Part shown: in pieces, positions 1 through 64,000 of the stretch | Layout of the letters: every line of letters begins with the position of its first letter | Position numbering within the stretch: position 1 is the stretch's first letter | Assembly (NCBI GenBank): GCA_030068145.1 | Contig: JAPJBO010000083.1 | Coordinates: 62,001 to 126,000 of the forward strand | DNA length: 64,000 nt | Direction: 5' to 3' | Origin: Diplonema papillatum | Taxonomy: Eukaryota; Euglenozoa; Diplonemea; Diplonemida; Diplonemidae | The notes under the pieces: generated by a model | Database searches by the model: none | The model's input: only the letters and a program-made list of their open reading frames with translations | Told to the model about the DNA's origin: nothing | Position numbers and translations under genes: made by a program

Positions 1-192
1 AGCCGGTTTCGACCCGTCAAAGGGTGTTCGGTCACTGGACCTCTGCTTCGCGTCCGCCTTTGCTACCATCTTGGTGAGGAGGTCTGAGATGCCAGGAAGC
101 GCTGTTGTGTAGCTGGGAAGCTTGTGGATGTCATTGAACGACTTCCTGTTCGGCACGGTCGTCACCGTCGTGACTTTATCAGACTCCGACAT
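1..192 (-). CDS. P/U-type (PHO80-like) cyclin, N-terminal end only
   Basis: An open frame of 64 codons begins at an ATG at 192 and runs off the left edge without a stop. After a Ser/Thr-rich start, the stretch ending TPFDGSKPA (residues 56-64) resembles the entry to the cyclin box of PHO80/PCL and plant CYCU proteins, where a Thr-Pro-Phe motif precedes 'P-x-I-x-I-x-x-Y-L'. Such cyclins bind and steer cyclin-dependent kinases, in phosphate signalling or the cell cycle. The cyclin box itself lies outside the window, so the call rests on this short lead-in plus the open frame. It could be another protein with a chance match. Start choice: first ATG of the frame, in a purine-rich context. Confidence 0.5.
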   Translation of the reverse strand, partial: MSESDKVTTVTTVPNRKSFNDIHKLPSYTTALPGISDLLTKMVAKADAKQRSSDRTPFDGSKPA

Positions 193-949
193 CCCCGCCG
201 CGTTGTTGTTGGGCGCCAGGTTGTTTCTGTCGCTGTGGGCCCTTTATCTTTGCTTTCTGCTTTTTCTCAGCTGTGTTTTTCACAAGATCTTTTGTGTCTA
301 CTTTGCTTGCGTTTTCAGGTCTTTCCGCCGCTCAGTCTGGTTATTTTCCTGCAATTGTGTACTGGTGGGGTCGTGTGTGGACCTTTGATGTCTCGCGCTG
401 TCCCCATTGAGATTCCTGAATCATGCCGAAGCGCCGCCGCCCAGAAGGGGTTGCGGCATCCGGCGTGACCAGGGCCAGGCTGTTCGGAGGGGTCACCACA
501 CCGTGCTAGTGGTGGTGGTTGTGTTTGCGATGGCGCGCGCTAGTTTAGCTGACTACGCTTGTCGAGGTAGCAGTACAAACTCGTTCAGCGAGCAAGACGT
601 GTCCCGAGTTCCAAGTGTGCTGTGAACTGTTCACTTCTGAGGTCAAGCCTATGACCTACGCTTCCAAAACGCAGGTGAAAACAATAGTGAAAAGAAACGT
701 GCTAAGAACTTGAGATTGAACGCAGCCACTATGGCAAAAGAGCGCACCTGGGTTCAAGTCAGGCTAGCTTCCCGCGCACCCAGGGTAGCGGTGGTTCACG
801 GTAGCGGCTTAATACAAATTGGATTGTGCATGCATTGCAGAATTAGTTGCCGCCACATTCGCTACGAAGACAAAGTGTTTTGTCAGAGGCAATTGCCTCA
901 ATGTCACCTAGTTCGCTGTTCAGGAGCAGTCGACATCACTCGGTTGTCA
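193..949. other. Intergenic region between two minus-strand genes
   Basis: About 750 bases that should hold the promoter of the cyclin gene and the 3' flank of the fusion gene. Short overlapping frames exist on the plus strand, but none shows a domain, codon bias or splice signals I trust. No RNA gene seen. Confidence 0.5.
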
Positions 950-1013
950 GAGCTTATTTAGGCACTACTGCTGGTGTTCCCGAGCTTATTTAGGCACTAC
1001 TGCTGGTGTTCCC
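950..1013. repeat. Exact 32-bp tandem duplication across a stop codon
   Basis: Two identical 32-bp copies (950-981 and 982-1013) sit head to tail. The second copy carries the last nine codons and the TAA stop (986-988) of the minus-strand fusion gene; the first lies just downstream in the 3' untranslated region. The perfect identity suggests a recent replication-slippage event that left the protein unchanged. Confidence 0.95.
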
Positions 1014-2977
1014 GTGGGTCGTATTTTCACGTACGTGTGAAACTCGCCGTTCTCCCCCATGCGGTCAATGTGGGAAGGGAGGGATGCCACAAACTCGCGG
1101 GTATAAGGTGTGCCCACAGTAACTTCCGGCACACTTGAAGCCGTCACAGTGATGGAAACCACTTTTTCAGATGTAAATAATTTGTCCAGCAGGGCCGAAT
1201 ACTCTTTCCCGAACACGGGGAACTCGCACGCGTGCAAAGAATTCTGTTCGCGCCAGGCCCTAATGTCGGCGAGATGCAGGTCTCCGAAGAGGCATTTCAA
1301 ATCGCCATCCTTCCGGCAGAGCGCGATTCCGCTCTCGACTGCTGCCAAATACTCTTCGATGCTATTATGCTGAGGCAGAGGGGCCAGAATCAGGTCCAAT
1401 CCCAAAGATTTAGCCTGGTTCATTACTTCGTGGTGGTGGATCCCTTGGTGTTGGATCATGCCCGAGTGCTCGAAAAACGTCGTGAGCAGAACCACGTTTC
1501 GATGCTTCGTGCCGTCGTTTTCCTTCCCCTGGTTCCACCGGCCTTCCTCGGATCCGTGCAGGTACGTCAGAAAAGAGTCCTTACCGCCGCTCCAAAAGAG
1601 GACATCGGTTCCACCCGTTTCCTGCTCGGTCGTTGTTCCCGCGTCATGCCGGGCTGCAATGGTGTCCTTGCGGTGCGAAAGGTACACCGGCGCCTTCACA
1701 GAATTCAAGCGATTTTCCGGGAGAACGTTGAAGTGGCCGTACGGGCAGTGCCTGCACCGGTGCCCGCAGCAATAGCCGCGTTTCCGGTGGGACAGTTCGG
1801 TGATGACTGTGTACCCAGTATCGGGGTCTTTGTAGGTCCACTTATTTGCGGCGCAGGCGCTCATATGCGCATCCTCGATGTCTTTCAGCTTCTGTGTCGC
1901 TACCGCATTGTCTGGTCCTGCAGAGGGCGATGGTGGTCGGAATCGTTCAACAGGAAAGTCCTTCGGCCGGATCTCGTCGATCCCGTGCAGTACTGACACG
2001 AGCCATTCCAGCGCGTCGACCAATCGTGGTCCCGGCCGGTTGAACATAGCATCACCGTCAACGATGTGCACATTGCCATTTTTCACCGCGCGCAAATCAC
2101 GAAACCAACTCTTACCCCACAGCATATCTGCCTCCTTCTTTGTCTGATCAATTTTCAACCCACAGCAGCAGATAATAATATGATCCGGATTGCAGTCAAC
2201 GACACTCTGACTCGGGACCGCGAAGCTTTTACCTGCTCCGACTTTTTTGCCGCTGGCTCGTGTCTCCGGATTGTCCCAGCCCCAAAGCTCAAGTGGGTCC
2301 TTTTCCCCGTTGGCCACAGAACGGACGTCTGCGTCCGACGGAAGTTCGACGGGGTTGAGGGGGTGCTGCCCGCCTGCCATGCTGATCAACTGAGGTGTCC
2401 AGTGGCCTCCCACGTAAATGGGATCGGACCACTCGATGAACGCGACGGTTGGCCGCTTGTAGTTCGGCTGGCTCATCATCGCACTGCAGGCACGCGCCAC
2501 AGCGTTTCGAACCCGGGCTTCAAACTTTGCGCGGGCTTCGACCGACTCGGGGTGCAAGCCGACAGCGTGACCGACCAGCTCTAAGTCGTCTAATACATCG
2601 CGCAGATTTTGCGGGTCAAGGGAGACCACTTTGGGAGGCGGGAAAATCGATTTCGCGACGCGGTGGACCGTGTCCAGATCGATGGCGCACACCGCGCAGA
2701 TGTCCTGCGTGAGAATGACGTCGGGGCGCAGCTGCTCGAGGAGGACTTCGTCCAACGTGTACAGACTCTTGCCTTCCTTCAAAAACTGGCTGACTTGCTT
2801 GTCGATCTCCTTCGCGCTGGTCCACTCCTTGTTGGTGACCTGCCCGGTCAGGACAGGGCGATCCGTGATCGAGGCAGGATAGTTGTCCTCGTGGCTCCGT
2901 CCCACCAGCAGTCCTTCCCCCCCAATCACGCAGAGGACCTCTGTCGCCGAAGGCAGCACAGATACGACCCGTTTCAT
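986..2977 (-). CDS. Three-domain fusion: BtuF-like, DUF5522, diphthamide-synthetase-like ATP-pyrophosphatase
   Basis: Single uninterrupted 663-aa frame. Residues 1-335 match the periplasmic-binding BtuF/FecB type fold (start RVVSVLPSATE; GNVHIVDGDAMFNRPGPR near 301-318), used in bacteria to bind cobalamin or siderophores; there is no signal peptide, so it is probably intracellular here. Residues 375-420 hold a Cys-rich DUF5522-type motif, CCGHRCRHCPYGH (403-415). Residues 458-655 form an N-type ATP-pyrophosphatase with the PP-loop SGGKDS (463-468) and the family signature GENGEFHTYV (641-650) of the diphthine-ammonia ligase group. Diphthine-ammonia ligase amidates EF2 diphthine, but this paralogous group with a BtuF partner has no role that I know of; corrinoid-related metabolism is only a guess from the BtuF part. 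ATG at 2977 is the first in frame and starts exactly at the domain. Confidence 0.85.
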   Translation of the reverse strand: MKRVVSVLPSATEVLCVIGGEGLLVGRSHEDNYPASITDRPVLTGQVTNKEWTSAKEIDKQVSQFLKEGKSLYTLDEVLLEQLRPDVILTQDICAVCAIDLDTVHRVAKSIFPPPKVVSLDPQNLRDVLDDLELVGHAVGLHPESVEARAKFEARVRNAVARACSAMMSQPNYKRPTVAFIEWSDPIYVGGHWTPQLISMAGGQHPLNPVELPSDADVRSVANGEKDPLELWGWDNPETRASGKKVGAGKSFAVPSQSVVDCNPDHIIICCCGLKIDQTKKEADMLWGKSWFRDLRAVKNGNVHIVDGDAMFNRPGPRLVDALEWLVSVLHGIDEIRPKDFPVERFRPPSPSAGPDNAVATQKLKDIEDAHMSACAANKWTYKDPDTGYTVITELSHRKRGYCCGHRCRHCPYGHFNVLPENRLNSVKAPVYLSHRKDTIAARHDAGTTTEQETGGTDVLFWSGGKDSFLTYLHGSEEGRWNQGKENDGTKHRNVVLLTTFFEHSGMIQHQGIHHHEVMNQAKSLGLDLILAPLPQHNSIEEYLAAVESGIALCRKDGDLKCLFGDLHLADIRAWREQNSLHACEFPVFGKEYSALLDKLFTSEKVVSITVTASSVPEVTVGTPYTREFVASLPSHIDRMGENGEFHTYVKIRPTGTPAVVPK

Positions 2978-3979
2978 GCTGCCGCTGTGCCCCAGTTGCT
3001 ATATTCCTCTGCTCTCCTTACGTTGCCGGCATGTTGGTCTGCCCTGGACCAGCACAATGCTGGTATTTTCTCCCGCCTCTCAGTGAGTGTCGAGTTTCTT
3101 TTTGTTTTGTCAGAACAGTCAGACCAGGTCTATGTATAAGGTTTTCCACTGTGCGAAAGTCCAGATGGCAAACTTAAGGCGCGTTAATCGTATATGAAAC
3201 TTTCATATTCGATGGGGTCCTCGTGGTCATCGCCTTCCTCGTCCTCAATTTATTAGATGCTGTTGATCGGTACGACAAAGTAATCCTATTGCTATTCCTA
3301 CACATGAGTCCTCAGTGAGCGGAAGCTGGTTCGAAGTCACAAAAGCACATGCTATCGGGCGTGGACCTGGATCAGCAGCCAGGTCGTCTCAAGCTACCCT
3401 ATGAGTTACCAGGGTTGGCTCTGTGAGTCACATGCAGTTTGTTCGAAGAAAGCCGAGTTTGTCACTGACCTTCTTTTCAAATTCCATTTTGGATCGATCC
3501 CAGGAACAACCAGCTGAATTGGCTTTCCTCCGTGTACCACGGTCTTGCACTTAATCATTCTGAGTGAAACAAATCGAAACGGGACACTGAGTCATGCAGT
3601 TTGTTCGAAGAAAGCCGAGTCAAGAAGACAAACTGGAACAAATGGAGGACTGCCTCAGGTTGTGGTCCGATGAAAACTCCGGATGCTCTGCACATGATTC
3701 GCAGTAAGTACGACGAACTCCCTGGTGAGAGCAAACAGAAAAGACCCTCCTTCTGGCTTGTGTGTCGCCACTGCGAGCATTTCTGTATCATTAAGTGGGC
3801 CATGATCTTCAAAAAGAGCCGCCGTCTCTTGTCTATAGTCTATTGGACAACTTTGAGAAATCAAGCAATGTCATGTCACACCAGAGAAACTCGCTACAAC
3901 AAGTGGCGCACTCTGCAGGGTGAGGCGCCACGTCGAGCTGCTGTCAGGCTTACAAAACTTCCGCCTGCGAGGTGTCGTC
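2978..3979. other. Intergenic region with a 26-bp direct repeat
   Basis: Lies between two minus-strand genes. Contains a direct repeat of about 26 bases at 3431-3456 and 3595-3620 (atgcagtttgttcgaagaaa and following bases), 164 bp apart. Short frames on both strands (for example 3655-3864 minus) have no recognisable product. Confidence 0.5.
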
Positions 3980-5188
3980 TCAGCAAGTCGAGAACGGAAC
4001 ATATGTAGGAGCGCCATCGACAGGAAACTCTCTCGTATAGCGCTGCAACAGCTGCAGCAAGGTCTGTCCTGTGCCGGTGATGGGCTCTATGAAAGCTGTC
4101 ATGTCTTCCTTGGTCCAACGCTTAGTCTTTGCAAACATTGCATCAAAACGGTCTCCGGGCTCCAGAGGCAGTGATTTGCTTGGAAAATAACTAATGGTCT
4201 TGCCTCCGTCCAGCACGAGCGCAATGCCCAGCAGCATCGCAGGCTCGGGTGTCGCAAAAGCGGGGCACATCGACGCCCACTCCTCGTAAAACAGCTTCAC
4301 TGGCCAACTCTCGTTGACAGAGAACAGCTGCTCCGCACGGGATACAGCTACTTTGTGAGGACACACACGGAGGCGGGTATCCGCCACACTGGCCTGGCCA
4401 TTCGATTTGCTTCCCTCGCCACCAGCAGAATCCGTCTGTATCTCTGTGCAGTACGCCTTTATACAACACGCAATAGCCACAGGGTCGTGATACGGCTCCA
4501 AGACCACCGCAGCTTCTTCGCTCGTGAAACTCCGAAGATCCATGGCGGAGTCCCCTAACCGAATGAGCGACTCAAGGGCGGATTCGACATCAGCTTTCGG
4601 TGACAAACGCCAGGTTCCATCAACCAAGGCAGCCGGGCTCTTGCTAAGAGCTTGTAGCACTTCTTTTTTGGACGCGCGGATCTGAGGGATAATCTGGTCT
4701 GTCGTGTAAAGAGCGGTGCCTTGCGAAGGGGGCTTTTTTGCTTTCTTTGCCGCTGGCTCCAACAGGTCCACAGCTTCGATTTGATCCGGCTGCGGGGCAC
4801 TGCTGGGTGCGTGCGAGGGGTGAGAACTTCGCTGCAAAATAGTGTCTAGCTTCTTGTCCACTTTTGCAGGGACTGCCCGTAGCAGCTGTGTGTGATCGAA
4901 CATGCCCTCGACAACCTTGTCAGCCCCGTCCTGCCTCCGGCACAAAAGGCACGTGTTTGTCGTCTCGAGAACGACCACGTCAAAGGTCCTGTCTGTCGTG
5001 CATAGAACTACGCTTTCGCCCGCTCTCTCGTCATCTAAACTACCTTTCACTACAACTTCCCGCCCCTTCAACGACTCGAGCAGTGCCATCGCGTCCGTGT
5101 CCCCGTGAACCATCTTGTACCGACCCAGTTTGGCAGAGGGAGCAAATACAATGTCGCATTCGACATCTTGAATCTTTTTCGGTTTCAT
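3980..5188 (-). CDS. DSCC1: Sister chromatid cohesion protein Dcc1 (Ctf18-RFC subunit)
   Basis: 402-aa intronless frame matching the Dcc1 family, close to the ~390-400 aa usual for it. Dcc1 joins Ctf8 and Ctf18 in an alternative clamp loader that acts on PCNA at replication forks and supports sister chromatid cohesion. Visible family features: the N-terminal half with a run of short beta-type segments, a Lys/Pro linker around residues 130-160, the FTSEEAAVVLEP and 'YHDP' region typical of the middle, and a C-terminal winged-helix part containing the 'DGTWRL' and 'KLFYEEWASMCP' blocks. The frame is open for 23 more codons upstream (to 5257), but that DNA resembles a dispersed repeat found again at 56.6 kb, so the inner ATG at 5188 is the better start. 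Nuclear role inferred from the family. Confidence 0.88.
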   Translation of the reverse strand: MKPKKIQDVECDIVFAPSAKLGRYKMVHGDTDAMALLESLKGREVVVKGSLDDERAGESVVLCTTDRTFDVVVLETTNTCLLCRRQDGADKVVEGMFDHTQLLRAVPAKVDKKLDTILQRSSHPSHAPSSAPQPDQIEAVDLLEPAAKKAKKPPSQGTALYTTDQIIPQIRASKKEVLQALSKSPAALVDGTWRLSPKADVESALESLIRLGDSAMDLRSFTSEEAAVVLEPYHDPVAIACCIKAYCTEIQTDSAGGEGSKSNGQASVADTRLRVCPHKVAVSRAEQLFSVNESWPVKLFYEEWASMCPAFATPEPAMLLGIALVLDGGKTISYFPSKSLPLEPGDRFDAMFAKTKRWTKEDMTAFIEPITGTGQTLLQLLQRYTREFPVDGAPTYVPFSTC

Positions 5189-5205
5189 TTTTTTCCTAAG
5201 TGGCA

Positions 5206-5372
5206 GCAGCTGGATCTGGCAGGTTAGCAGCGACACCTTCTGCTGCACGGGAGCCAAGCTTCACGTGTTCGGCGGTACTGCAGATCCAGCCGCGGGCTGG
5301 CTACCAATTTCCCAAACTAGCATTATGGCAAGGCGCACCCTGGGGCTTGGCGCTTGCGCTGAACACAAGCTC
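5206..5372. repeat. Dispersed repeat copy at the Dcc1 5' end
   Basis: Shares ordered blocks with 56626-56800: 'atctggcaggt(t/c)agcagc', an 'agcc(a/g)agcttca' block, 'gttcgg(c/t)g(g/t)tactgcaga', and 'ggggcttg(g)cg(c/t)t(t/g)' followed by 'aacac'. Similarity is patchy, so this is either an old repeat or a shared regulatory sequence. Confidence 0.55.
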
Positions 5373-5606
5373 GTAGAGACGATCAGCCACAGGCTGAGCG
5401 GACGGGGTTGTAGCACTGTGCTGCCTTCGACTCAAGCTGTGCAAGCTGTGGTTGACTGTAAATTTCCTGAACCCGGAGCGATCTTTTTCTTCTTCCTCAC
5501 GTGGCTGAGCAGGTCGTCTCTTACTGAACGACAATGTCTGCGACGGAGCACTTTTTCGGAAGCACGATTCGCTTTCTCCTACACCCACCTGGTCCTGACG
5601 AAAATA

Positions 5607-5698
5607 TCGGGGAGTATCGGGGAGTTTCGGGGAGTTTCGGGGAATTTCGGGGAGTTTCGGGGAGTTTCGGGGAAATTCGGGGAGTTTCGGGGTATTTC
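5607..5698. repeat. Minisatellite, unit near 'cggggagttt'
   Basis: About nine copies of a 10-bp G-rich unit with single-base variants. A shorter array of the same unit in the same orientation occurs at 7427-7470, and both begin with 'gagtatcggggagtttcggg'. The two arrays could mark the ends of a 1.85-kb segment, but they are direct, not inverted. Confidence 0.85.
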
Positions 5699-6037
5699 CT
5701 TTGTGGCGACCACTTTCCCTGCAGCCGGCCTTGGCGAAGGCGGGGAGGGGGCTACGCTATTATGGCCCTACCTTGCGCAGAGCGGTCCCGTGTTTGGCTA
5801 TGCCCCGAAGACGAAGATAGAGGCTGAGAAGGAAGGACAGACTGGGAGGTACAGGTTGGCACGGTTTGACACAGGTAGCGACAGGATCCGCTGCGGCAAG
5901 GAGAGCAGGAACTGTTCCACCAGAGGTCGTGCGGGTACAGAGACAATGCTCGTGCTCGAGTCGCAGCTGGGGACGAACAGGCACGCCTTCAATGATGAGG
6001 TCTGGGGGATGGACGTATTTTCCACGTATGGGCGGAC

Positions 6038-6533
6038 GTGCTGGTGGGACGCCTTCGAAGACGGCACCTCCGGCAAGAAGGGGCAGAAGAGGGTAAATTT
6101 AGTGGGCGGCGGAGACCCAGTGCATGTGCCCAGGCCACCACCAAGGACGAGAGAGTGTGCACGAGACATCACAAAGCGAAATGCGAAGAGTGCAAGCATC
6201 GGCAAGCGTCGGTAGCGCGCTGCTGCCGAGGCACACCACGCGACAGGGGACGGCCTCGCCGTGAAGTATTGCGAGAAGCACAGGATGACGCAGTGCGGGA
6301 CGTGCAAGACGATCGCGGAATGCTGCACACCGCGGATGCCTGCCTGCAGCACGATATGCCGATGTGCGGAGTCGGCGGCAAAGAGACGGGCGCTTCGCCC
6401 CTGGGGACGCCCGAAGCGACACCGAAGTCGAGACGCAGGCTGCGACCATCGGCCCAAAGCGCCACAAGGGAAGCGGCGGATGCCGGCGCCAACACCGCCA
6501 TCGAGAACGCCGAAGACAAGGCGACGACACTAG
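6038..6533 (+). pseudogene. Cys/His-motif coding remnant
   Basis: Two copies of a motif with spacing C-x2-H-x4-C-x2-C-K-x(n)-C-C can be read: CTRHHKAKCEECK...CC from 6158 and CEKHRMTQCGTCK...CC from about 6267. They lie in different frames, so either an intron or a frameshift separates them. The spacing suggests a small zinc-binding unit, tandemly repeated. The rest is Arg-rich and has no known domain. I infer a decayed or spliced repeat-protein gene between the two 'cggggagttt' arrays. Confidence 0.3.
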
Positions 6534-6622
6534 GACGGCCGCTGCAACGAAGCGGCGGCGTAAGGACTCGCCATCATCGAAGACAGAGACGTGCACTCCG
6601 CGGCGGGCAGAGGTCAAGATAA

Positions 6623-8680
6623 GGTACCAGTGACGAAGAGAGGTAGCACGAAGAGGTAGTCACGAAAGAGAGCAGATGCAGATTATCGCCACAGGCTCTT
6701 TGCATGCTAACCCTAACCACCAGGACCAGGGGCAGCTACGGTCGACGCAATTCGAGCGAGGAGTAAGGTTGATAACCAAAATGAGAGGCACGATGGCCAT
6801 CCGAAAGCAGGGTTGCAGGATGATGCTTGGCCAAGGATACGGTTGCTAAGGCGACTGGGACAGAGAGATAACGCAAGATAGAGAGTCCTCCTTAAAACCA
6901 AAACCAAGAGGGGATTGGAGAGTTTGACAAAAGAATGGCACACTCGTGGTACCGAAGGTTGCAACCGCAAACAGAAGAGTCAGATGATGGTTGAACCTGC
7001 GCACATGCACACGACGCGTCCTGTTCAGACTCCTCCCTATGTCCAAGGACTCAAAGGCAGGTCCTGCAGGTTTTCCAGCAACTGCTGGTTCGCCTTGAGG
7101 CCCTCCGAATCCGCAGGCTGAAGGGTGTGCCTCAACAACTGCCCAGGAGTCCAAGCTACAGTTGGTAGATGCATCCGGTTAGTAGAGGAAGAGGATCGGA
7201 GGAGGAGGAACACGGACGGCTCAAGAGAGCCGCGTCCGAAGCACACTAGCACACCTACCTGCACACCTCACCCACTTGCTCGCACCCGTCTACCCAACTA
7301 CCCACCTGTTCACCCATCCACCGACCTGCCCACCACCATCCACCCATCTGTCCACTCAACTACCAACCTGTACACCTGCCCACCCACCGGCAGCCCCACT
7401 TTTTCCCACAAAAATCGGGCTGAGTATCGGGGAGTTTCGGGGAAGTGTCGGGGAGTTTCGGGGAACTTACCAGGAGCCCGGACCAGGTGGTACACGCTTG
7501 TTTGCAAACGAATTTAAACTCCTTCTGACTGATTTGCAAGTCTGGTCTAGGTACGGACGCACGTTTTGGCCCCTTGTGTGGGAAAGCAATGAAAACGAAG
7601 GGGTACAGGATTTCTGTTTCTTTTTTGGCTCAGCAAAAAGAGAGAGTGATCTCGTTCCTGATCCTGCGGCGCCCACGTAGCACCGCTGTCTCTACTGTGA
7701 TGATGAGATTGGGAGGCACGTCAGCCCGTGTTGTAAGCCTAGAGGCCGACGCGACTTAGCTGCTTTGCGCTGGTTTGAGCATTTTTGCCAACTGCTTAGA
7801 GTGGAGACAAGGCAGACCTGGATAGCCTCCCCACGATTTGTGCCCAAACAAAACAGAGTCTGTCTGCGGGGAAAGGAATCATTGTCCCGATACAGAGGGT
7901 GCAATCAGTTTCTGACAGACATCCGATTGCTTGGTTGCTTCTGGACACGCTGTAACCCTGTATGTCACACAAGTGGTCCTGCGTCAGATTGTATCACGCG
8001 CCCAAATGTCAACTTCCGGACTGGCGATTAACTCCTGGACCAGTTAATGCTGGCACCGGATGGACGCGGCACCTATTTTTTCACAGGCTCTCCCAAAAGC
8101 TTCGCCACTGTTGTTTGGTAAACGCCAAGTTGCTTTCCATCGAAGGCCTTCAGTATAAGCTTCCTGTAGTGGGTGAGTGGTGGTGCAAGACGCGCGTGAG
8201 GAGTTCGAATCTTGGAACGTATTGAAAGTCTTTTCCGGAGCTCTGTTGTGTGGTCGATGATGTACGTCGTTCTTCTTTTTCTATTCTGCCTGGTAGGGGG
8301 GTTTCCAGGTCCAGTTTTGGACCGGAGCGTTATCTTTTCGATGGGCTGGTCCAGGTTCTGTCAGAAGAATGCCTTTAAAAACTGAGGGACGACCATGCAC
8401 GTTGGCAGACAACATAACAGAAAGGGTGGGGTCTTGTTGTGTAGAGGTAGACCCACATGATCTACCTCGCACGTCCGTTCAACACGTGTTCGGTAGCTAC
8501 GGCACTTGGAATCCCTTCGGTGCTTAGAGTTAGAGTATGCGTTTTTGTCAGGCAGCTTCGTCGAGCGTTTTCCTTCCAAGCTGGCGATGGCGTGTTTGTT
8601 CGTATGTGCCGGGGAAAGTGAGCTGTCAGCGTTTCTCTTTCGAGTTTACAATTAATTGGTATTATGGTGCGTCTGACAGG
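6623..8680. other. Gene-poor stretch with low-complexity C/A-rich block
   Basis: Holds a C- and A-rich block at about 7245-7400 built from 'cccacc/cacctg' variants, the second 'cggggagttt' array (7427-7470), and a short 'ctaaccctaacc' run at 6709-6720. No reading frame here shows family features. Confidence 0.5.
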
Positions 8681-8796
8681 TCTGCGCTGCCAGTAACTAG
8701 ACTGTTTCTTGTAGTAAGCGGTCGGTTTTTTGAAGTCTCCGTTTGATGAGTAACTGCCAGTAACAGCCAGTAACCGTCAGGTAGACTGCCATGGTA
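8681..8796. repeat. Duplicated 'gccagtaact' block, copy 1
   Basis: A block starting 'tctgcgctgccagtaact', with 'cagtaactgccagtaacagc' and ending 'aggtagactgccatggtaca', recurs at 11022-11077. In copy 1 the two halves are split by about 45 bases. Inside is a 10-bp tandem unit (gccagtaac + variable base). Confidence 0.8.
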
Positions 8797-11021
8797 CACT
8801 GGGACTTCCGAAAAAAAAAAACATTTTGTGTACTTAGCATCTTTTTTGGCCCAGAACCCGAAACTTTTGCCCACGCTCAAACACCACCACATGATACTTT
8901 CAAGTTTTTCTGAAGGTGTCAAACCCATTTTCTGGACATTTTTGCGTATATTTCTGACTCAAATGGCAAACCTTTCCCGTAACAGGTGAACTACGAATCG
9001 CCCCCTTCCCCCGCACGCGCTACTACGGGGGTTCAAAGGTTCTAATACCCGACATCTCCACGGTGTCAGATGTTGACTGTCTCCGGAGCGTCGTTCATCG
9101 GGTTGCCGCCGGGTGTTACTACGAGCCTGTGCAGTACTGCCCACCCGATGAGGAGGAGGTCGAAGCGTGATGAGAAATCTGGCACTTGGACCGTCTGGAT
9201 GTGCGGGAAGATGAAGAAGGTCCTCCAAATCGCTACCTATACAAACGTGCGGGACGAGCTCATTCGAGCAAAGATCTGCTGAAGGGCTGCAAAGAAGGAG
9301 AGTCGCCTTCGGTTCCACCGTTGCCGAATCTGATTGCCATGTTCGAGAAGCCCAGTGAACGAAAAGTGCGTCCTGTTGCTGCAGCAGTGTCGTGCCAGGG
9401 GGAAAATCAACAATGGAGTGCCTTCAGAAGAAAGACTTGCGGAGATTCCATTACCCGATGCCGCCTCCCGAGTTGTAATTCATTGAAAGACTGACATCGC
9501 CCCACTCTGTTTCACATTTCACGACAGTTTTGTGTTCAGTCATGCATTTCTTGTTTTGCTGGCAACGTAACTAACTCCTAGCCATTCTTCGCAGTACCGC
9601 AGATGTCCAGGGCGGTTTGGTTGTATTTGCCCTTGTTCCCCCCGTCGCTTGCTTTCTTCTGCGCGACTTGTTTGTTGACGAAGACGGCGCACACAAGTAG
9701 ACTGTTGGGGCAGCAAATTATGGAGACTCGTCCCATGATCTTTTCGCACCGCCGGACACCCAGCGCTCTATGCAGTACATTTTGAGCACTACTGAACTTC
9801 CATTTGATTCTCCTCGGTGCGGTTGTCTTCGGAGCCGTAGGCGCCGCTCCGGTGTGCGAATTAAACTCATGTTTAATGCGCTGTTCTACGAAACGCACCT
9901 CGGCTAAGTTCCTTGGCCGGACTGCTGACGCTACGGGATCCTCGGTTGTGCTCCTTAGCTGGATTGCTAGCTCGATGGGATGAGCTGGCCAGCGTGCTGC
10001 CGGCGTGTGGGCACGGGCGAATGTGGCCGCCACATGGTGGCTGCGGGCGGGCAGGGCCGGCGCGACCGCGAGCAGACAGGCTGCGTGCGCGACCACCGTT
10101 GCAGCTGGCCTGCGCTGCCGTAGGCCCGATCGCCATTCACGCGGTACCATGGGATTGTCCCAATGGCTCCTATACCCAATGGTCCTTTGCCAGCAGAGCA
10201 GAAGGCTGTGGCGTGAGGCGCGGACTGGAACGGTTTCTCCCTCCTTTTACGCTGGCCACACGCGCGGAAGCGCAGCTGGTGAAACAACGTCCTCCTTCAA
10301 CCAGCTTGCGAGCTCCTTTTCCACCACACCTTGCTCAAGGATACGCCTCCGCCCGCCGCGAGTCCCAGCGTCTTTTAAATGCTGTGGGAGCTTTTCCTGA
10401 AGCTGCTGGGAAGATACACCTTGGCAGTGCTACCGCTTGCTGCTTCGTCTTGGGTACCTTTTTAAACCTTCCTTGTTCCATTGTGCAGCAAGAATTGCGG
10501 AATCGCCACGGTCATCTTTCTAGCAACTCGGTGTCCTTTTCAGCATCAAATAGGGCTGAAACAAGCCGGCTGAACGCGCTACGAACGTGGCCGACATCCA
10601 GCTTGTCGGATGATCCAACGCCCAACTTCACAAAGCAGTAAAGATCCACGAAAAGCGGGTACATGACGGTCTGGAAGGTCGCCCCGAGGAGGCGGAACTT
10701 CCCAAGCCATTGCAACTCTGAAAAAGGTTGTCGAGAAGCTCGTCAAGATGGTGACGAAGACTGGTGGATGAGGATGAGTGCAAGACAGATGGTACGTTCA
10801 GCGAAATGTGTGCCTGTTTTTCGAGTAGCGCTTTTTCAGAGCCTTTTGCGCGGGCAGGCGCTACAACGTGAGAAAAAACCCGAGAGTATATGTTGCCCCT
10901 CCTCCCTTCCAAACTCAGAAACCCCGAAACCTGGAGAAACATTGAACAAAAATGAAAAGAAATCTCGGTGGAGGTCAAATTTTGCTAAGTACACCCAGCG
11001 TTTAAATCACGTACACCCCTG
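8797..11021. other. Intergenic, no supportable gene
   Basis: Several frames of 100-240 codons overlap on both strands (for example 9913-10641 plus, 9578-10150 minus), as expected in GC-rich DNA, and none has a recognisable domain. The 9186-9494 plus frame is acidic then basic and could be an old exon, but splice borders are unclear. Confidence 0.4.
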
Positions 11022-11077
11022 CTCTGCGCTGCCAGTAACTGCCAGTAACAGCCAGTAACTGCCAGGTAGACTGCCAT
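11022..11077. repeat. Duplicated 'gccagtaact' block, copy 2
   Basis: Four tandem 10-bp units followed by 'aggtagactgccatggtaca', matching the block at 8681-8796. Confidence 0.8.
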
Positions 11078-11221
11078 GGTACATAAGCTAAAATCAAACG
11101 CACCATATTAGGGTGCTCTGCCTTTTTCTGTTTCTGGTCCCCGCCCCCCCCCAAAAGTCTGTACGCACGCACGCAAAAAAAGAGAGAGAGAGAGAGAGAG
11201 AGAACACATAAAACAAGTCAA

Positions 11222-11541
<320 letters not shown>

Positions 11542-11714
11542 GTTACGTCGTGGGCGCGGAGCGAGCCGCGGCCCAGTCAAAGATGATTGTTGCACCGATG
11601 GTGGCGCAGCCGGGGGCGTTCTGACTGACGGACGAGACCGCCTGGCAGGCGTGTGTTGACACGTTGTTTCGCGGGCTCAATAGTGACGTATATATATATG
11701 AGACGATGCCAAAA

Positions 11715-13360
11715 GGGGGGGGGGGGGGGGGGGGGGGGGGTTTGGGAAGATGTTTTCTGGCATAGTAAGATACTGGGCAAGTGGGGTATAGGACCTACAC
11801 CCCACCAAAAACTATGTTTGCGAGCCGATTTCGAGCTCGTATGCTCTCGGCGAGCCTTTTTTTGAGCACAAAACGCTGCTTTTTCTGGATTTTGAGGCCC
11901 CAGGTAGGGTAACGCCTGTACAATGACTTTGACGCAGCAACCACCCTCCAAAGGAACTGATGTTGTCGAAACATCGGTTGAAGAATTCGCGAGGCAAGAC
12001 GTGTATACGAAGCACGAGAGGTCATCGGGCACCATGAAGAGACGCTTCAAAGCGACGAGAGCCTTTCTGGAGAAGGTCGCAGGAGCTGACCCGATCGGGT
12101 TTGTTGTATCTCTGTGTACAGAGACTGAGAAGGCCCGAATCTGGCGTGAGTTGTCCGGTTCATGTCCCGAAATGTTCAACAGCATCACGCACGAGCTTAC
12201 ACGGCGCAAGATCGTGCAGGGTTTGGAATGGGTGAGGCAGCGGTACGCGGTAGTGGGCATGAAAGTTGGGGATAAGCTATGGGCCAACAGACAGAAGGGG
12301 GAAGAGGTGGCAAGAGGTGGGCGACCAACGAAGGTGACCCCGGAAATGAGGCAGCAGGCATTCGACAATCACGAGCAGGCATCTACACCAACGTCACGGG
12401 TCATCAAAAAGCTTTGCACCACAGACAAGACGATTGTCGCACAGAACGTTCTCGTACCCTTCCAGCTAGTGTACGAAGGCGATTGTTAATCATGTTCCCT
12501 TCTGCACAGGTGTAACACACATCAGTCCGTCGAGAAAGGTGCTGGAACTGGGCACCACGTAGCCGGCGGTACGTGGTGTACGACACCTTTTGATTCAGGT
12601 CGCTTTCTTCGTACACCAGCTGGAAGGGTATGAGAACGTTCTGTGCGACAACCGTCTCGTCTGCGTGCAAAGCTTTTGATGACTCGTGAGGTTGGTGTCG
12701 ATGTCTGTTCGTGATTGTCGAATGCCTGCTGCCTCATTTCCGGGGTTACCTTTGTTGGTCGCCCACTTCTTTGTCTGTTGGCCCACAGCTTATCCCCAAC
12801 TTTCATGCCCACTACTTCTGCCTCACCCATTCCAAATACTGCTTGATCTTGCGCCGTGTCAGCTCTTGCGTGATGCTGTTGAACATTTCAGGAATGAACC
12901 GGACAACTCACGCCAGATTCGGGCCTTCTCAGTCTCTGTACACAGAGATACAACGAACCCGATCGGGTCAGCTCCTGCGACCTTCTCCAGAAAGGCTCTC
13001 GTCACTTTAAAGCGTCTCTTCATGGTGCCCGATGACCTATCGTACTTCGTATACACGTCTTGCCTCGCGAATTCTTTTCAACCGATGTTTCGACAACACG
13101 CATTCCCGAGTCGTGCATTATAAGAATTTCTTCAGTTCCTTTGGTGGGTGGGTGCGGCGTCAAAGTCATTGTACGTTACGTTACCCTACCCGGGGCCTCA
13201 AATTCCAGAAAAACAGCGTTCTGTGCTCAAAGAAAAACTCGCCGAGAGCATACGAGCTCGAAATCGGCTCGCAAACATGGTTTTTGGGGGGGTGTAGGTC
13301 CTATACCCCACTCGCCCAGTATTTTACTATGCCAGAAAACATCTGCCCAAACCCCCCCCC
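11715..13360. mobile_element. Foldback element with ~750-bp inverted arms and G/C-run ends
   Basis: Left arm (11741-12490) and right arm (about 12595-13351) are imperfect inverted copies around a ~100-bp spacer. Each arm ends in 'tttggg(a/c)agatgttttctgg' followed outward by a homopolymer: 26 G at 11715-11740 on the left, 9 C at 13352-13360 on the right. Both arms include the same coding sequence, intact on the left and shifted on the right. No transposase motif is clear, so this may be non-autonomous. The right-hand C run is also the left border of the next element. Confidence 0.8.
11923..12489 (+). CDS. Foldback-element ORF, helix-turn-helix-like C-terminal part
   Basis: 188-aa frame in the left arm of the foldback element; the right arm carries a diverged minus-strand copy (12522-13056) broken by frameshifts. 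No family recognised. Residues ~135-165 (GRPTKVTPEMRQQAFDNHEQ and following) have the look of a DNA-binding helix-turn-helix with a Gly-Arg-Pro-Thr lead-in, as at transposase N-termini. The repeated arms point to a transposon-borne protein, perhaps truncated. It could equally be a captured host gene fragment. Confidence 0.45.
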   Translation: MTLTQQPPSKGTDVVETSVEEFARQDVYTKHERSSGTMKRRFKATRAFLEKVAGADPIGFVVSLCTETEKARIWRELSGSCPEMFNSITHELTRRKIVQGLEWVRQRYAVVGMKVGDKLWANRQKGEEVARGGRPTKVTPEMRQQAFDNHEQASTPTSRVIKKLCTTDKTIVAQNVLVPFQLVYEGDC

Positions 13361-13682
13361 GGGTCCGCTTCGTTTACTTTTGGAATCGGTTCGCTTCTTG
13401 GTTCGTTTCTAGTTTTGGAGAGTTCGTTTCTAGTTTTGGAAGGTTCGAAACTAGTTTTGGAAGGTTCGTTTCTAGTTTTGGGTGGCTCGTTTACTTTTGG
13501 AACCGGTTCGTTTACTTTTGGAATCGGTTCGTTTCTAGTTTTGGAAGTGCTTCGTTTACTTTTGGAAGGTTCGAAACTAGTTTTAGAATCGGTTCGTGTA
13601 CTTTTGGAAGGTTCGAAACTAGTTTTGGAATCGGTTCGTTTACTTTTGGAAGGTTCGAAACTATTTTCGCTCACTTTTGGCT

Positions 13683-13985
13683 GGAGTTACCGCAGTTTTC
13701 CACAATTTCCATACTTTTCAGATTTTGGCCATTTTTGGCAAATTTTGGCCATTTTTGCCAATTTTTCCAGATTTTGGCCATTTTGGGCAATTTTTCCAAA
13801 TTTTGGCCATTGTTGCCATTTTTTCCAGTTGTTTGCCAAATTTTCCAGATTTCGGCCATTTTTGCCATTTTTCCGATTTTTAGCCATTCTTGCCATTTTT
13901 TCCCAAATTTTCCAGATTTCGGCCATTTTTGGCAGATTTTTCCAACTTTTGGTCATTATTGCTATGGTTTTCCAAATTTTCACAC
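13683..13985. repeat. 'ttttggccatttttgcc' minisatellite
   Basis: T-rich array of ~17-20-bp units alternating 'ttttggccatttttg' and 'aattttccagatttt'. A short related piece lies at the matching place in the second element (21467-21530). Confidence 0.85.
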
Positions 13986-14402
13986 ACACAGAGCTAGCCG
14001 ATGTCTTGTCAAATGAGTGCGGCTGGATTCATATCGTTCGAATAAAACTACGCAGTTCTTTCCATCTTACCTGAGTTTTTCCAATGAATGACTATCGACC
14101 CTTCCTTTCGAACTTCGAACCGAACCATATTTGCTTTGTGTGCGACATAACCCATGACCTGTCTCTAACTTGCGTCGTGATATAGTCGATTGTTGAAAGA
14201 TGAATGCCTAGTGGTTGCGAGCTGTTGAGTGACCCTGGGTCGGAGGAATATTTCTGATGGATGCTAGCTGGTTGTGTACTGGATCGAAACAAGCATTGTA
14301 GCTATTTTAGACTATTAACACTGCATTCTTATAACTAACTAAATTCTTTCTATCCTAGCGGCTATTCACATACACGATAACCGGATGACATAAAATTGTC
14401 CG

Positions 14403-14858
14403 CAAATACACACAGCAGATCAAAGAAAGGGGGGCAAAGGTGGAAAATGCAGATCAAACGGGAGTAGAATGTGCACACGCTTATCCGACTCTTGACTTAC
14501 TATGCCGTGTTCTGAAAGCTGTCGAGGGGCCCCTCCATAGGTTCTCGCATGATTCGTTCGCCTTTGTAACACTATCCGTTTGTAGTACGCTTCGCAATTG
14601 TGTTCTTGCACTCTAGCCGAATGGCGGGTGGCGGATTTCCGCGCTCGGGCGCAAGACACAATTATGCTGCTTTTGCAGTGCAAGCCGAACCCGGTTCGCG
14701 ACTTCGGTTGCGGTAAAGTGTTACGAAGTCTTCGGCTTTCTGATCCGGATACGCGTATGCAACAGATAGTTAGAGGTCACTTGAAGGATACCCGTGTGCA
14801 GCGTTCGAAAGAGTTTGCGTATCTGGCGTCTTTTTTTTGGGGGGAACTCTTTCGACCC
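14403..14858. repeat. Shared element core, copy A
   Basis: About 455 bp matching 21965-22428 with only a handful of differences, in the same orientation. Frames exist on both strands (14598-14879 plus; 14420-14683 minus) and stay open in both copies, but no product is recognised. High identity between copies whose surroundings differ argues for recent spread or gene conversion. Confidence 0.9.
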
Positions 14859-15470
14859 TCTTCGCAGGTTCGTTTCTAGTCTTGGAAGGTTCGCTTCTAG
14901 TTTTGGAAGGTTCGTTTCTAGTTTTGGAAGGTTCGCTTCTAGTTTTGGAATCGGTTCGCTTCTGGTGGTCGGAGTCCGCTTTTTGGACACGATTGCCTTG
15001 GAACTTCGGTCCGATCTCGTTCTTAGTTTTGGAAGGTTCGTTTCTAGTTTTGGAAGGTTCGTTTCTAGTTTTGGAAGGTTCGAAACTAGTTTTGGAAGGT
15101 TCGTTTCTAGTTTTGGAAAGGTTCGTTTCTGGTGGTCGCAGTCGATTTTTGACGCGATTCCCTTGGAATTTCGGCCGATCTCGTTTTAGTTTTGGAAGAG
15201 GTTCGTTTCTAGTTTTGAATCGGTTCGTTTCTAGTTTTGGAAGTGGTTCGTAACTTTTCGAAAAAGTAAACGAACCTCTTCCAAAAGTAAACGAAGTGAT
15301 TCCAAAACTAGTTTCGAACCTTCCAAAAGTAAACGAACCGATTCCAAACTAGTTTCGAACCTTCCAAAAGTAAACGAACCGATTCCAAAACTAGAAACGA
15401 AGTTTCCAAAAAGTAAACGAACCGATTGCAAAACTAGAATTGAACCTTCCAAAAGTAAACGAACCCCACA

Positions 15471-16733
15471 CCCCCCCCTAGGGCTAAGTTGGATGGAAAC
15501 GCCGTTTCTTTTAGTTTTTTCGAAATACGGAAACGGAAACGGAAACGGAAACGTTTCCGTTTCTTTTAAAAGAAACGCCGGAAGGCTCTTCATGCTGAGG
15601 GGTCCATAAGATACCACTTCGCGGGTCCTTCTGTGTGTCCGTCGGGTGTCCGTTTCCAGCCAAATTTTGGCTTTCCTTTCAGAGGGCGGGATCACCTTCT
15701 TCTTTTGATCTACCAGCGGGCACTTCTCTTCCTCCGTCTTCTGGCGGGCTCTCTGACTCTTCAGGGCCCTTCCTGGGCTGTTCTTCGACTTGGCTCGGCC
15801 CCTTCTTGTGTGTCGTCGCGGTCTCGTTTGTGCAGAGCAGTCGCCGAGAAGAGGACGGCAGATTCAAAAAGCCCCACTCACATGAGAACGTGGGTTGGAA
15901 GCAGCAGAAGACGAAGTAGTAGGCACAGAAGAGTGGAATCTGGTGTCAGAAAACATCCACATGTGACGACATTCTGCATCATTAGCTTGTGGTTACCTAT
16001 TTGCTCGTGTCAGATCGCCGACGAAAGAAAGCGGTGAGCACCGCTTCTGCATTGTTGGTGGGTTCTTCCTGCCGTCGTTGTCTATGCTCCGACAACACCG
16101 CCCCTTCCGGTGACGGTTGCCACCCGTCGTCGTATGCAAGGTGCACTGTGGCAAGCGATGTTTAACGCACACGTTACTGCGTGGCCATCGCTTTTCTAGC
16201 GGGTTCAACATTGCCCCGGCATACGTGTCCCCTTCTCACCTCCTGATGCTGATTGCACTCCCTCTTTGTCTTACACCGCCGAAAGACCCCGGTCTTGTAG
16301 CCTGTGGCGCTGAACGATCGTATCTGTATAGCCTATTATTGGAAGCGGATGTGCTTTCCCGATCGTCTTCAGCGCGTTGGCCAACAGCCTCGCATAACAG
16401 AGCATCGTCGCCACAACAGCCATTGGTGTAAAGAGCTGCAGACCTCAAAGTCAGCACAACCGGATGCGTGTGGTTGCGTCTGCTCCACGCGGTCGCAACT
16501 CTTATGCTTCTTTCCTCCCTCTTTTCGGAGCCTCCTTGTCCATGGTTTCCCACTGGATTGCGGGGTCCGCCGTTCGGAATACATTTCCGGTCGGACCTTC
16601 AGCCCGTATACTAGTGGCATACCAGCCGTTTCTTTTGAAAAGAAACGGCGTTTCCATCCACCGCCAAAAAGAAGGAAACGGAAACGGAAACGGAAACGTT
16701 TCCAACGTTTCCATCCTACATAGCCCTAGGGGG
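15471..16733. mobile_element. 1.26-kb inverted-repeat element with GGAAAC arms
   Basis: Terminal inverted repeats: left CCCCCCCCTAGGGCTAAGTT..., right end reading inward CCCCCTAGGGCTATGTAGG, then 'ggatggaaacg' in both. The arms contain (ggaaac)n tracts: 15526-15556 with its own inverted partner on the left, 16675-16710 on the right. The interior (15650-16600) has no recognised gene; a block 'gtcttgtagcctgtggcgc' near 16291-16310 recurs in the neighbouring CACTAGT element near 19426-19444. Non-autonomous. Confidence 0.75.
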
Positions 16734-18681
16734 TCCAATGGCAAGCCAAAAAAACGTGTTTTGCATTTTTTCGAGCTCTGGCGGCAAAGTCGGTTGACTG
16801 CATGAGGTACCACCCCCATACCGGCGCCTTCACACCAAAAAAATACCAAAAACTGCATCCAATAGCCACCTACCGCCCGCATTTGGTCGCAAAATCTCTT
16901 TTTTAGGGTTTTGAAAGTGTGGACAAAGTGTGGACACTTTGCACAATTCTCTCCTTTCAGCCGCCGGCGACAATAAAGTGCGACTCCGAGCTGAGTTTCA
17001 GCCAAGCATACCATCTTGCGGGTCATGTTGCCACTAAAAGATGTATCCGGGTGCATTTTGGACTCCAGAAGCGTTCAGAGACTGTGCAGCCTCACGTAAA
17101 AAAAGGTAGGACCAGCCGGAATGCTGCAACTTTTGTGAGAAACCCAGCTCACATGACCGCAGAGAGCTCTTGAACTGACGCAAACTGTGCAGACCTCGGC
17201 CTGTGACCGTACCATAGTGTCAACAGCAGGGTCAGTCGGTCAAAAACAGGGCATTTTTTGACCACTAAACCTCATGGATTGATGTGTACACAGTGTGTAC
17301 ACGGTCTGTACACGGTCTGTACACGGTGTGTACACGGTGTGTACACGGTACGCAACTTCGTTTTTTCCAGACTTTCGGGGAGGTTAAGAAGGAAATACGA
17401 CCTCGGGGGAGCGCCCAAACACCCCCCTGTGTCATCTTGCCGGACGAGCCGTAGCGGAGTGAACTTAAAACGTGAACAAAAAGCTGAAAGCGACCCCCTG
17501 ACGAGCGAAACGCGACTCAATGTTGCCGACGAGACAGTCGGACCGCGAACGAGCTGAAATTCTGAGCAGACTGGGATTGGTGGACTCTGCGGGCCTGCTC
17601 GGAAGGTTGGAAGCCCAGGCAGACTCGTTTGTATGGCTCCTTGGCCACATTTTATGGTTCCGACAGTCAGAGCACCGCCTTACAGGATACTGTGCGCAGG
17701 CGAAACAGAAAGGCAAACAGCGTGAAGAAGAACTCGAGGAGTTTCGAACGCCGAGAAGCGTTTAGTCGGGTCGAGAGTGGTCCCCAACAATGGTACTGCT
17801 GGCAATGACGCTCAGAGGTGCCGGCCTGGGAGCAGACGGCGGAGAAAGTGGGTTTGTTTGACTTTAAGCTGCTTCCAGACGTCGACTGTGAGCCTGCTCT
17901 CTCGTCTGCGGTTGAGAAATCAGTTGGCACCGTCATGACGTGCGGTGCATGTAGTTTCAACATGCAGACCCATGGAATCCGCACCTGTTTGGCCCAAATG
18001 CTCCAAATCTCCCTGAATAGCCGCCTTCTGCCCTCAACACCCTTCATCCTCGTCGTCTCTCTCTCGCTCTTCATTGCATACGGAATGCAGCAATTAAGAA
18101 CTTTGGAAGCTCGGTCAGCTGCTTGGAAAGATACTTCAGAATACCAATGAATCCGGGCTAGCAAGCCCCAAAGGCAACTTGAGCTACCAATGACTGCCGC
18201 TTGAGGTGTTTTGGCAACTTGGCAACGCTGGAAACAGGCTCGAACCGACGTTCCATCTTCAAAAGTTGACCTCCACAGCAAAACCTGGGTTCGCCGTCGA
18301 AAAGTGCCGCAACTGGGATGTGAGCTCGAAGTCGAAAACACGAGCTTTACGAAGGCAAGACAGGAGATGAAGTGGGAATCACGTAAGTCAATTCTCAGAT
18401 GGGTCCACAAATATGTATTTTTCAGGAGGTGTGCGTCAGTTGCGCCGCAAACGACCGCTGAAGAGTCGAAGGAACGTTTTGGTGATTTATTTGGGGCTGC
18501 GGGAAACACACCAAAACGGCCTGAAATCCATGTTTACGCATTTGCTGAGGGGGAATACCGCACACCCCCCGGTGTTTGATACCCCCCAGCATATTTTCAG
18601 CACCGTTCCGGGCCTCGAAGGGCGCTGTTTACGCCTTTCTTGCCTCCCGTTTGAACACCACGTTTTTTCCTTTGGCCATTG
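16734..18681. other. Spacer between elements; 'gtgtacacg' minisatellite and an unexplained ORF
   Basis: Contains about six copies of an 11-bp 'tgtacacggt(c/g)' unit at 17283-17350. A 280-codon frame on the minus strand (17667-18509) has no domain, signal or bias to support it; low confidence as a gene. C-rich bits at 18560-18595 may be further element debris. Confidence 0.4.
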
Positions 18682-21243
18682 CACGGTGCACTAGTCAAGG
18701 ACTTTTTTGACTTTGACTAGTGGTTTTACTAGTCAAAATTTTGACTAGTAAAATGACTAGTGCCACTAGTAAAAATGACTAGTGCACTAGTAAAAATGAC
18801 TAGTGCACTAGTAAAAATGACTAGTGATTTAGACAAAATCCACCTAACCTGGGCCCAAGTCCTGGGTGTTTTGAGAGTTTTCGAGGGGTTCCACGGCACT
18901 ACCGTGACCACCGGTGCCCAGACACCACAAACCACCTGGGCAACCCCAGTTTTCGCGAGACAGGCCGAGTTGCGAGGGTTTTGGCTGGTTTCTTGGGAAA
19001 GTCCCTGAGCTTGTATGGCTTAGCAAACATAGTGCAAACGACAGTGCTATCCCTGCACGGTGAGGTCAGAGACATGTCGTGACAGGTTTCAGACACTGGA
19101 ATAATGCGGGCTTCCGACCACATTCAAACTCTGGTCCGTAGATTCGGCTTGTCGTTCATGGCGCTCCTATCGCCTTGGCATCGCACCGGACACAGTGCAT
19201 TTACAGTAGTGGGTTCCCTAAAACCCACGATTCTTGCCGAGCTTCCCAACATGAATGTGCAACAGGTGCTGGCTTTGTCCGCCTGTGAACTGTTTGCATG
19301 CAAGGCTTTGTGTTGCGCACATTCCACAAATAGTGTTGTTGCTCACTGCTATGTGCTCCGCTTTCTAGTGTTGGAGGCACTCTCCCATTGCGTGCTTCCT
19401 CTTTCACGCCGCCGCGGAAAACCAGTCTTGTAGCCTGTGGCGCGCGCGTTGTGTGCCAGTCAACACGTCGTGGTGCTTTGTCCAGGCATTTCGAATGCCT
19501 GGAAGTCACGTTTCTTTGTCGTTTCGGGACGTGCTAACGACCATTGAGCCCACCGATCAACTGCTCAAAGCTTTCGTCGGGTGGGACACCAGCAGGTTCT
19601 GGTTTCTACTCGTCGGGTCTACCGCACAGTAAGGTGAATCGCGTAGCCGGTGTACTATTTGTGAAAGCAGCTTCTTTCGCATCTTCGGTTGTTCACAACG
19701 ACAATAAAAGTCACCGCCTCGGATTAGCTTGAATTCACAACGCACTGTCTATCGGGCATTGAGAGCTACTAGTAGTAAGTGCGGAAGAGCATGAGGCAGG
19801 CAAGCTGTATAACGCTCCCAGTAGGCAACAAGTTCCAGAAACTCCCCGTCCTCAGCTGTGGTGCTTGGCACTTGCACTTTCTAGAACTCAATACTCAGCC
19901 CGGTTCCTGTGGGGGAAGAGTCGGGGTGGCCCACCAAAAAAGCGACCACAGTTCTGCATGTTCAGCCGCAAAACACAAACCGACGAGTAATCGTAACTTA
20001 TTCCTGCAGAACTGGCTTTGTTGAATGACGCTCGTGGCAGACATGACCCCCAGCTTTCGTCTATCGCACAGTAAGGAATCGCGTTGGGAACCGCATTCGG
20101 AAAAATATTGGACCGGAACTTCTTTGGACCGGAATCTTTTTGGACTTTTTAGAGTTAAAGTTTTGGGCTTTTGGAGGTTCTGAAAGTTTTGGACTTTTCC
20201 CTGGGGTTTTCACTTTTTGGCGGTATTTTGAAGTCTGACCGAAGCAGCTTTTGCACTCGTTTCATGTTTCCGTTACACCAATGATGGGACCGGCAGATTG
20301 TGCGAACATTCCAAAGCTTCCCGAATTCCGGGCCGCCAACGCGTCCAAATTGGTTCAGGTTACCTTTAGCTGTTCGTCCTTAAAACTCGTGGTTGCACGA
20401 TCATGACTATGGGCGTAGCCTGGGTCGCGTAGACAAGCAGCTCGGGTGAGCATGGCGGGGCGACTCATGAGATTGCCCCCGTCGCCGACCACGTGCCGGA
20501 ACACGACGTCCGGGACCGGCTATACTTGATCAACTCCTTGAACGCCAGCAGCCCGCTGTCGTCGGCATCCACCGTCAAAAACGCGCGTGACCGCCACTCG
20601 GCGGCCAGGACGTCGCCTTCACTCAGCGACGCTCGCTTCACTGCGAGCTCGCCGAGGTCGAGTCCTTCCGCGGGCATGCCGCCGGCCCTGCTCCGTATGG
20701 CCCGGCGACGCCGCGTGCCGACTACGCTCAGCGACTCGCCACCTTCTGCGTCTGGCTAAAGTAGCGACCTCCAAGTTGTAGGGCGCTGTTAACGGACTTG
20801 GGCGCGCCCTTGACTGTAGACACCACATGTATCATATCTTATCGTATTCTTGGATTCTAAACTTCCTTGTGGGCGTGAACCCTACTGTACAATATTTGAA
20901 CCGGAACTTTTTTGGACTTTTGGGGGGTTTGAAAAGTACTTCGACTTTTTCCCGGTCCAACATTATTCCGAACACGGTTGTAAGCGCAACGGTAGGGTAC
21001 AGTTGTGCCGTGGGACCCTCTGAAATCTACAAAATAGCCCAGATTTCGGTTCGGAACAGGTGGATTTCTACTAGGACACTAGTCATTTTGACTAGTGCAC
21101 TAGTCATTTTTACTAGTGCACTAGTCATGTTTACTGGTGTTTTTACTAGTGCACTAGTCATTTTTACTAGTGCACTAGTCATGCTTTTTCACTAGTGAAA
21201 TGACTAGTCAAAACACCTTTTTCACTTTTACTAGTGCACCGTG
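18682..21243. mobile_element. 2.56-kb element with CACTAGT-repeat inverted ends
   Basis: Both ends start CACGGTGCACTAGT reading inward. The left arm (18682-18840) is a run of 'actagtaaaaatgactagtgc' type units and the right arm (21070-21243) its inverted counterpart, followed inward on both sides by 'ggtggatt' (inverted). The interior carries an EF-hand gene fragment (20465-20677), 'ttttggactttt' rich DNA and two partly duplicated segments ('gcacagtaagg' at 19624 and 20067). No transposase. I cannot see a clear target duplication. Confidence 0.7.
20465..20677 (-). pseudogene. EF-hand gene fragment captured in an element
   Basis: In the minus frame a canonical 12-residue calcium-binding loop can be read: DADDSGLLAFKE, with Asp at 1 and 3, Ser at 5, Gly at 6, hydrophobic at 8 and Glu at 12, flanked by helices (RSRAFLTV before, LIKYSRSR after). 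Only one EF-hand is present and the local GC is much higher than the surroundings. Lying between the inverted ends of the element, it looks like a piece of a host calcium-sensor gene carried along. It could also be an exon of an intact gene that spans the element, which I consider less likely. Confidence 0.45.
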
Positions 21244-21535
21244 TGGACCCCCTACCCCCCCCCCCGGGTCGAGCTAATTTATTCCTGGGTGAGCTTTTTT
21301 TCAGGCTTTTTTTCCGACTAATTTGTTCCGGGAAGTGAAAATTTATTCCGGGAAGTGAAAATTTGTTCCGGGAAGTGAAAATTTATTCCGGGAAGTGAAA
21401 ATTTGTTCCGGGAAGTGAAAATTTATTCCGGGAAGTGAAAATTTGTTCCGGAAACTGAAAATTTGGGGTTTGCCAAATTTTCCAGATTTTCACCATTTGT
21501 GTGTGATTTTTACAATTTTTGTGTAAGGTACGCAT

Positions 21536-21948
21536 ACCCGAACCCCCCCCGCATACCCGAACCCGCATACCCAAACCCGCAAACCCGAACCCGCAACCCG
21601 CGTACCCTAACCCCGCAAACCCTAACCCGCAAACCCCGCAAACCCGCATACCCAAACCCGCATACCCTAACCCGCAAACCCGCATACCCTAACCTCGCAA
21701 ACCCGCATACCCGAACCCGCAAACCCGCGTACCCTAACCCCGCAAACCCTAACCCGCAAACCCGCGTACCCTAACCCCGCAAACCCGCATACCCAAACCC
21801 GCATACCCAAACCCGCAAACCCGCATACCCTAACCTCGCAAACCCGCATACCCGAACCCCGCAACCCCGCGTACCCTAACCCCGCAAACCCCGCATACCC
21901 TAACCCGCAAACCCCGCAAACCCTAACCCGCAAACCCCGCTTACCCGC
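21536..21948. repeat. Telomere-like C/A-rich array
   Basis: Degenerate array of 'accctaacccgcaaacccgc' and 'atacccgaacccgc' units. The 'ccctaaccc' part resembles telomere repeats, but it is interspersed with 'gcaaaccc' and 'gcataccc' and lies inside the mobile element, so it is a minisatellite rather than a chromosome end. Confidence 0.85.
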
Positions 21949-21964
21949 ATGCGATAACGTTTTT

Positions 21965-22428
21965 CAAATACACACAGCAGATCAAAGAAAGGGGGGAAAG
22001 GTGGAAAATGCAGATCAAACGGGAGTAGAATGTGCACACTCGCTTATCCGACTCTTGACTTACTATGCCGTGTTCTGAAAGCTGTCGAGGGGCCCCTCCA
22101 TAGGTTCTCGCATGATTCGTTCGCCTATGTAACACTATCCGTTTGTAGTACGCTTCGCAATTGTGTTCTTGCACTCTAGCCGAATGGCGGGTGGCGGATT
22201 TCCGCGCTCGGGCGCAAGACACAATTATGCTGCTTTTGCAGTGCAAGCCGAACCCGGTTCGCGACTTCGGTTGCGGTAAAGTGTTACAAAGTCTTCGGCT
22301 TTCAGATCCGGATACGCGTATGCAACAGATAGTTAGAGGTCACTTGAAGGATACCCGTGTGCAGCGTTCGAAAGAGTTTGCGTATCTGGAGTCTTTTTTT
22401 TTTTTCGGGGGGTGCCCTTTTGACCCTA
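21965..22428. repeat. Shared element core, copy B
   Basis: Near-identical to 14403-14858. Differences include one-base indels in the G and T runs and a few substitutions. The same frames are open here (22161-22448 plus; 21941-22246 minus). Confidence 0.9.
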
Positions 22429-23463
22429 TGTATTTTATTATTTTTTGAGAAGAGAGTTTACGACAGCCTCGAGGATATTCGTCATTTCCTGCGTTCGTCC
22501 AGTGTAATTGTCGTCCAAGTTACTGACCGTGGGAAGGGGTTCCAAGAAGTCTGTCTGAGTGCGCGATGCAGTTTACCGATAGCCACCGCGTGCCTTCTGT
22601 GCCAGGGGTCGGATACGTTTACTTGCTGACCGGTGCTAACTTTGTAGAAGGCCCACCTATCAGCCTGAGTTCAGCTCCACAAGGTTCGTTTCGTTAAGGC
22701 AACTCATGATCACTTCGGTGTGAGGGATTAGTCCTGTTAGAAACTACTTGTGGGCGCCTGCTCCGTTGCGTGGTCTTCTCTCCGTACAGTGTTCCACATC
22801 TGGAAGGTCCTTGCGTTCAGTTCGCGCTTCCTGTGGGCACAAAGACAGTCGGTGACTTCAGGAAGGAATCAGCCATTCTTGCGTGATGTAATGTGGAGTG
22901 CAGATTCCGTTTGTTGCCACCTTGGGTTGTCAGCCCAGTCCTCCCCAGTTCTAGGTTCGGTCCGGGTCCCGTGAAATGAGGAGAAATTTGTTCCGAAACT
23001 GAAAATTTGTTCCGGGAAGTGAAAATTTGTTCCGGAACTGAAAATTTGTTCCGGGAAGCGAAAATTTGTTCCGGGGAGTGAAAATTTGTTCCGGGGTGAG
23101 TTTTTTTTCTGGGAGGCTCACTGATCGTGTCAGCCATTTTTAGCCCAGAAATGAAAAAAAACTCACCCAGGAACAAATTAGTCAGAAAAAAAGCCCACCC
23201 CGGAACAAATTTTCAGTTCCCGGAACAAATTAGTCAGAAAAAAAGCCCTCCCCGGAACAAATTTTCACTTCCCGGAACAAATTTTCGCTTCCCGGAACAA
23301 ATTTTCACCTCCCGGAACAAATTTTCACCTCCCGGAATAAAAAAGTCGGAAAAAAAGTCGGGAAAAAAGCCACCCCGGAATAAATTAGCCCCACACCCCC
23401 CCCCCCCCCCCCTTTTGGCATCGTAGACCATATAGTATTCAATGAATAGATAGTCCAAAAAAA

Positions 23464-24470
23464 CTAGGGCATATAAAGGTGTTTTCTCTGAGCCTCTGCT
23501 TCATTAAGCCGTCGCATCTGTCGTGGTTGACTCTGAGACTGCGATGTGGCGGGGCGGCGGTTTCTGAGCACAGACCCGTTGATCAACATTTTCGCAGGGT
23601 GCAGTCCACGTTGTCGACACAGATCACAGATCTTTTGAATCGTCTTGTACTTAGTGTCGTCAGGTTCAAGGTCCACTTGACATGGGCAGTACAGGACATC
23701 CCTCCCATGGTGGCAAACACGGATGACAGCTTGATCTCACTAACATTGTCTCCCTCGCCCTGTACCCGTAGCAGCCTCCTCAGGAATATGGTGCAATGTA
23801 ATGTGTTTCCTCGATGAGTTGAGACAAGGCACCCTGGTGACGCTTGGCTTAGGATACACTTGCCCGGAAGATTCCGCAAAACTTGTTGCACATTGGGCAC
23901 TTAATAGACTGGCGCAGATTCTATGAAGGCCGATTGGTGTGCCTTCGGGGCATAGGGCGACGATCTGAAGGTGTCCTCGTGACCGATGTCAGCTTTGTCA
24001 AACACCTCCTCAAATCATCATCAGCGGTTCTCCTATTTGGGTTACAACTGTTGGGCACTCGAGGAGGTCGGCTTTGTCGACAATGAGAGGACAGCTTGTA
24101 TTCTCGCAGCTCCGCAAGTTGCGGGGATCAATTGGTTCCACCGTGGGCCTTCCAGAGCTTCTTCTTCCTTGCTCACCATAGGACTGCTGATACCAAACTT
24201 CTCCTGGACGTACGCAAAAAAGAGAAGAGATGCCTGCTCGGTTGCGGTATCCTCATTTAATACAACTACCGGTTGTCTGCTGTATTGAGCGGTCCCAAGA
24301 CGGGCTTTGATAGCCTCCAGAGCGTTCGTACAGCGTTCACAGCTCTCTGTGTAGCTGCGGCCTGGTGCTGTTCTGAACACACTAAGAGCGCGTGCTTTCA
24401 AACCTTCCACAGCGCGACGAGACAGAGGCGAACCGACCAGTTTGTAACGTTGTGGTCAGTTGTTGTGTAA
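23464..24470 (-). other. Coding-like scraps, possible multi-exon gene or remnant
   Basis: Three minus-strand frames look protein-like: 24042-24470 (contains QPVVVLNEDTATEQASLLFF; possible donor 'gtgagc' near 24166), about 23905-24010 (reads EVFDKADIGHEDTFRSSPYA) and 23464-23700 (reads DTKYKTIQKICDLCRQRGL). No ATG opens the first, and I could not join them with convincing splice sites. No family recognised. Could be one diverged gene or transposon debris. Confidence 0.3.
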
Positions 24471-24564
24471 ATTATTTTTTTCTTGGATTATCTGTTTTTC
24501 CGGCAATTCTCAGAAATCTGTACGCACGCGGGACCAGAAACAAAAAATAAAAGTCAGAGCGCCA

Positions 24565-25329
24565 TTACAAGAAAAAGGCGTACTGCTGGGTTTCGAATTT
24601 TTTGTCGAGCTGCAGCACCGCGGCGATTAGTTCTGGGGATGAAGTCTTTGAAACAATGCGCGCTATCGCTTCGAGAAACTTCGTGAAGGTCTCATCGCCT
24701 GCGAGTTCACGACCAATGCAGAGAGCTGGGAAGCATTCGACAATTCCGAGGGAGAGCTTTTTCCTGAGATGAGGCCGCATCGCGAGGGTGTACAAGGACA
24801 TGAAGAACTCTTTGGTGGGCTTCGGCGATTCCGACGACGCGCAGGTGACCACTACCTGAGGAAAATAGCGCATCACTTCAGGCTTGTTGATGATTGCTTC
24901 TTGGATCGGCTGGAGCGGGATGTCACGGGATAGAACCGTGTTGATGTTGGTCGCTACATGCGGATCGCTGCGCTGCTTCCCGATTAGGTACTGCTGCAGG
25001 CACGACACGAGCCGTTGTTTCGACATACTTTTGATCATCTTGGAAGCTAACTCCGGCTCCAACTCCATCAGTGTTGCGAAGTTGCTGTCTACTACCTCTG
25101 AAGGCCACGACAGATGTGTTTTGGCTGCCAGCAGCTCGTCGGTCGCCGCGCGGTGCACCTTGGCCAGCGCAACCTGTGCGGTGTCTACGACGGTGTACAA
25201 CGCATGTGCCGCTTCTTTTGGCATGGTGTCTTTCACATAAGACATCTTCCTGCAATCCGCCGTCACCTCAATCCAATGCGTCAGTGCAGCCGCCGGCGCA
25301 GCCCGGCACGTTAGAGTTCTTCGCAGCAT
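24565..25329 (-). CDS. Unknown 254-aa protein, possibly mitochondrial
   Basis: Uninterrupted frame with even codon use and amphipathic helical content throughout. The first 25 residues (MLRRTLTCRAAPAAALTHW...) are rich in Arg, Ala and Thr without acids, like a mitochondrial presequence; a second ATG at residue 29 would give a 226-aa form without it. No domain is recognised. The body is predicted helical, with 'MELEPELASKMIKSMSKQRL' around residues 86-105. Divergent from the frame beginning at 25505, so the two could share a promoter region. Confident as a gene, not as to function. Confidence 0.65.
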   Translation of the reverse strand: MLRRTLTCRAAPAAALTHWIEVTADCRKMSYVKDTMPKEAAHALYTVVDTAQVALAKVHRAATDELLAAKTHLSWPSEVVDSNFATLMELEPELASKMIKSMSKQRLVSCLQQYLIGKQRSDPHVATNINTVLSRDIPLQPIQEAIINKPEVMRYFPQVVVTCASSESPKPTKEFFMSLYTLAMRPHLRKKLSLGIVECFPALCIGRELAGDETFTKFLEAIARIVSKTSSPELIAAVLQLDKKFETQQYAFFL

Positions 25330-25504
25330 TCTCGTTCTGCTCTTCTACTCCCTGATTCGATTGTACTGTGCAGTGTTCTTTCGAGGTAGCAAGTAATGTG
25401 AGGCGTCCTGCTCATTAACTAAGATTTCCACGTGAACCACGTGGCTTGCACGTATTTAGATTGAGCGTGTCGAATGTAACTTGACAGGTTGTTGAGGGCG
25501 CGAC

Positions 25505-25924
25505 ATGGACGGCACGACTGCCGGGGTGCGTCCCGTGGCAATGACCACTAAGTCAGTTGAGTCCATGAAACACGCACGCTTCCTTTTCGACTCCTCATGG
25601 CTAGAAGGTGCAATTCGAGCACTAGACCCGGGCCATGAGCGACTGCGTTGCACGAATCCATCAGTTAGTTTACCATTCTGCATGGGTTTGCAGACTTGTG
25701 GTCCGTGTTCCGAAGGCAAGCCATGCGCTGTATCCTCTCCTGATCTCGCAGAAGACTTGATGCTAGCATCAAACATGCACGAGGGGCAGTGTCCTGCCAA
25801 CGTTGAACTAAGATCTTCAACCCGCCTGGTGAGCTCCTCAATCTACAATTCCGTCTCCGGAGGCCGGCCGCAGAGTGTTATCGTCGGAAGAAGACGCGCC
25901 GCAGTCTCCGTGCATCTAACATAA
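25505..25924 (+). CDS. Possible small protein or first exon, unknown
   Basis: 139-aa frame from an ATG in good context (gcgacatgg), divergently placed 175 bp from the 254-aa gene. The first half has ordinary composition (SVESMKHARFLFDSSWLEGA); the later part is Cys- and Ser-rich. No domain. It may be a first exon, with true borders unknown. Confidence 0.3.
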   Translation: MDGTTAGVRPVAMTTKSVESMKHARFLFDSSWLEGAIRALDPGHERLRCTNPSVSLPFCMGLQTCGPCSEGKPCAVSSPDLAEDLMLASNMHEGQCPANVELRSSTRLVSSSIYNSVSGGRPQSVIVGRRRAAVSVHLT

Positions 25925-27018
25925 CACTTCAAAAGGAAAGGTGCCACAGGGGAAAAGTGCCAAGCAACAACAACAGGCAGCAACAGCACAGAAATAGGCG
26001 GCGTTGCGGCGGAAACACGGACCAAACAAGAAGAATGAAGCTAGAGCAGACAACATAGGCATCACGCATGCCGAAGTGCGAGAACGTATCAACTTTGCAG
26101 AAACAACCTATTGTCTCATGCTTTAGTCGACTGCCGCCAAATCAATGGGCTCAAACCAGGCGAACTGTCGAAGCAGCCGGAAAAACAGCAGGCACGGGGG
26201 ACAGGTCTTGGTGTCTTTTTTACTCTCATGGGGGGGACCCGCTGTCAGCGATCCCGACTGTCAAATCTCGGTCGCGAGAGGTTTGTGCCCTGCGGTGATG
26301 AAGAGCGGATGAAGAGGTCGACCGGGGCCCACGTCTCGTGCACAACACGGAATTGCAGCCCCGCTTAGGTGTGCACTCAGTCGTCAGACGGCCCCAAACT
26401 TCGCCACAGCCGCCGCCCTGGCGGTCGCAGCAACCTTCGCGAAGGCGCGCGCGGCCGGGGTGTACGTAAACTGCACACAACAACTGCATAAAACGCAGGT
26501 TGGTCCGAGAGCGAGCGAATAAATAAACAAATACATACACTCCAGTCCGTAATTAATCAAGTAATATTGGTGTTACCCACTAGGAGCCTCCACAACTTCT
26601 ATCAAACTTCTATATTCAGGGGTCACTTTTTATTTTGATATGTCAAAAATGACCACCGTATGGCAGCACAGTAGGTTTCACTAAATCGACCAATTTTTGA
26701 TGCTATGAGCGCAGGTGTCCCCGGTCTCTCTGTTCCCGAGGGTTTAGAAAAAAAAGATGACCCCCCTTGGCCGCGTTCAACCCGATATACCGTAAGCGGG
26801 TTCAATATGAAACGTGCATAGTACGAAACGGTTTTAATACGAAACGTGTTAATTAAGAAACACCCCGGATCTGAAGCTATGAAACATTAGCACGTTTCGT
26901 ATTAAAAACTGCACTTCCATAGGGGTTTTGAAGGGGTTTGTACTTAGAGTAAACTGGGGCTCGACAATAAAAAAAAGGATGCAGGAAAATTGACAGAAAA
27001 TTTGAACCAGTCAAAAAA

Positions 27019-28071
27019 ATGCACCGATTTCTTCGCCCGCGTCAGCCCTTCACCCCATGCGAAGCAGATTCGACAATCTTTGCCCGCTCAGCACAACAGG
27101 TAGCAGGTGATGCGGTTGCAAAGGAAGTCGCGAAGGAGTTGCCGACAAAGAAAACAACGAGAGCGACGTGGAACGCTGACGAGAAAGAACGCATTGCTGA
27201 GATTGTTGCAGAAAAGGGGGTGCGAGACACTGTCAAGTGGTGGAACAGTCCTCTCCAAGGACATACGAAACAGCTCAACCAAACCATGGCGTCTCGAGCC
27301 TTTTCCGAATACAAAGAAGCAATACAAGAGCGCGTAGCAAAGCGGAAGATGGGGCTGCATGTTGAGGAAAGCGAGAGCCATTTCCGGGAAGTCAAACGAG
27401 GGAGGAAGTGCACACTGTCACCCACAGAAGAAAACAAGGTGCTCAGCATCATCCGCTCTGCTAGGTCATCAGGTGGCGCTGTGACGGCACAAACCGTGTC
27501 AGCAACAGCTAGAGGCATGGTGAAAGCTAGTGATGAAAGCGAGCGCATTCACGACGCCACCACGCTGAACAAGGAGTGGGCGCGTGCATGGATGCGACGG
27601 TTGGGCTGGTCCATGAGAGCTGCAACAACAGCAGTGGCCACCACAACGCGACCCTTCCTGGAAGCTCGTGCAGAATTCGTTGCAGAAGTACAGAGTGCAA
27701 GGAAGCTCCACGACATCCCCTTAGAAAGGGTAGTAAACGCCGACCACACACTGTTGCAACTCCTGCCAGCACCCAAGAAGACCTACGCGCCGGTGGGCAG
27801 CAAGCGAGTGGCCCTAACAAACCTGAACGACAAACGGTCGATCACAGGTCTGTTTGCGGCCTTTGCAACAGGGGAGCTGCTACCCCCGCAGTTGATCTAC
27901 GGCGGGAAAACCAGCAGGGTTCTTCCACCGGAGGCAAAAAGACCAGACGGGTGGTCTTTTGTCGCCAATCCTAACAGATGGGCAAACGAACAAACCACGA
28001 AGGTGTGGGTAAATGACGTGCTGCTGCCGGCGATGAACACACGGAGAGGAGAGACAGAGTGGGGCCTATAG
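27019..28071 (+). CDS. Pogo/Tigger-like DDE transposase, C-terminally truncated
   Basis: 350-aa frame inside the TA-flanked element. Residues ~50-110 are basic and may be a Myb-like or first helix-turn-helix unit; residues ~130-215 match the centromere-protein-B type second helix-turn-helix, ending NKEWARAWMRRLGWSMR. Residues ~235-310 match the start of the DDE_1 nuclease: first catalytic Asp in VVNADHTLLQLLP, then DKRSITGLFAAFATGELLPP. The next Asp block ('lllvDn..aH') and the last acidic residue are absent; the frame stops at 28069 soon after WVNDVLLPAMNTR. So the enzyme as read is incomplete; the rest may be lost or joined by splicing. Transposases of this group cut and paste at TA. Confidence 0.8.
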   Translation: MHRFLRPRQPFTPCEADSTIFARSAQQVAGDAVAKEVAKELPTKKTTRATWNADEKERIAEIVAEKGVRDTVKWWNSPLQGHTKQLNQTMASRAFSEYKEAIQERVAKRKMGLHVEESESHFREVKRGRKCTLSPTEENKVLSIIRSARSSGGAVTAQTVSATARGMVKASDESERIHDATTLNKEWARAWMRRLGWSMRAATTAVATTTRPFLEARAEFVAEVQSARKLHDIPLERVVNADHTLLQLLPAPKKTYAPVGSKRVALTNLNDKRSITGLFAAFATGELLPPQLIYGGKTSRVLPPEAKRPDGWSFVANPNRWANEQTTKVWVNDVLLPAMNTRRGETEWGL

Positions 28072-28860
28072 GGTGTGCGACGTTCTTCTGCCGCCGGGCG
28101 CCCGACCGCGCACCCGTGTCACCGCCTGCCTCTGAGCCGGGGAAGAGCCGCGTGACACCGGCTGGCGCCACCGTTCCGGCGCGCGTGAAGGCCCACACCC
28201 GGCGGAGGGGTGTGAAAGGATCTGCCGGTCGGAAGGTCGGAGGGAGGCGCCGCCGGCTCGCCCGGGGCTGCAGCTGCCCCGGCAGCAGCTGGCCGCAGCC
28301 ACAACAGCAACAGCAACACCATCGACGGTAGCAGCAGCCACGCCGCAGCAGCAACAGCCACAGCAACCGCCTGCCCCAGCACCAGCAGCAGCAGCGCCGG
28401 CAGCCGCAGCCACAACGACAGAAACAGCGACTGCCTCTTCTGCAGCAGCAGCTACAACAGCAGCCCCACCCGCCGTTTGACACCGGCTAGTGCCCCCGTT
28501 CCGGCACGTGAGAGGCCCGCACCCGGCGGAGGGGTGTGCCACGTTTGCCTGTCGCCGGGCGTCCGACCGCGCGCCACAACAGCAGCGGCAACTACGGCCC
28601 CGACAGCGGCGGCAACACCAGCACCAGCAGCAGCATCTTCCGCAGCAACAGCAGCCCCAGAGTCAGCAGCCACAACAACAGCAACGGCAAGAGCCCCAAC
28701 AGCAGCAGCCCCAGGGCCAGCAGCAGCAGCACCAGCAGCCGCAGCAACAACAGCGGCAGCAGCAACGGCGACAGCGGCCGCAGCAGCGGCGGCTCTCCGA
28801 TCGCTGCCGACGGACGCCCCGCAGGCCGGCGCTGCTTACGTGCACCCCCCAGTGAGGGGC
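28071..28860. repeat. GC-rich tandem segments and CAG/CAA repeats in the transposon
   Basis: A segment of about 60 bp ('cgcccggcggaggggtgtg' type, 28152-28213) recurs at 28477-28538, as does the neighbouring 'gccgggcg(c/t)ccgaccgcgcg' block. Long (CAG/CAA)n-type stretches (28300-28470, 28590-28790) are open in all three plus frames as poly-Gln, poly-Ala or poly-Ser, so reading frames here are not evidence of a protein. Confidence 0.8.
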
Positions 28861-29113
28861 CCACTGCCGTGGCCGTCCCCAGGCGATCCCCGGGCCCCCG
28901 GACGGCCGAGGCCCTCGTTCGGGCAGCCGAGCCCTAGCAGACAGCTAGGCAGACCGAAGGCGAGGCGGGAGCTGGCGAAGGGGGCGGCAGTCCCTCTTCT
29001 TTCTCTTTTTTCCCCCCGCCCGCACCTGGCCAGCAGTCGTCCGGGATCATACCCCGAGGGCCGGTGTTTTCTTTTTTTTTTTTGTTTTTTCTTTAGTCCT
29101 TTCCCCTCCCACC

Positions 29114-29335
29114 ATGCCCGAGGGACCCATACCCGGGCTCAGCTTCCAGTCTGACTATTGGTTCATTGAGACGGACGCTCGAGGATGTCAACAAGACGAT
29201 TGGAGCTGCGGTTACCATTCCTTGTTTGCGGCGCTGCAGTTCACAGACTGCATCCCAGAGCCGTTGGTGATCCCGCACACGCCTGTCGTCTTCATTCACA
29301 AGTGCCAGAACGCTCTGCAATTGCTGTCATCGTGA
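29114..29335 (+). CDS. Ulp1/C48-like cysteine protease exon in the transposon
   Basis: A 73-aa frame whose first ATG follows a strong polypyrimidine tract and AG (ttttttctttag, ~29083-29094), so it may be a 3' exon starting there. It holds QQDDWSCGYHSL (residues ~26-37), matching the Gln-x(5)-Cys-Gly active-site block of Ulp1/SENP-type and viral-type C48 proteases. The upstream His-Trp and Asp parts are not visible here. Such domains are common in several eukaryotic DNA transposons, where they may process element proteins. Alternatively a chance match or captured host fragment. Confidence 0.45.
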   Translation: MPEGPIPGLSFQSDYWFIETDARGCQQDDWSCGYHSLFAALQFTDCIPEPLVIPHTPVVFIHKCQNALQLLSS

Positions 29336-29590
29336 TGTCTTGTCGCTAATACTCTGACCGCGGTACGTTTTTCCTGCTCAAAGGCTCGATACACCAAAGA
29401 TTGTCGGGAACCAAAATGGGGGATCATCATGGGGTTTTCAAATTTCACTAAGTACGTCAGACCCCTTGTTTTTAGTACGAAACGTGTTAATTAAGAAACA
29501 CTTTGGCCAAAAAAGTAGCTAAGAAACATTTACACGTTTCGTATTAAACCCGCTTACGGTAATTATATTTAGATCATACCGGGAGCGCGT

Positions 29591-30007
29591 GTGATACGTG
29601 GGATATGTACATGTTGCTCCCGAGACGACACGGAATGGAAAGATCGGTCACGAAATCGTCAGAACACCACCTCGGATCCCAGGTTGACCCCCACGGCCCC
29701 TCCTTTTGAACTTCACTTCACCAGGCATACTGCCATCCCCTACGAGCGCACTTCAGAACTGGGATGGCGGGTACTGAAGAACGGGAAGGGATGCTGCAAA
29801 ATCTGCGGTGCGAAAACCTGGAGAAAAGTTGCTTCGTTTCCTCAGCCCGCGGCGCGTGTGCTCGAAGTGAGAGAGACTGGACTACAAGAGGAATTCATCT
29901 GTTTGAAGTGCCTCCAGGAGTGTGGTGCCACGCACCTTCGGAGGAAGTGCACACGACTACGACTGCAAGGTGCAAGGTTCCAAACAGCGACAGCAAAGAC
30001 TACTTAG
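29591..30007 (+). pseudogene. Zinc-finger-like frame of the middle element
   Basis: 138-aa frame with CCKICGAKTW and, about 45 residues later, FICLKCLQECGATHLRRKC: two C-x2-C pairs suggesting one or two zinc-binding knuckles. Followed at 30245-30424 by a 59-codon frame (starts MVLQQLVGMEYDEKEIMQHF) and near 30800-30900 by CEELSCKKCHTSFKC. These pieces are in different frames and may be exons or remnants of the middle element's own protein. No family named. Confidence 0.3.
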
Positions 30008-30244
30008 ACAGGCGCCTTCAAGCTGTCCGAATTGGATGCTTGTTGTGAACGCTTCTGGCTATGCACCCAGAAGTATCTGCTTCGGATGCTACACAGCGTG
30101 CCTTTCGGCGGAGCAGAACCCATCTGCCTCTCGATACCCTCTGGAAGTAGCAAATTCGGGCAAAGTGTCGACCACGACTGCGGTGAGAACAATGTCACAC
30201 GCATTCTTTAACGAGGTTCCGACTGCCAGCTGATTTTTTGCCGC

Positions 30245-30424
30245 ATGGTTTTGCAACAGCTCGTTGGCATGGAATACGATGAGAAGGAGATCATGCAACA
30301 TTTTGCGATTCAAGAATTCGGATGCAGTTGCAGAGAATTCTTCAGGAGCCTGCTGACAGCCGCAAAACCTCGGCCGTACAAGGAATACGAAGCATTTATT
30401 CGGCAAGATAATTTCCGTTTATAA
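30245..30424 (+). pseudogene. Short coding-like frame in the middle element
   Basis: 59 codons from ATG to TAA with protein-like composition: acidic start (GMEYDEKEIMQHF), then FGCSCREFFRSLL and a basic end. Likely an exon or remnant of the middle element's gene. Not recognised. Confidence 0.3.
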
Positions 30425-31397
30425 GTCGCGGGGAGTTGATGTGGTGTAGTTTGCAACGCGAGTGCTCGGCCGCTTGCACATGCACAGCAGGTGATCAGCA
30501 GATGAACTCAGACAGCTGGAATCCAGTGTGTTAGGCAGACCCACAGTTGTTGTTACAACGAGACTCACGCACACTGAACTTGGTACAAGCTTTCTACGCA
30601 CTTTTCAGCATGGGTGAGTTCACTGGCAGTGAGCTTCACCTGACACATACTGGGCCAGAGCGTTCACGGGAGGGGTTTTCTTCACAGGCCACCGAGGATG
30701 AGTCACTAGGCAAAAGGCCCTAACCAATCCAGAAGCTCAGGGCTCGACGCTCGACAGACATCCTGTCCTGAGCCACCGTGTGTATGCCAGACGGAAAACC
30801 CTCAAATGCGAAGAGCTCAGTTGCAAAAAATGTCACACAAGCTTCAAATGCACCCAGCGAGCCAGCTCACAAGGGGTCGTCCTGGCTCGCTTGCACATTG
30901 GTCTCTTGCCAAGATGAGCATCACAGGTAAAGTTCTGGAGGTGCTAGCAGGCCAGTGTCTTTACGCCCGAAATGGGTCCAAAGGGCCCTGTGCAGCGCGA
31001 ACCACAACCGCAGTTGGGCTTGCGCGCAGAAAACGGGAGTTTGGCTCAAGAAAACGTCAGCGTTGTGCACCATCATTATAGCAATAAAAAGTGACACCCC
31101 CTACTCCATGCAACTTCTATCAAACTTCTATATTCAGCATTGTGGGTAACACCATAGTATTTTGTGGAACTGTATTTTGTGAAGAGTTATTTCGTGAAGG
31201 AAATAATTGCGGATGTTTATATGTTTTTGCTGGAGTCTGCTGCCTGACAGCTGCTAGCGCAAAGAAGTCGGGGGGACGGGCCCTGTGAATCATGAAGCTG
31301 AATATTGCGAATTTCTGTTTCGTGAAGGAAACAACTATTTTTTTCACGGATTTGGCAGTCTTCACGAATTAGAATTGATTAATTGGACTGGAGTGTA

Positions 31398-32203
31398 TAT
31401 CGCCGAATGATACAAACTTTATTGATGTTGTGTACGTTAGGAGCTTCCATGTCTGGCCAAGGCTCGATTCGTATTGCCCCCGCCCAAAGCAAGTGACAGC
31501 TAACCAGAATTCGGTTGATTCCATGCGGTAGGTTTCCTCGACCACATCTCAACGCATTGACTAGAACTTAGATTCGACTCGCGAGACGGAGTTGTAGGTG
31601 CGTACTTCCGTGCACATTTTTGCTCTTTCGCTCCTGAAGACCAAGTCAGTCAAACCTGTCGGTCACGACTCGTTTAAACTGGTTCTTCGTGAGCATCCAA
31701 CAAAATGCCAGCCTTCTGAGATTCCTTTCTACTTGCTCAGTGCTACCGGAGCTCCGGTCTACGAACTGACGGTAGCTCTTTAGGGCCCAGGTTCGCAATT
31801 TGTTGCCGGATGTCGCAAGGGTTGCTAGAACTCAGATTTTGTCCGTCAACGTCGGTGCCCGGTGTGAACGGGGAAAGAGGAGTGCAAGTTGTGCCCGAAC
31901 TGGGCGATTTCGGCTTCGTCAGTGCTGGCGGAGGGCTAAAACGGGCGCGCGTTGTGCTGCGGGGAGACGAGGGTGTGACCGCTGCATGTGCGCTCGAACC
32001 GTGCCTGAGCTGTGCCCACCAGGCTGGTATCGCCTCTGTAATGTTGCGTGTTTTTAGTTGTTCGCTCCAAAACCGTACGCCGCGAGAGAAGTAGAGGGTC
32101 AACTTTTCTGAAGGGACTGGCCTTTAGAGGGTCAACTTTTTTGAGGGGACTGACCTTGCATTGAAGGCCTGGCCTTTAGAGACCTGGATGTGGGTCAACT
32201 GCA
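31398..32203. other. Intergenic; short tandem duplication
   Basis: No gene supported. A ~33-bp unit beginning 'agagggtcaactttt' is present twice in tandem (32092-32157), downstream of the PH-like gene, and a third partial 'ggcctggcctttagag' follows. Confidence 0.5.
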
Positions 32204-34486
32204 CTACTCTGAACCCAAAACATGGGATGAACCGAGAGAACGTGGATGTATCCTCGAATACTGAACCGCATGCACACCTTCGTGTTGAACAGCAGCAGCA
32301 GACGCGACATGGCCTCTGGGGGCAAGCATGCCGTCAGTTCGGGCGTGCATTGACAACTCCCTCTGGATAGTAATCTCGCCGCAAGGAACAGCCGATACAC
32401 TGCGTTCGAGTGTTGCAACTGCTTCTGGTTCATCTCCGGAGTCGCGATCATCGTCACGAAGGCGACGCGAGGATTTATAAGTACCCCCGCATAACTCTGG
32501 CGACAAGGGCGACCGTACAGCTGAACAGCGGGGTTCCATTCGGTTGCGGTTTGCGCTGGCACCAAACCTTTGTTTCGCGGGTTGACCTTCGACCAAAAAT
32601 GAGGTCGGGGAGCGATGTTGTGAACCGAAGTGGGCAGAGTGTGCCGTGTCTCGGGTTGAACGACTTCGGCCCAGCGATGTACCAAACAGCTTTTGACCCG
32701 TGAATGTCGCGTCGAAAGGGCTCTCGTGAAATCCTTGTTTTGAGGGCTGTTCGGTTCCGTAGCCCGAGGTGGGGCTGTCAAATCGCGTCGGAAAAGCGGG
32801 CATCAGGCATAAGGCATCTTGCCCCGGCGGAAGCGCGATGGGATGGATCCTCGTTTGAGGTGCCGGCGCGCCCTCCGACCGCTGCTGTCCCACGGTTATG
32901 GGAGAACGTGAGTTCGGGTCGTGTCCCCCGAACACCGGTTTCACTTTCTGAAATATTTCGTTGCGTGGTTGGGGTGATTCGGGGCTGCTGACTAAGCGGC
33001 CGGTGGGGAAAGGAGTGCGTGTGTCCGGCCCCTGCCCGTGAAATGCCAGTTTCTGTGCGAAGTCCGTTCCCACAACACGCTGTCGGGGTTGAGGAGATTC
33101 AGGGCTGCTTGCTAAGCATCCGGTGGCTAAAGAAGTCCGCGTGTCCTGAACTTGTCCTGTACCTGTTGATGCGAAGTCCTTACGGATCGCATCATGGGCA
33201 AGTTGCCGGGGTTGGGGCGACTCTGGGCTTGTGAAGCCGGCAGTGACAGGGGTGCCAGCTGACATCGGTGAAACGTCTTTACAAATCATGTCGACGAGTT
33301 GCCGGGGATGAAGAGATGCAGGGCTACGTGCTGCGTGTGCGGTGGTTGTAGTATAGCTCGGGCCCTGACCCTGCCCGAGGAACACTCGTTTCACTGCAAT
33401 CGCGTCTTGATACGGAGACTCCGGACTCGTGAAGTTTCCGACGGGTAAAGGTGTGTCAAGATCCGGCTCGTGAAATGCAGGGTGCAACGCGAAGTCACTA
33501 CGAGAACGGCCATCCTCCAATTGTCGGCGTTGAGGAGACTTCTGGCTTAGCTGCAAGTCGGTGAACATAAGTCCTAAAGATAACGGCGAGCGCTCGTTTG
33601 GATGCGGCTGGCAGCGTGCAGCAGTGTGCGGCGACGAGGCGCGACGCTCGTGTTTGGCTGCTTGCAGCTCGCCATTCGACTTGCAGGGGAGTGCGTCTTT
33701 GTGGCCGTCTGCTGCCGGGCCAACACGTGGGCTGTCGACCGGACTTCCGTTGGTCCTGTTCGATTGGCTGGAGTCGGACACGACTGGGATTTGATTGCCG
33801 CCGTCCGAGAATTGGACGGGTCCCCTGGCGGCCGGGTGGAACGGCGGTGTTTTGCTGAACGGTTCGAACGGGGAGAGATCGGCTTTACCGAGTATCGAGT
33901 CGCGGAAGGTGATGGATTGTGCGCGCCTGTAGTTCGACACAGGGGATGGAGGGCATGACTTCGAAGCGGGAGGGGGTTTGTGTTCAAGGTCGTCGAAGAA
34001 GAGCTGGCGCTTCTTTTGCTGGCCCTTCGGACAACGGAGGCCTGTTCGATTGATGCGATCAGCCTGCGTGACCTTAACGGTCCCGGATGGCTGCGGCGCA
34101 CGAGTTTTTGCGTCTCGCGCCATGACTGTCAGGCATCGAACCATTGCCTCCTTCCCTCGGATGACCTTCAGCAGCAGGTCGTATTCCGAGGGCACCCTGA
34201 TCAAGACGTGGCTGGAACCTCGTTCGATGACAATTTCTTCGATGGCAATCAGTCGGATGCACCTTTTAATACAGCCTTCCAGCGTAGCTATGATCAACTG
34301 CTCGCTGGTCAGGATCCCCACGCGGTTCAACCCGGACCCTTTTTCGGGAATGCGCATCACATAGTCGAAGTAGTACAAAACGACATTCGACAGCAGCGTG
34401 AATGGGCCTCGTAAGACGGACGGTATAACAGCTATCGGCAGCTCGGTTCTGGTTGTGGGATAGCTCTCGGGTGCAATGCGGAACAT
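32204..34486 (-). CDS. PH-like-domain protein with degenerate ~40-aa repeats
   Basis: 760-aa intronless frame from the ATG at 34486. The frame is open 168 codons further up, but that part translates a G18 tract and low-complexity DNA, so the inner ATG is preferred. Residues ~25-125 look like a pleckstrin-homology-type fold: LLSNVVLYYFDYVMRIPEKG, then RVGILTSEQLIIATLEGCIKR and SHVLIRVPSEYDLLLKVIRG, as in many protist PH-like proteins. The rest is Pro/Ser-rich and disordered; residues ~320-530 hold about six degenerate units ending in SSPESPQPRQ with a DTRTP block. Likely a membrane- or cytoskeleton-linked scaffold, with the SP motifs as possible kinase sites. Function is inference. Confidence 0.7.
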   Translation of the reverse strand: MFRIAPESYPTTRTELPIAVIPSVLRGPFTLLSNVVLYYFDYVMRIPEKGSGLNRVGILTSEQLIIATLEGCIKRCIRLIAIEEIVIERGSSHVLIRVPSEYDLLLKVIRGKEAMVRCLTVMARDAKTRAPQPSGTVKVTQADRINRTGLRCPKGQQKKRQLFFDDLEHKPPPASKSCPPSPVSNYRRAQSITFRDSILGKADLSPFEPFSKTPPFHPAARGPVQFSDGGNQIPVVSDSSQSNRTNGSPVDSPRVGPAADGHKDALPCKSNGELQAAKHERRASSPHTAARCQPHPNERSPLSLGLMFTDLQLSQKSPQRRQLEDGRSRSDFALHPAFHEPDLDTPLPVGNFTSPESPYQDAIAVKRVFLGQGQGPSYTTTTAHAARSPASLHPRQLVDMICKDVSPMSAGTPVTAGFTSPESPQPRQLAHDAIRKDFASTGTGQVQDTRTSLATGCLASSPESPQPRQRVVGTDFAQKLAFHGQGPDTRTPFPTGRLVSSPESPQPRNEIFQKVKPVFGGHDPNSRSPITVGQQRSEGAPAPQTRIHPIALPPGQDALCLMPAFPTRFDSPTSGYGTEQPSKQGFHESPFDATFTGQKLFGTSLGRSRSTRDTAHSAHFGSQHRSPTSFLVEGQPAKQRFGASANRNRMEPRCSAVRSPLSPELCGGTYKSSRRLRDDDRDSGDEPEAVATLERSVSAVPCGEITIQRELSMHARTDGMLAPRGHVASAAAVQHEGVHAVQYSRIHPRSLGSSHVLGSE

Positions 34487-35563
34487 TTTGTACACAATAG
34501 AAAAGCCGCCTGGCCGCCTTTTCTCTAGCGGCAAAGGACGGGGGGGGGGGGGGGGGAGAGGAATGTATCGTGCAGGAGAATCAAGAGTCTCTCGCGCGTT
34601 TGGGCTTCTGTCGGCCCGCCTGTGAAGACTTGCGGGCCACAGAGCTCTCGACCCTTTCTTTATGGGCACAGGAGCTGGGATTGAAAAAGCGGGGAAATAC
34701 AGACGTCGAAACAAACGACCGGAAATATATACTATTTGTTCTTGTCTTGCTCCGTATTGCAGCTGATGAGGAAGCAGCCGCGATCGTTTCGCGGTTCGCT
34801 TCTTATTAGAGAAGGTGGGCGCGAAGGCAGCGGTGTCGAGCCTTTCTGTATTGTGCTGGTGTCGCGAAGGAGCTGCGGATTGGCCGCTACTGCTCCTACG
34901 CTCTAGTTTGTGCCAAAGACGACAACGGGATGAGCCAATCAACCGCAAGCAGACTTTCGGCGCTCCTGAAGATCGGCTGCCGGTGATCAAATACCGGGAG
35001 TTTGAGGGAAGGGTGCTTGAACGTGTGGGATGCGGATGAGGGCAGAAAGAAGCCTTCGTTCTGCAAATGTTGCTTGTTTGAAACCAACTGGGGAAGGCGG
35101 AGGGCGGCGAGGGGTATGATAAAAAGGAAAGGAAGCTTTACTACACTGTGCTGGGCGCTGCTCTTTCGGCCAGCGCCCTGCGACCGGTACTTCGGGCTAC
35201 TACAAAGAATCCGGAGTCTCGTTGAGAACCGATGCGCGAAGAAAAAAAGGGAGTCGATGGGGCGTGCTTATGCGCCTCCTGGAGGACTGGGTGTTCCTCA
35301 CACCATAGGGAAAGACGGGCGGGGGTGTGTTTGACGCTTCTTCGGTTAGGTTGCCTGCTCGACCCACAGAATCGTACTTGCAGGGGTTGTTTTTTTCTGT
35401 CGTTCTTTTTTTGCTCCTGAGGAGGTGTGGTGAGGTTAACGTAGTTTTGCACTGGGACTAGTAGACTATACTGTACGACAGTGACCTCGGCCCGGCTAGC
35501 CACGAACGTTCTCGACTTGTCCATTTTTTTCAGAACTAAACGACCCGCAAACCCGAGGCTAGC
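34487..35563. other. Upstream region of the PH-like gene; no other gene
   Basis: Contains an 18-bp G tract (34539-34556) about 55 bases above the PH-like ATG and pyrimidine/purine-rich DNA. No frame here is convincing. Confidence 0.45.
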
Positions 35564-35885
35564 GTGCCGAAAGTAGCACGTCCCTCTACGTATTCTCGAT
35601 CAAGCTGCGGGCCAGTTTCTTGTTCTTTCAGTTTTGTCTCCCAGCTGTCCACACGGATGTGGCACGTGAGCAGCGACACGTCCAACACAAGTGTACCGGC
35701 GAACTTGCTGCAACTGCGGCCAAACCAGAAGCATCAGACGAGGCGAACCGCAGGCCATACGATTCCGCTGATGGCGAGAGAGCCCATCGGGTCGGCCGCA
35801 TTCTGACAGCAAGATACGGGGTACTCCCCCAGGCGAACAGCAACTTCTAAACTGGCTCCCAGATCTCGTGTCTCCAACCGACGTG

Positions 35886-36157
35886 CTTTTAGCTCACGCT
35901 TCGTATTGTTTGCGGATCACGGAGCGAACTTCGTCGTGCTGAGAGGACTCACACCCGTGGAGAACGCAGCGGCGAAAAAGGTGGCAGACATGAAACATCG
36001 CGCGGCACGAAACACACCAACTTACAAGGGCAACGTCAATCCATTTTATTTCCTTGCTTTGACATTCGTTTCTCTCGCTCTGTTGGCAGCACGAAACTGC
36101 GACAAGGTGTTGAACGCAATACATTGTGAGCCGCAACCGGTGGGACTACGTTTCTAG
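35886..36157 (+). CDS. Possible 3' exon with a membrane segment
   Basis: A polypyrimidine-AG acceptor (ccgacgtgcttttag, ending ~35891) opens a frame reading FADHGANFVVLRGLTPVENA, then a basic stretch and one predicted membrane helix (FYFLALTFVSLALLA), stop at 36155-36157. A candidate 5' exon lies at 35656-35806 (starts MWHVSSDTSNTSVP) or in the overlapping frame 35620-35850. No family. I infer a short single-pass membrane protein, uncertain. Confidence 0.35.
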
Positions 36158-37133
36158 ACTTGCCGTTCGAAGGAAAAGGAATCCGATTGAAAGCCGAAAG
36201 CCCGGTTTGGCAATGCGGGGGGGTCCAGTGGGGGCCACTGAAAGGCGCTTCGTTTTTGTTTTATTTTCATTGGAACTGCAGGGCCCTCAGCTTGTGTTTG
36301 TTGGTTCGTATGTCCGCTTTCATGGTCGGCCTCCAGCCAGTTTACCAACAGGACACATCGGTCCGGTGCTGTGTGTCATTCGTTGGGATATGAACTCTTC
36401 CATCGGGGAAAATGTCACAACGGAAATAATTTCGCCCGAAATATACCTAGAACAGAAGGGTCGTGCCGGCGGCTTTCCGCTCCAGGATGGTTTCGCTGGT
36501 GGTTTCGGCACTTGGGCGGCTAGAACCTTTTTGCGAGTCTGCACTTGTGTCCAGCCCTAACTAGTCGCCAGTGTTCGAGGTTGAAAGCACATGGGTATGT
36601 CTGCTGCATCCGGTGGCTATCGGAAGCGCCAGGCAGCAGTCGTTTGAGAAACTTCCATGTCACCGTGGAGGGAGACCCCTTCTCCTCGGAAGAAAATGCA
36701 GCACATCTTCCAACTGCTGCACCTCAAACTGAAAAGAAACTGAGCCGGAAACACTTGGAACTTCTGCTGGCAGTTTTCCGGTTCAAAAAGAAAAGGCTTT
36801 CCGTGCCTTCTGCAGGACACGTGTGCAGCAGCAGGCGGACGGAGTAAAGCCCCATTTTTGCCAGGTGCGCCTATCAGTAAACTGGACCAGATAGACACAC
36901 GTGTCAATAGGATCCGGTTCTTCAGGTCGTTCAACGAAATGTTATCTGCCCACATCCCGTGCTGAGAGCACGTGCAGACCAGGGCCGGTGCCCTGAAAGA
37001 AGTCGTGCAGACAGCTGCCGCATTACTAACATACGATTCACAACCTCGGGCATGCATCTCTTATGGACAGGAAAGATGGCAACTTTGCCACTCGGAGGAC
37101 AAGAATGGCGGACTTTTTCCGACGCCACTATCT

Positions 37134-38026
37134 CTATTTCTTCACAGCTCTGTCCATGAGGACCAGCGATTTCAGCGAGTTCACTTTGTTCGTTTCGACA
37201 ATGCTGCCGCTGCAGAACATCTCTTCGACAATGAAGTGTGCCTTTTCCAGGTTGAACATTACGTCCAACTCGCACACGTTCTCGAAGTACCTGAGTTATG
37301 TGTTAGTTGACAATAACAGAGCCTACACATTATACCGCACAATCTTTTTCCCGAACCCCTGATTGGCCTCGTATTGTCCCTGAGTGAAATAAGTAGCAAG
37401 CTGTTCTTCCCCTCCGGGCCTATTGCGGTAGTTCTCCGCGAAAGCCCAAGGGCGAGCAACAAAAGATTCCAACACAACGCAGGCATACTTGTCCAGCGTT
37501 TCCACCACCACGTGGATAAATTCGAGAATCGCCAGCTCGTTTTCGTCGCCGTCGACTCCTGTGAAAGATGATGAGCAATTGTCCATTTCCAATTCTAATC
37601 TGATCGACCACCATACCACGTCTTTCAGCCTATACAGTGCTTGTAGGGCGACCGCAAGATTGTTAGAACTAATAAGAAAGCGCTGGGTCGAGCTAGCAGA
37701 GCAGCAGCAATCTGATGATCTGAACATATTAGTTGTTTTAGTGGTAGCCCTCAGCAAGCCAATGGTTGCGCACTAACACATACAAGATTTCAATCGACAC
37801 AAGAAACGTTGTACACACCGACGATGAAGAACAGCGACGCGTATCGACGGTAGATGAGTTTGTATTGAAGGTGCTCGATGAAGCTGCACTCGGTCTCCTT
37901 TCGCTGCAGGCACTTACGAACGACTTCACCTTCCAGGGTCACACGCTCTCTGAGGTCCATGTAGTTGGCATATTGCGCAAGCCGCGTCTGCCCTTGCTTG
38001 TTGACAAGCAGAAGGAAGTGGATCAT
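37134..38026 (-). CDS. AP4S1: AP-4 adaptor complex sigma subunit (three exons)
   Basis: Spliced gene, exons 37819-38026, 37489-37558 and 37134-37290, giving exactly 144 aa, the length of human AP4S1. Introns have GT-AG ends (donors gtgtgt and gtatgc; acceptors ttcacag and aactcag) and phases that keep the frame. The protein starts MIHFLLLVNKQGQTRL, continues with CSFIEHLQYKLIYRRYASLF, LAILEFIHVVVETLDKYF and CELDVMFNLEKAHFIVEEM, all sigma-adaptin (clathrin adaptor small chain, longin fold) blocks; the NKQGQTRL start favours AP-4 over AP-1/2. AP-4 coats trans-Golgi vesicles and recognises cargo with dileucine or Tyr signals; sigma pairs with epsilon. ATG at 38026 is the only fitting start. Confidence 0.95.
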
Positions 38027-38995
38027 AGTTACGTTCAAGCTTTGCTGGCCTATGTTTGTTGTATGTTCAGGTGACGAGGGAGCTGGGAGGGAAGAGGGGG
38101 CGCAAAATACGAGCGGTGTCACGTTGTTCGGAGGTTTTCTTCGTCGCAGCGGACTTCTCACATTTCTTCATAACTTGTCCGACATGACCAAGCGTGACTG
38201 GGAATGGGGGAGGCGAGAGTGATGGGTTGGTATGCGCGATTCGGCGCCACATCGTGTACTGTGTGGTGCCACGCCCCAGAAAAATCGTTTCTCCCCTCAT
38301 AGATGAACTGAACCGGCACGCATTTCGTATCAACGTCTCTTCGTGAATCAACCTTCTTCTGTTGTTGACCCGGAAACTCCTATTCGGCCCTCGATGTTCT
38401 CCATGGCACATTGCACTACTACAACCAGATCTGCACTCATCCACGCTCCACGGGCCCACACCAACAACTTCGGGACACTCCTGCGCACGCCTAGCTTTGT
38501 GATACCCAACAACGGGTGTTGTTTCAGCTGCTAGAAGAACCAGGCAGAAACGAACAAACAAGGCCACTGAAGATACAACACATCTCTGCAGCTGGCATAG
38601 AATACAGGGAGAAAGGGGAGCGGAGCAACCGCGCCGGAACGCCGCTTGTTTACACGTTTGTGCGTCTGCCTTGTTTTCGATGCTGGCTATATTAATTGCT
38701 TGTTTCCCCTCTTTCAAGATTTGTTTTGTACTGGGGGGTGTTGACATCACGCAGCGAAGGAGGATGTCCTGGGTCACCCACAGTATTGACCCGACCGACT
38801 TGAGGAGAGCTCGACCTCACCGTGGTCTGCTCAAGATTGCTGATATGACAAGGTGTACTTGCTGGTAGACCCCCAGGGCCAGCAACAGGAAAGCCAAGCT
38901 TCTGAAGACAGTATTCGGTGTGCAGTGGCAAATGCTCGCGTAGAAATACCGTATCCAGGATGAGTTCGCTTGAAAAGAGGGGCGTGTCGAGGGTG
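38027..38995. other. Spacer upstream of AP-4 sigma, downstream of the Ser-rich gene
   Basis: A 236-codon minus frame (38067-38777) overlaps the AP-4 sigma leader but has no domain or bias; taken as chance. Likely AP4S1 promoter plus the 3' flank of the next gene. Confidence 0.5.
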
Positions 38996-41029
38996 CTACG
39001 GCTCCACGAGGTCGACGCACCACAACGGGATCTGCACAATTTGAGCCGAAAACCGAGCTATTAACAACACGTCCGATCCGACGCGATCGCAACGCAGGGC
39101 GACCCCCGGGGAGCCTACAGGCATGCTGTGGAAGGTCTCGGTCAGGTGTAGTGCGCCACTCGGGATAGCGTGTCTCAGCACAATGGCCTCGCCGTCATGG
39201 GGCAGCCGCACGAGGGACACGGCGCGAAGGGGAACCCGCGTGGCTTCGCCAGTCCGAAGGATTTTCACCTGCAGTTCGTCGTCGTCGACTCGGCACACGA
39301 CGCCCGTCTCCTGCGGCCAAGCCGCAATGCCCTGGGCACCCTTGACGGGGAGGAGGAACCTCACCACCCGACCACTCACGTCGCCGCTGCCGCCACCCTT
39401 CTGGCCAGATCCCACCGCGGCGCCCTTCTTCGAATGCGCACCAACCAGCGAACCCTCCGCTATAGTCCCCAGCACCTCGTGACTGGCATTCAGACACCGC
39501 TCTAAGCCCTCGCACCCGGATTCAAAATGCGCCAGCAGGCCCCTCATAGCGCGGTCTTCCCGCAGAGACCCAAATTGCGGCACTTCCGCCGTGCGGAGCC
39601 AGCTCTTGGTGCTTGCTAGTAAGGATTCCATGTGGTGGGCGAGCAGGCTCACCTGATCGATTGCAGCGGCCAGCGACAGGTCCGCACCGCCAGACGCGCT
39701 GCCCGAGTGCGAGCCCGCGGCGGCGGAAAGCTCGTACAAATGCTCCAACGACGCGCAGGCGGCATCGAACACGGGCAACGACGCTGCAGCGGGGGAACCT
39801 GCCCACGCGCTCGCGTTCGTTGCCGGCTTCTCCAGCCACTGGCGAAGCTTGGTCTGCGTGTCGCGCATGCTGGACAGCACACCCGTCAGCTCATCGCCCA
39901 GGATATGACTCCCGTACACGTCCGTCTTCCCCTGCTCGCTGCGGCTCCTTGGGTGCGAGTCGGGGGGGTCGTACGTTGGCCTTTGCGATTCTGTCTTCGC
40001 TCGGCGAGGTGGCCATCGCTCCATGCTGGTATCATTCCTTTCACTCCACGAACCAGTTTGCACAATTTGTTGTGCATTGATTGCGGCGGCTCCCCAATTC
40101 CGATCGAGTCTGTTCCGGTGAACAGTGCTGCTTGAGTCGTACAGAGTGGGTTGGCCGCTTTCGAAGGACACTTGCTGTTGGAACGGCGACACCGTCTCCT
40201 GTTCGTCTTCGTACAGCGGTCGATCTGGGCTGCCACTGAGCGCCAGACTTTCTTCCGACTGCCGTATCTGGTGGATTTCCAAGTTCAAGCCGGCGTTCAT
40301 CGCGCGCACTTGCGCCAGCAAATCTCCCAGACCGGATCCCGTGCGGCTCCGGTCCCGCACTGCACCCCCGCCGCTCCTTGCCGATGGACTTCCGTTCGAA
40401 TCCAGGCCGGCATTTTTTTTCAGTCCGGCCGCGTTGCTCGAACGCCTCCGATCACTCACCGCACCTGCACCCGACGCCCCCGGAAAGAGACTACCCACGC
40501 CATGAGAGACGCCGGCATCTGTTCTGAACGGTAAGCTGCCGCGGCTTGAAACGGCGGACGTTCGGCGGCGGACTTCGGTCTCGTGAGACGGTCGCACCGG
40601 CGACTCAGCTGGGGGAGGTGGATTTTTCAGCAGTTCGTCGCTCGCAGCACCGAGGTCCATGACGAGACCCTGCATGGCGCTTACTTGGGACAAATGGCTG
40701 CTGCCACGCGAGGACGCGTAGCCGCCGTGAAGGTACTGCGGGTAGTTCTGCTTGTGAAAGCCGGAGATGCGCCTGGCGAGGCTCGCCAGCGCCTGTCCTT
40801 CTGGCGAGGCGCTGCCGGAACCGACACTCTTCCGCGAGTTCGCTTTGCTGGACACGCGGTCCCGGGACAACGAAATGCTACTCTCCCGGCAGCTCGCCTG
40901 CAGTCCCGTCGCATGATCCGAGGACGAGGCACTCGGCAACGCGCATGTCAGCACCCAGTCGGCGGTCCTTTGCAGGTCGTATCCATCGGTGGAAACCGAT
41001 AAGCCCCCCCGCGTCGACTCTGTGCTCAT
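38996..41029 (-). CDS. Ser-rich protein with C-terminal beta-barrel-like tandem
   Basis: 677-aa intronless frame (722 aa if the ATG at 41164 is used; 41029 starts MSTESTRGG and is preferred because the extra 45 residues are low-complexity basic). Residues 1-400 are Ser/Arg/Gly-rich and disordered. Residues ~420-560 are helical (SSMRDTQTKLRQWLEKPA; QVSLLAHHMESLLASTKSWL; FESGCEGLERCLNASHEVL), possibly a helical bundle. The last ~110 residues hold two similar beta-rich units, each ending in a V-(D/S)-LV motif (GVVCRVDDDELQVKI...VPLRAVSLVRL and GVALRCDRVGSDVLLIARF...PLWCVDLVEP), like tandem SH3-type barrels. Family not recognised; GC content is higher than its flanks, as expected for coding DNA. 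Confidence 0.7.
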   Translation of the reverse strand: MSTESTRGGLSVSTDGYDLQRTADWVLTCALPSASSSDHATGLQASCRESSISLSRDRVSSKANSRKSVGSGSASPEGQALASLARRISGFHKQNYPQYLHGGYASSRGSSHLSQVSAMQGLVMDLGAASDELLKNPPPPAESPVRPSHETEVRRRTSAVSSRGSLPFRTDAGVSHGVGSLFPGASGAGAVSDRRRSSNAAGLKKNAGLDSNGSPSARSGGGAVRDRSRTGSGLGDLLAQVRAMNAGLNLEIHQIRQSEESLALSGSPDRPLYEDEQETVSPFQQQVSFESGQPTLYDSSSTVHRNRLDRNWGAAAINAQQIVQTGSWSERNDTSMERWPPRRAKTESQRPTYDPPDSHPRSRSEQGKTDVYGSHILGDELTGVLSSMRDTQTKLRQWLEKPATNASAWAGSPAAASLPVFDAACASLEHLYELSAAAGSHSGSASGGADLSLAAAIDQVSLLAHHMESLLASTKSWLRTAEVPQFGSLREDRAMRGLLAHFESGCEGLERCLNASHEVLGTIAEGSLVGAHSKKGAAVGSGQKGGGSGDVSGRVVRFLLPVKGAQGIAAWPQETGVVCRVDDDELQVKILRTGEATRVPLRAVSLVRLPHDGEAIVLRHAIPSGALHLTETFHSMPVGSPGVALRCDRVGSDVLLIARFSAQIVQIPLWCVDLVEP

Positions 41030-41164
41030 TTCTTTCGCATGCTTGACAAGGCGGGCCGCGCTATCACGTTCAGCTGTGCGGGTGCCTTTCCCTCTCTTTC
41101 CTCCCCCCCTGCAACTATTTTCGTCCTGGTAAACACTTTCGGCGATCCGCAGCCCATATTTCAC

Positions 41165-41865
41165 ACATGGAGTCCAAACTCAGAAGCTGGAGTTATAAAA
41201 AGGGTGCCCGAGTCAAAAAACAAAGCCCTGCTGCCGAAAGTTAGCCGGAGACTGGAGTTTCAAGCGAGAGTTGACGCTTAAAAACGGTATACTCGGAGCA
41301 CAGCAATGTTTGCCCTATTCCCCAGCGGCAGACACCACGTCTCGTGGCACCAGCCAACAAGTAGCAACTTTGGATGCCATGTATTCAGTATGCCAGTCTT
41401 TCAGGACGCACCTATTCTACACCTCTCGTGTCACTGCACAAAGTCAGACTAGAGTCAAACTCAACAGGGTCTTCTTCCTCCGCTGACAGTTTCAAGTGCA
41501 GCTCCTCTCGGGTGTGGATTACACGCCTATTGGCTGTGGCACACCTCAGGCGTGGCCATCCACACACGGTAGGCCCTCCTCAGCAGGGTGCCGGAATAGG
41601 TAACGGACTGTCTTCTTGGTGCCTTTTATGCGTGCAGAATACACCATGCTCTCGTAAACGGTGATTCAAGTATTAAGGGAAAGCAGATGCTTATTCGAAA
41701 AAGAAAAGAGTCCCTCGAGAGGGGGGGGGAAAATGAAGAAAGGATAAAAAGACGGTGCTTTCTTTTCTTGCTATTTCCCCCCCCCCGCCCCCCTTATTTT
41801 TTTCTTAATAACTTCGTTTTGCTGGATCCGACTCCATTACAGGTTACCTAGTAGAGAGATGGAAG
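41165..41865. other. Intergenic with G8 and C-rich tracts
   Basis: No gene supported. A G-run at about 41721-41729 and a C-rich run (41777-41793) face each other 50 bp apart, resembling the homopolymer borders of the elements at 11.7-23.4 kb, but no inverted repeat lies inside. Confidence 0.4.
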
Positions 41866-42076
41866 ATGGGTCGCGTTTCTCTTTGTTTTCCCGAGGAAGT
41901 ACAAACCAGTCTAGAAAGAAAAAGGGGGGAGGAAAGCGAACGGGAATAAGGCGGAGAGGAGGGCGAGAGAGCAGATGAAAGAGAGAATGTAATAGATAGG
42001 CGAGTTGAGATGCAGGAACCATCGCTCCGAGAAGCTTCCGGCCTCCTCACTGCGACCCCGTACAGCTATGGCGGGC
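41866..42076. repeat. Microsatellite-cored dispersed repeat, purine-rich version
   Basis: A purine-rich imperfect tract (41914-41997) is followed by 'gagttgagatgcagg', 'accatcgctccgag', and 'tacagctatggcgggcgt', the right arm seen at 11463-11541 and 63437-63521. Confidence 0.6.
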
Positions 42077-42564
42077 GTAGCGAGCGCCACCGCCACTTCC
42101 CTGCCTGCAGTTGCCTGCAGGGGCGTGCCGCAGCAGAAGGTGCAGACGGCGGGGCCGCCTGGGAGCTTCGAACGGCGGGACGACACATTTTCTTTTTTCC
42201 ATGCGCGACGGAACCATGCAGGCCGAAAAGATGAAGCCGGCTAACCTCTTGCTCGTGTGCGGGAGGGCTTCCTATTCTAAAAAGATGCGTCATCTGCAAG
42301 CGACAATAGCCGTTCACGTTTGGTTTCCGACACGATGCGGAGCCGAAGTCTAAAAGGGCTGATTTGTACCAACTACACGGATTACGACATCAGAGCCACA
42401 AGCAGCATCATCTCACGTCAACTGAGTGGTGGCACACAACTTTGAAGGAGCCGATTCCCGCGTCCATACATGGCACCAGCCGTACTAAGAGATAAAAGAC
42501 GAGGCTATGATTTCACTTTCTACAGTGATACGGTCGGCATAGAAAAAGGGAGCTGACAGCAGCC

Positions 42565-42641
42565 ATGGGGGTAATTGACGCTTTGCGCGATGACGGTTTC
42601 GTCGTTGCGTTTCGGCGTTCGACGGCTTGTTTGTTTGGAAA
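42565..42641 (+). CDS. Possible first exon, unknown protein
   Basis: ATG in a strong context (gcagccatggg) opens MGVIDALRDDGFVVAFRRST and runs ~26 codons to a good donor (aaag/gtaagg). Downstream exons not identified with confidence; the exon at 44313-44464 is the next plus-strand candidate. Inference only. Confidence 0.3.
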
Positions 42642-44312
42642 AGGTAAGGAAGTACGAAAGCTTCTCTTTGTCGGTACGAGCGCGGGAGACAATAGTCTCC
42701 TGCGCGCTAGCCATGTGCCTTATTACGCAGGCCATACTACGCTACACACTAAATAAATTGAGCGTGTGCTATACCGAAGCAGGTATTTCTGGAGACACCC
42801 TCCAGAAAGAGTAACTTCGCAGAAAACTCAGGTGTAGACTGTTGTCCAGGTCAAACCTGCATGAGCTCAAGAAACACTGTCTAGCTAGTCAGCCCTTCGG
42901 CGTGAGCTGCACTAACGTTGCATTCAGTTACTCAGAACCTCTGGCTTAAGCTAGACGAACATTTTGTCAGCTAGTACACGGTTCATCAGAACCTGAGGCA
43001 TATGCTTTCGGACAAGCAATCAAAAGCTCATTTTTGCGAGTTCTGCGCTATTTGCTGGTAGCTCTGTTAGGTTTGCGCCTACAAACGCAGGTGAGCTTGA
43101 CGAAAGGGAGCTGTGTGACAGTGTCCACAGACACTTCTGGTACCTACGGGTTCCGTCACAAGAGAACGCCTCAAACCTGCCAGAAAGGAAGGGAACCCTG
43201 GTGTACAACCCAGCGAACTGGCTTCCGCTGGCAACAAGTATGGTCATCTGGAAAGGGTGGCCTGCTGTGTCATACATCTGCCGAACGCCCCTTCCATGTA
43301 AGCCTGATGCTAAGACATGCTTGAGTAATATTGCCTCGCTCTGCTTCCTCTTGCCACAAGATCGCCTTTGTTTTTTTCCCCTGTAGCAACAGCCTCTGTT
43401 GCTCATTAGCGGCTGGGAGGTGATTGGCAGGAACGACAAAATTCTCGGCGGGAGGAAGGGCGGATCACCTAATTCTTCTTCGGTGGGCGCCACACTCTGC
43501 AATTTGGGTATTTCTCATTTTGGAGTTGCTTCCGCTGGACTCTACGAGTGCGCGAGTAGCTCTTGATTGGAGAAGGCAAGGTCGCTGCTCTGTGACCGAC
43601 GCAGCAAACAATGCTCGTGCTCTGTCGCGGAAAAACAAGAAGGTCCGGGGGAGAAAAAATCCTAGCTTCATCGAAAAGGCAGAACGCGGCCTTCAGTTCT
43701 TATGGGCCAGCGCCATGGGCTCTCGAGTACGTCTCTCATTGTCTCCGTACCTAGAGTAACCGTTACCTAACCGAAACCCAAAGCCATAGCCACAAGAGAA
43801 CCTGCTCTTCGAGAGACTGCGTCGGTGTTGAACGGAATAGGAGGGCTAAGTTCGTCTTCGTCCCGGGAACCAGATCGGAACGACGGGAAACTTAGAAAGT
43901 CAGATGAACACACGGGTGAAAAAACAACAAAAAAAAGAGGGGAAGAAAAACATGGATTGATGATACAGCACTACAGGAACAATTATACGAAAAAAGGAAC
44001 TATGTCGAGTGGGCAGCGAAAGGGAAAAAGGGCAAAAAGAAAAGAAAAAACGTCGTACAGCGACAAGCTCCGAGGTGCAAAAAACTGCAGGAGAGCGCAA
44101 ATAATCATGATGGTAAGGCTTGGACGAACAGCTTGGTGTCCAGTCTGAGCCCATTCATTTGTTTCTATTATTTTCCTCAAGCGTCGATGTGGTGGCGACC
44201 GTCAAAGTTGCAACCGTTCCGGGTTGGCTTTTGCCGGGGGAGGTTGTTCCCGTGCGGGACTAGCGCACCGGACGGATAGGGGGCAGTGTGTGATCCATAT
44301 TTCACTAGCAAG
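42642..44312. other. Intergenic or intronic, no clear gene
   Basis: Plus-strand frames at 43424-43759 and 43825-44148 are Lys/Arg-rich; the second follows an A-rich tract. Nothing recognised on either strand. Confidence 0.4.
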
Positions 44313-44464
44313 ATGACAAGAACCGCTGCAGGAAGTGGTAAAAGGCGAATAGGAGGATACGCCCTGACTGTGGCTGTCGTAGCGATTGCTGCTTCTTTGG
44401 CATTATTCTTAAACGAGGTAGCATGTTATTTTCCTCTTTCCTATGGAGACAAGCTTCGCCTCAA
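44313..44464 (+). CDS. Possible membrane-protein exon (weakly ERGIC/Erv-like)
   Basis: Frame from ATG 44313 to a consensus donor (ctcaa/gtgagg). Reads a basic lead (GSGKRRIGG), one membrane helix (YALTVAVVAIAASLALFL), then NEVACYF and GDKLRL. The helix followed by L-x-E-x3-Y and DKLR-L resembles the N-terminal segment of ERGIC2/3 (Erv41/46) cargo receptors, but about 15 residues that normally lie between Y and DKL are missing and no later family exons were found. May be an internal exon beginning after the AG at 44331. Tentative. Confidence 0.3.
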
Positions 44465-47400
44465 GTGAGGCCTCGGCCGTGCGTGAAATAACCCCGTCTG
44501 CTCTTCTCTGAGGCAGCCCGGCTCTGCCTGCTTCTGTCCAGCGCAAACGCCAAGGGGCATGGGCAGGCCATTGTGCTGCAGTACACGTGAAGTTGCTCCC
44601 GTGTGGGCTATCCAGTACCCTTTTGCAAAGGAACTGAACTCAATGGAAGCTGTCTTGCAAACTTCCGGCTCCAAGAATAAACTGCAATCATCGTCGGATA
44701 TGCAAACATTACATACTCGAAGCATTCGTGTGACAAGCAGTTTTTTTTGGAGTTAAGGTTTTTATCCGCAAACCTGCAAACCTGGAAGGGAGACGACTTA
44801 AAGCAATTGCCAGTGGCATCCTCAAACGCGTCGAAAGGTGGGCAGTAACCGTGCTAGACTGACGGTGAGCCAAATGCCGAACGCACGAGTGTCTTGTGTG
44901 CTGGAGTTTGCGCTTCGTGACGTGCGTGCGTTGTCTCATTTTCTTTTTGCGGGACGGCTTTGTCTTCCCAGTTTAGGGTTTGGACCAGTTCCACCAGCTC
45001 ATTTAGTGCAGAAAGTATGGTGCAGAGAAAAGCAATGCCGTGCATTGTGCGCAAGCACAAGCCGGTTCCGGGCTGGAGGCAAATCCTTGAACGCAGACCA
45101 AAGTAAGAGCTCAATTGTTGGGTCCTTTGGATGGGGGACGTTCGGTGTTCTGCCAGCGAGCACCACTTTTGGTTTCAATAATGTGCATATTTCCTTCGTC
45201 CGTTAAAAAGAGGGGGAGGAAGTTTGTTCGCAAGACGGTCGCAATTAAGAAAGAAGAACGTGCATGTAGCTACTTTGCAACGGATCAGTGTCGACACATG
45301 GGCAAAAAAGAACAGCGCCGGAGCACGAGCTATAGTGCGATTTAACTTGCATGTGTTCTGGTTAAACGGGCGCTGTCATCGTTCTTAACGTCTATTGTGC
45401 TTCTTTTAAGTTGTAACAAATACTGTCTCCGAAGAAGTAGAAATAGGTTGTCGCAAAAAAAGAAGGGCGAACTAACGTCCCCGATCGGAGGAACAACCGT
45501 CCCGCAGTCAGCTTCAAAAGGCTGGCAGCTTTTTCGAAGCGACAACCAATGGGCTCTTTTCTGAACGCGAAGATTATCGCTACCCGACGCGGAGGACTGA
45601 CAATCTAACGAGATCTCGGCCCTTAAATAGGTAGGCGTGTCGTCAGGGGGTATCTTTCGGCGGCTTGCTGCTCACCCTATAGACGGGGCACTACTTCTAC
45701 TGCGCGTGACTTAGATCCCTTAGATAATTAGGGCGCGCGGAAGAGCGAGCCCATGGCAGGTCTTTGATGCTCCTAAATGCCCTTGGCTGCCCGCGCACTA
45801 CTGACGCATTAAACGAATTTGAGAGCCTTCATATCGTGAAGAGAATGGAAATATTTTAGACTTGCATCGGTTGCAGCCGGCCAGCAACCAGAAAGATCGC
45901 TTCGTTTCAGAACGAGTGGGTATCTTTACAAATGCAACACCAGGGAAAAAATGAACCCGTGTCACGTGAGATAGCTCGACGGCCGGCACGTCGATTGCTG
46001 AGACGGCTCGCAACATGACCTTACTCCAGAAAGCAAAGAATGTAGCAGGTCGCATGCGAGCAAATGCTGGAACGCCCTTCCTTTTGCATTGAAAGTAGCG
46101 AACGAGCCACGGTCGCTCTGCCCTAAGCCAAATATTTCGAACCGAAAGGACCGGCTCCCTTTCATCGTTCGACAGTCTTAGCTCGGCAGGGTTCGGAGTC
46201 CCTTCGGCACCAGTTGGGTGGGTACGCCGAAATTGTAATGTGGGGGGTGTCAATCCGAAGCAGGGTTCTTGGTTCGTTGCAACACTTGAGTTCCTCACTG
46301 TGCGCTATGGCACCGATAATGCGCAGAAACTGTAGCCTGTAAAACGATAGGAAAGAGACACGTGTTTTGATCCCGATGCAGCCAAAAAAGATCTGGCGGT
46401 ATTTGTGGATTAGATCTCTCAGGAGTAGAGCCCATACTCGGAACAAACTCATACCAATGTGTTGCCATGGAAGAGCCCATGGAAACTCAGTTTATTCTGC
46501 CGGTCCAGCCCATTCGGGGTCATGCTACTTACTTGCTGATCACGTCAGCACTCAGAAGGATTTCGAAGTGGCAAGCTCTGTCCATGCTACTTATTTTCGC
46601 ACCGCGTGGGCCCAAAAAGTGAGAAAAGGAAATAAGAAAGTGGAATGGAGTACAGAGCTTAATCGTACGAGCAGCACATCCTACGGGTACAAGCCGTGGA
46701 GTGTGGCAGGTTCGCGTTGGGGTGTATGTGGTCTGTATGTTCTTTCTTGTTGCCTCGTCGTTTATTTCTTTCTCTGTTACTTTTATTTATTTTGAAGGTT
46801 AAGGGATGAAACGGCAACATTCTGGAAGAGACCCCTTGGTGAGACAAGGTTCTCGTGACATACGCACTTGGAACGGTGAGCGCGACATGCTCCTTTCTTT
46901 AAGTGAGGAAAGCTAGTCGCGCAAGTCAGTGGCTTGCACTGATTCCGTCCCCGCCAACTGTACGTACCACTTGGTTGTTTGTGCTGTCTCCACACAGGAC
47001 GATGACGAACCCTGGTTTGCTAAGCAAGTGGAAGACGCAGCCAGTATGCATCGAACGCCAACTTCAAAGGGGACCCTTAGAGAAAAGGTCCCTCAGGAAG
47101 CTGTTTCAGAATGCGGCCGGTCCGTTGTACTTCTCGAGCACTAGTTGTGCTGTAAACAGAAGGCACCGAGTTTTTTGTTCCTTGGACAACGGAGAGCAAA
47201 ACGACGATGGATGGGTGCTGTTCGGTTCTCCAGTCTGACAATGAAAAGTTGAGTCGCAGTTCTTGACAGATAAGAGGTGCCTCTTTTATTCTTCGCTTTT
47301 TCGCGACATGCCAATGCGGTCAAAAGTGTAGCCTGGGCACTAGCGCAGAGTATGGAGAGCAATTCATCGGTTCACACCAACACACGAACAGGTTTTCTTG

Positions 47401-49833
47401 GATAAGGATAACGAAAGAGCGAAGGAACACTTGTTTCGCACGGAAGGAGGGAAAGTCGGTCCAGCTGAGGTTTTCCGATTCCCGCAATTGCAAGCACCCG
47501 AACTTCAGGTCAACAATTCCCTGCAGCCCTGCAGGATTTGCATACTAATGTTTCTTTTTCAAAAGTTTAGTTGTGAGAACTAAAGAAGAGGCAGTATGGA
47601 CGAGGCAGCAGCTAGGCTTTGTGAGTTTCCTGCCAAGAAAGAATGTGTGAGAATAAAAGCAGAAGTGAATGAAGATCAACAGAGACAGCAAAATGACAAA
47701 CGGACACTTAAAAACTTTAGAAAACAAAAAGAAAAGCGTACAGCGCTACATTTCAGGAGGGAAAAGGAGAAAAGTAAAAACAAAAACGAAGAGAAAAAAG
47801 CACACAGAAGGCACACAAAAAGCACACAGTACTTTTGACTTCGCCGTTCTAAACTGGAAGAGCGTTCGTGTTCTAGACTGTTTTACGTTCTAGATGGTAA
47901 CGTTTCGGCCCCGCCCCACCGACCCGTTTGCTCTAGCGCTGTTGGTAATCATCCACGCAACGCCACGTGGGTGGGCTTCAAATATCAATCGGCAGCCCCA
48001 GGCACCCAGCGTGACTCCGCAGCGCAGTGCCCGCAGCCACGTCTTTTTGCCATTGGTACAGACTGCCTACGTATTGGTAATGGGTTAGAGCTTGGGAGAA
48101 GCTCGTTTTTGGGCTCTTGAGCAGCGGACCCTGTGCATGAAACCGGTCGCTTGTGTGCAAATGCCGGTTGAAGACACACCAATGGCGGCACAATCTGCGG
48201 GTCAGTTGCCGACACTAGTCCACCAAGAAAAAGGCAATGTTCTTGCAATATTCCGCAAAACATACGTCAAGGAGCTTTCCCGGATCTGAGGTTTGATGAT
48301 TCGGGGCGGTGCCGGTGGTTCCGTGGCCAGGCGCGGTTTCGGGCAAGAAAAGTGCGAACCCGTGCACAGTCTTTCAGGACCACCTGCGAAGATACTTTGT
48401 TCTGCATTTGTCCTTGTATCTAACTTGGAGATGCACAGAGCTAACTGTCTCTTTCAAAGGATTGAAGTATTGGCTAAAAGATCGATACCGACAAAGACGA
48501 CAGCAGCCACGGGAACTCTGGTGAGGTTTCCGAGCATGACCGTGTTGACGTAGCCCGGCCAGCTTAAAGGGGGGGTAAATCGTAGCTTAGTGTTTTGGGC
48601 AGAATCCTGCCTCTCATGTCCTCTTGATGCTAGGATCAAGCCAAGGGGCTTTCAAGGTTTCAAGGCGCCTTCTCTGGTTCTCAGAAGGGGCTACGTACGT
48701 AACCCGGTAGCCTCGTGTTCAAACGGAGCCCGCCTGAAAGATTGCTGGCAAAGAAATGCAGTGGGTGGGAACAGCCGGGCGACCTTTGTTGTGCTTCGCT
48801 CTGTTTCTTTCCGCTTTGGTTCGTTCTTAAACGTGATTCTCGCAAGGCTTGAGTTGCCAAACCCGTGGAGGCGAGGAGGGTGGGACGGTGTATTCTACAG
48901 TGCGGGCATTGCAGTATTTCAGCTTCCAAGTGAACCGCGCTGTGCCTGTGGCCAAACCGGAGCACGTGGGCCCCTGCAGGATCAAGAAGAAATGCTGCCT
49001 AACATCAATCAGCTATTTCTACGATCAGTCTGAGCACGTTTCGTCTCTTTAACCGACAGACACAGAGACTTCTGAAAAAGAGAAGAGGGCGCGCCTAAGA
49101 CAACATTAGAGACAGCATCCAAGATAGTGGCACTGCTGTCGTAGAGCGTGCAGTATGCTTTATTTCCTTCTGTTTTCACATTTCTTAGCCTATCCTAAGA
49201 TTGATGCTGCGTTCCGTGTATCATTCTGACTACTTGGCGGCAGATGTGTGAACGCGATACCCGAGTGGCTGCACCGAACCCAGTATGCTAAGTGCAAACA
49301 GAAAGCACGTTCTCCTTGGTACCTGAGCTGAAAACCTTCCTAAGCAACGTTCACTAAGACACCCTTTGCTAACAACCCATTTATGGTGGAAAGGAAACAA
49401 ACACAGAAAAATAAGAAAGAACAAGAAAATGTCCGGAAACAGACATTTCCCCTCAGTTAACAAAAAGAAAGAGAAAAAACGTTCACGATACAGGACCATC
49501 TCTCAAAAAAAGATGCTTTGATTTATTTCTTCTTTGTTTTTCGGTTTTTGAATGGCAGGGATAGCACGAGGAATGGGAAACGAGGTACTTCCGGCGAGTC
49601 TAGAAACTCATAGAAAAAAGAGAAAGTGTTCGAAGACGATGTCCCGACGAAAGCCTGCAGATGTTTCTACATCCTGAACTAGACTTGATGCTCTAAAGAA
49701 ATGAAAATGTTGTGTTTGCGGAGCGAGGGTATAGCCAGACCGGGCGGCGGCACTCTTTTTGGGAATAATAAAGGTTCGCTTGGAACTCCCGGGAGAGTTT
49801 ATGATGTTCCCGGGTGCTTTTTACTCTCGAGAT
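44465..49833. other. Long gene-poor region
   Basis: Only short unrecognised frames (for example 46367-46795 with a C-terminal hydrophobic stretch; 47596-47838 Lys-rich; 48590-49033). A dispersed repeat copy lies at 46168-46292. Some frames may be exons of intron-rich genes, but I cannot join them reliably. No RNA gene seen. Confidence 0.4.
46168..46292. repeat. Dispersed repeat with internal G run, copy 1
   Basis: Shares 'ggggggtgtcaa(t/g)ccgaag', 'ggttc(t/c)', 'ttcg(t/c)tgcaac' and 'cttgag' in order with 53912-54020 in the first intron of the PUF gene; the G run differs in length (6 vs 10). Confidence 0.65.
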
Positions 49834-50448
49834 CAGTGCTCCCGCTAACTTCACATTTTGCGAGGAAATCCAAAACCTGTTCGGGACTTGTTTTTTTATG
49901 GTGCCCCCTAAATTTTTCCACCCCCCCGTGTTGTGCAGGTTATTAGCTTCGTTTGTGCCTTGGATCCCCGACCAACTTTCTTTTGCCGCTCTGAGACCAA
50001 GAAAGCCTTTATCCAGGGGGGTTTTGCCCCCCGGCGAACGGTACGGTACAGATGGAGAAAGTTTGCACTTCTCAGTCTGTTTGTCACAATAAACACTGCA
50101 CATTCCTGGAGGCAATAGCCCATTTCAATTCAACTCGACACTGCGTGCTGGTAAATCATTGGCACGAGTAGACGCAGACCAGAGATCACATGGAACAAGG
50201 CACTTGTGTCGACTCGGAGAATCTGTCAAGAAACCCGGGGCTGCTTCTGATCCTCGCCTCTCTTTCTTGGCTCCAGCCCCTGTGGCAGCCCCAGACTTCT
50301 GCCCGCCAGCCCACGAGTAGACTGTGATGCAGTGCTTTGGCTACACGATACCACCAATGTGAAAGAGGTGAGGAATTCCTCACCCTCTTTTTTTGAGCCT
50401 CTTTTTTATTGAGGAATTCCTTGCACTTTTTCGTTAGCGGGAGCACTG
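49834..50448. mobile_element. hAT-type MITE with 8-bp target duplication
   Basis: 615-bp element with 16-bp terminal inverted repeats CAGTGCTCCCGCTAAC...GTTAGCGGGAGCACTG and perfect 8-bp flanks CTCGAGAT (49826-49833 and 50449-50456), the size typical of the hAT superfamily. No transposase. Interior shares long stretches with the inverted copy at 52452-52953. A palindrome, gtgaggaattcctcac, lies near the right end. Confidence 0.92.
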
Positions 50449-50456
50449 CTCGAGAT

Positions 50457-51473
50457 GGAAATCAGCCGCTCCGGAATCCCGGCCGTCCGGTCCCGTTAAG
50501 GTGTGTGCCCTATTCTGGTGGCGGGAACAGGTCTCCAAGCTGCCTTGTGAACGACCCGGGTTCTGCTGTTGCGGGCGGCCGGAACCTCAGGGTCGCATGG
50601 TGCCTGTGGGAGGAATGAGGTACCGCCCGCACTGACCGTGCGCGAGCGGTAGAGAATGTGTGTGTGCGGGGAGCGGGACTACGAGGATAAGAATTGGCTG
50701 TGCTAGTGGTAGTTGCTGATTCAAAAACCCTCGTAGGTCCAAAACGTCCCCTTTCCAACGTTACAACGTTGCCACGAGTGGATACAGTGCTCGTGGCCGA
50801 CGGACTTCGAAACAAGCCCGTTGGGTTCTTTCACTAGGTGGGCTCGCTCTGCTAGGCTAGGCTTCTGGAGGCGCCGTACTTGAGATAGCGGACGCTGCCT
50901 CATACGTTTCGAGGGATTTCGTTTTGAGTTGTCGTCGAGCCCGAGACGAGCATGCTGTAGTGCCGGGCGACTCTTGCGTGCTTGTGTGATAAGAAAAAGA
51001 AATGATGAACGTGCTTTGTCAGGTGTAGGCGGTAAATTGCCGCTCCCTGCAAAGTGACGCTTTCGGGCAGGTAGAGATCGGTGACAGGCGGAGGTAGGTC
51101 CTGATGGTGAACCGCACATATACCTTTCAGCTCCCGACTCGTTGTATGGTTGAGGTGATGGTGATTGTGTCAACCGCATGAACAGCAGTCAGGCTTTGCA
51201 CGTTGGCCTGGGTCTGTTCTGCCAGGAAGCCACAAGGCTCGTTTCCATGAGCTCGCTGGACGGGTGTAATAAAAGTTTTCCTTCTCTGTTTGCTTCTAGC
51301 TACCGGGAGGGTGCCTTTCGGAAGGACCGGTCACTGACAAGCGAATTACACGTCAACACTGCAAAGGACCCCGGGGGTTACTCCTGCATCGCACGGGGAT
51401 CTTTAGTTGAGATGTGAGCCTGCGTGGTGCTGGTGCTGCTCCTGTCATCTGTGGCACACGAGTGTGTGGCTGC
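50457..51473. other. 3' flank of the PUF gene
   Basis: No supported gene. Overlapping frames on the minus strand (50510-51179) lack features. Probably holds the 3' untranslated region and polyadenylation signals of the PUF gene (an 'aataaa' occurs on the plus strand at 51267 only as 'taataaaag'). Confidence 0.4.
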
Positions 51474-54400
51474 TCACGATGAGATCGGGCCCATCGCGAT
51501 GGGCTGCATGGGAGGCACGTGCTGGTGTGGGGTGCCACGCGCTGAGCCTCTCTTCAGCCTCTTTTGCAGCTTGCTCTCGATCCTGAAGGAGTAAGGCGAC
51601 GACTCTATGACCGGCGCGATCGTGCGGCGTACCAAATCGAGCAGCTGCACAGGTGCGTGTTCAATCGTGGTTTGGATGACGTAGTTGCCGAAGCTATCCT
51701 GTGTGGGTGCATTAGGAGACAAGTTAACCGATGTCGACGAGAATGAGGCAATGTAGGCCACTCAAACTTTGAGCCGGGGGAAGCTAGCCTGTTAGTGAGT
51801 GAAAATGTTCGAAAGCCGAATCTCCTCCCAAACACGCCAGCGTTCTCTTTGGAGTTTACAATCTTTGTATGAAAGAATTTGCGAGAAGAAACTTATCAGA
51901 TGTCGTGATATGATCGAAGACAGTTTCTAGCGTTAATTCTAGCGTTTAATGTGGTTTAGAGGTTCGGTGTTTTATTTCTGTTCAAAGAAGACCGAAACCG
52001 GCGTATGCTTGGCTAGCAGGCCGAACAAAAAGCCATCATCATCCACTGGGACGAACGAACACCACCGGCGAGAAGTAGTCTCTTGGTTTTGCGCTCTGGG
52101 ATTCGTGCTGCCGAAGCCACTGCAGTTGACTAAAGCTGGACCACAATGATTTAGTGGCCACGCAAGCCAGACAGAAAGAAAGGCGCACCTTCACAAGAAG
52201 TTCGATGATGTTCTTATCGCAGACGGCGAGAATGAGAATGGTCTTCGCTTTTTCGGAGCCGCATGCCAGGCAGCGTTCGATCACATTGCTTCCGATCTTG
52301 TCCACTGCGCACTTTGCAATGTTGCGGCGCACAACGTCGACCTGCAAGTGCACGAGAGAGTGAAAGTAACAACAACCAAATTCGGTCAACCTATGCCGTG
52401 CGTGGAATCAACCAAATACCAGTCAACCTATGCCTTGCGTGTCATATTGGCCCAGGAGTGGTGGGCTGGCGGGTAGAAGTTGGGGGCTGGAGCCGAGAAA
52501 GAGAGTCGAGGCTCAGAAGCAGCCCCGGATTTCTTGACAGATTCTCTCCGAGTTGACACAAGTGCCTTGTTCCATGTGATCTCTGGTCTGCATCTACTCG
52601 TGGCAATGATTTACCAGCACACAGTATCGAGTGGTGGTTGAATTTGAAATGGGTTGTTGCCTTCAGGAATGTGCAGTGTTTATTGTGACAAACAGACTGA
52701 GAAGTGCAAACTTTCTCCACCTGTACCGTACCGTTCGCCGGGGGGCAGACCCCCCCGGACCCCCCTTGAAAGATTCTGGTGCTCCCCTGGAGAAAAGCTT
52801 CTCGGTCTCAGACAGTTGGTCGAAAACCCGAGGCAGAAACGAAGCTAATAACCTGCGCAGCACAGGGGAAAATTTGGGGGGCAAAAAAAAAAAAAAAAGT
52901 CCAAAAGCAGGTTTTGGAATTCCTCACCAAAAGTGAGGTTAGCGGGAGCACTGGTTGGGTGATACAAAAGAAAGGGCAGACCACTCTCTCGGAGATGATT
53001 TCCGGGCCTCTTGAGATGATGTGTTGCAAGACGTAGTTGCCGAAGGGATCGAATAGCAGGGAGGAGCAGTAGTACATGATGGCTTCGTGCATCATATCTT
53101 TGAGCACACGCCTGCTCGCATAGTCGTACATTCTCTGTAGGGTAATGCACCCGCACTGGTTGGGAGCTATGTGTGCAATGGACCTGCAGACGGCATGGTA
53201 AAAGGCTTGCTTCTGCTCGTCCGTAAACTTGACCGAGATACTCTGAACCAGCTTGCGACCGGGCATGCTGTTGCAGAGGTCGATAGCATGGGGGACCATT
53301 GCTTCAACGATCAGAGGCGTGCCTGTTGGGCTTACAGTGCCAGGACCTCGTGCGTGCAGGGCTAGAGCCATCAGCACTTCTGCCCCGCTCATGTTCTTGC
53401 ACAGGTCCCTAACGTCCCTGCAGGCAATCATCAGAAGTTGAGCGACATGGTCCGGCTGACCTGCTTCGATAGCAGCAATAACCACCTTGCTTGCCGTAGG
53501 GTCTGCGTTGAGGGAAGGATCGTTTCAATTGGATGCAGTATCATGGAACGGTTGAACAGAACCAAGTATCAGGGTTGGGGATCTTTTCGCCAGGGTCCAT
53601 CGTTCTTGGACCTTGTGTTGTAATTTCGCTACTCAACTCGTCAAGCCGTGTCCTGAACGCTGCCAAGAAAGATGAGAAGGCGCACCTTTGGCCATCTCTG
53701 AGAAGTTTTCCAATACGTGTGTCATCGCCTCGTAGTAGCAGCCATATGCGCCGTGGGCAAGTGCGCTCTGCAGATGTTGTGCACCTGCAGGGCTGTAGAA
53801 GTCAGCCGCCCGCAGAATGACCGGTGTTGGTATCTCTTTCTCAGGCGTCTGTACGAGTTTTGCAGTAAGAATAGGGTAAAGTGTTTGCGAACTAGTTAGC
53901 TCCCCAGCGAGGTCTGCGATCCTCCACTGCGCTCTCGATGGAAGTTGCCCCCAAATGCGGAGGGGGGGGGGTGTCAAGCCGAAGAAGAGGGTTCCGATTC
54001 GCTGCAACCGCTTGAGCTTGGTGCTGGTCTGCCGATAAAGCACGGCAAATACAGCTTTCACAAAGGTGGTTGGCATATTTCTAGTCCCGTTTCGCAACTG
54101 GCCCACAGGATTAGTGATAATATAGGTAACCCTGGGAAACCCAGGATTGACACCTACGTAAGGTGAGGGTAAGTTCAACGCTATCATCAACATCAGGCCA
54201 GCAGCGTGATCCGGTAGAGGGTACTACAGGTGGAATACCCTCGTATCCCTACGTTTCTTTCCCGGTTCAAAGGCACAAACTCGATTTGAATCCGGATGTA
54301 AGGAAAGCTGTGCGTTGACACCTGTCACCGACACCCAAGGGTGGCGCCGCAGGTGGCTGTATTGCGGTGCAAAGGTGCCAGCACACACTCGGACAGCCGC

Positions 54401-55184
54401 GCCTCCGTCAGGTCAAGCACGGGACTTGGGAGACGCGGTCAACGTCCGGTACTAACAAAACAAGCATGAACGAGCTGTGGGTGGCAGCGGTTGGAAGAAC
54501 AATCCAGTTCAAACTGTTAATGGATACCATTTCCGGACTCGAGTCGCCGTTGTTGCGCATGGGGGCGTACGTCATAAGACTGCTGTTGCTAGGAGTGAGG
54601 CTTCCAGATGAGGAGCCTGATCGTGCAGGTGATGATTGATACATGGCGCCATTGGAGTAAGGGGGTTGAGGCTGCGCATGGGTATGCGCTGTGTGCGTGT
54701 GCCTGCCCCTGGGGGTAACGGCAGGTGTAGGATCTATGGCAAGGACGAGGACGGTGCCGTTGGAGAGCCCTATGTCAATGGCTTGCGAGGAAAGGTTGCA
54801 GGTGATCGGTTGCCCGGAAAGAAGGAGGTTGAAGTTTGTGGCGTGCAGGGAGAAGAGCTGGGCGGCGAACAGGCGGATGTCACCGACGGACAGGTCCGTC
54901 AGGTCGCACTTCAGCTGCTGCGTGCCGTACGTGGCGGGGTTGAAGATTGTAATCACGTGCGGGCGCAGACTAGACGGCACAAACGCCGGCGCCGCCGCAC
55001 TCAACAGCCGGGGACCGCCCCTCTTTGGCGAGCACGCAGGACCACCAGCTCTTCCTTCAGTATCCACCTCGCCTCCGTACACAGCCGCGCAATCCTTCGC
55101 CGGTATCAGTTCCGGGAGCGCTTCGTACTCATCCAGCTCGTCCACCAGAGCCATGAGGGACTGTTCAATGTGATCACGGTCCAT
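51474..55184 (-). CDS. PUF (Pumilio) RNA-binding protein with N-terminal ubiquitin-like domain (five exons)
   Basis: Predicted exons: 54528-55184, 53686-53848, 52985-53502 (or to 52982), 52189-52341, 51474-51698; all GT-AG, phases consistent, ~571 aa. Residues ~76-151 resemble a ubiquitin-like beta-grasp fold (KCDLTDLSVGDIRLFAAQLF, then LLLSGQPI and SNGTVLVLAI). After a low-complexity linker, residues ~220-550 form the PUF array; the N-terminal repeats are diverged, the last ones clear: NQCGCITLQRM, DPFGNYVLQHII, DKIGSNVIERCL, DSFGNYVIQTTI. By the PUF code, NY..Q reads U and SN..E reads G, so the 5' 'UGU' end of a target is plausible. PUF proteins bind mRNA 3' UTRs to repress translation or trigger decay. 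Intron 3 contains a MITE; intron 1 a dispersed repeat. Confidence 0.88.
52452..52953. mobile_element. Second hAT-type MITE copy, inverted, inside PUF intron 3
   Basis: Inverted relative to the copy at 49834-50448. Its intact end GTTAGCGGGAGCACTG finishes at 52953 and abuts exon 3's donor region; the other end (near 52452) lacks the terminal repeat, so the copy is truncated or has lost that end. It has a 16-base A tract (52884-52899) that the other copy lacks. Confidence 0.85.
53912..54020. repeat. Dispersed repeat with internal G run, copy 2
   Basis: In PUF intron 1. Matches 46168-46292 over the G run and the following ~50 bases. Confidence 0.65.
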
Positions 55185-55688
55185 CTTGCTCAATTTCCCT
55201 TTCTCCCCCTCTCTTCTTCTTTTTGAAAGGCAACGCTTCCTTTTCTGGGCTGCTGACGTCCCTTTCTCGAGCCTTTCTCTAGCGGCGGGTCCGCGAAGAC
55301 ACAGAAAACGCTGGTTAATGCGCTGTTTCCTTTGCACACTGGAATCTACGTGTGATTCGTGTGTGCTTCTTTTGTCACGTTTATCCGCGGTTGTCCTTTC
55401 TACCAGAGGGGCTTGTGTGTATGGTGTGTGTGTGTGTTTATGTATGCCTTTCGGTGTGTATGTGCGAATTAGCTTCAAACATATTCGAGACAGACCAGAG
55501 TTCCGCAACCTCGTGCGAGGTGCCTATGGGCATACCGCAAGCTACGAGTGCAGGCTGGTCTCTGAACCAAATGTGAATTACCTGCCATGGTGTCTTCGTC
55601 AAAGGGCAAATGGTCCACGGCTTCGCAAAAGGGACAACACCAACCCAACTGCTGGCAGGGTAGATATTCACCCGAGAACCTCGAACGC
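55185..55688. other. Likely PUF promoter and 5' leader region
   Basis: 504 bases between the PUF ATG and the 16-bp satellite. Contains a short (tg)n run at 55421-55438 and a pyrimidine-rich stretch next to the ATG. No TATA-like or other motif stands out. Confidence 0.4.
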
Positions 55689-56384
55689 ACCTTCGGTATG
55701 TGGCACCTTCGGTATGTGGCACCTTCGGTATGTGGCACCTTCGGTATGTGGCACCTTCGGTATGTGGCACCTTCGGTATGTGGCACCTTCGGTATGTGGC
55801 ACCTTCGGTATGTGGCACCTTCGGTATGTGGCACCTTCGGTATGTGGCACCTTCGGTATGTGGCACCTTCGGTATGTGGCACCTTCGGTATGTGGCACCT
55901 TCGGTATGTGGCACCTTCGGTATGTGGCACCTTCGGTATGTGGCACCTTCGGTATGTGGCACCTTCGGTATGTGGCACCTTCGGTATGTGGCACCTTCGG
56001 TATGTGGCACCTTCGGTATGTGGCACCTTCGGTATGTGGCACCTTCGGTATGTGGCACCTTCGGTATGTGGCACCTTCGGTATGTGGCACCTTCGGTATG
56101 TGGCACCTTCGGTATGTGGCACCTTCGGTATGTGGCACCTTCGGTATGTGGCACCTTCGGTATGTGGCACCTTCGGTATGTGGCACCTTCGGTATGTGGC
56201 ACCTTCGGTATGTGGCACCTTCGGTATGTGGCACCTTCGGTATGTGGCACCTTCGGTATGTGGCACCTTCGGTATGTGGCACCTTCGGTATGTGGCACCT
56301 TCGGTATGTGGCACCTTCGGTATGTGGCACCTTCGGTATGTGGCACCTTCGGTATGTGGCACCTTCGGTATGTGGCACCTTCGG
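55689..56384. repeat. Perfect 16-bp tandem satellite, 43.5 copies
   Basis: Unit accttcggtatgtggc repeated 43 times plus 8 bases, without a visible substitution. Because 16 is not a multiple of 3 and the unit lacks stops in any register, all six reading frames stay open through the array. The repeat peptides are therefore a by-product, not evidence of a protein. Lies ~500 bp upstream of the PUF start codon. Confidence 0.97.
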
Positions 56385-56625
56385 CGGCGGGAGAGGCTCA
56401 TGACCCACATGTGGACCCTTGTTCACTATCATGTGCAGCCGTTCTTCCGGATGTGTTCCCTTCAGTACAACCACGAAGAAAAGAATGGAGAGAGGGGGGG
56501 ACCAGAATTTCAGTGAAAGGCGTGTCTACCCGCGCACCTTTTCACTTCGCTACGATCGTAGCGTGCTGGCAGTCCTCTGCTGAAAGGAAGGTCAAGGGGT
56601 AGCAGCTGGGTCGATCCCGGGCGGA

Positions 56626-56800
56626 GCAGATCTGGCAGGTCAGCAGCAACACCTGCTCATATTTTGCTTTTTTGCGAGCACGAGGTTACCAGGGAAGCCT
56701 GCTACACACGGTGGCCAAGAGCCGAGCTTCATAATATTATGTTCGGTGTACTGCAGACAAACCAGAGCACCAAGGCTTGGGGCTTGCGTTAAACACGGGA
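56626..56800. repeat. Dispersed repeat copy matching the Dcc1 upstream region
   Basis: Patchy ordered similarity with 5206-5372 (see that entry). No gene begins directly after it here, which favours a mobile or relic repeat over a shared promoter. Confidence 0.5.
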
Positions 56801-59800
56801 CGTTGCAACGTTCAACCACACCGTCAGAAAAGAAAAAAACGACCCCCTCTACTACGGCATTGGCAGGCCGCCAGCAGCGTCAACATGTATACTGTAATAT
56901 CCAATGTGCGCTCTGAAAACAGACTCGTGTGAGGTTCTCGAGCTGGAACACCTGTGGTCCTAGTACACGGTGGAGTCCAGCCTCATATCAATAAAGAGGC
57001 GCATAGGCGCACAGCCAACTGATCAGTCACGCAAGAATCCGGTCTTTGGCCGGAATAATAGTACCAAGGAAGGAGGGGGGGCGTGCACCACGGAGATACT
57101 AGAAACAGACCGAAAAGAACGACAAAACGAGGGAGAAACACGGGCGGCATCGACGCACGCCTGGAGGCCAGCCCGCCCCTACTCCTCGAAGTGCATCGAG
57201 CTACGATGCTACGACGGCTTTTGCAAATTCCTGCTCGGCACATTGGCAATGTCATCGCGAAAGATAAAGTTTGATCGCCGGCGCAACTCTGGAGATGCTG
57301 CGGCTGAGACGGGCTGCTGGCAAGATTGACAAAAAAGTGTCAATAAGCTGAGTCCTGTTTGGGGGTAGGCGCCACTAGTTGCCCTGATCCAAGCGCGAAC
57401 CGATGCCCTTATCCAAGATCATTGATATCTGGAGTCCCGCACGCAGCGTTGACTGCGTGCTGTTACATGTTAGGAAGCTTTTGAAAGGGCTGGCTTGCAA
57501 GATCTGTCACAATTGTCTCATGGTCTGCAGGCTGTCAAAAGATTGGGTAGACTGACGCACAAAGACACATCCCAGGTAGTGGTGTTTGACCCTTGCACGA
57601 AGTACGCTGAGCATGAGCACCATGCGGAAGGCTGTATCGTTCGCAGAAATGGCACGTCCTTGTCAAAACACACCCATTCAATCCCGGATCATAGCACATT
57701 ACCAAGCCAACGAAGAGGAAACACACACGCCATCAATCTTGCCTCCTGCAAGCAGCGATAGAGCGCAGAAATGTTGGCTGAGGAAGCTGATGGCAGTTTG
57801 CGGAAGAGGATGCTGGAAATACCATGTGATCACCACGACCTATCTGGACCGTGTTTCGGTCATTAGTAACCAGCTGACGGAACAGTAGACGGAAACTAAG
57901 CGTCTGCAGGCAGGACACCGGTGTGATTTCTCCCAGGAACGGTCTGAGCCAGCTTAGGTGACCGTTGTTCACAGTGGGTACATCAATGTGTTTCCCGACT
58001 TGCGGATCGTGCTCGGTTACTTGAAGGAAAAAAGTGCACGAAGTAATCCTGGGAGCTGAGGGCAGCGCACGCGAAGCACCTACAACCGGAACGGTGGGGG
58101 AGAATGCAAGGACGTGCTTGGAATGCTAGCGAGAGGTGGGGAGGGTGCGAAGTCTTATAGTGAGGGTGACGGGGGGAGCGGGCACGAGTCGATAAGAATG
58201 TCCAGTTCATGTGCTCAGAAGCCGGTTTAGAGAGGGGCGGAGCTTGAGGCCAGATCGCACGGGGATAGGGCTGCTGTAAGTGAAGGCGGCGAAGTGGCAC
58301 TCTACTAAATTGTGCTTGTAAAGAGTTTTCATGGACCCAAAGAGGTCGGCTGTAGTGGTTACGCCGAGCCCTCCCAAGGAAGCGGCCAGGTTTTCAGCTG
58401 CGTCACACACGAGTAATGTACTGTTACTGTACTATACTGTGTGGGTCGGTTCTGCTTTCAGCTTGCAGTCCCGTGCAATAGCTGAAACCATATACACAGG
58501 CAGCACATGTCACCCAAGACTCGCTCGCACGGGGCAGTACCGCAAATCACCTGTCGTCCAGCGAGGTGCGATGCTGACTTGTGGGTGGATGATAAGTTCG
58601 GTCAGAAACGTGGGTACTCCAACTTGACGCGCCGAAGGCGCTCAAGCTAGCTGCGTGCTATGCTAGGTGCGTGAGATTGCAAGTAGATGTCTTTGATTGT
58701 CTCGGGTTTCGACGTCTAGGTTTTTCCGTGCTGGTACCTCGTGTTGGAGGTAGGAACCGGCCGATATTTTCCGGCTGTCTTCTCTTCCACGCCCCTTGCC
58801 GGGACGGGGGACGAAGACTTATGGAAACATGCGACAAAGCCGCTTCGGTTTGATTGTACGTGCCGGTTGATCGGCCTTCCCACTTGTTAGCGTTTGTTGA
58901 GGTTTAAAGGTCCGGTGTCTTAGAGTCTCCGGCTGACCAATGAGGCGGGGAGTCGGGTAGTGGAGGGTGCAGACATTTTCGCACTCTTTCACTGTGGCTA
59001 GCCAAGGTTGTGTTTAATGTGACCGACACCAGAATATCACATTCGCTATACGTTGGCAAATCGCACGCACACAGAGGCCAGAAACTACTGAGTTTGGTAA
59101 ATTAACCTGCAATACAATTGTAGAAGGCTACGAATATGTCGACAGCGTGTTTTGCTGGTTGATCAGAGTTCCTAGGGAAGCACGTGTACGGGCGGGAAAA
59201 CGGCAAAAACTCCTGCAAGTAGGTAGACCCATAAAAGCACCATCTAGGGGCATAGAGGATATGTGTAGGTACCACCACGTGTGCCCTCGTAACACCAAGC
59301 TGCGTATGGTGTAGATGTAGTACAACGCTTCACGATGATCTCAGGGCCGAGATCCCGAGACTTCGAACAAGGTTAACGGTGCTGGGGTCAATGGTGAAAA
59401 AGAACACAAAAACGCCTGGTGTTGTCAACGTCAACACAGTATGGTCCAGAAGATTTGCGCACGAAAGTACGTCTGGCTGGGGGCAGTACGAGAAAAATCA
59501 TCTAGTACCTACTGTTGTTCGAATGAAGTGCCGTGACCTTGGACCCCGTAGTGCAATCCAACAAACCCAGAATGCGTGCTGACACATCTTTTCAGCACGA
59601 TACGCGTACTGGGAAAGAAGCTCGGACGGTTAGTTTACCAACTTTGAGGCAAACAGATTCGCAGGCCTCTTCAGCAACGTGCGGCAAAGAAGGCTACAAG
59701 GTTGCTCCGACGCAGCGCGGTCGGTCCTCACCGCACGCTGGGGATGGAGCACTTGCGGCCGACCTTCTCTGTAGGGCCCTGGCTGCCCCTGCGGCTGCAA

Positions 59801-60282
59801 TTAGCGGGAGACTCCTGTTCGCGTTGGTAGAACTCCAGCTCCTGCTGGTGCCGCTCCAGCTCGATCTGCATGTGCCGCGGGTACTGCGGGTCTTTTCCGA
59901 TGCTTCGGAAGCAGAGCACCCAAACGAGGACATTGCTGATCTGTTGGTTTTGGTTCAGGTGGTTCGTCAGGCCTTCGCATTGACGTTGAGGAGCTGGCAT
60001 GTAGTCTTGTTTTAGAGGAGGTTTGAGGACCGGTAATTTAAAGTATCCGGTTGATCGTCGAGGATGGGTGTCAAATGATAAGGGGGGAGAAGAGGGAGGG
60101 AATGAACAAACTCTGAGGAGATAGGAGGGCTCGAGAGAGACGCCCTGTATTGCGGTTTCCGGTTCGCCTGAAAGTTGTATGCATCTTGTGACTGCAGCAA
60201 ATCGCCCCAACGCGGGGCTAGAATTTTCTATGAGAAAGCGTTTGCAACACCCCCCGAGAGAAGAGGAACGGATAACAAGCAA
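56801..60282. other. Gene-poor region with a few coding-like frames
   Basis: Candidates without family: 58207-58410 minus (reads AAENLAASLGGLGVTTTADL, then KTLYKHNLVECHF) and 59728-60000 minus (reads HMQIELERHQQELEFYQREQ, charged and helical, might be the 3' exon of a gene above). Neither has splice borders I can defend. Confidence 0.35.
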
Positions 60283-60978
60283 TCAAAAAACGAGTGCACA
60301 AACCAGCATGAACCCGGCGATGGCAGGAACGAGCCAGTACAGGAACGCAACCTCTTGGCTGCAGTCGCACGACGGGGCCGCAGGAGCGGGCGGTGCGGGA
60401 GACGTGTGGGCGGGTGTTGTCGTGTCGCCAGGCGGGGATGGCGAGGCTGCAGCGATGCGAGGCGGGGTTGTCGGATGGTCGATGGGAGTCGAGGTTGTCA
60501 AATGGTCTATGGGAGAAGAGGTTGCCAAATGGTCAACGGGAGTCGAGGTTGCCGGATGGTCGACGGGAGCGCACGCACGCGGATTGTGCCTGTCAACGGT
60601 GTTGTTCGGGAACACGCCGAAAACAACCGGCATGCCGACCGCCCAAGGGCACGCGCAGCCGGCCAGGCCGATGGAGTAAGAGAACGGCCCTCCCGACCCT
60701 GCGGCCAGGCAATTCTGCCGATGAACCATCTCCTGCGACGCGTCTTCAATGCGCCAGAAGACGCCGACGCTGCTGGACAGCGAAATGGAATACCCGTTTT
60801 CGTTGTACCCAACGACGGGCAGCGCTGCGGCTACAGTGGTCGCGTTGATGGTGTACACTCCATTCGCAAGATCCGCCGCTTCCGCGAACTCGACCAACAC
60901 CGCCGCGTATTCGTCGACCCACGCCGCAAAAACGCCGACTAGGCAAGTCAGTGCTGCCACCAAGCGCGTGAGTTGCAT
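60283..60978 (-). CDS. Secreted surface-type protein, probable GPI anchor or tail membrane segment
   Basis: 231-aa frame from ATG 60978. Signal peptide MQLTRLVAALTCLVGVFA, then an ectodomain of ~120 residues with N-glycosylation sequons (NATT, NNTV) and several Cys (NCLAAG, GCACPW, RACAP). Residues ~138-175 are four 9-aa repeats of the type P(V/I)DH(P/L)(A/T)TS(T/S), followed by a Pro/Thr/Ser-rich stalk, a CDC motif and a final 21-residue hydrophobic stretch (AFLYWLVPAIAGFMLVCALV) that ends the protein. Ending in the hydrophobic tail fits a GPI-anchor signal or a tail with almost no cytoplasmic part. Unless spliced near its end, it would be a surface or cell-wall protein. No family recognised. 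Confidence 0.65.
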   Translation of the reverse strand: MQLTRLVAALTCLVGVFAAWVDEYAAVLVEFAEAADLANGVYTINATTVAAALPVVGYNENGYSISLSSSVGVFWRIEDASQEMVHRQNCLAAGSGGPFSYSIGLAGCACPWAVGMPVVFGVFPNNTVDRHNPRACAPVDHPATSTPVDHLATSSPIDHLTTSTPIDHPTTPPRIAAASPSPPGDTTTPAHTSPAPPAPAAPSCDCSQEVAFLYWLVPAIAGFMLVCALVF

Positions 60979-62165
60979 CAGCTTCGGAACAACCTTCCCT
61001 CCCCCCACACGCCTTTGCCTCTCTGCTTGTTTTGCAGTGTTTTTGTAGCCGCACGCTTACGTAGAGTTTATAGCGCTGAATCGCGTGAGTCTGGAAAGGC
61101 TCGGTGCGCGACGTACTAAAAGCCTGACCTCGGGAGGATCGTTTCGGATGCATGGATTGATATTGGCGAAAACGGATACTCTTCCTCGCACCCGTTCGCT
61201 GCTTTGTTCTCGCTGCTGCGTGATGCAAACCCGATGACGCAGTAGTAGTAGTAGTTTGAACTTGATATGCAGCAACAATCGGTGACGATAGATTGCAGTT
61301 TCAGGCTTGTGAGTTTGAGTAGTAGTATGTGCCGTTCTAGTCCTGGAAGTCAGGAGAAGATCCTTACAAACAAACGAAAGACTTAAGGAAGCCGCTTGAG
61401 GGGCGCCGATCCGAGCGCACACAGCAGCAGTGACGCGTCGACAGTATTTGCACTTCGGATGGGCTGCCGTCACGAGCGTCGACGGCTAGCGAGTGTCCGC
61501 AGAGGGCGCAGCAGGCTTGAGCGTGGCAGGTCGGCGCTGAACAAACCAGAGAAAAACAAGGCCCAATGAAGACAGCGTTCATCCGTATGCTGTGCCTTAC
61601 TCCCTCTACGTGGCTGCTTCCCCTTCGCCGCTCCCATTCGTGAATATAGAGGCGACATTGATTCGTGCCGTACAGTCGTGCGTTTGAGGCGGCCAGACCA
61701 GGCAAAGCACAACGAGCGAAGCAAAAACGGATACGACTCTGCTGAAGCCAGCGAAGACCGATTCAACGCGCGACGGGCACGAGAGAAACAGAAAGAACTG
61801 AGACGAGTAAAAGAGGTCGAAGCAAGGAAAGGTACGCGAGGGGGTCCAGGGGGGTGTGAGGGTAGGGGGGAGGGGAACAGTTGGGGTAGGGATGGGGCGT
61901 CAATCTTTGCCCCACTCGGGGCCGCTTTGATCTCGCCTCTGGCCTGTGACGTATACGTAGCACCCTGAATCCACAAAAGAAACGGGGTTGTGGGCTCGAA
62001 TTTGGCCAAAGGACGGTGCAAGAGGCGGCGCTAAAAGGAGGTACGTTGCGTTGCGTATATGTTGAGATTTTTTGCGTGCCGAACTAAATCGCAGATCCGC
62101 GGGAAAGGTTCCGCCGGTGCAGTCGTTGGACGCGCCACTTGCTCAGACTGCCCGATCGGAAACTG
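60979..62165. other. Intergenic; one possible plus-strand exon
   Basis: A plus-strand stretch at about 61676-61831 is bounded by an AG (cgtacag) and a donor (aaag/gtacgc) and reads a charged helix (REKQKELRRVKEVEARK). The partner exons are not visible, so it stays a candidate. A short 'gtagtagtagtagt' run lies at 61241-61254. Confidence 0.3.
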
Positions 62166-62293
62166 GCCGGTTAAAGGCGCAGTCAAGACCATAGCTTGCC
62201 GGTTAAAGGCGCAGTCAAGACCATAGCTTGCCGGTTAAAGGCGCAGTCAAGACCATAGCTTGCCGGTTAAAGACGCAGTCAAGACCATAGCTG
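62166..62293. repeat. 32-bp tandem repeat, four copies
   Basis: Unit starts gccggttaaaggcgcagtca and ends 'agaccatagctt'. Copies 1-3 are identical, copy 4 has two changes. Intergenic. Confidence 0.95.
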
Positions 62294-63169
62294 GCCCACT
62301 GTGTAGAGGCCGGTGCCGGTTGGTGCGGGGAGTCGACAGCAGAGACAGGAAGGACGAAGATCTGAAGAGTGTTCGTTCTCCCATTGGTCCCCCTCTATTC
62401 CAGCAAACTTGTTTGAGCACCTTCGGTGCATGTCGGGGGGGAGGTCGTGTGAAGATCTGTAGAGAGACAGATGTATTTAACGACAAGAGTGTGTCGAGTT
62501 CACTTGCTTGCGAGCAGGGTTGGAACGATTCGGCAACTTAAAGGATTCGGAACCTCCCTTCGATCAGATTACTTGCATTAATTACCCTATGAGCTTGACG
62601 TCTCGTACCGAAGAGTAAAGGTCCGAGCGAGACCCCTTTCTCACAAGCCAAGCGTGCCAAGCGCCGGTTCGGACTACAGGCCCTAGGCTCCGTGAAGCAA
62701 TATTTTTCCTCTCCACGACGCAAGCTGGGGGAAAGCAGGAAGAAGCGGATGCAAGCTTCGAGCGTTCGCACTTGCGTGAACATTCCGCAACCCGGATGTA
62801 CCTGTCGACCATGTCCACAGGCCTCAGATGCTGCAGTTGTCTCTTTTTAGCGTTATTTGTGGATCAGGTCGGTATTTCAAAGCATCCGGCGTTTTCGAAG
62901 GAAGAGTTGACCCTTGAAACGCTTCACGCGGGGGCAGAATTAAATCCTGGAAAGCTGCACTTTTTTCGTGTCCGACACCCTGTGTTGGGCTGCCCAAATA
63001 TGCCGACACACTCGCCAGAAATCGAAGCAGATTATCGTCACACGAGCTCTGTTCGCGCTCTCTCTGACCGTCGGCGGTAGTGGAGATTCTGAATCGCCGA
63101 GAGCGAGCCACAGCGAATTTCTGCTGCGAAAGAGCGGGAGAGAAAAGAAGAATATGAGAGCGAAAGAGA
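62294..63169. other. Intergenic, nothing recognised
   Basis: Overlapping frames under 125 codons on both strands, no domain, no RNA gene, no repeat shared with the rest of the window. Confidence 0.4.
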
Positions 63170-63521
<352 letters not shown>

Positions 63522-64000
63522 ATGAGATTCACAGTCCACTTTCGCGACCTGTCTTCTGTCTTCCTAATGCGTCGACCCACACCGAGACCCCTTTCCTTTC
63601 GAAACAGGCTCTCGAAGGGATCCCCGTGTGGAACGACACAAGAAATTATGTCAGAGATGGAAACTTGCAATGTGCTGCACGTCCAACCTTTTCAGTCTGC
63701 AGTTTTTGAACACTTTTCTTTTTTCGTGTCTCGAAGAAGGATAAGAGCTCGGCACTAGCACAACTGCGGCTGATACAATTAATGTTAATAATGTTAACAG
63801 AGAGCCTTGCTTTCAATTAACGCAGTTGAGCTTTAATCAGGATGCGCCGCGGTTTGGGATGACGAGCTTCCCATTTCTTCGGACACATATTTTTTGGTAA
63901 AAAGAAAAGGGAGGCAAGACTCCGAAGGAAGGACCACGAGACAAGAATGTTTTGGATTGAATCGCTGGCGGCATTTTTTACCCTACTTTTCCCTTCTTTT
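63522..64000. other. Right-edge sequence, nothing recognised
   Basis: No supported gene or repeat. Short T-rich and A-rich stretches only. Confidence 0.4.

Follow-up and report, generated by a model that had tools for sequence, protein, structure and literature searches.

Foldback elements with a common core in the cytosine runs of Diplonema papillatum

The question raised by this stretch of Diplonema papillatum DNA (the window, 64,000 nucleotides in all) is how two elements, A and B, came to lie between runs of cytosine with the same outer ends and nearly the same inner segment, or core, and with arms that are unrelated in sequence. We consider it quite probable, taking the parts of the explanation jointly, that these are cut-and-paste foldback transposons of the MULE kind that insert into C-runs, that they have their own transposases, and that the core has been exchanged between lineages.

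Two elements and their flanking C-runs

11703..12056, minus strand: element-free related site, a paralogue of the A left flank, 26 C, then TTTTGGCATCGT
13352..13360, plus strand: left flanking C-run of A, 9 C, target remnant or duplicate
13361..15470, plus strand: element A, non-autonomous foldback element, internally deleted, GGGTC...CCCCACA; full-length relative at G000:C7:389800-396929
13400..13667, plus strand: A left arm, tandem repeats of about 21 bp, GGTTCGTTTCTAGTTTTGGAA type
13715..13980, plus strand: A inner T-rich minisatellite, position as in the full-length element
14403..14840, plus strand: core in A, common to B, C and further families
14859..15465, plus strand: A right arm, tandem repeats, internally inverted
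15471..15478, plus strand: right flanking C-run of A, 8 C
15480..16734, no strand assigned: distinct inverted-repeat element built of GGAAAC repeats, with ends GGGCTAAGTTGGATGG / GGGCTATGTAGGATGG and approximate borders
18682..21250, minus strand: D-type foldback element, ACTAGTGCACTAGTCATTTTT arms, without core, borders approximate
21255..21265, plus strand: left flanking C-run of B, 11 C
21266..23395, plus strand: element B, non-autonomous foldback element, GGGTC...CCCCACA; long relative at G000:C441
21320..21465, plus strand: B left arm, 20-bp tandem repeats (AATTTGTTCCGGGAAGTGAA)
21548..21946, plus strand: B telomere-like minisatellite, AACCCCGCATACCCTAACCCGCA type
21965..22401, plus strand: core in B
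22984..23370, plus strand: B right arm, tandem repeats, internally inverted
23396..23412, plus strand: right flanking C-run of B, 17 C, then TTTTGGCATCGT

The initial annotation had described A and B as bounded by GGGTC and CCCCACA and by C-runs on both sides, which holds (9 and 8 C around A, 11 and 17 C around B), as do its borders for A and its right border for B; the left border of B, given as 21267, lies one base earlier. The ends are constant only as far as these two motifs extend, everything inward of them being family-specific. The arms consist of tandem repeats, which the two ends of each element carry in opposite orientation (the longest inverted pairs measure 71 nt, with 94% complementarity, and 123 nt, with 90%), and outside the core the BLAST matches between A and B are confined to 53-bp stretches of T-rich spacer, in keeping with the original description of the arms as unrelated and internally inverted. 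This structure is observed directly; most likely the window copies are deletion derivatives that would have moved in trans. The D-type element reads GGGTCCACACGGTGCAC inward from its end at 21250, without a C-run on that strand, and its other end is degenerate. The window suggests how a pile of elements can gather at a single C-run.

A and B belong to a family dispersed through the 271-Mb genome, where a run of 7 C or more stands directly before 70 of the 76 exact left ends of A and 116 of the 126 of B, leaving 16 of 202 without such a run. At the other end, all 25 right ends readable by eye among 30 loci found by their core (the window copy included) abut at least 7 C and none abuts a G-run, the background of C-runs being about 0.05% of window positions. 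The proposal of a mobile family in C-runs is supported. Among the matches listed, C-run+GGGTC and CCCCACA+C-run sites within 10 kb of each other form 34 pairs in the right order, compared with 4 in which the order is wrong and 3 whose members are on different strands; the sample took in the first-listed places, 100 for left ends and 56 for right ends, from contigs no further than C201, and the left-end lists required at least 8 C. In the copies counted the orientation is fixed, the C lying on the strand that reads GGGTC...CCCCACA, a polarity that would not be expected if the transposase handled its two ends in the same way.

The DNA examined contains a related empty site for 17 of 72 distinct junctions, and these sites show insertion into a plain C-run, as had been suggested to explain the flanks. 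The clearest is that of a B copy at C7:703103, flanked by 17 and 19 C, compared with 12 and 11 C at the empty loci L112 and L113; these two may be one site, and uncollapsed haplotypes may inflate the counts. Such a difference is more than a simple duplication of 8-11 bp would give. Homopolymer lengths in an assembly are unreliable. Flanking runs span 8-29 C on the left and 6-24 C on the right (the script required at least 6 C) and are compatible with a duplication of about 8 C, one that is not provable inside a homopolymer, as a target-site duplication is not visible where the flanks are all C. One copy of a core-bearing family, J, read by eye, has TTTTTTAATA on both sides.

Minisatellites recombine readily, and recombination that joined or duplicated segments at C-run or minisatellite hotspots, or the collapse of repeats by the assembly at homopolymers, might be offered in place of transposition. 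Head-to-tail tandem copies with a common C-run (for example L025 and L049) and three B left ends spaced 2240 bp apart on contig C509 would fit such a scenario, which we nevertheless regard as highly improbable given the precise ends at different flanks, the related empty sites, the intact transposase-like open reading frames described below, and identical copies at different loci. A copies on contigs C7 and C47 are identical over their right 1490 bp and have different flanks, which points to recent movement.

Transposase-like genes and class membership

The initial annotation had left the route of movement open, and a likely factor acting in trans has now come to light in the intact transposase-like ORFs of long A and B copies. 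Full-length A copies (7.1 kb) contain an intact ORF of 1289 aa, and one B copy (C441, of whose arms only the left lies within the DNA examined) contains an intact ORF of 1104 aa between the B left end and the core, the two proteins being 56% identical overall. A 450-aa piece of the A protein, the only query used, has 37 matches in the genome, five of them at 100% in frames of 1212-1289 aa; one divergent match (C441) was read in its element, and for families C-F this search returned no transposase.

When a 261-aa piece was compared with Pfam, the MULE domain (PF10551) was the sole family at E values up to 1, matched over the whole profile at E 9.7e-5 and 23.2 bits for B and at E 0.0055 and 17.5 bits for A, both below the cut-off of 27.6 bits; two pieces of a degraded relative did not match the MULE domain in Pfam. 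The motifs DGT, TDN and CLYH in the A and B proteins, and DGT, SDN and CLFH in the degraded relative, are presumably catalytic. The C-terminal part of the ORFs, by eye a possible cysteine protease, matches nothing in Pfam up to an E value of 5, and a profile search of PDB sequences returned a coat protein alone at E 0.31, which was rejected. Both element ends have terminal inverted repeats, and the long inverted tandem-repeat arms, together with the existence of large and small copies, are those of foldback elements. Judged from sequence, the likeliest identity of A and B is that of foldback transposons of Mutator type, an assignment made because the MULE domain is the best Pfam match of their proteins, albeit one below the cut-off.

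Other classes were considered. Helitrons lack terminal inverted repeats, encode a Rep/helicase protein and insert between A and T, whereas the present elements have such repeats and C-run flanks, and neither ORF has a Rep/helicase match in Pfam at E up to 1. Retroelements of SINE or LINE type, whose reverse-transcribed copies have a 3' tail and lack terminal inverted repeats, are ruled out by the inverted repeats at both ends. The P superfamily (Galileo type) was set aside as the Pfam scans, in which MULE was the best DNA-transposase match, picked up none of the P-element families with E values of 1 or less. A long B copy at C4:267145 and a long C copy on contig C89 were rejected as autonomous elements; their long ORFs are YR/RT-like and RT-like by eye, respectively, the only RT-like ORFs seen, and are therefore read as nested insertions.

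The A and B families each comprise long copies with a transposase-like gene of their own and shorter copies without it, short copies such as those in the window probably being moved in trans. The tandem-repeat arms are most likely arrays of transposase binding sites, in which case they would diverge together with the transposase; that both A and B have long copies holding an intact transposase-like ORF makes the arms look lineage-specific. Insertion into a C-run would likely duplicate about 8 C on each side.

A core found between unrelated arms

A common core of about 455 bp had been reported, and in the window 431 of 435 ungapped positions are indeed identical between A and B (96.6% over 464 by BLAST when gaps and the T-run are included). 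Words resembling Box A and Box B were noticed in it by eye. The A and B cores are 98.2-99.1% identical at ungapped positions, whereas synonymous sites of the two transposases are saturated (pS 0.75). This disparity suggests that the core was exchanged, rarely, between lineages already separate; it is thus the core, rather than the arms, that appears to have moved, contrary to the earlier notion of interchangeable arms. The exchange, which the sequences make probable, may at a guess have proceeded by gene conversion or by template switching in post-excision repair.

It is also conceivable, though rather unlikely, that the core was never exchanged and is an ancient inner part of all these transposons that selection has held nearly constant, as a structured RNA or as a site for replication or transposase binding, with drift meanwhile saturating the synonymous sites and the arms. 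The core does lie downstream of the transposase gene in the long copies of both A and B, and long blocks of it persist in the J class, with 70 of 75 consecutive positions invariant over 11 aligned rows; yet an identity of 98-99% would demand near-ultraconservation, and J cores are only 78-84% identical to that of A. Moreover, arm family C has the core in reverse orientation (as do 5 of 28 core-holding end pairs among the matches listed), the spacer beside it is likewise 85-90% alike in B and C, and versions truncated to positions 1-245 persist in three loci. As to structure, folding 11 cores jointly yielded 109 pairs, two of them with compensatory change. In the scoring of folds across core classes, broken pairs fell below permutation on the plus strand (P 0.009 and 0.024; P 0.11 and 0.16 on the minus strand), which favours an ancient core, but pairs kept through change showed no excess over permutation (P 0.24-0.49, four tests) and the RNA folds no better than shuffles (z -0.8 on the plus strand, -1.4 on the minus strand and 0.3 for J). 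A structured RNA was therefore set aside, left as a weak hint.

Could the core itself be mobile or gene-like, for instance a Pol III-type transcript ending in a T-run, inserted independently into many families? A core 29-mer has 398 exact copies in the genome (none for the reversed pattern), the core also occurs with arms other than those of A and B, and in several families its left boundary CAAATACACACAGC recurs and a T-run lies near the right one. Among 98 listed copies, 30 lie in an end pair, 29 near a single listed end and 39 near neither. Some of the last group are ordinary, however, as the left-end lists required at least 8 C (at L094 the core and an exact left end of B are roughly 1.2 kb apart), and 11 of 12 other loci read away from listed ends adjoin the same telomere-like array on the left of the core, and so offer few contexts. 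Rfam has no match within the core (its 13 matches at E up to 0.5 between 13300 and 23500 fall without exception in hairpin arms and do not reach the gathering scores, and the one weak match at L112 is outside the core), and the window contains no tRNA. We give an independently mobile core little credence.

Equally unlikely, in our estimation, is a guild in which foldback families, though unrelated in their arms, do more than inherit the core and cooperate through it as an exchangeable module doing a common job, perhaps marking DNA for a common factor that reads C-runs strand-specifically by way of an i-motif or G-quadruplex. The exchange that we prefer would have been rare: in the comparison, which covered 33 rows of A, 15 of B (13 of them distinct) and 2 of C, each core groups with the family of its arms. 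For A the test is weak, as 29 of the 33 rows were chosen by resemblance to the A core, whereas those of B and C had been reached by way of the ends or the transposase.

Comparison with known systems

No transposon class with such parts had been known to the initial annotation, and yet each part has a precedent in MuTAnT, Tm1 or Galileo; for poly-C targeting with strand polarity, none was found in the literature searched for homopolymer or poly-C targets. If the present reading is true, the choice of a target by a single-base homopolymer and its strand would be unusual for a MULE-type element, and it can be put to the test, since transposase-like ORFs are intact, some copies are identical and empty sites exist. 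The modular exchange is also of interest, an inner segment being nearly identical while the surrounding genes are saturated; neither internal sequence nor arms, taken by themselves, would be a safe basis for classifying such transposons.

Drosophila FB/NOF and Arabidopsis FARE have long inverted arms of short tandem repeats and occur as large and small copies, a likeness to A and B in architecture, and we know of no C-run target for either. Microsatellite-associated MITEs are reportedly the subject of a study in pineapple.

Tm1 of Meloidogyne is a Mutator/Foldback element with members that have or lack a MULE-like transposase, and it resembles A and B in inverted repeats built of tandem units (about 14 bp in Tm1) and in asymmetric end motifs, which in Tm1 are 7 bp long and occupy the outermost positions, beyond the inverted repeat on either side; it differs in having 8-10 bp duplications in 45 of 53 cases and no clear target preference (PMC3169594), where A and B sit in C-runs. 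Galileo of Drosophila mojavensis, with foldback-like inverted repeats that contain tandem repeats, likewise combines one central region (98% alike where given) with the inverted repeats of three subfamilies; it belongs to the P superfamily, however, and its ends are still alignable at 77% (PMC3573991), whereas A and B are most likely of MULE type, their arms cannot be aligned and their transposases are 56% identical overall. The report on MuTAnT and AutoMuTAnT, which also names Arabidopsis FARE, describes Medicago MULEs with short copies and one putative autonomous copy inside a simple repeat, with empty sites that have fewer repeat units on average and a duplication that is masked save for exceptions of 9 nt (PMC4486113). 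These, too, are foldback elements of MULE type, with inverted-repeat tips of GGGG/CCCC; their target is (TA)n (PMC4486113), which has no strand, whereas that of A and B is mononucleotide C in a fixed orientation, and the A/B family further differs from MuTAnT, as there described, in its tandem minisatellite arms and in its several unrelated families with one core in common.

Elements A and B and their relatives in the assembly

The initial annotation described two elements with common tips, C-run flanks, a shared core and inverted arms, and all of these are borne out in the window:

Element A, 13361-15470: GGGTC left tip, CCCCACA right tip, C-runs outside, inverted tandem-repeat arms and core
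Element B, 21266-23395: GGGTC left tip, CCCCACA right tip, C-runs outside, inverted tandem-repeat arms and core

The core, about 437 bp long, is identical between A and B at 431 of 435 ungapped positions (96.6% over 464 by BLAST, gaps counted), and outside it the two have little in common. Directly right of A's C-run is an inverted-repeat element (15480-16734) with GGAAAC hexamer arrays, matching ends and, by eye, a TA or CTAG-like junction. A D-type foldback element with ACTAGTGCACTAGTCATTTTT arms, one degenerate end and no core occupies 18682-21250; elsewhere, one D left end (locus L072) was seen to have both a C-run and GGGTC. The window also holds, at 55687-56384, a perfect tandem array of a 16-bp unit (GCACCTTCGGTATGTG; 43.6 copies, 100% matches).

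In the assembly (271 Mb, 2910 contigs; the window is G000:C83:62001-126000), the CCCCCCCNGGGTC pattern had 355 matches against 115 for its reversed control, and the CCCCACACCCCCCC pattern 221 against 137. The search for tip pairs that the initial annotation had proposed was rewarded. With 100 left and 56 right sites listed on contigs up to C201, 34 pairs of a left and a right tip no more than 10 kb apart were correctly ordered; 4 had the wrong order, and 3 had their tips on different strands. These 34 are 0.3-7.1 kb long, 16 of them 2.07-2.30 kb, and 28 contain an exact core 29-mer, oriented as in the window in 23 and reversed in 5; the six without it include a core with an insertion (C7:703103), an interrupted core (C89) and a 0.3-kb copy without any core (C61).

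Behind the common tips GGGTC and CCCCACA, the terminal inverted repeat is specific to the arm family. Another 20 left ends were read, and 17 have recognisable arms (A 4, B 5, C 4, D 1, E 1, F 2) while three do not; families A, B and C accounted for 6 of the first 8 left ends (2 other) and 22 of 30 right ends (8 other).

C-runs as insertion sites

Left ends were counted without requiring C's, to avoid bias. Genome-wide, at least 7 C precede 70 of 76 exact A left ends and 116 of 126 exact B left ends, leaving 16 that lack them. Right ends were legible by eye at 25 of 30 core-found loci, and all 25 (14 exact, 11 with small tip changes; one the window's own copy) adjoin a same-strand run of 7 C or more. 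For background, 7 C start at 35 of the 64,000 window positions. The proposed residence in homopolymeric C holds beyond the window, and the orientation of insertion relative to the C strand is fixed in the copies counted.

A related flank copy with a C-run but no element was found for 17 of 72 distinct junctions in the DNA examined, the flank being the end of another element at two of the 17 (L025, L049). The B element at C7:703103 shows this most clearly: its left flank reads ...TTTGACCGA then 17 C, and its right 19 C then GGAAATGGAGG. The matching empty site, seen at L112 and L113 (possibly two haplotypes of a single site), reads TTTTGACCGA, 12 or 11 C, GGAAATGGAGG; once the element's flanks are joined, they align with it at 98.6% over 222 bp.

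A's left flank recurs within the window (94% over the last 90 bp) at 11703-12056 on the minus strand, followed by 26 C and then TTTTGGCATCGT; these same 12 bases also stand directly after B's right C-run, at 23413, beyond which the right flanks are unalignable. This arrangement suggests that A's left flank and B's right flank may once have bordered a single C-run, into which the whole of 13361-23395, including the two other inverted-repeat elements, would have piled. Tandem copies joined through one C-run were found at further loci. On C509 (158004, 160244 and 162484), three B left ends, each preceded by a C-run, follow head to tail at a spacing of exactly 2240 bp, an array produced by insertion or unequal exchange.

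The transposase-like protein and the history of the core

A 7.1-kb A copy at C7 contains an intact 1289-aa ORF between left arm and core. A 450-aa piece of this protein has 37 matches in the genome: five are identical and lie in frames of 1212-1289 aa, a further one reaches 95% (C170) and another is split into pieces at 100% and 96% (C59), the remainder being partial or less alike; in the window, no match to the protein exceeds chance. One of the remainder, at 65% over the whole 450-aa piece, lies in a long B copy at C441, which runs from C-run and B left end through an intact 1104-aa ORF to core and B spacer, the sequence examined stopping before the right end. With all columns counted, the two proteins are 56% identical. 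The central piece of both returned MULE, the Mutator-type transposase family, as the only Pfam family (E 9.7e-5 for B, 0.0055 for A), the match spanning the whole profile yet falling below the curated cut-off in both; there is also a hint of a C2H2 finger. Judged from sequence, MULE membership is probable at this sub-threshold domain score, and A and B are most likely foldback transposons of the Mutator type. At C7 and C47 the right 1490 bp of the A copies match exactly while their flanks differ, a sign of recent movement. The elements are real and mobile in design, and assembly artefact is an unlikely source of them.

Some copies house other elements. Nested in a B copy at C4:267145-274089 (L005, L070, L042) is an element that by eye looks DIRS-like, its ORFs resembling tyrosine recombinase, RT and RNase H. 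A C copy at C89 (L067, L071) includes an RT-like ORF of 1243 aa, by eye of LINE type, and then only core positions 1-196.

The A and B transposases have diverged to saturation at synonymous sites (pS 0.75; dN 0.37), whereas the two long copies share the same base at 425 of 433 ungapped core positions. Neutral vertical descent of the core does not fit this disparity. Family C has the core reversed relative to the tips, together with about 550 adjoining bp that are 85-90% like B's. The compared cores (33 A, 15 B rows of which 13 are distinct, and 2 C; partial cores, window duplicates and an 80% copy removed) sort by arm family on a few diagnostic positions, a weak test for A, where 29 of 33 rows came from an A-core search. 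Our reading is that core exchange between families is rare and that each new combination then multiplies. Tests for RNA structure in the core gave weak results.

Core copies lacking the tips and C-runs were, in the initial annotation, what would speak against its reading. The tip pairs mostly enclose the core; twelve core loci were read away from the listed ends. At least one of these (L094) is probably an ordinary B copy, which the first end search missed because it required 8 C. A telomere-like minisatellite lies left of the core at 11 of the 12; to its right, GGGGTGGAAAG-type repeats follow at four loci and B/C-like spacer at two, three loci (five copies) have the core cut at 245 and then other sequence, and three others differ. 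One G-type copy also adjoins a C-run, with different tips. On C40 (L117, L104, L118), GGTGGAAAGTACTTTTCGGGG arms of family G flank the core, the right end at a long C-run and the left after CCCCCC, and the tips differ from GGGTC/CCCCACA. A second class of core, with 78-84% similarity to the first, occurs in family J with ATATTTATCGGAAAC arms; the J copy at about 735-2420 of L116 (C13, reverse strand), with its own core class, lies outside any C-run and has a possible 10-bp duplication, TTTTTTAATA.

Comparison with known systems

The initial annotation knew of no transposon class with constant ends and core but swapped arms. In the literature searched, neither a homopolymer target with strand polarity nor a core common to arm families whose transposases are synonymously saturated was found. 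Taken singly, the main features each have a precedent. MuTAnT is a MULE of foldback build that sits in (TA)n (PMC4486113), Tm1 combines tandem-repeat TIRs with asymmetric tips (PMC3169594), and in Galileo a single central region occurs with ends from three subfamilies (PMC3573991).
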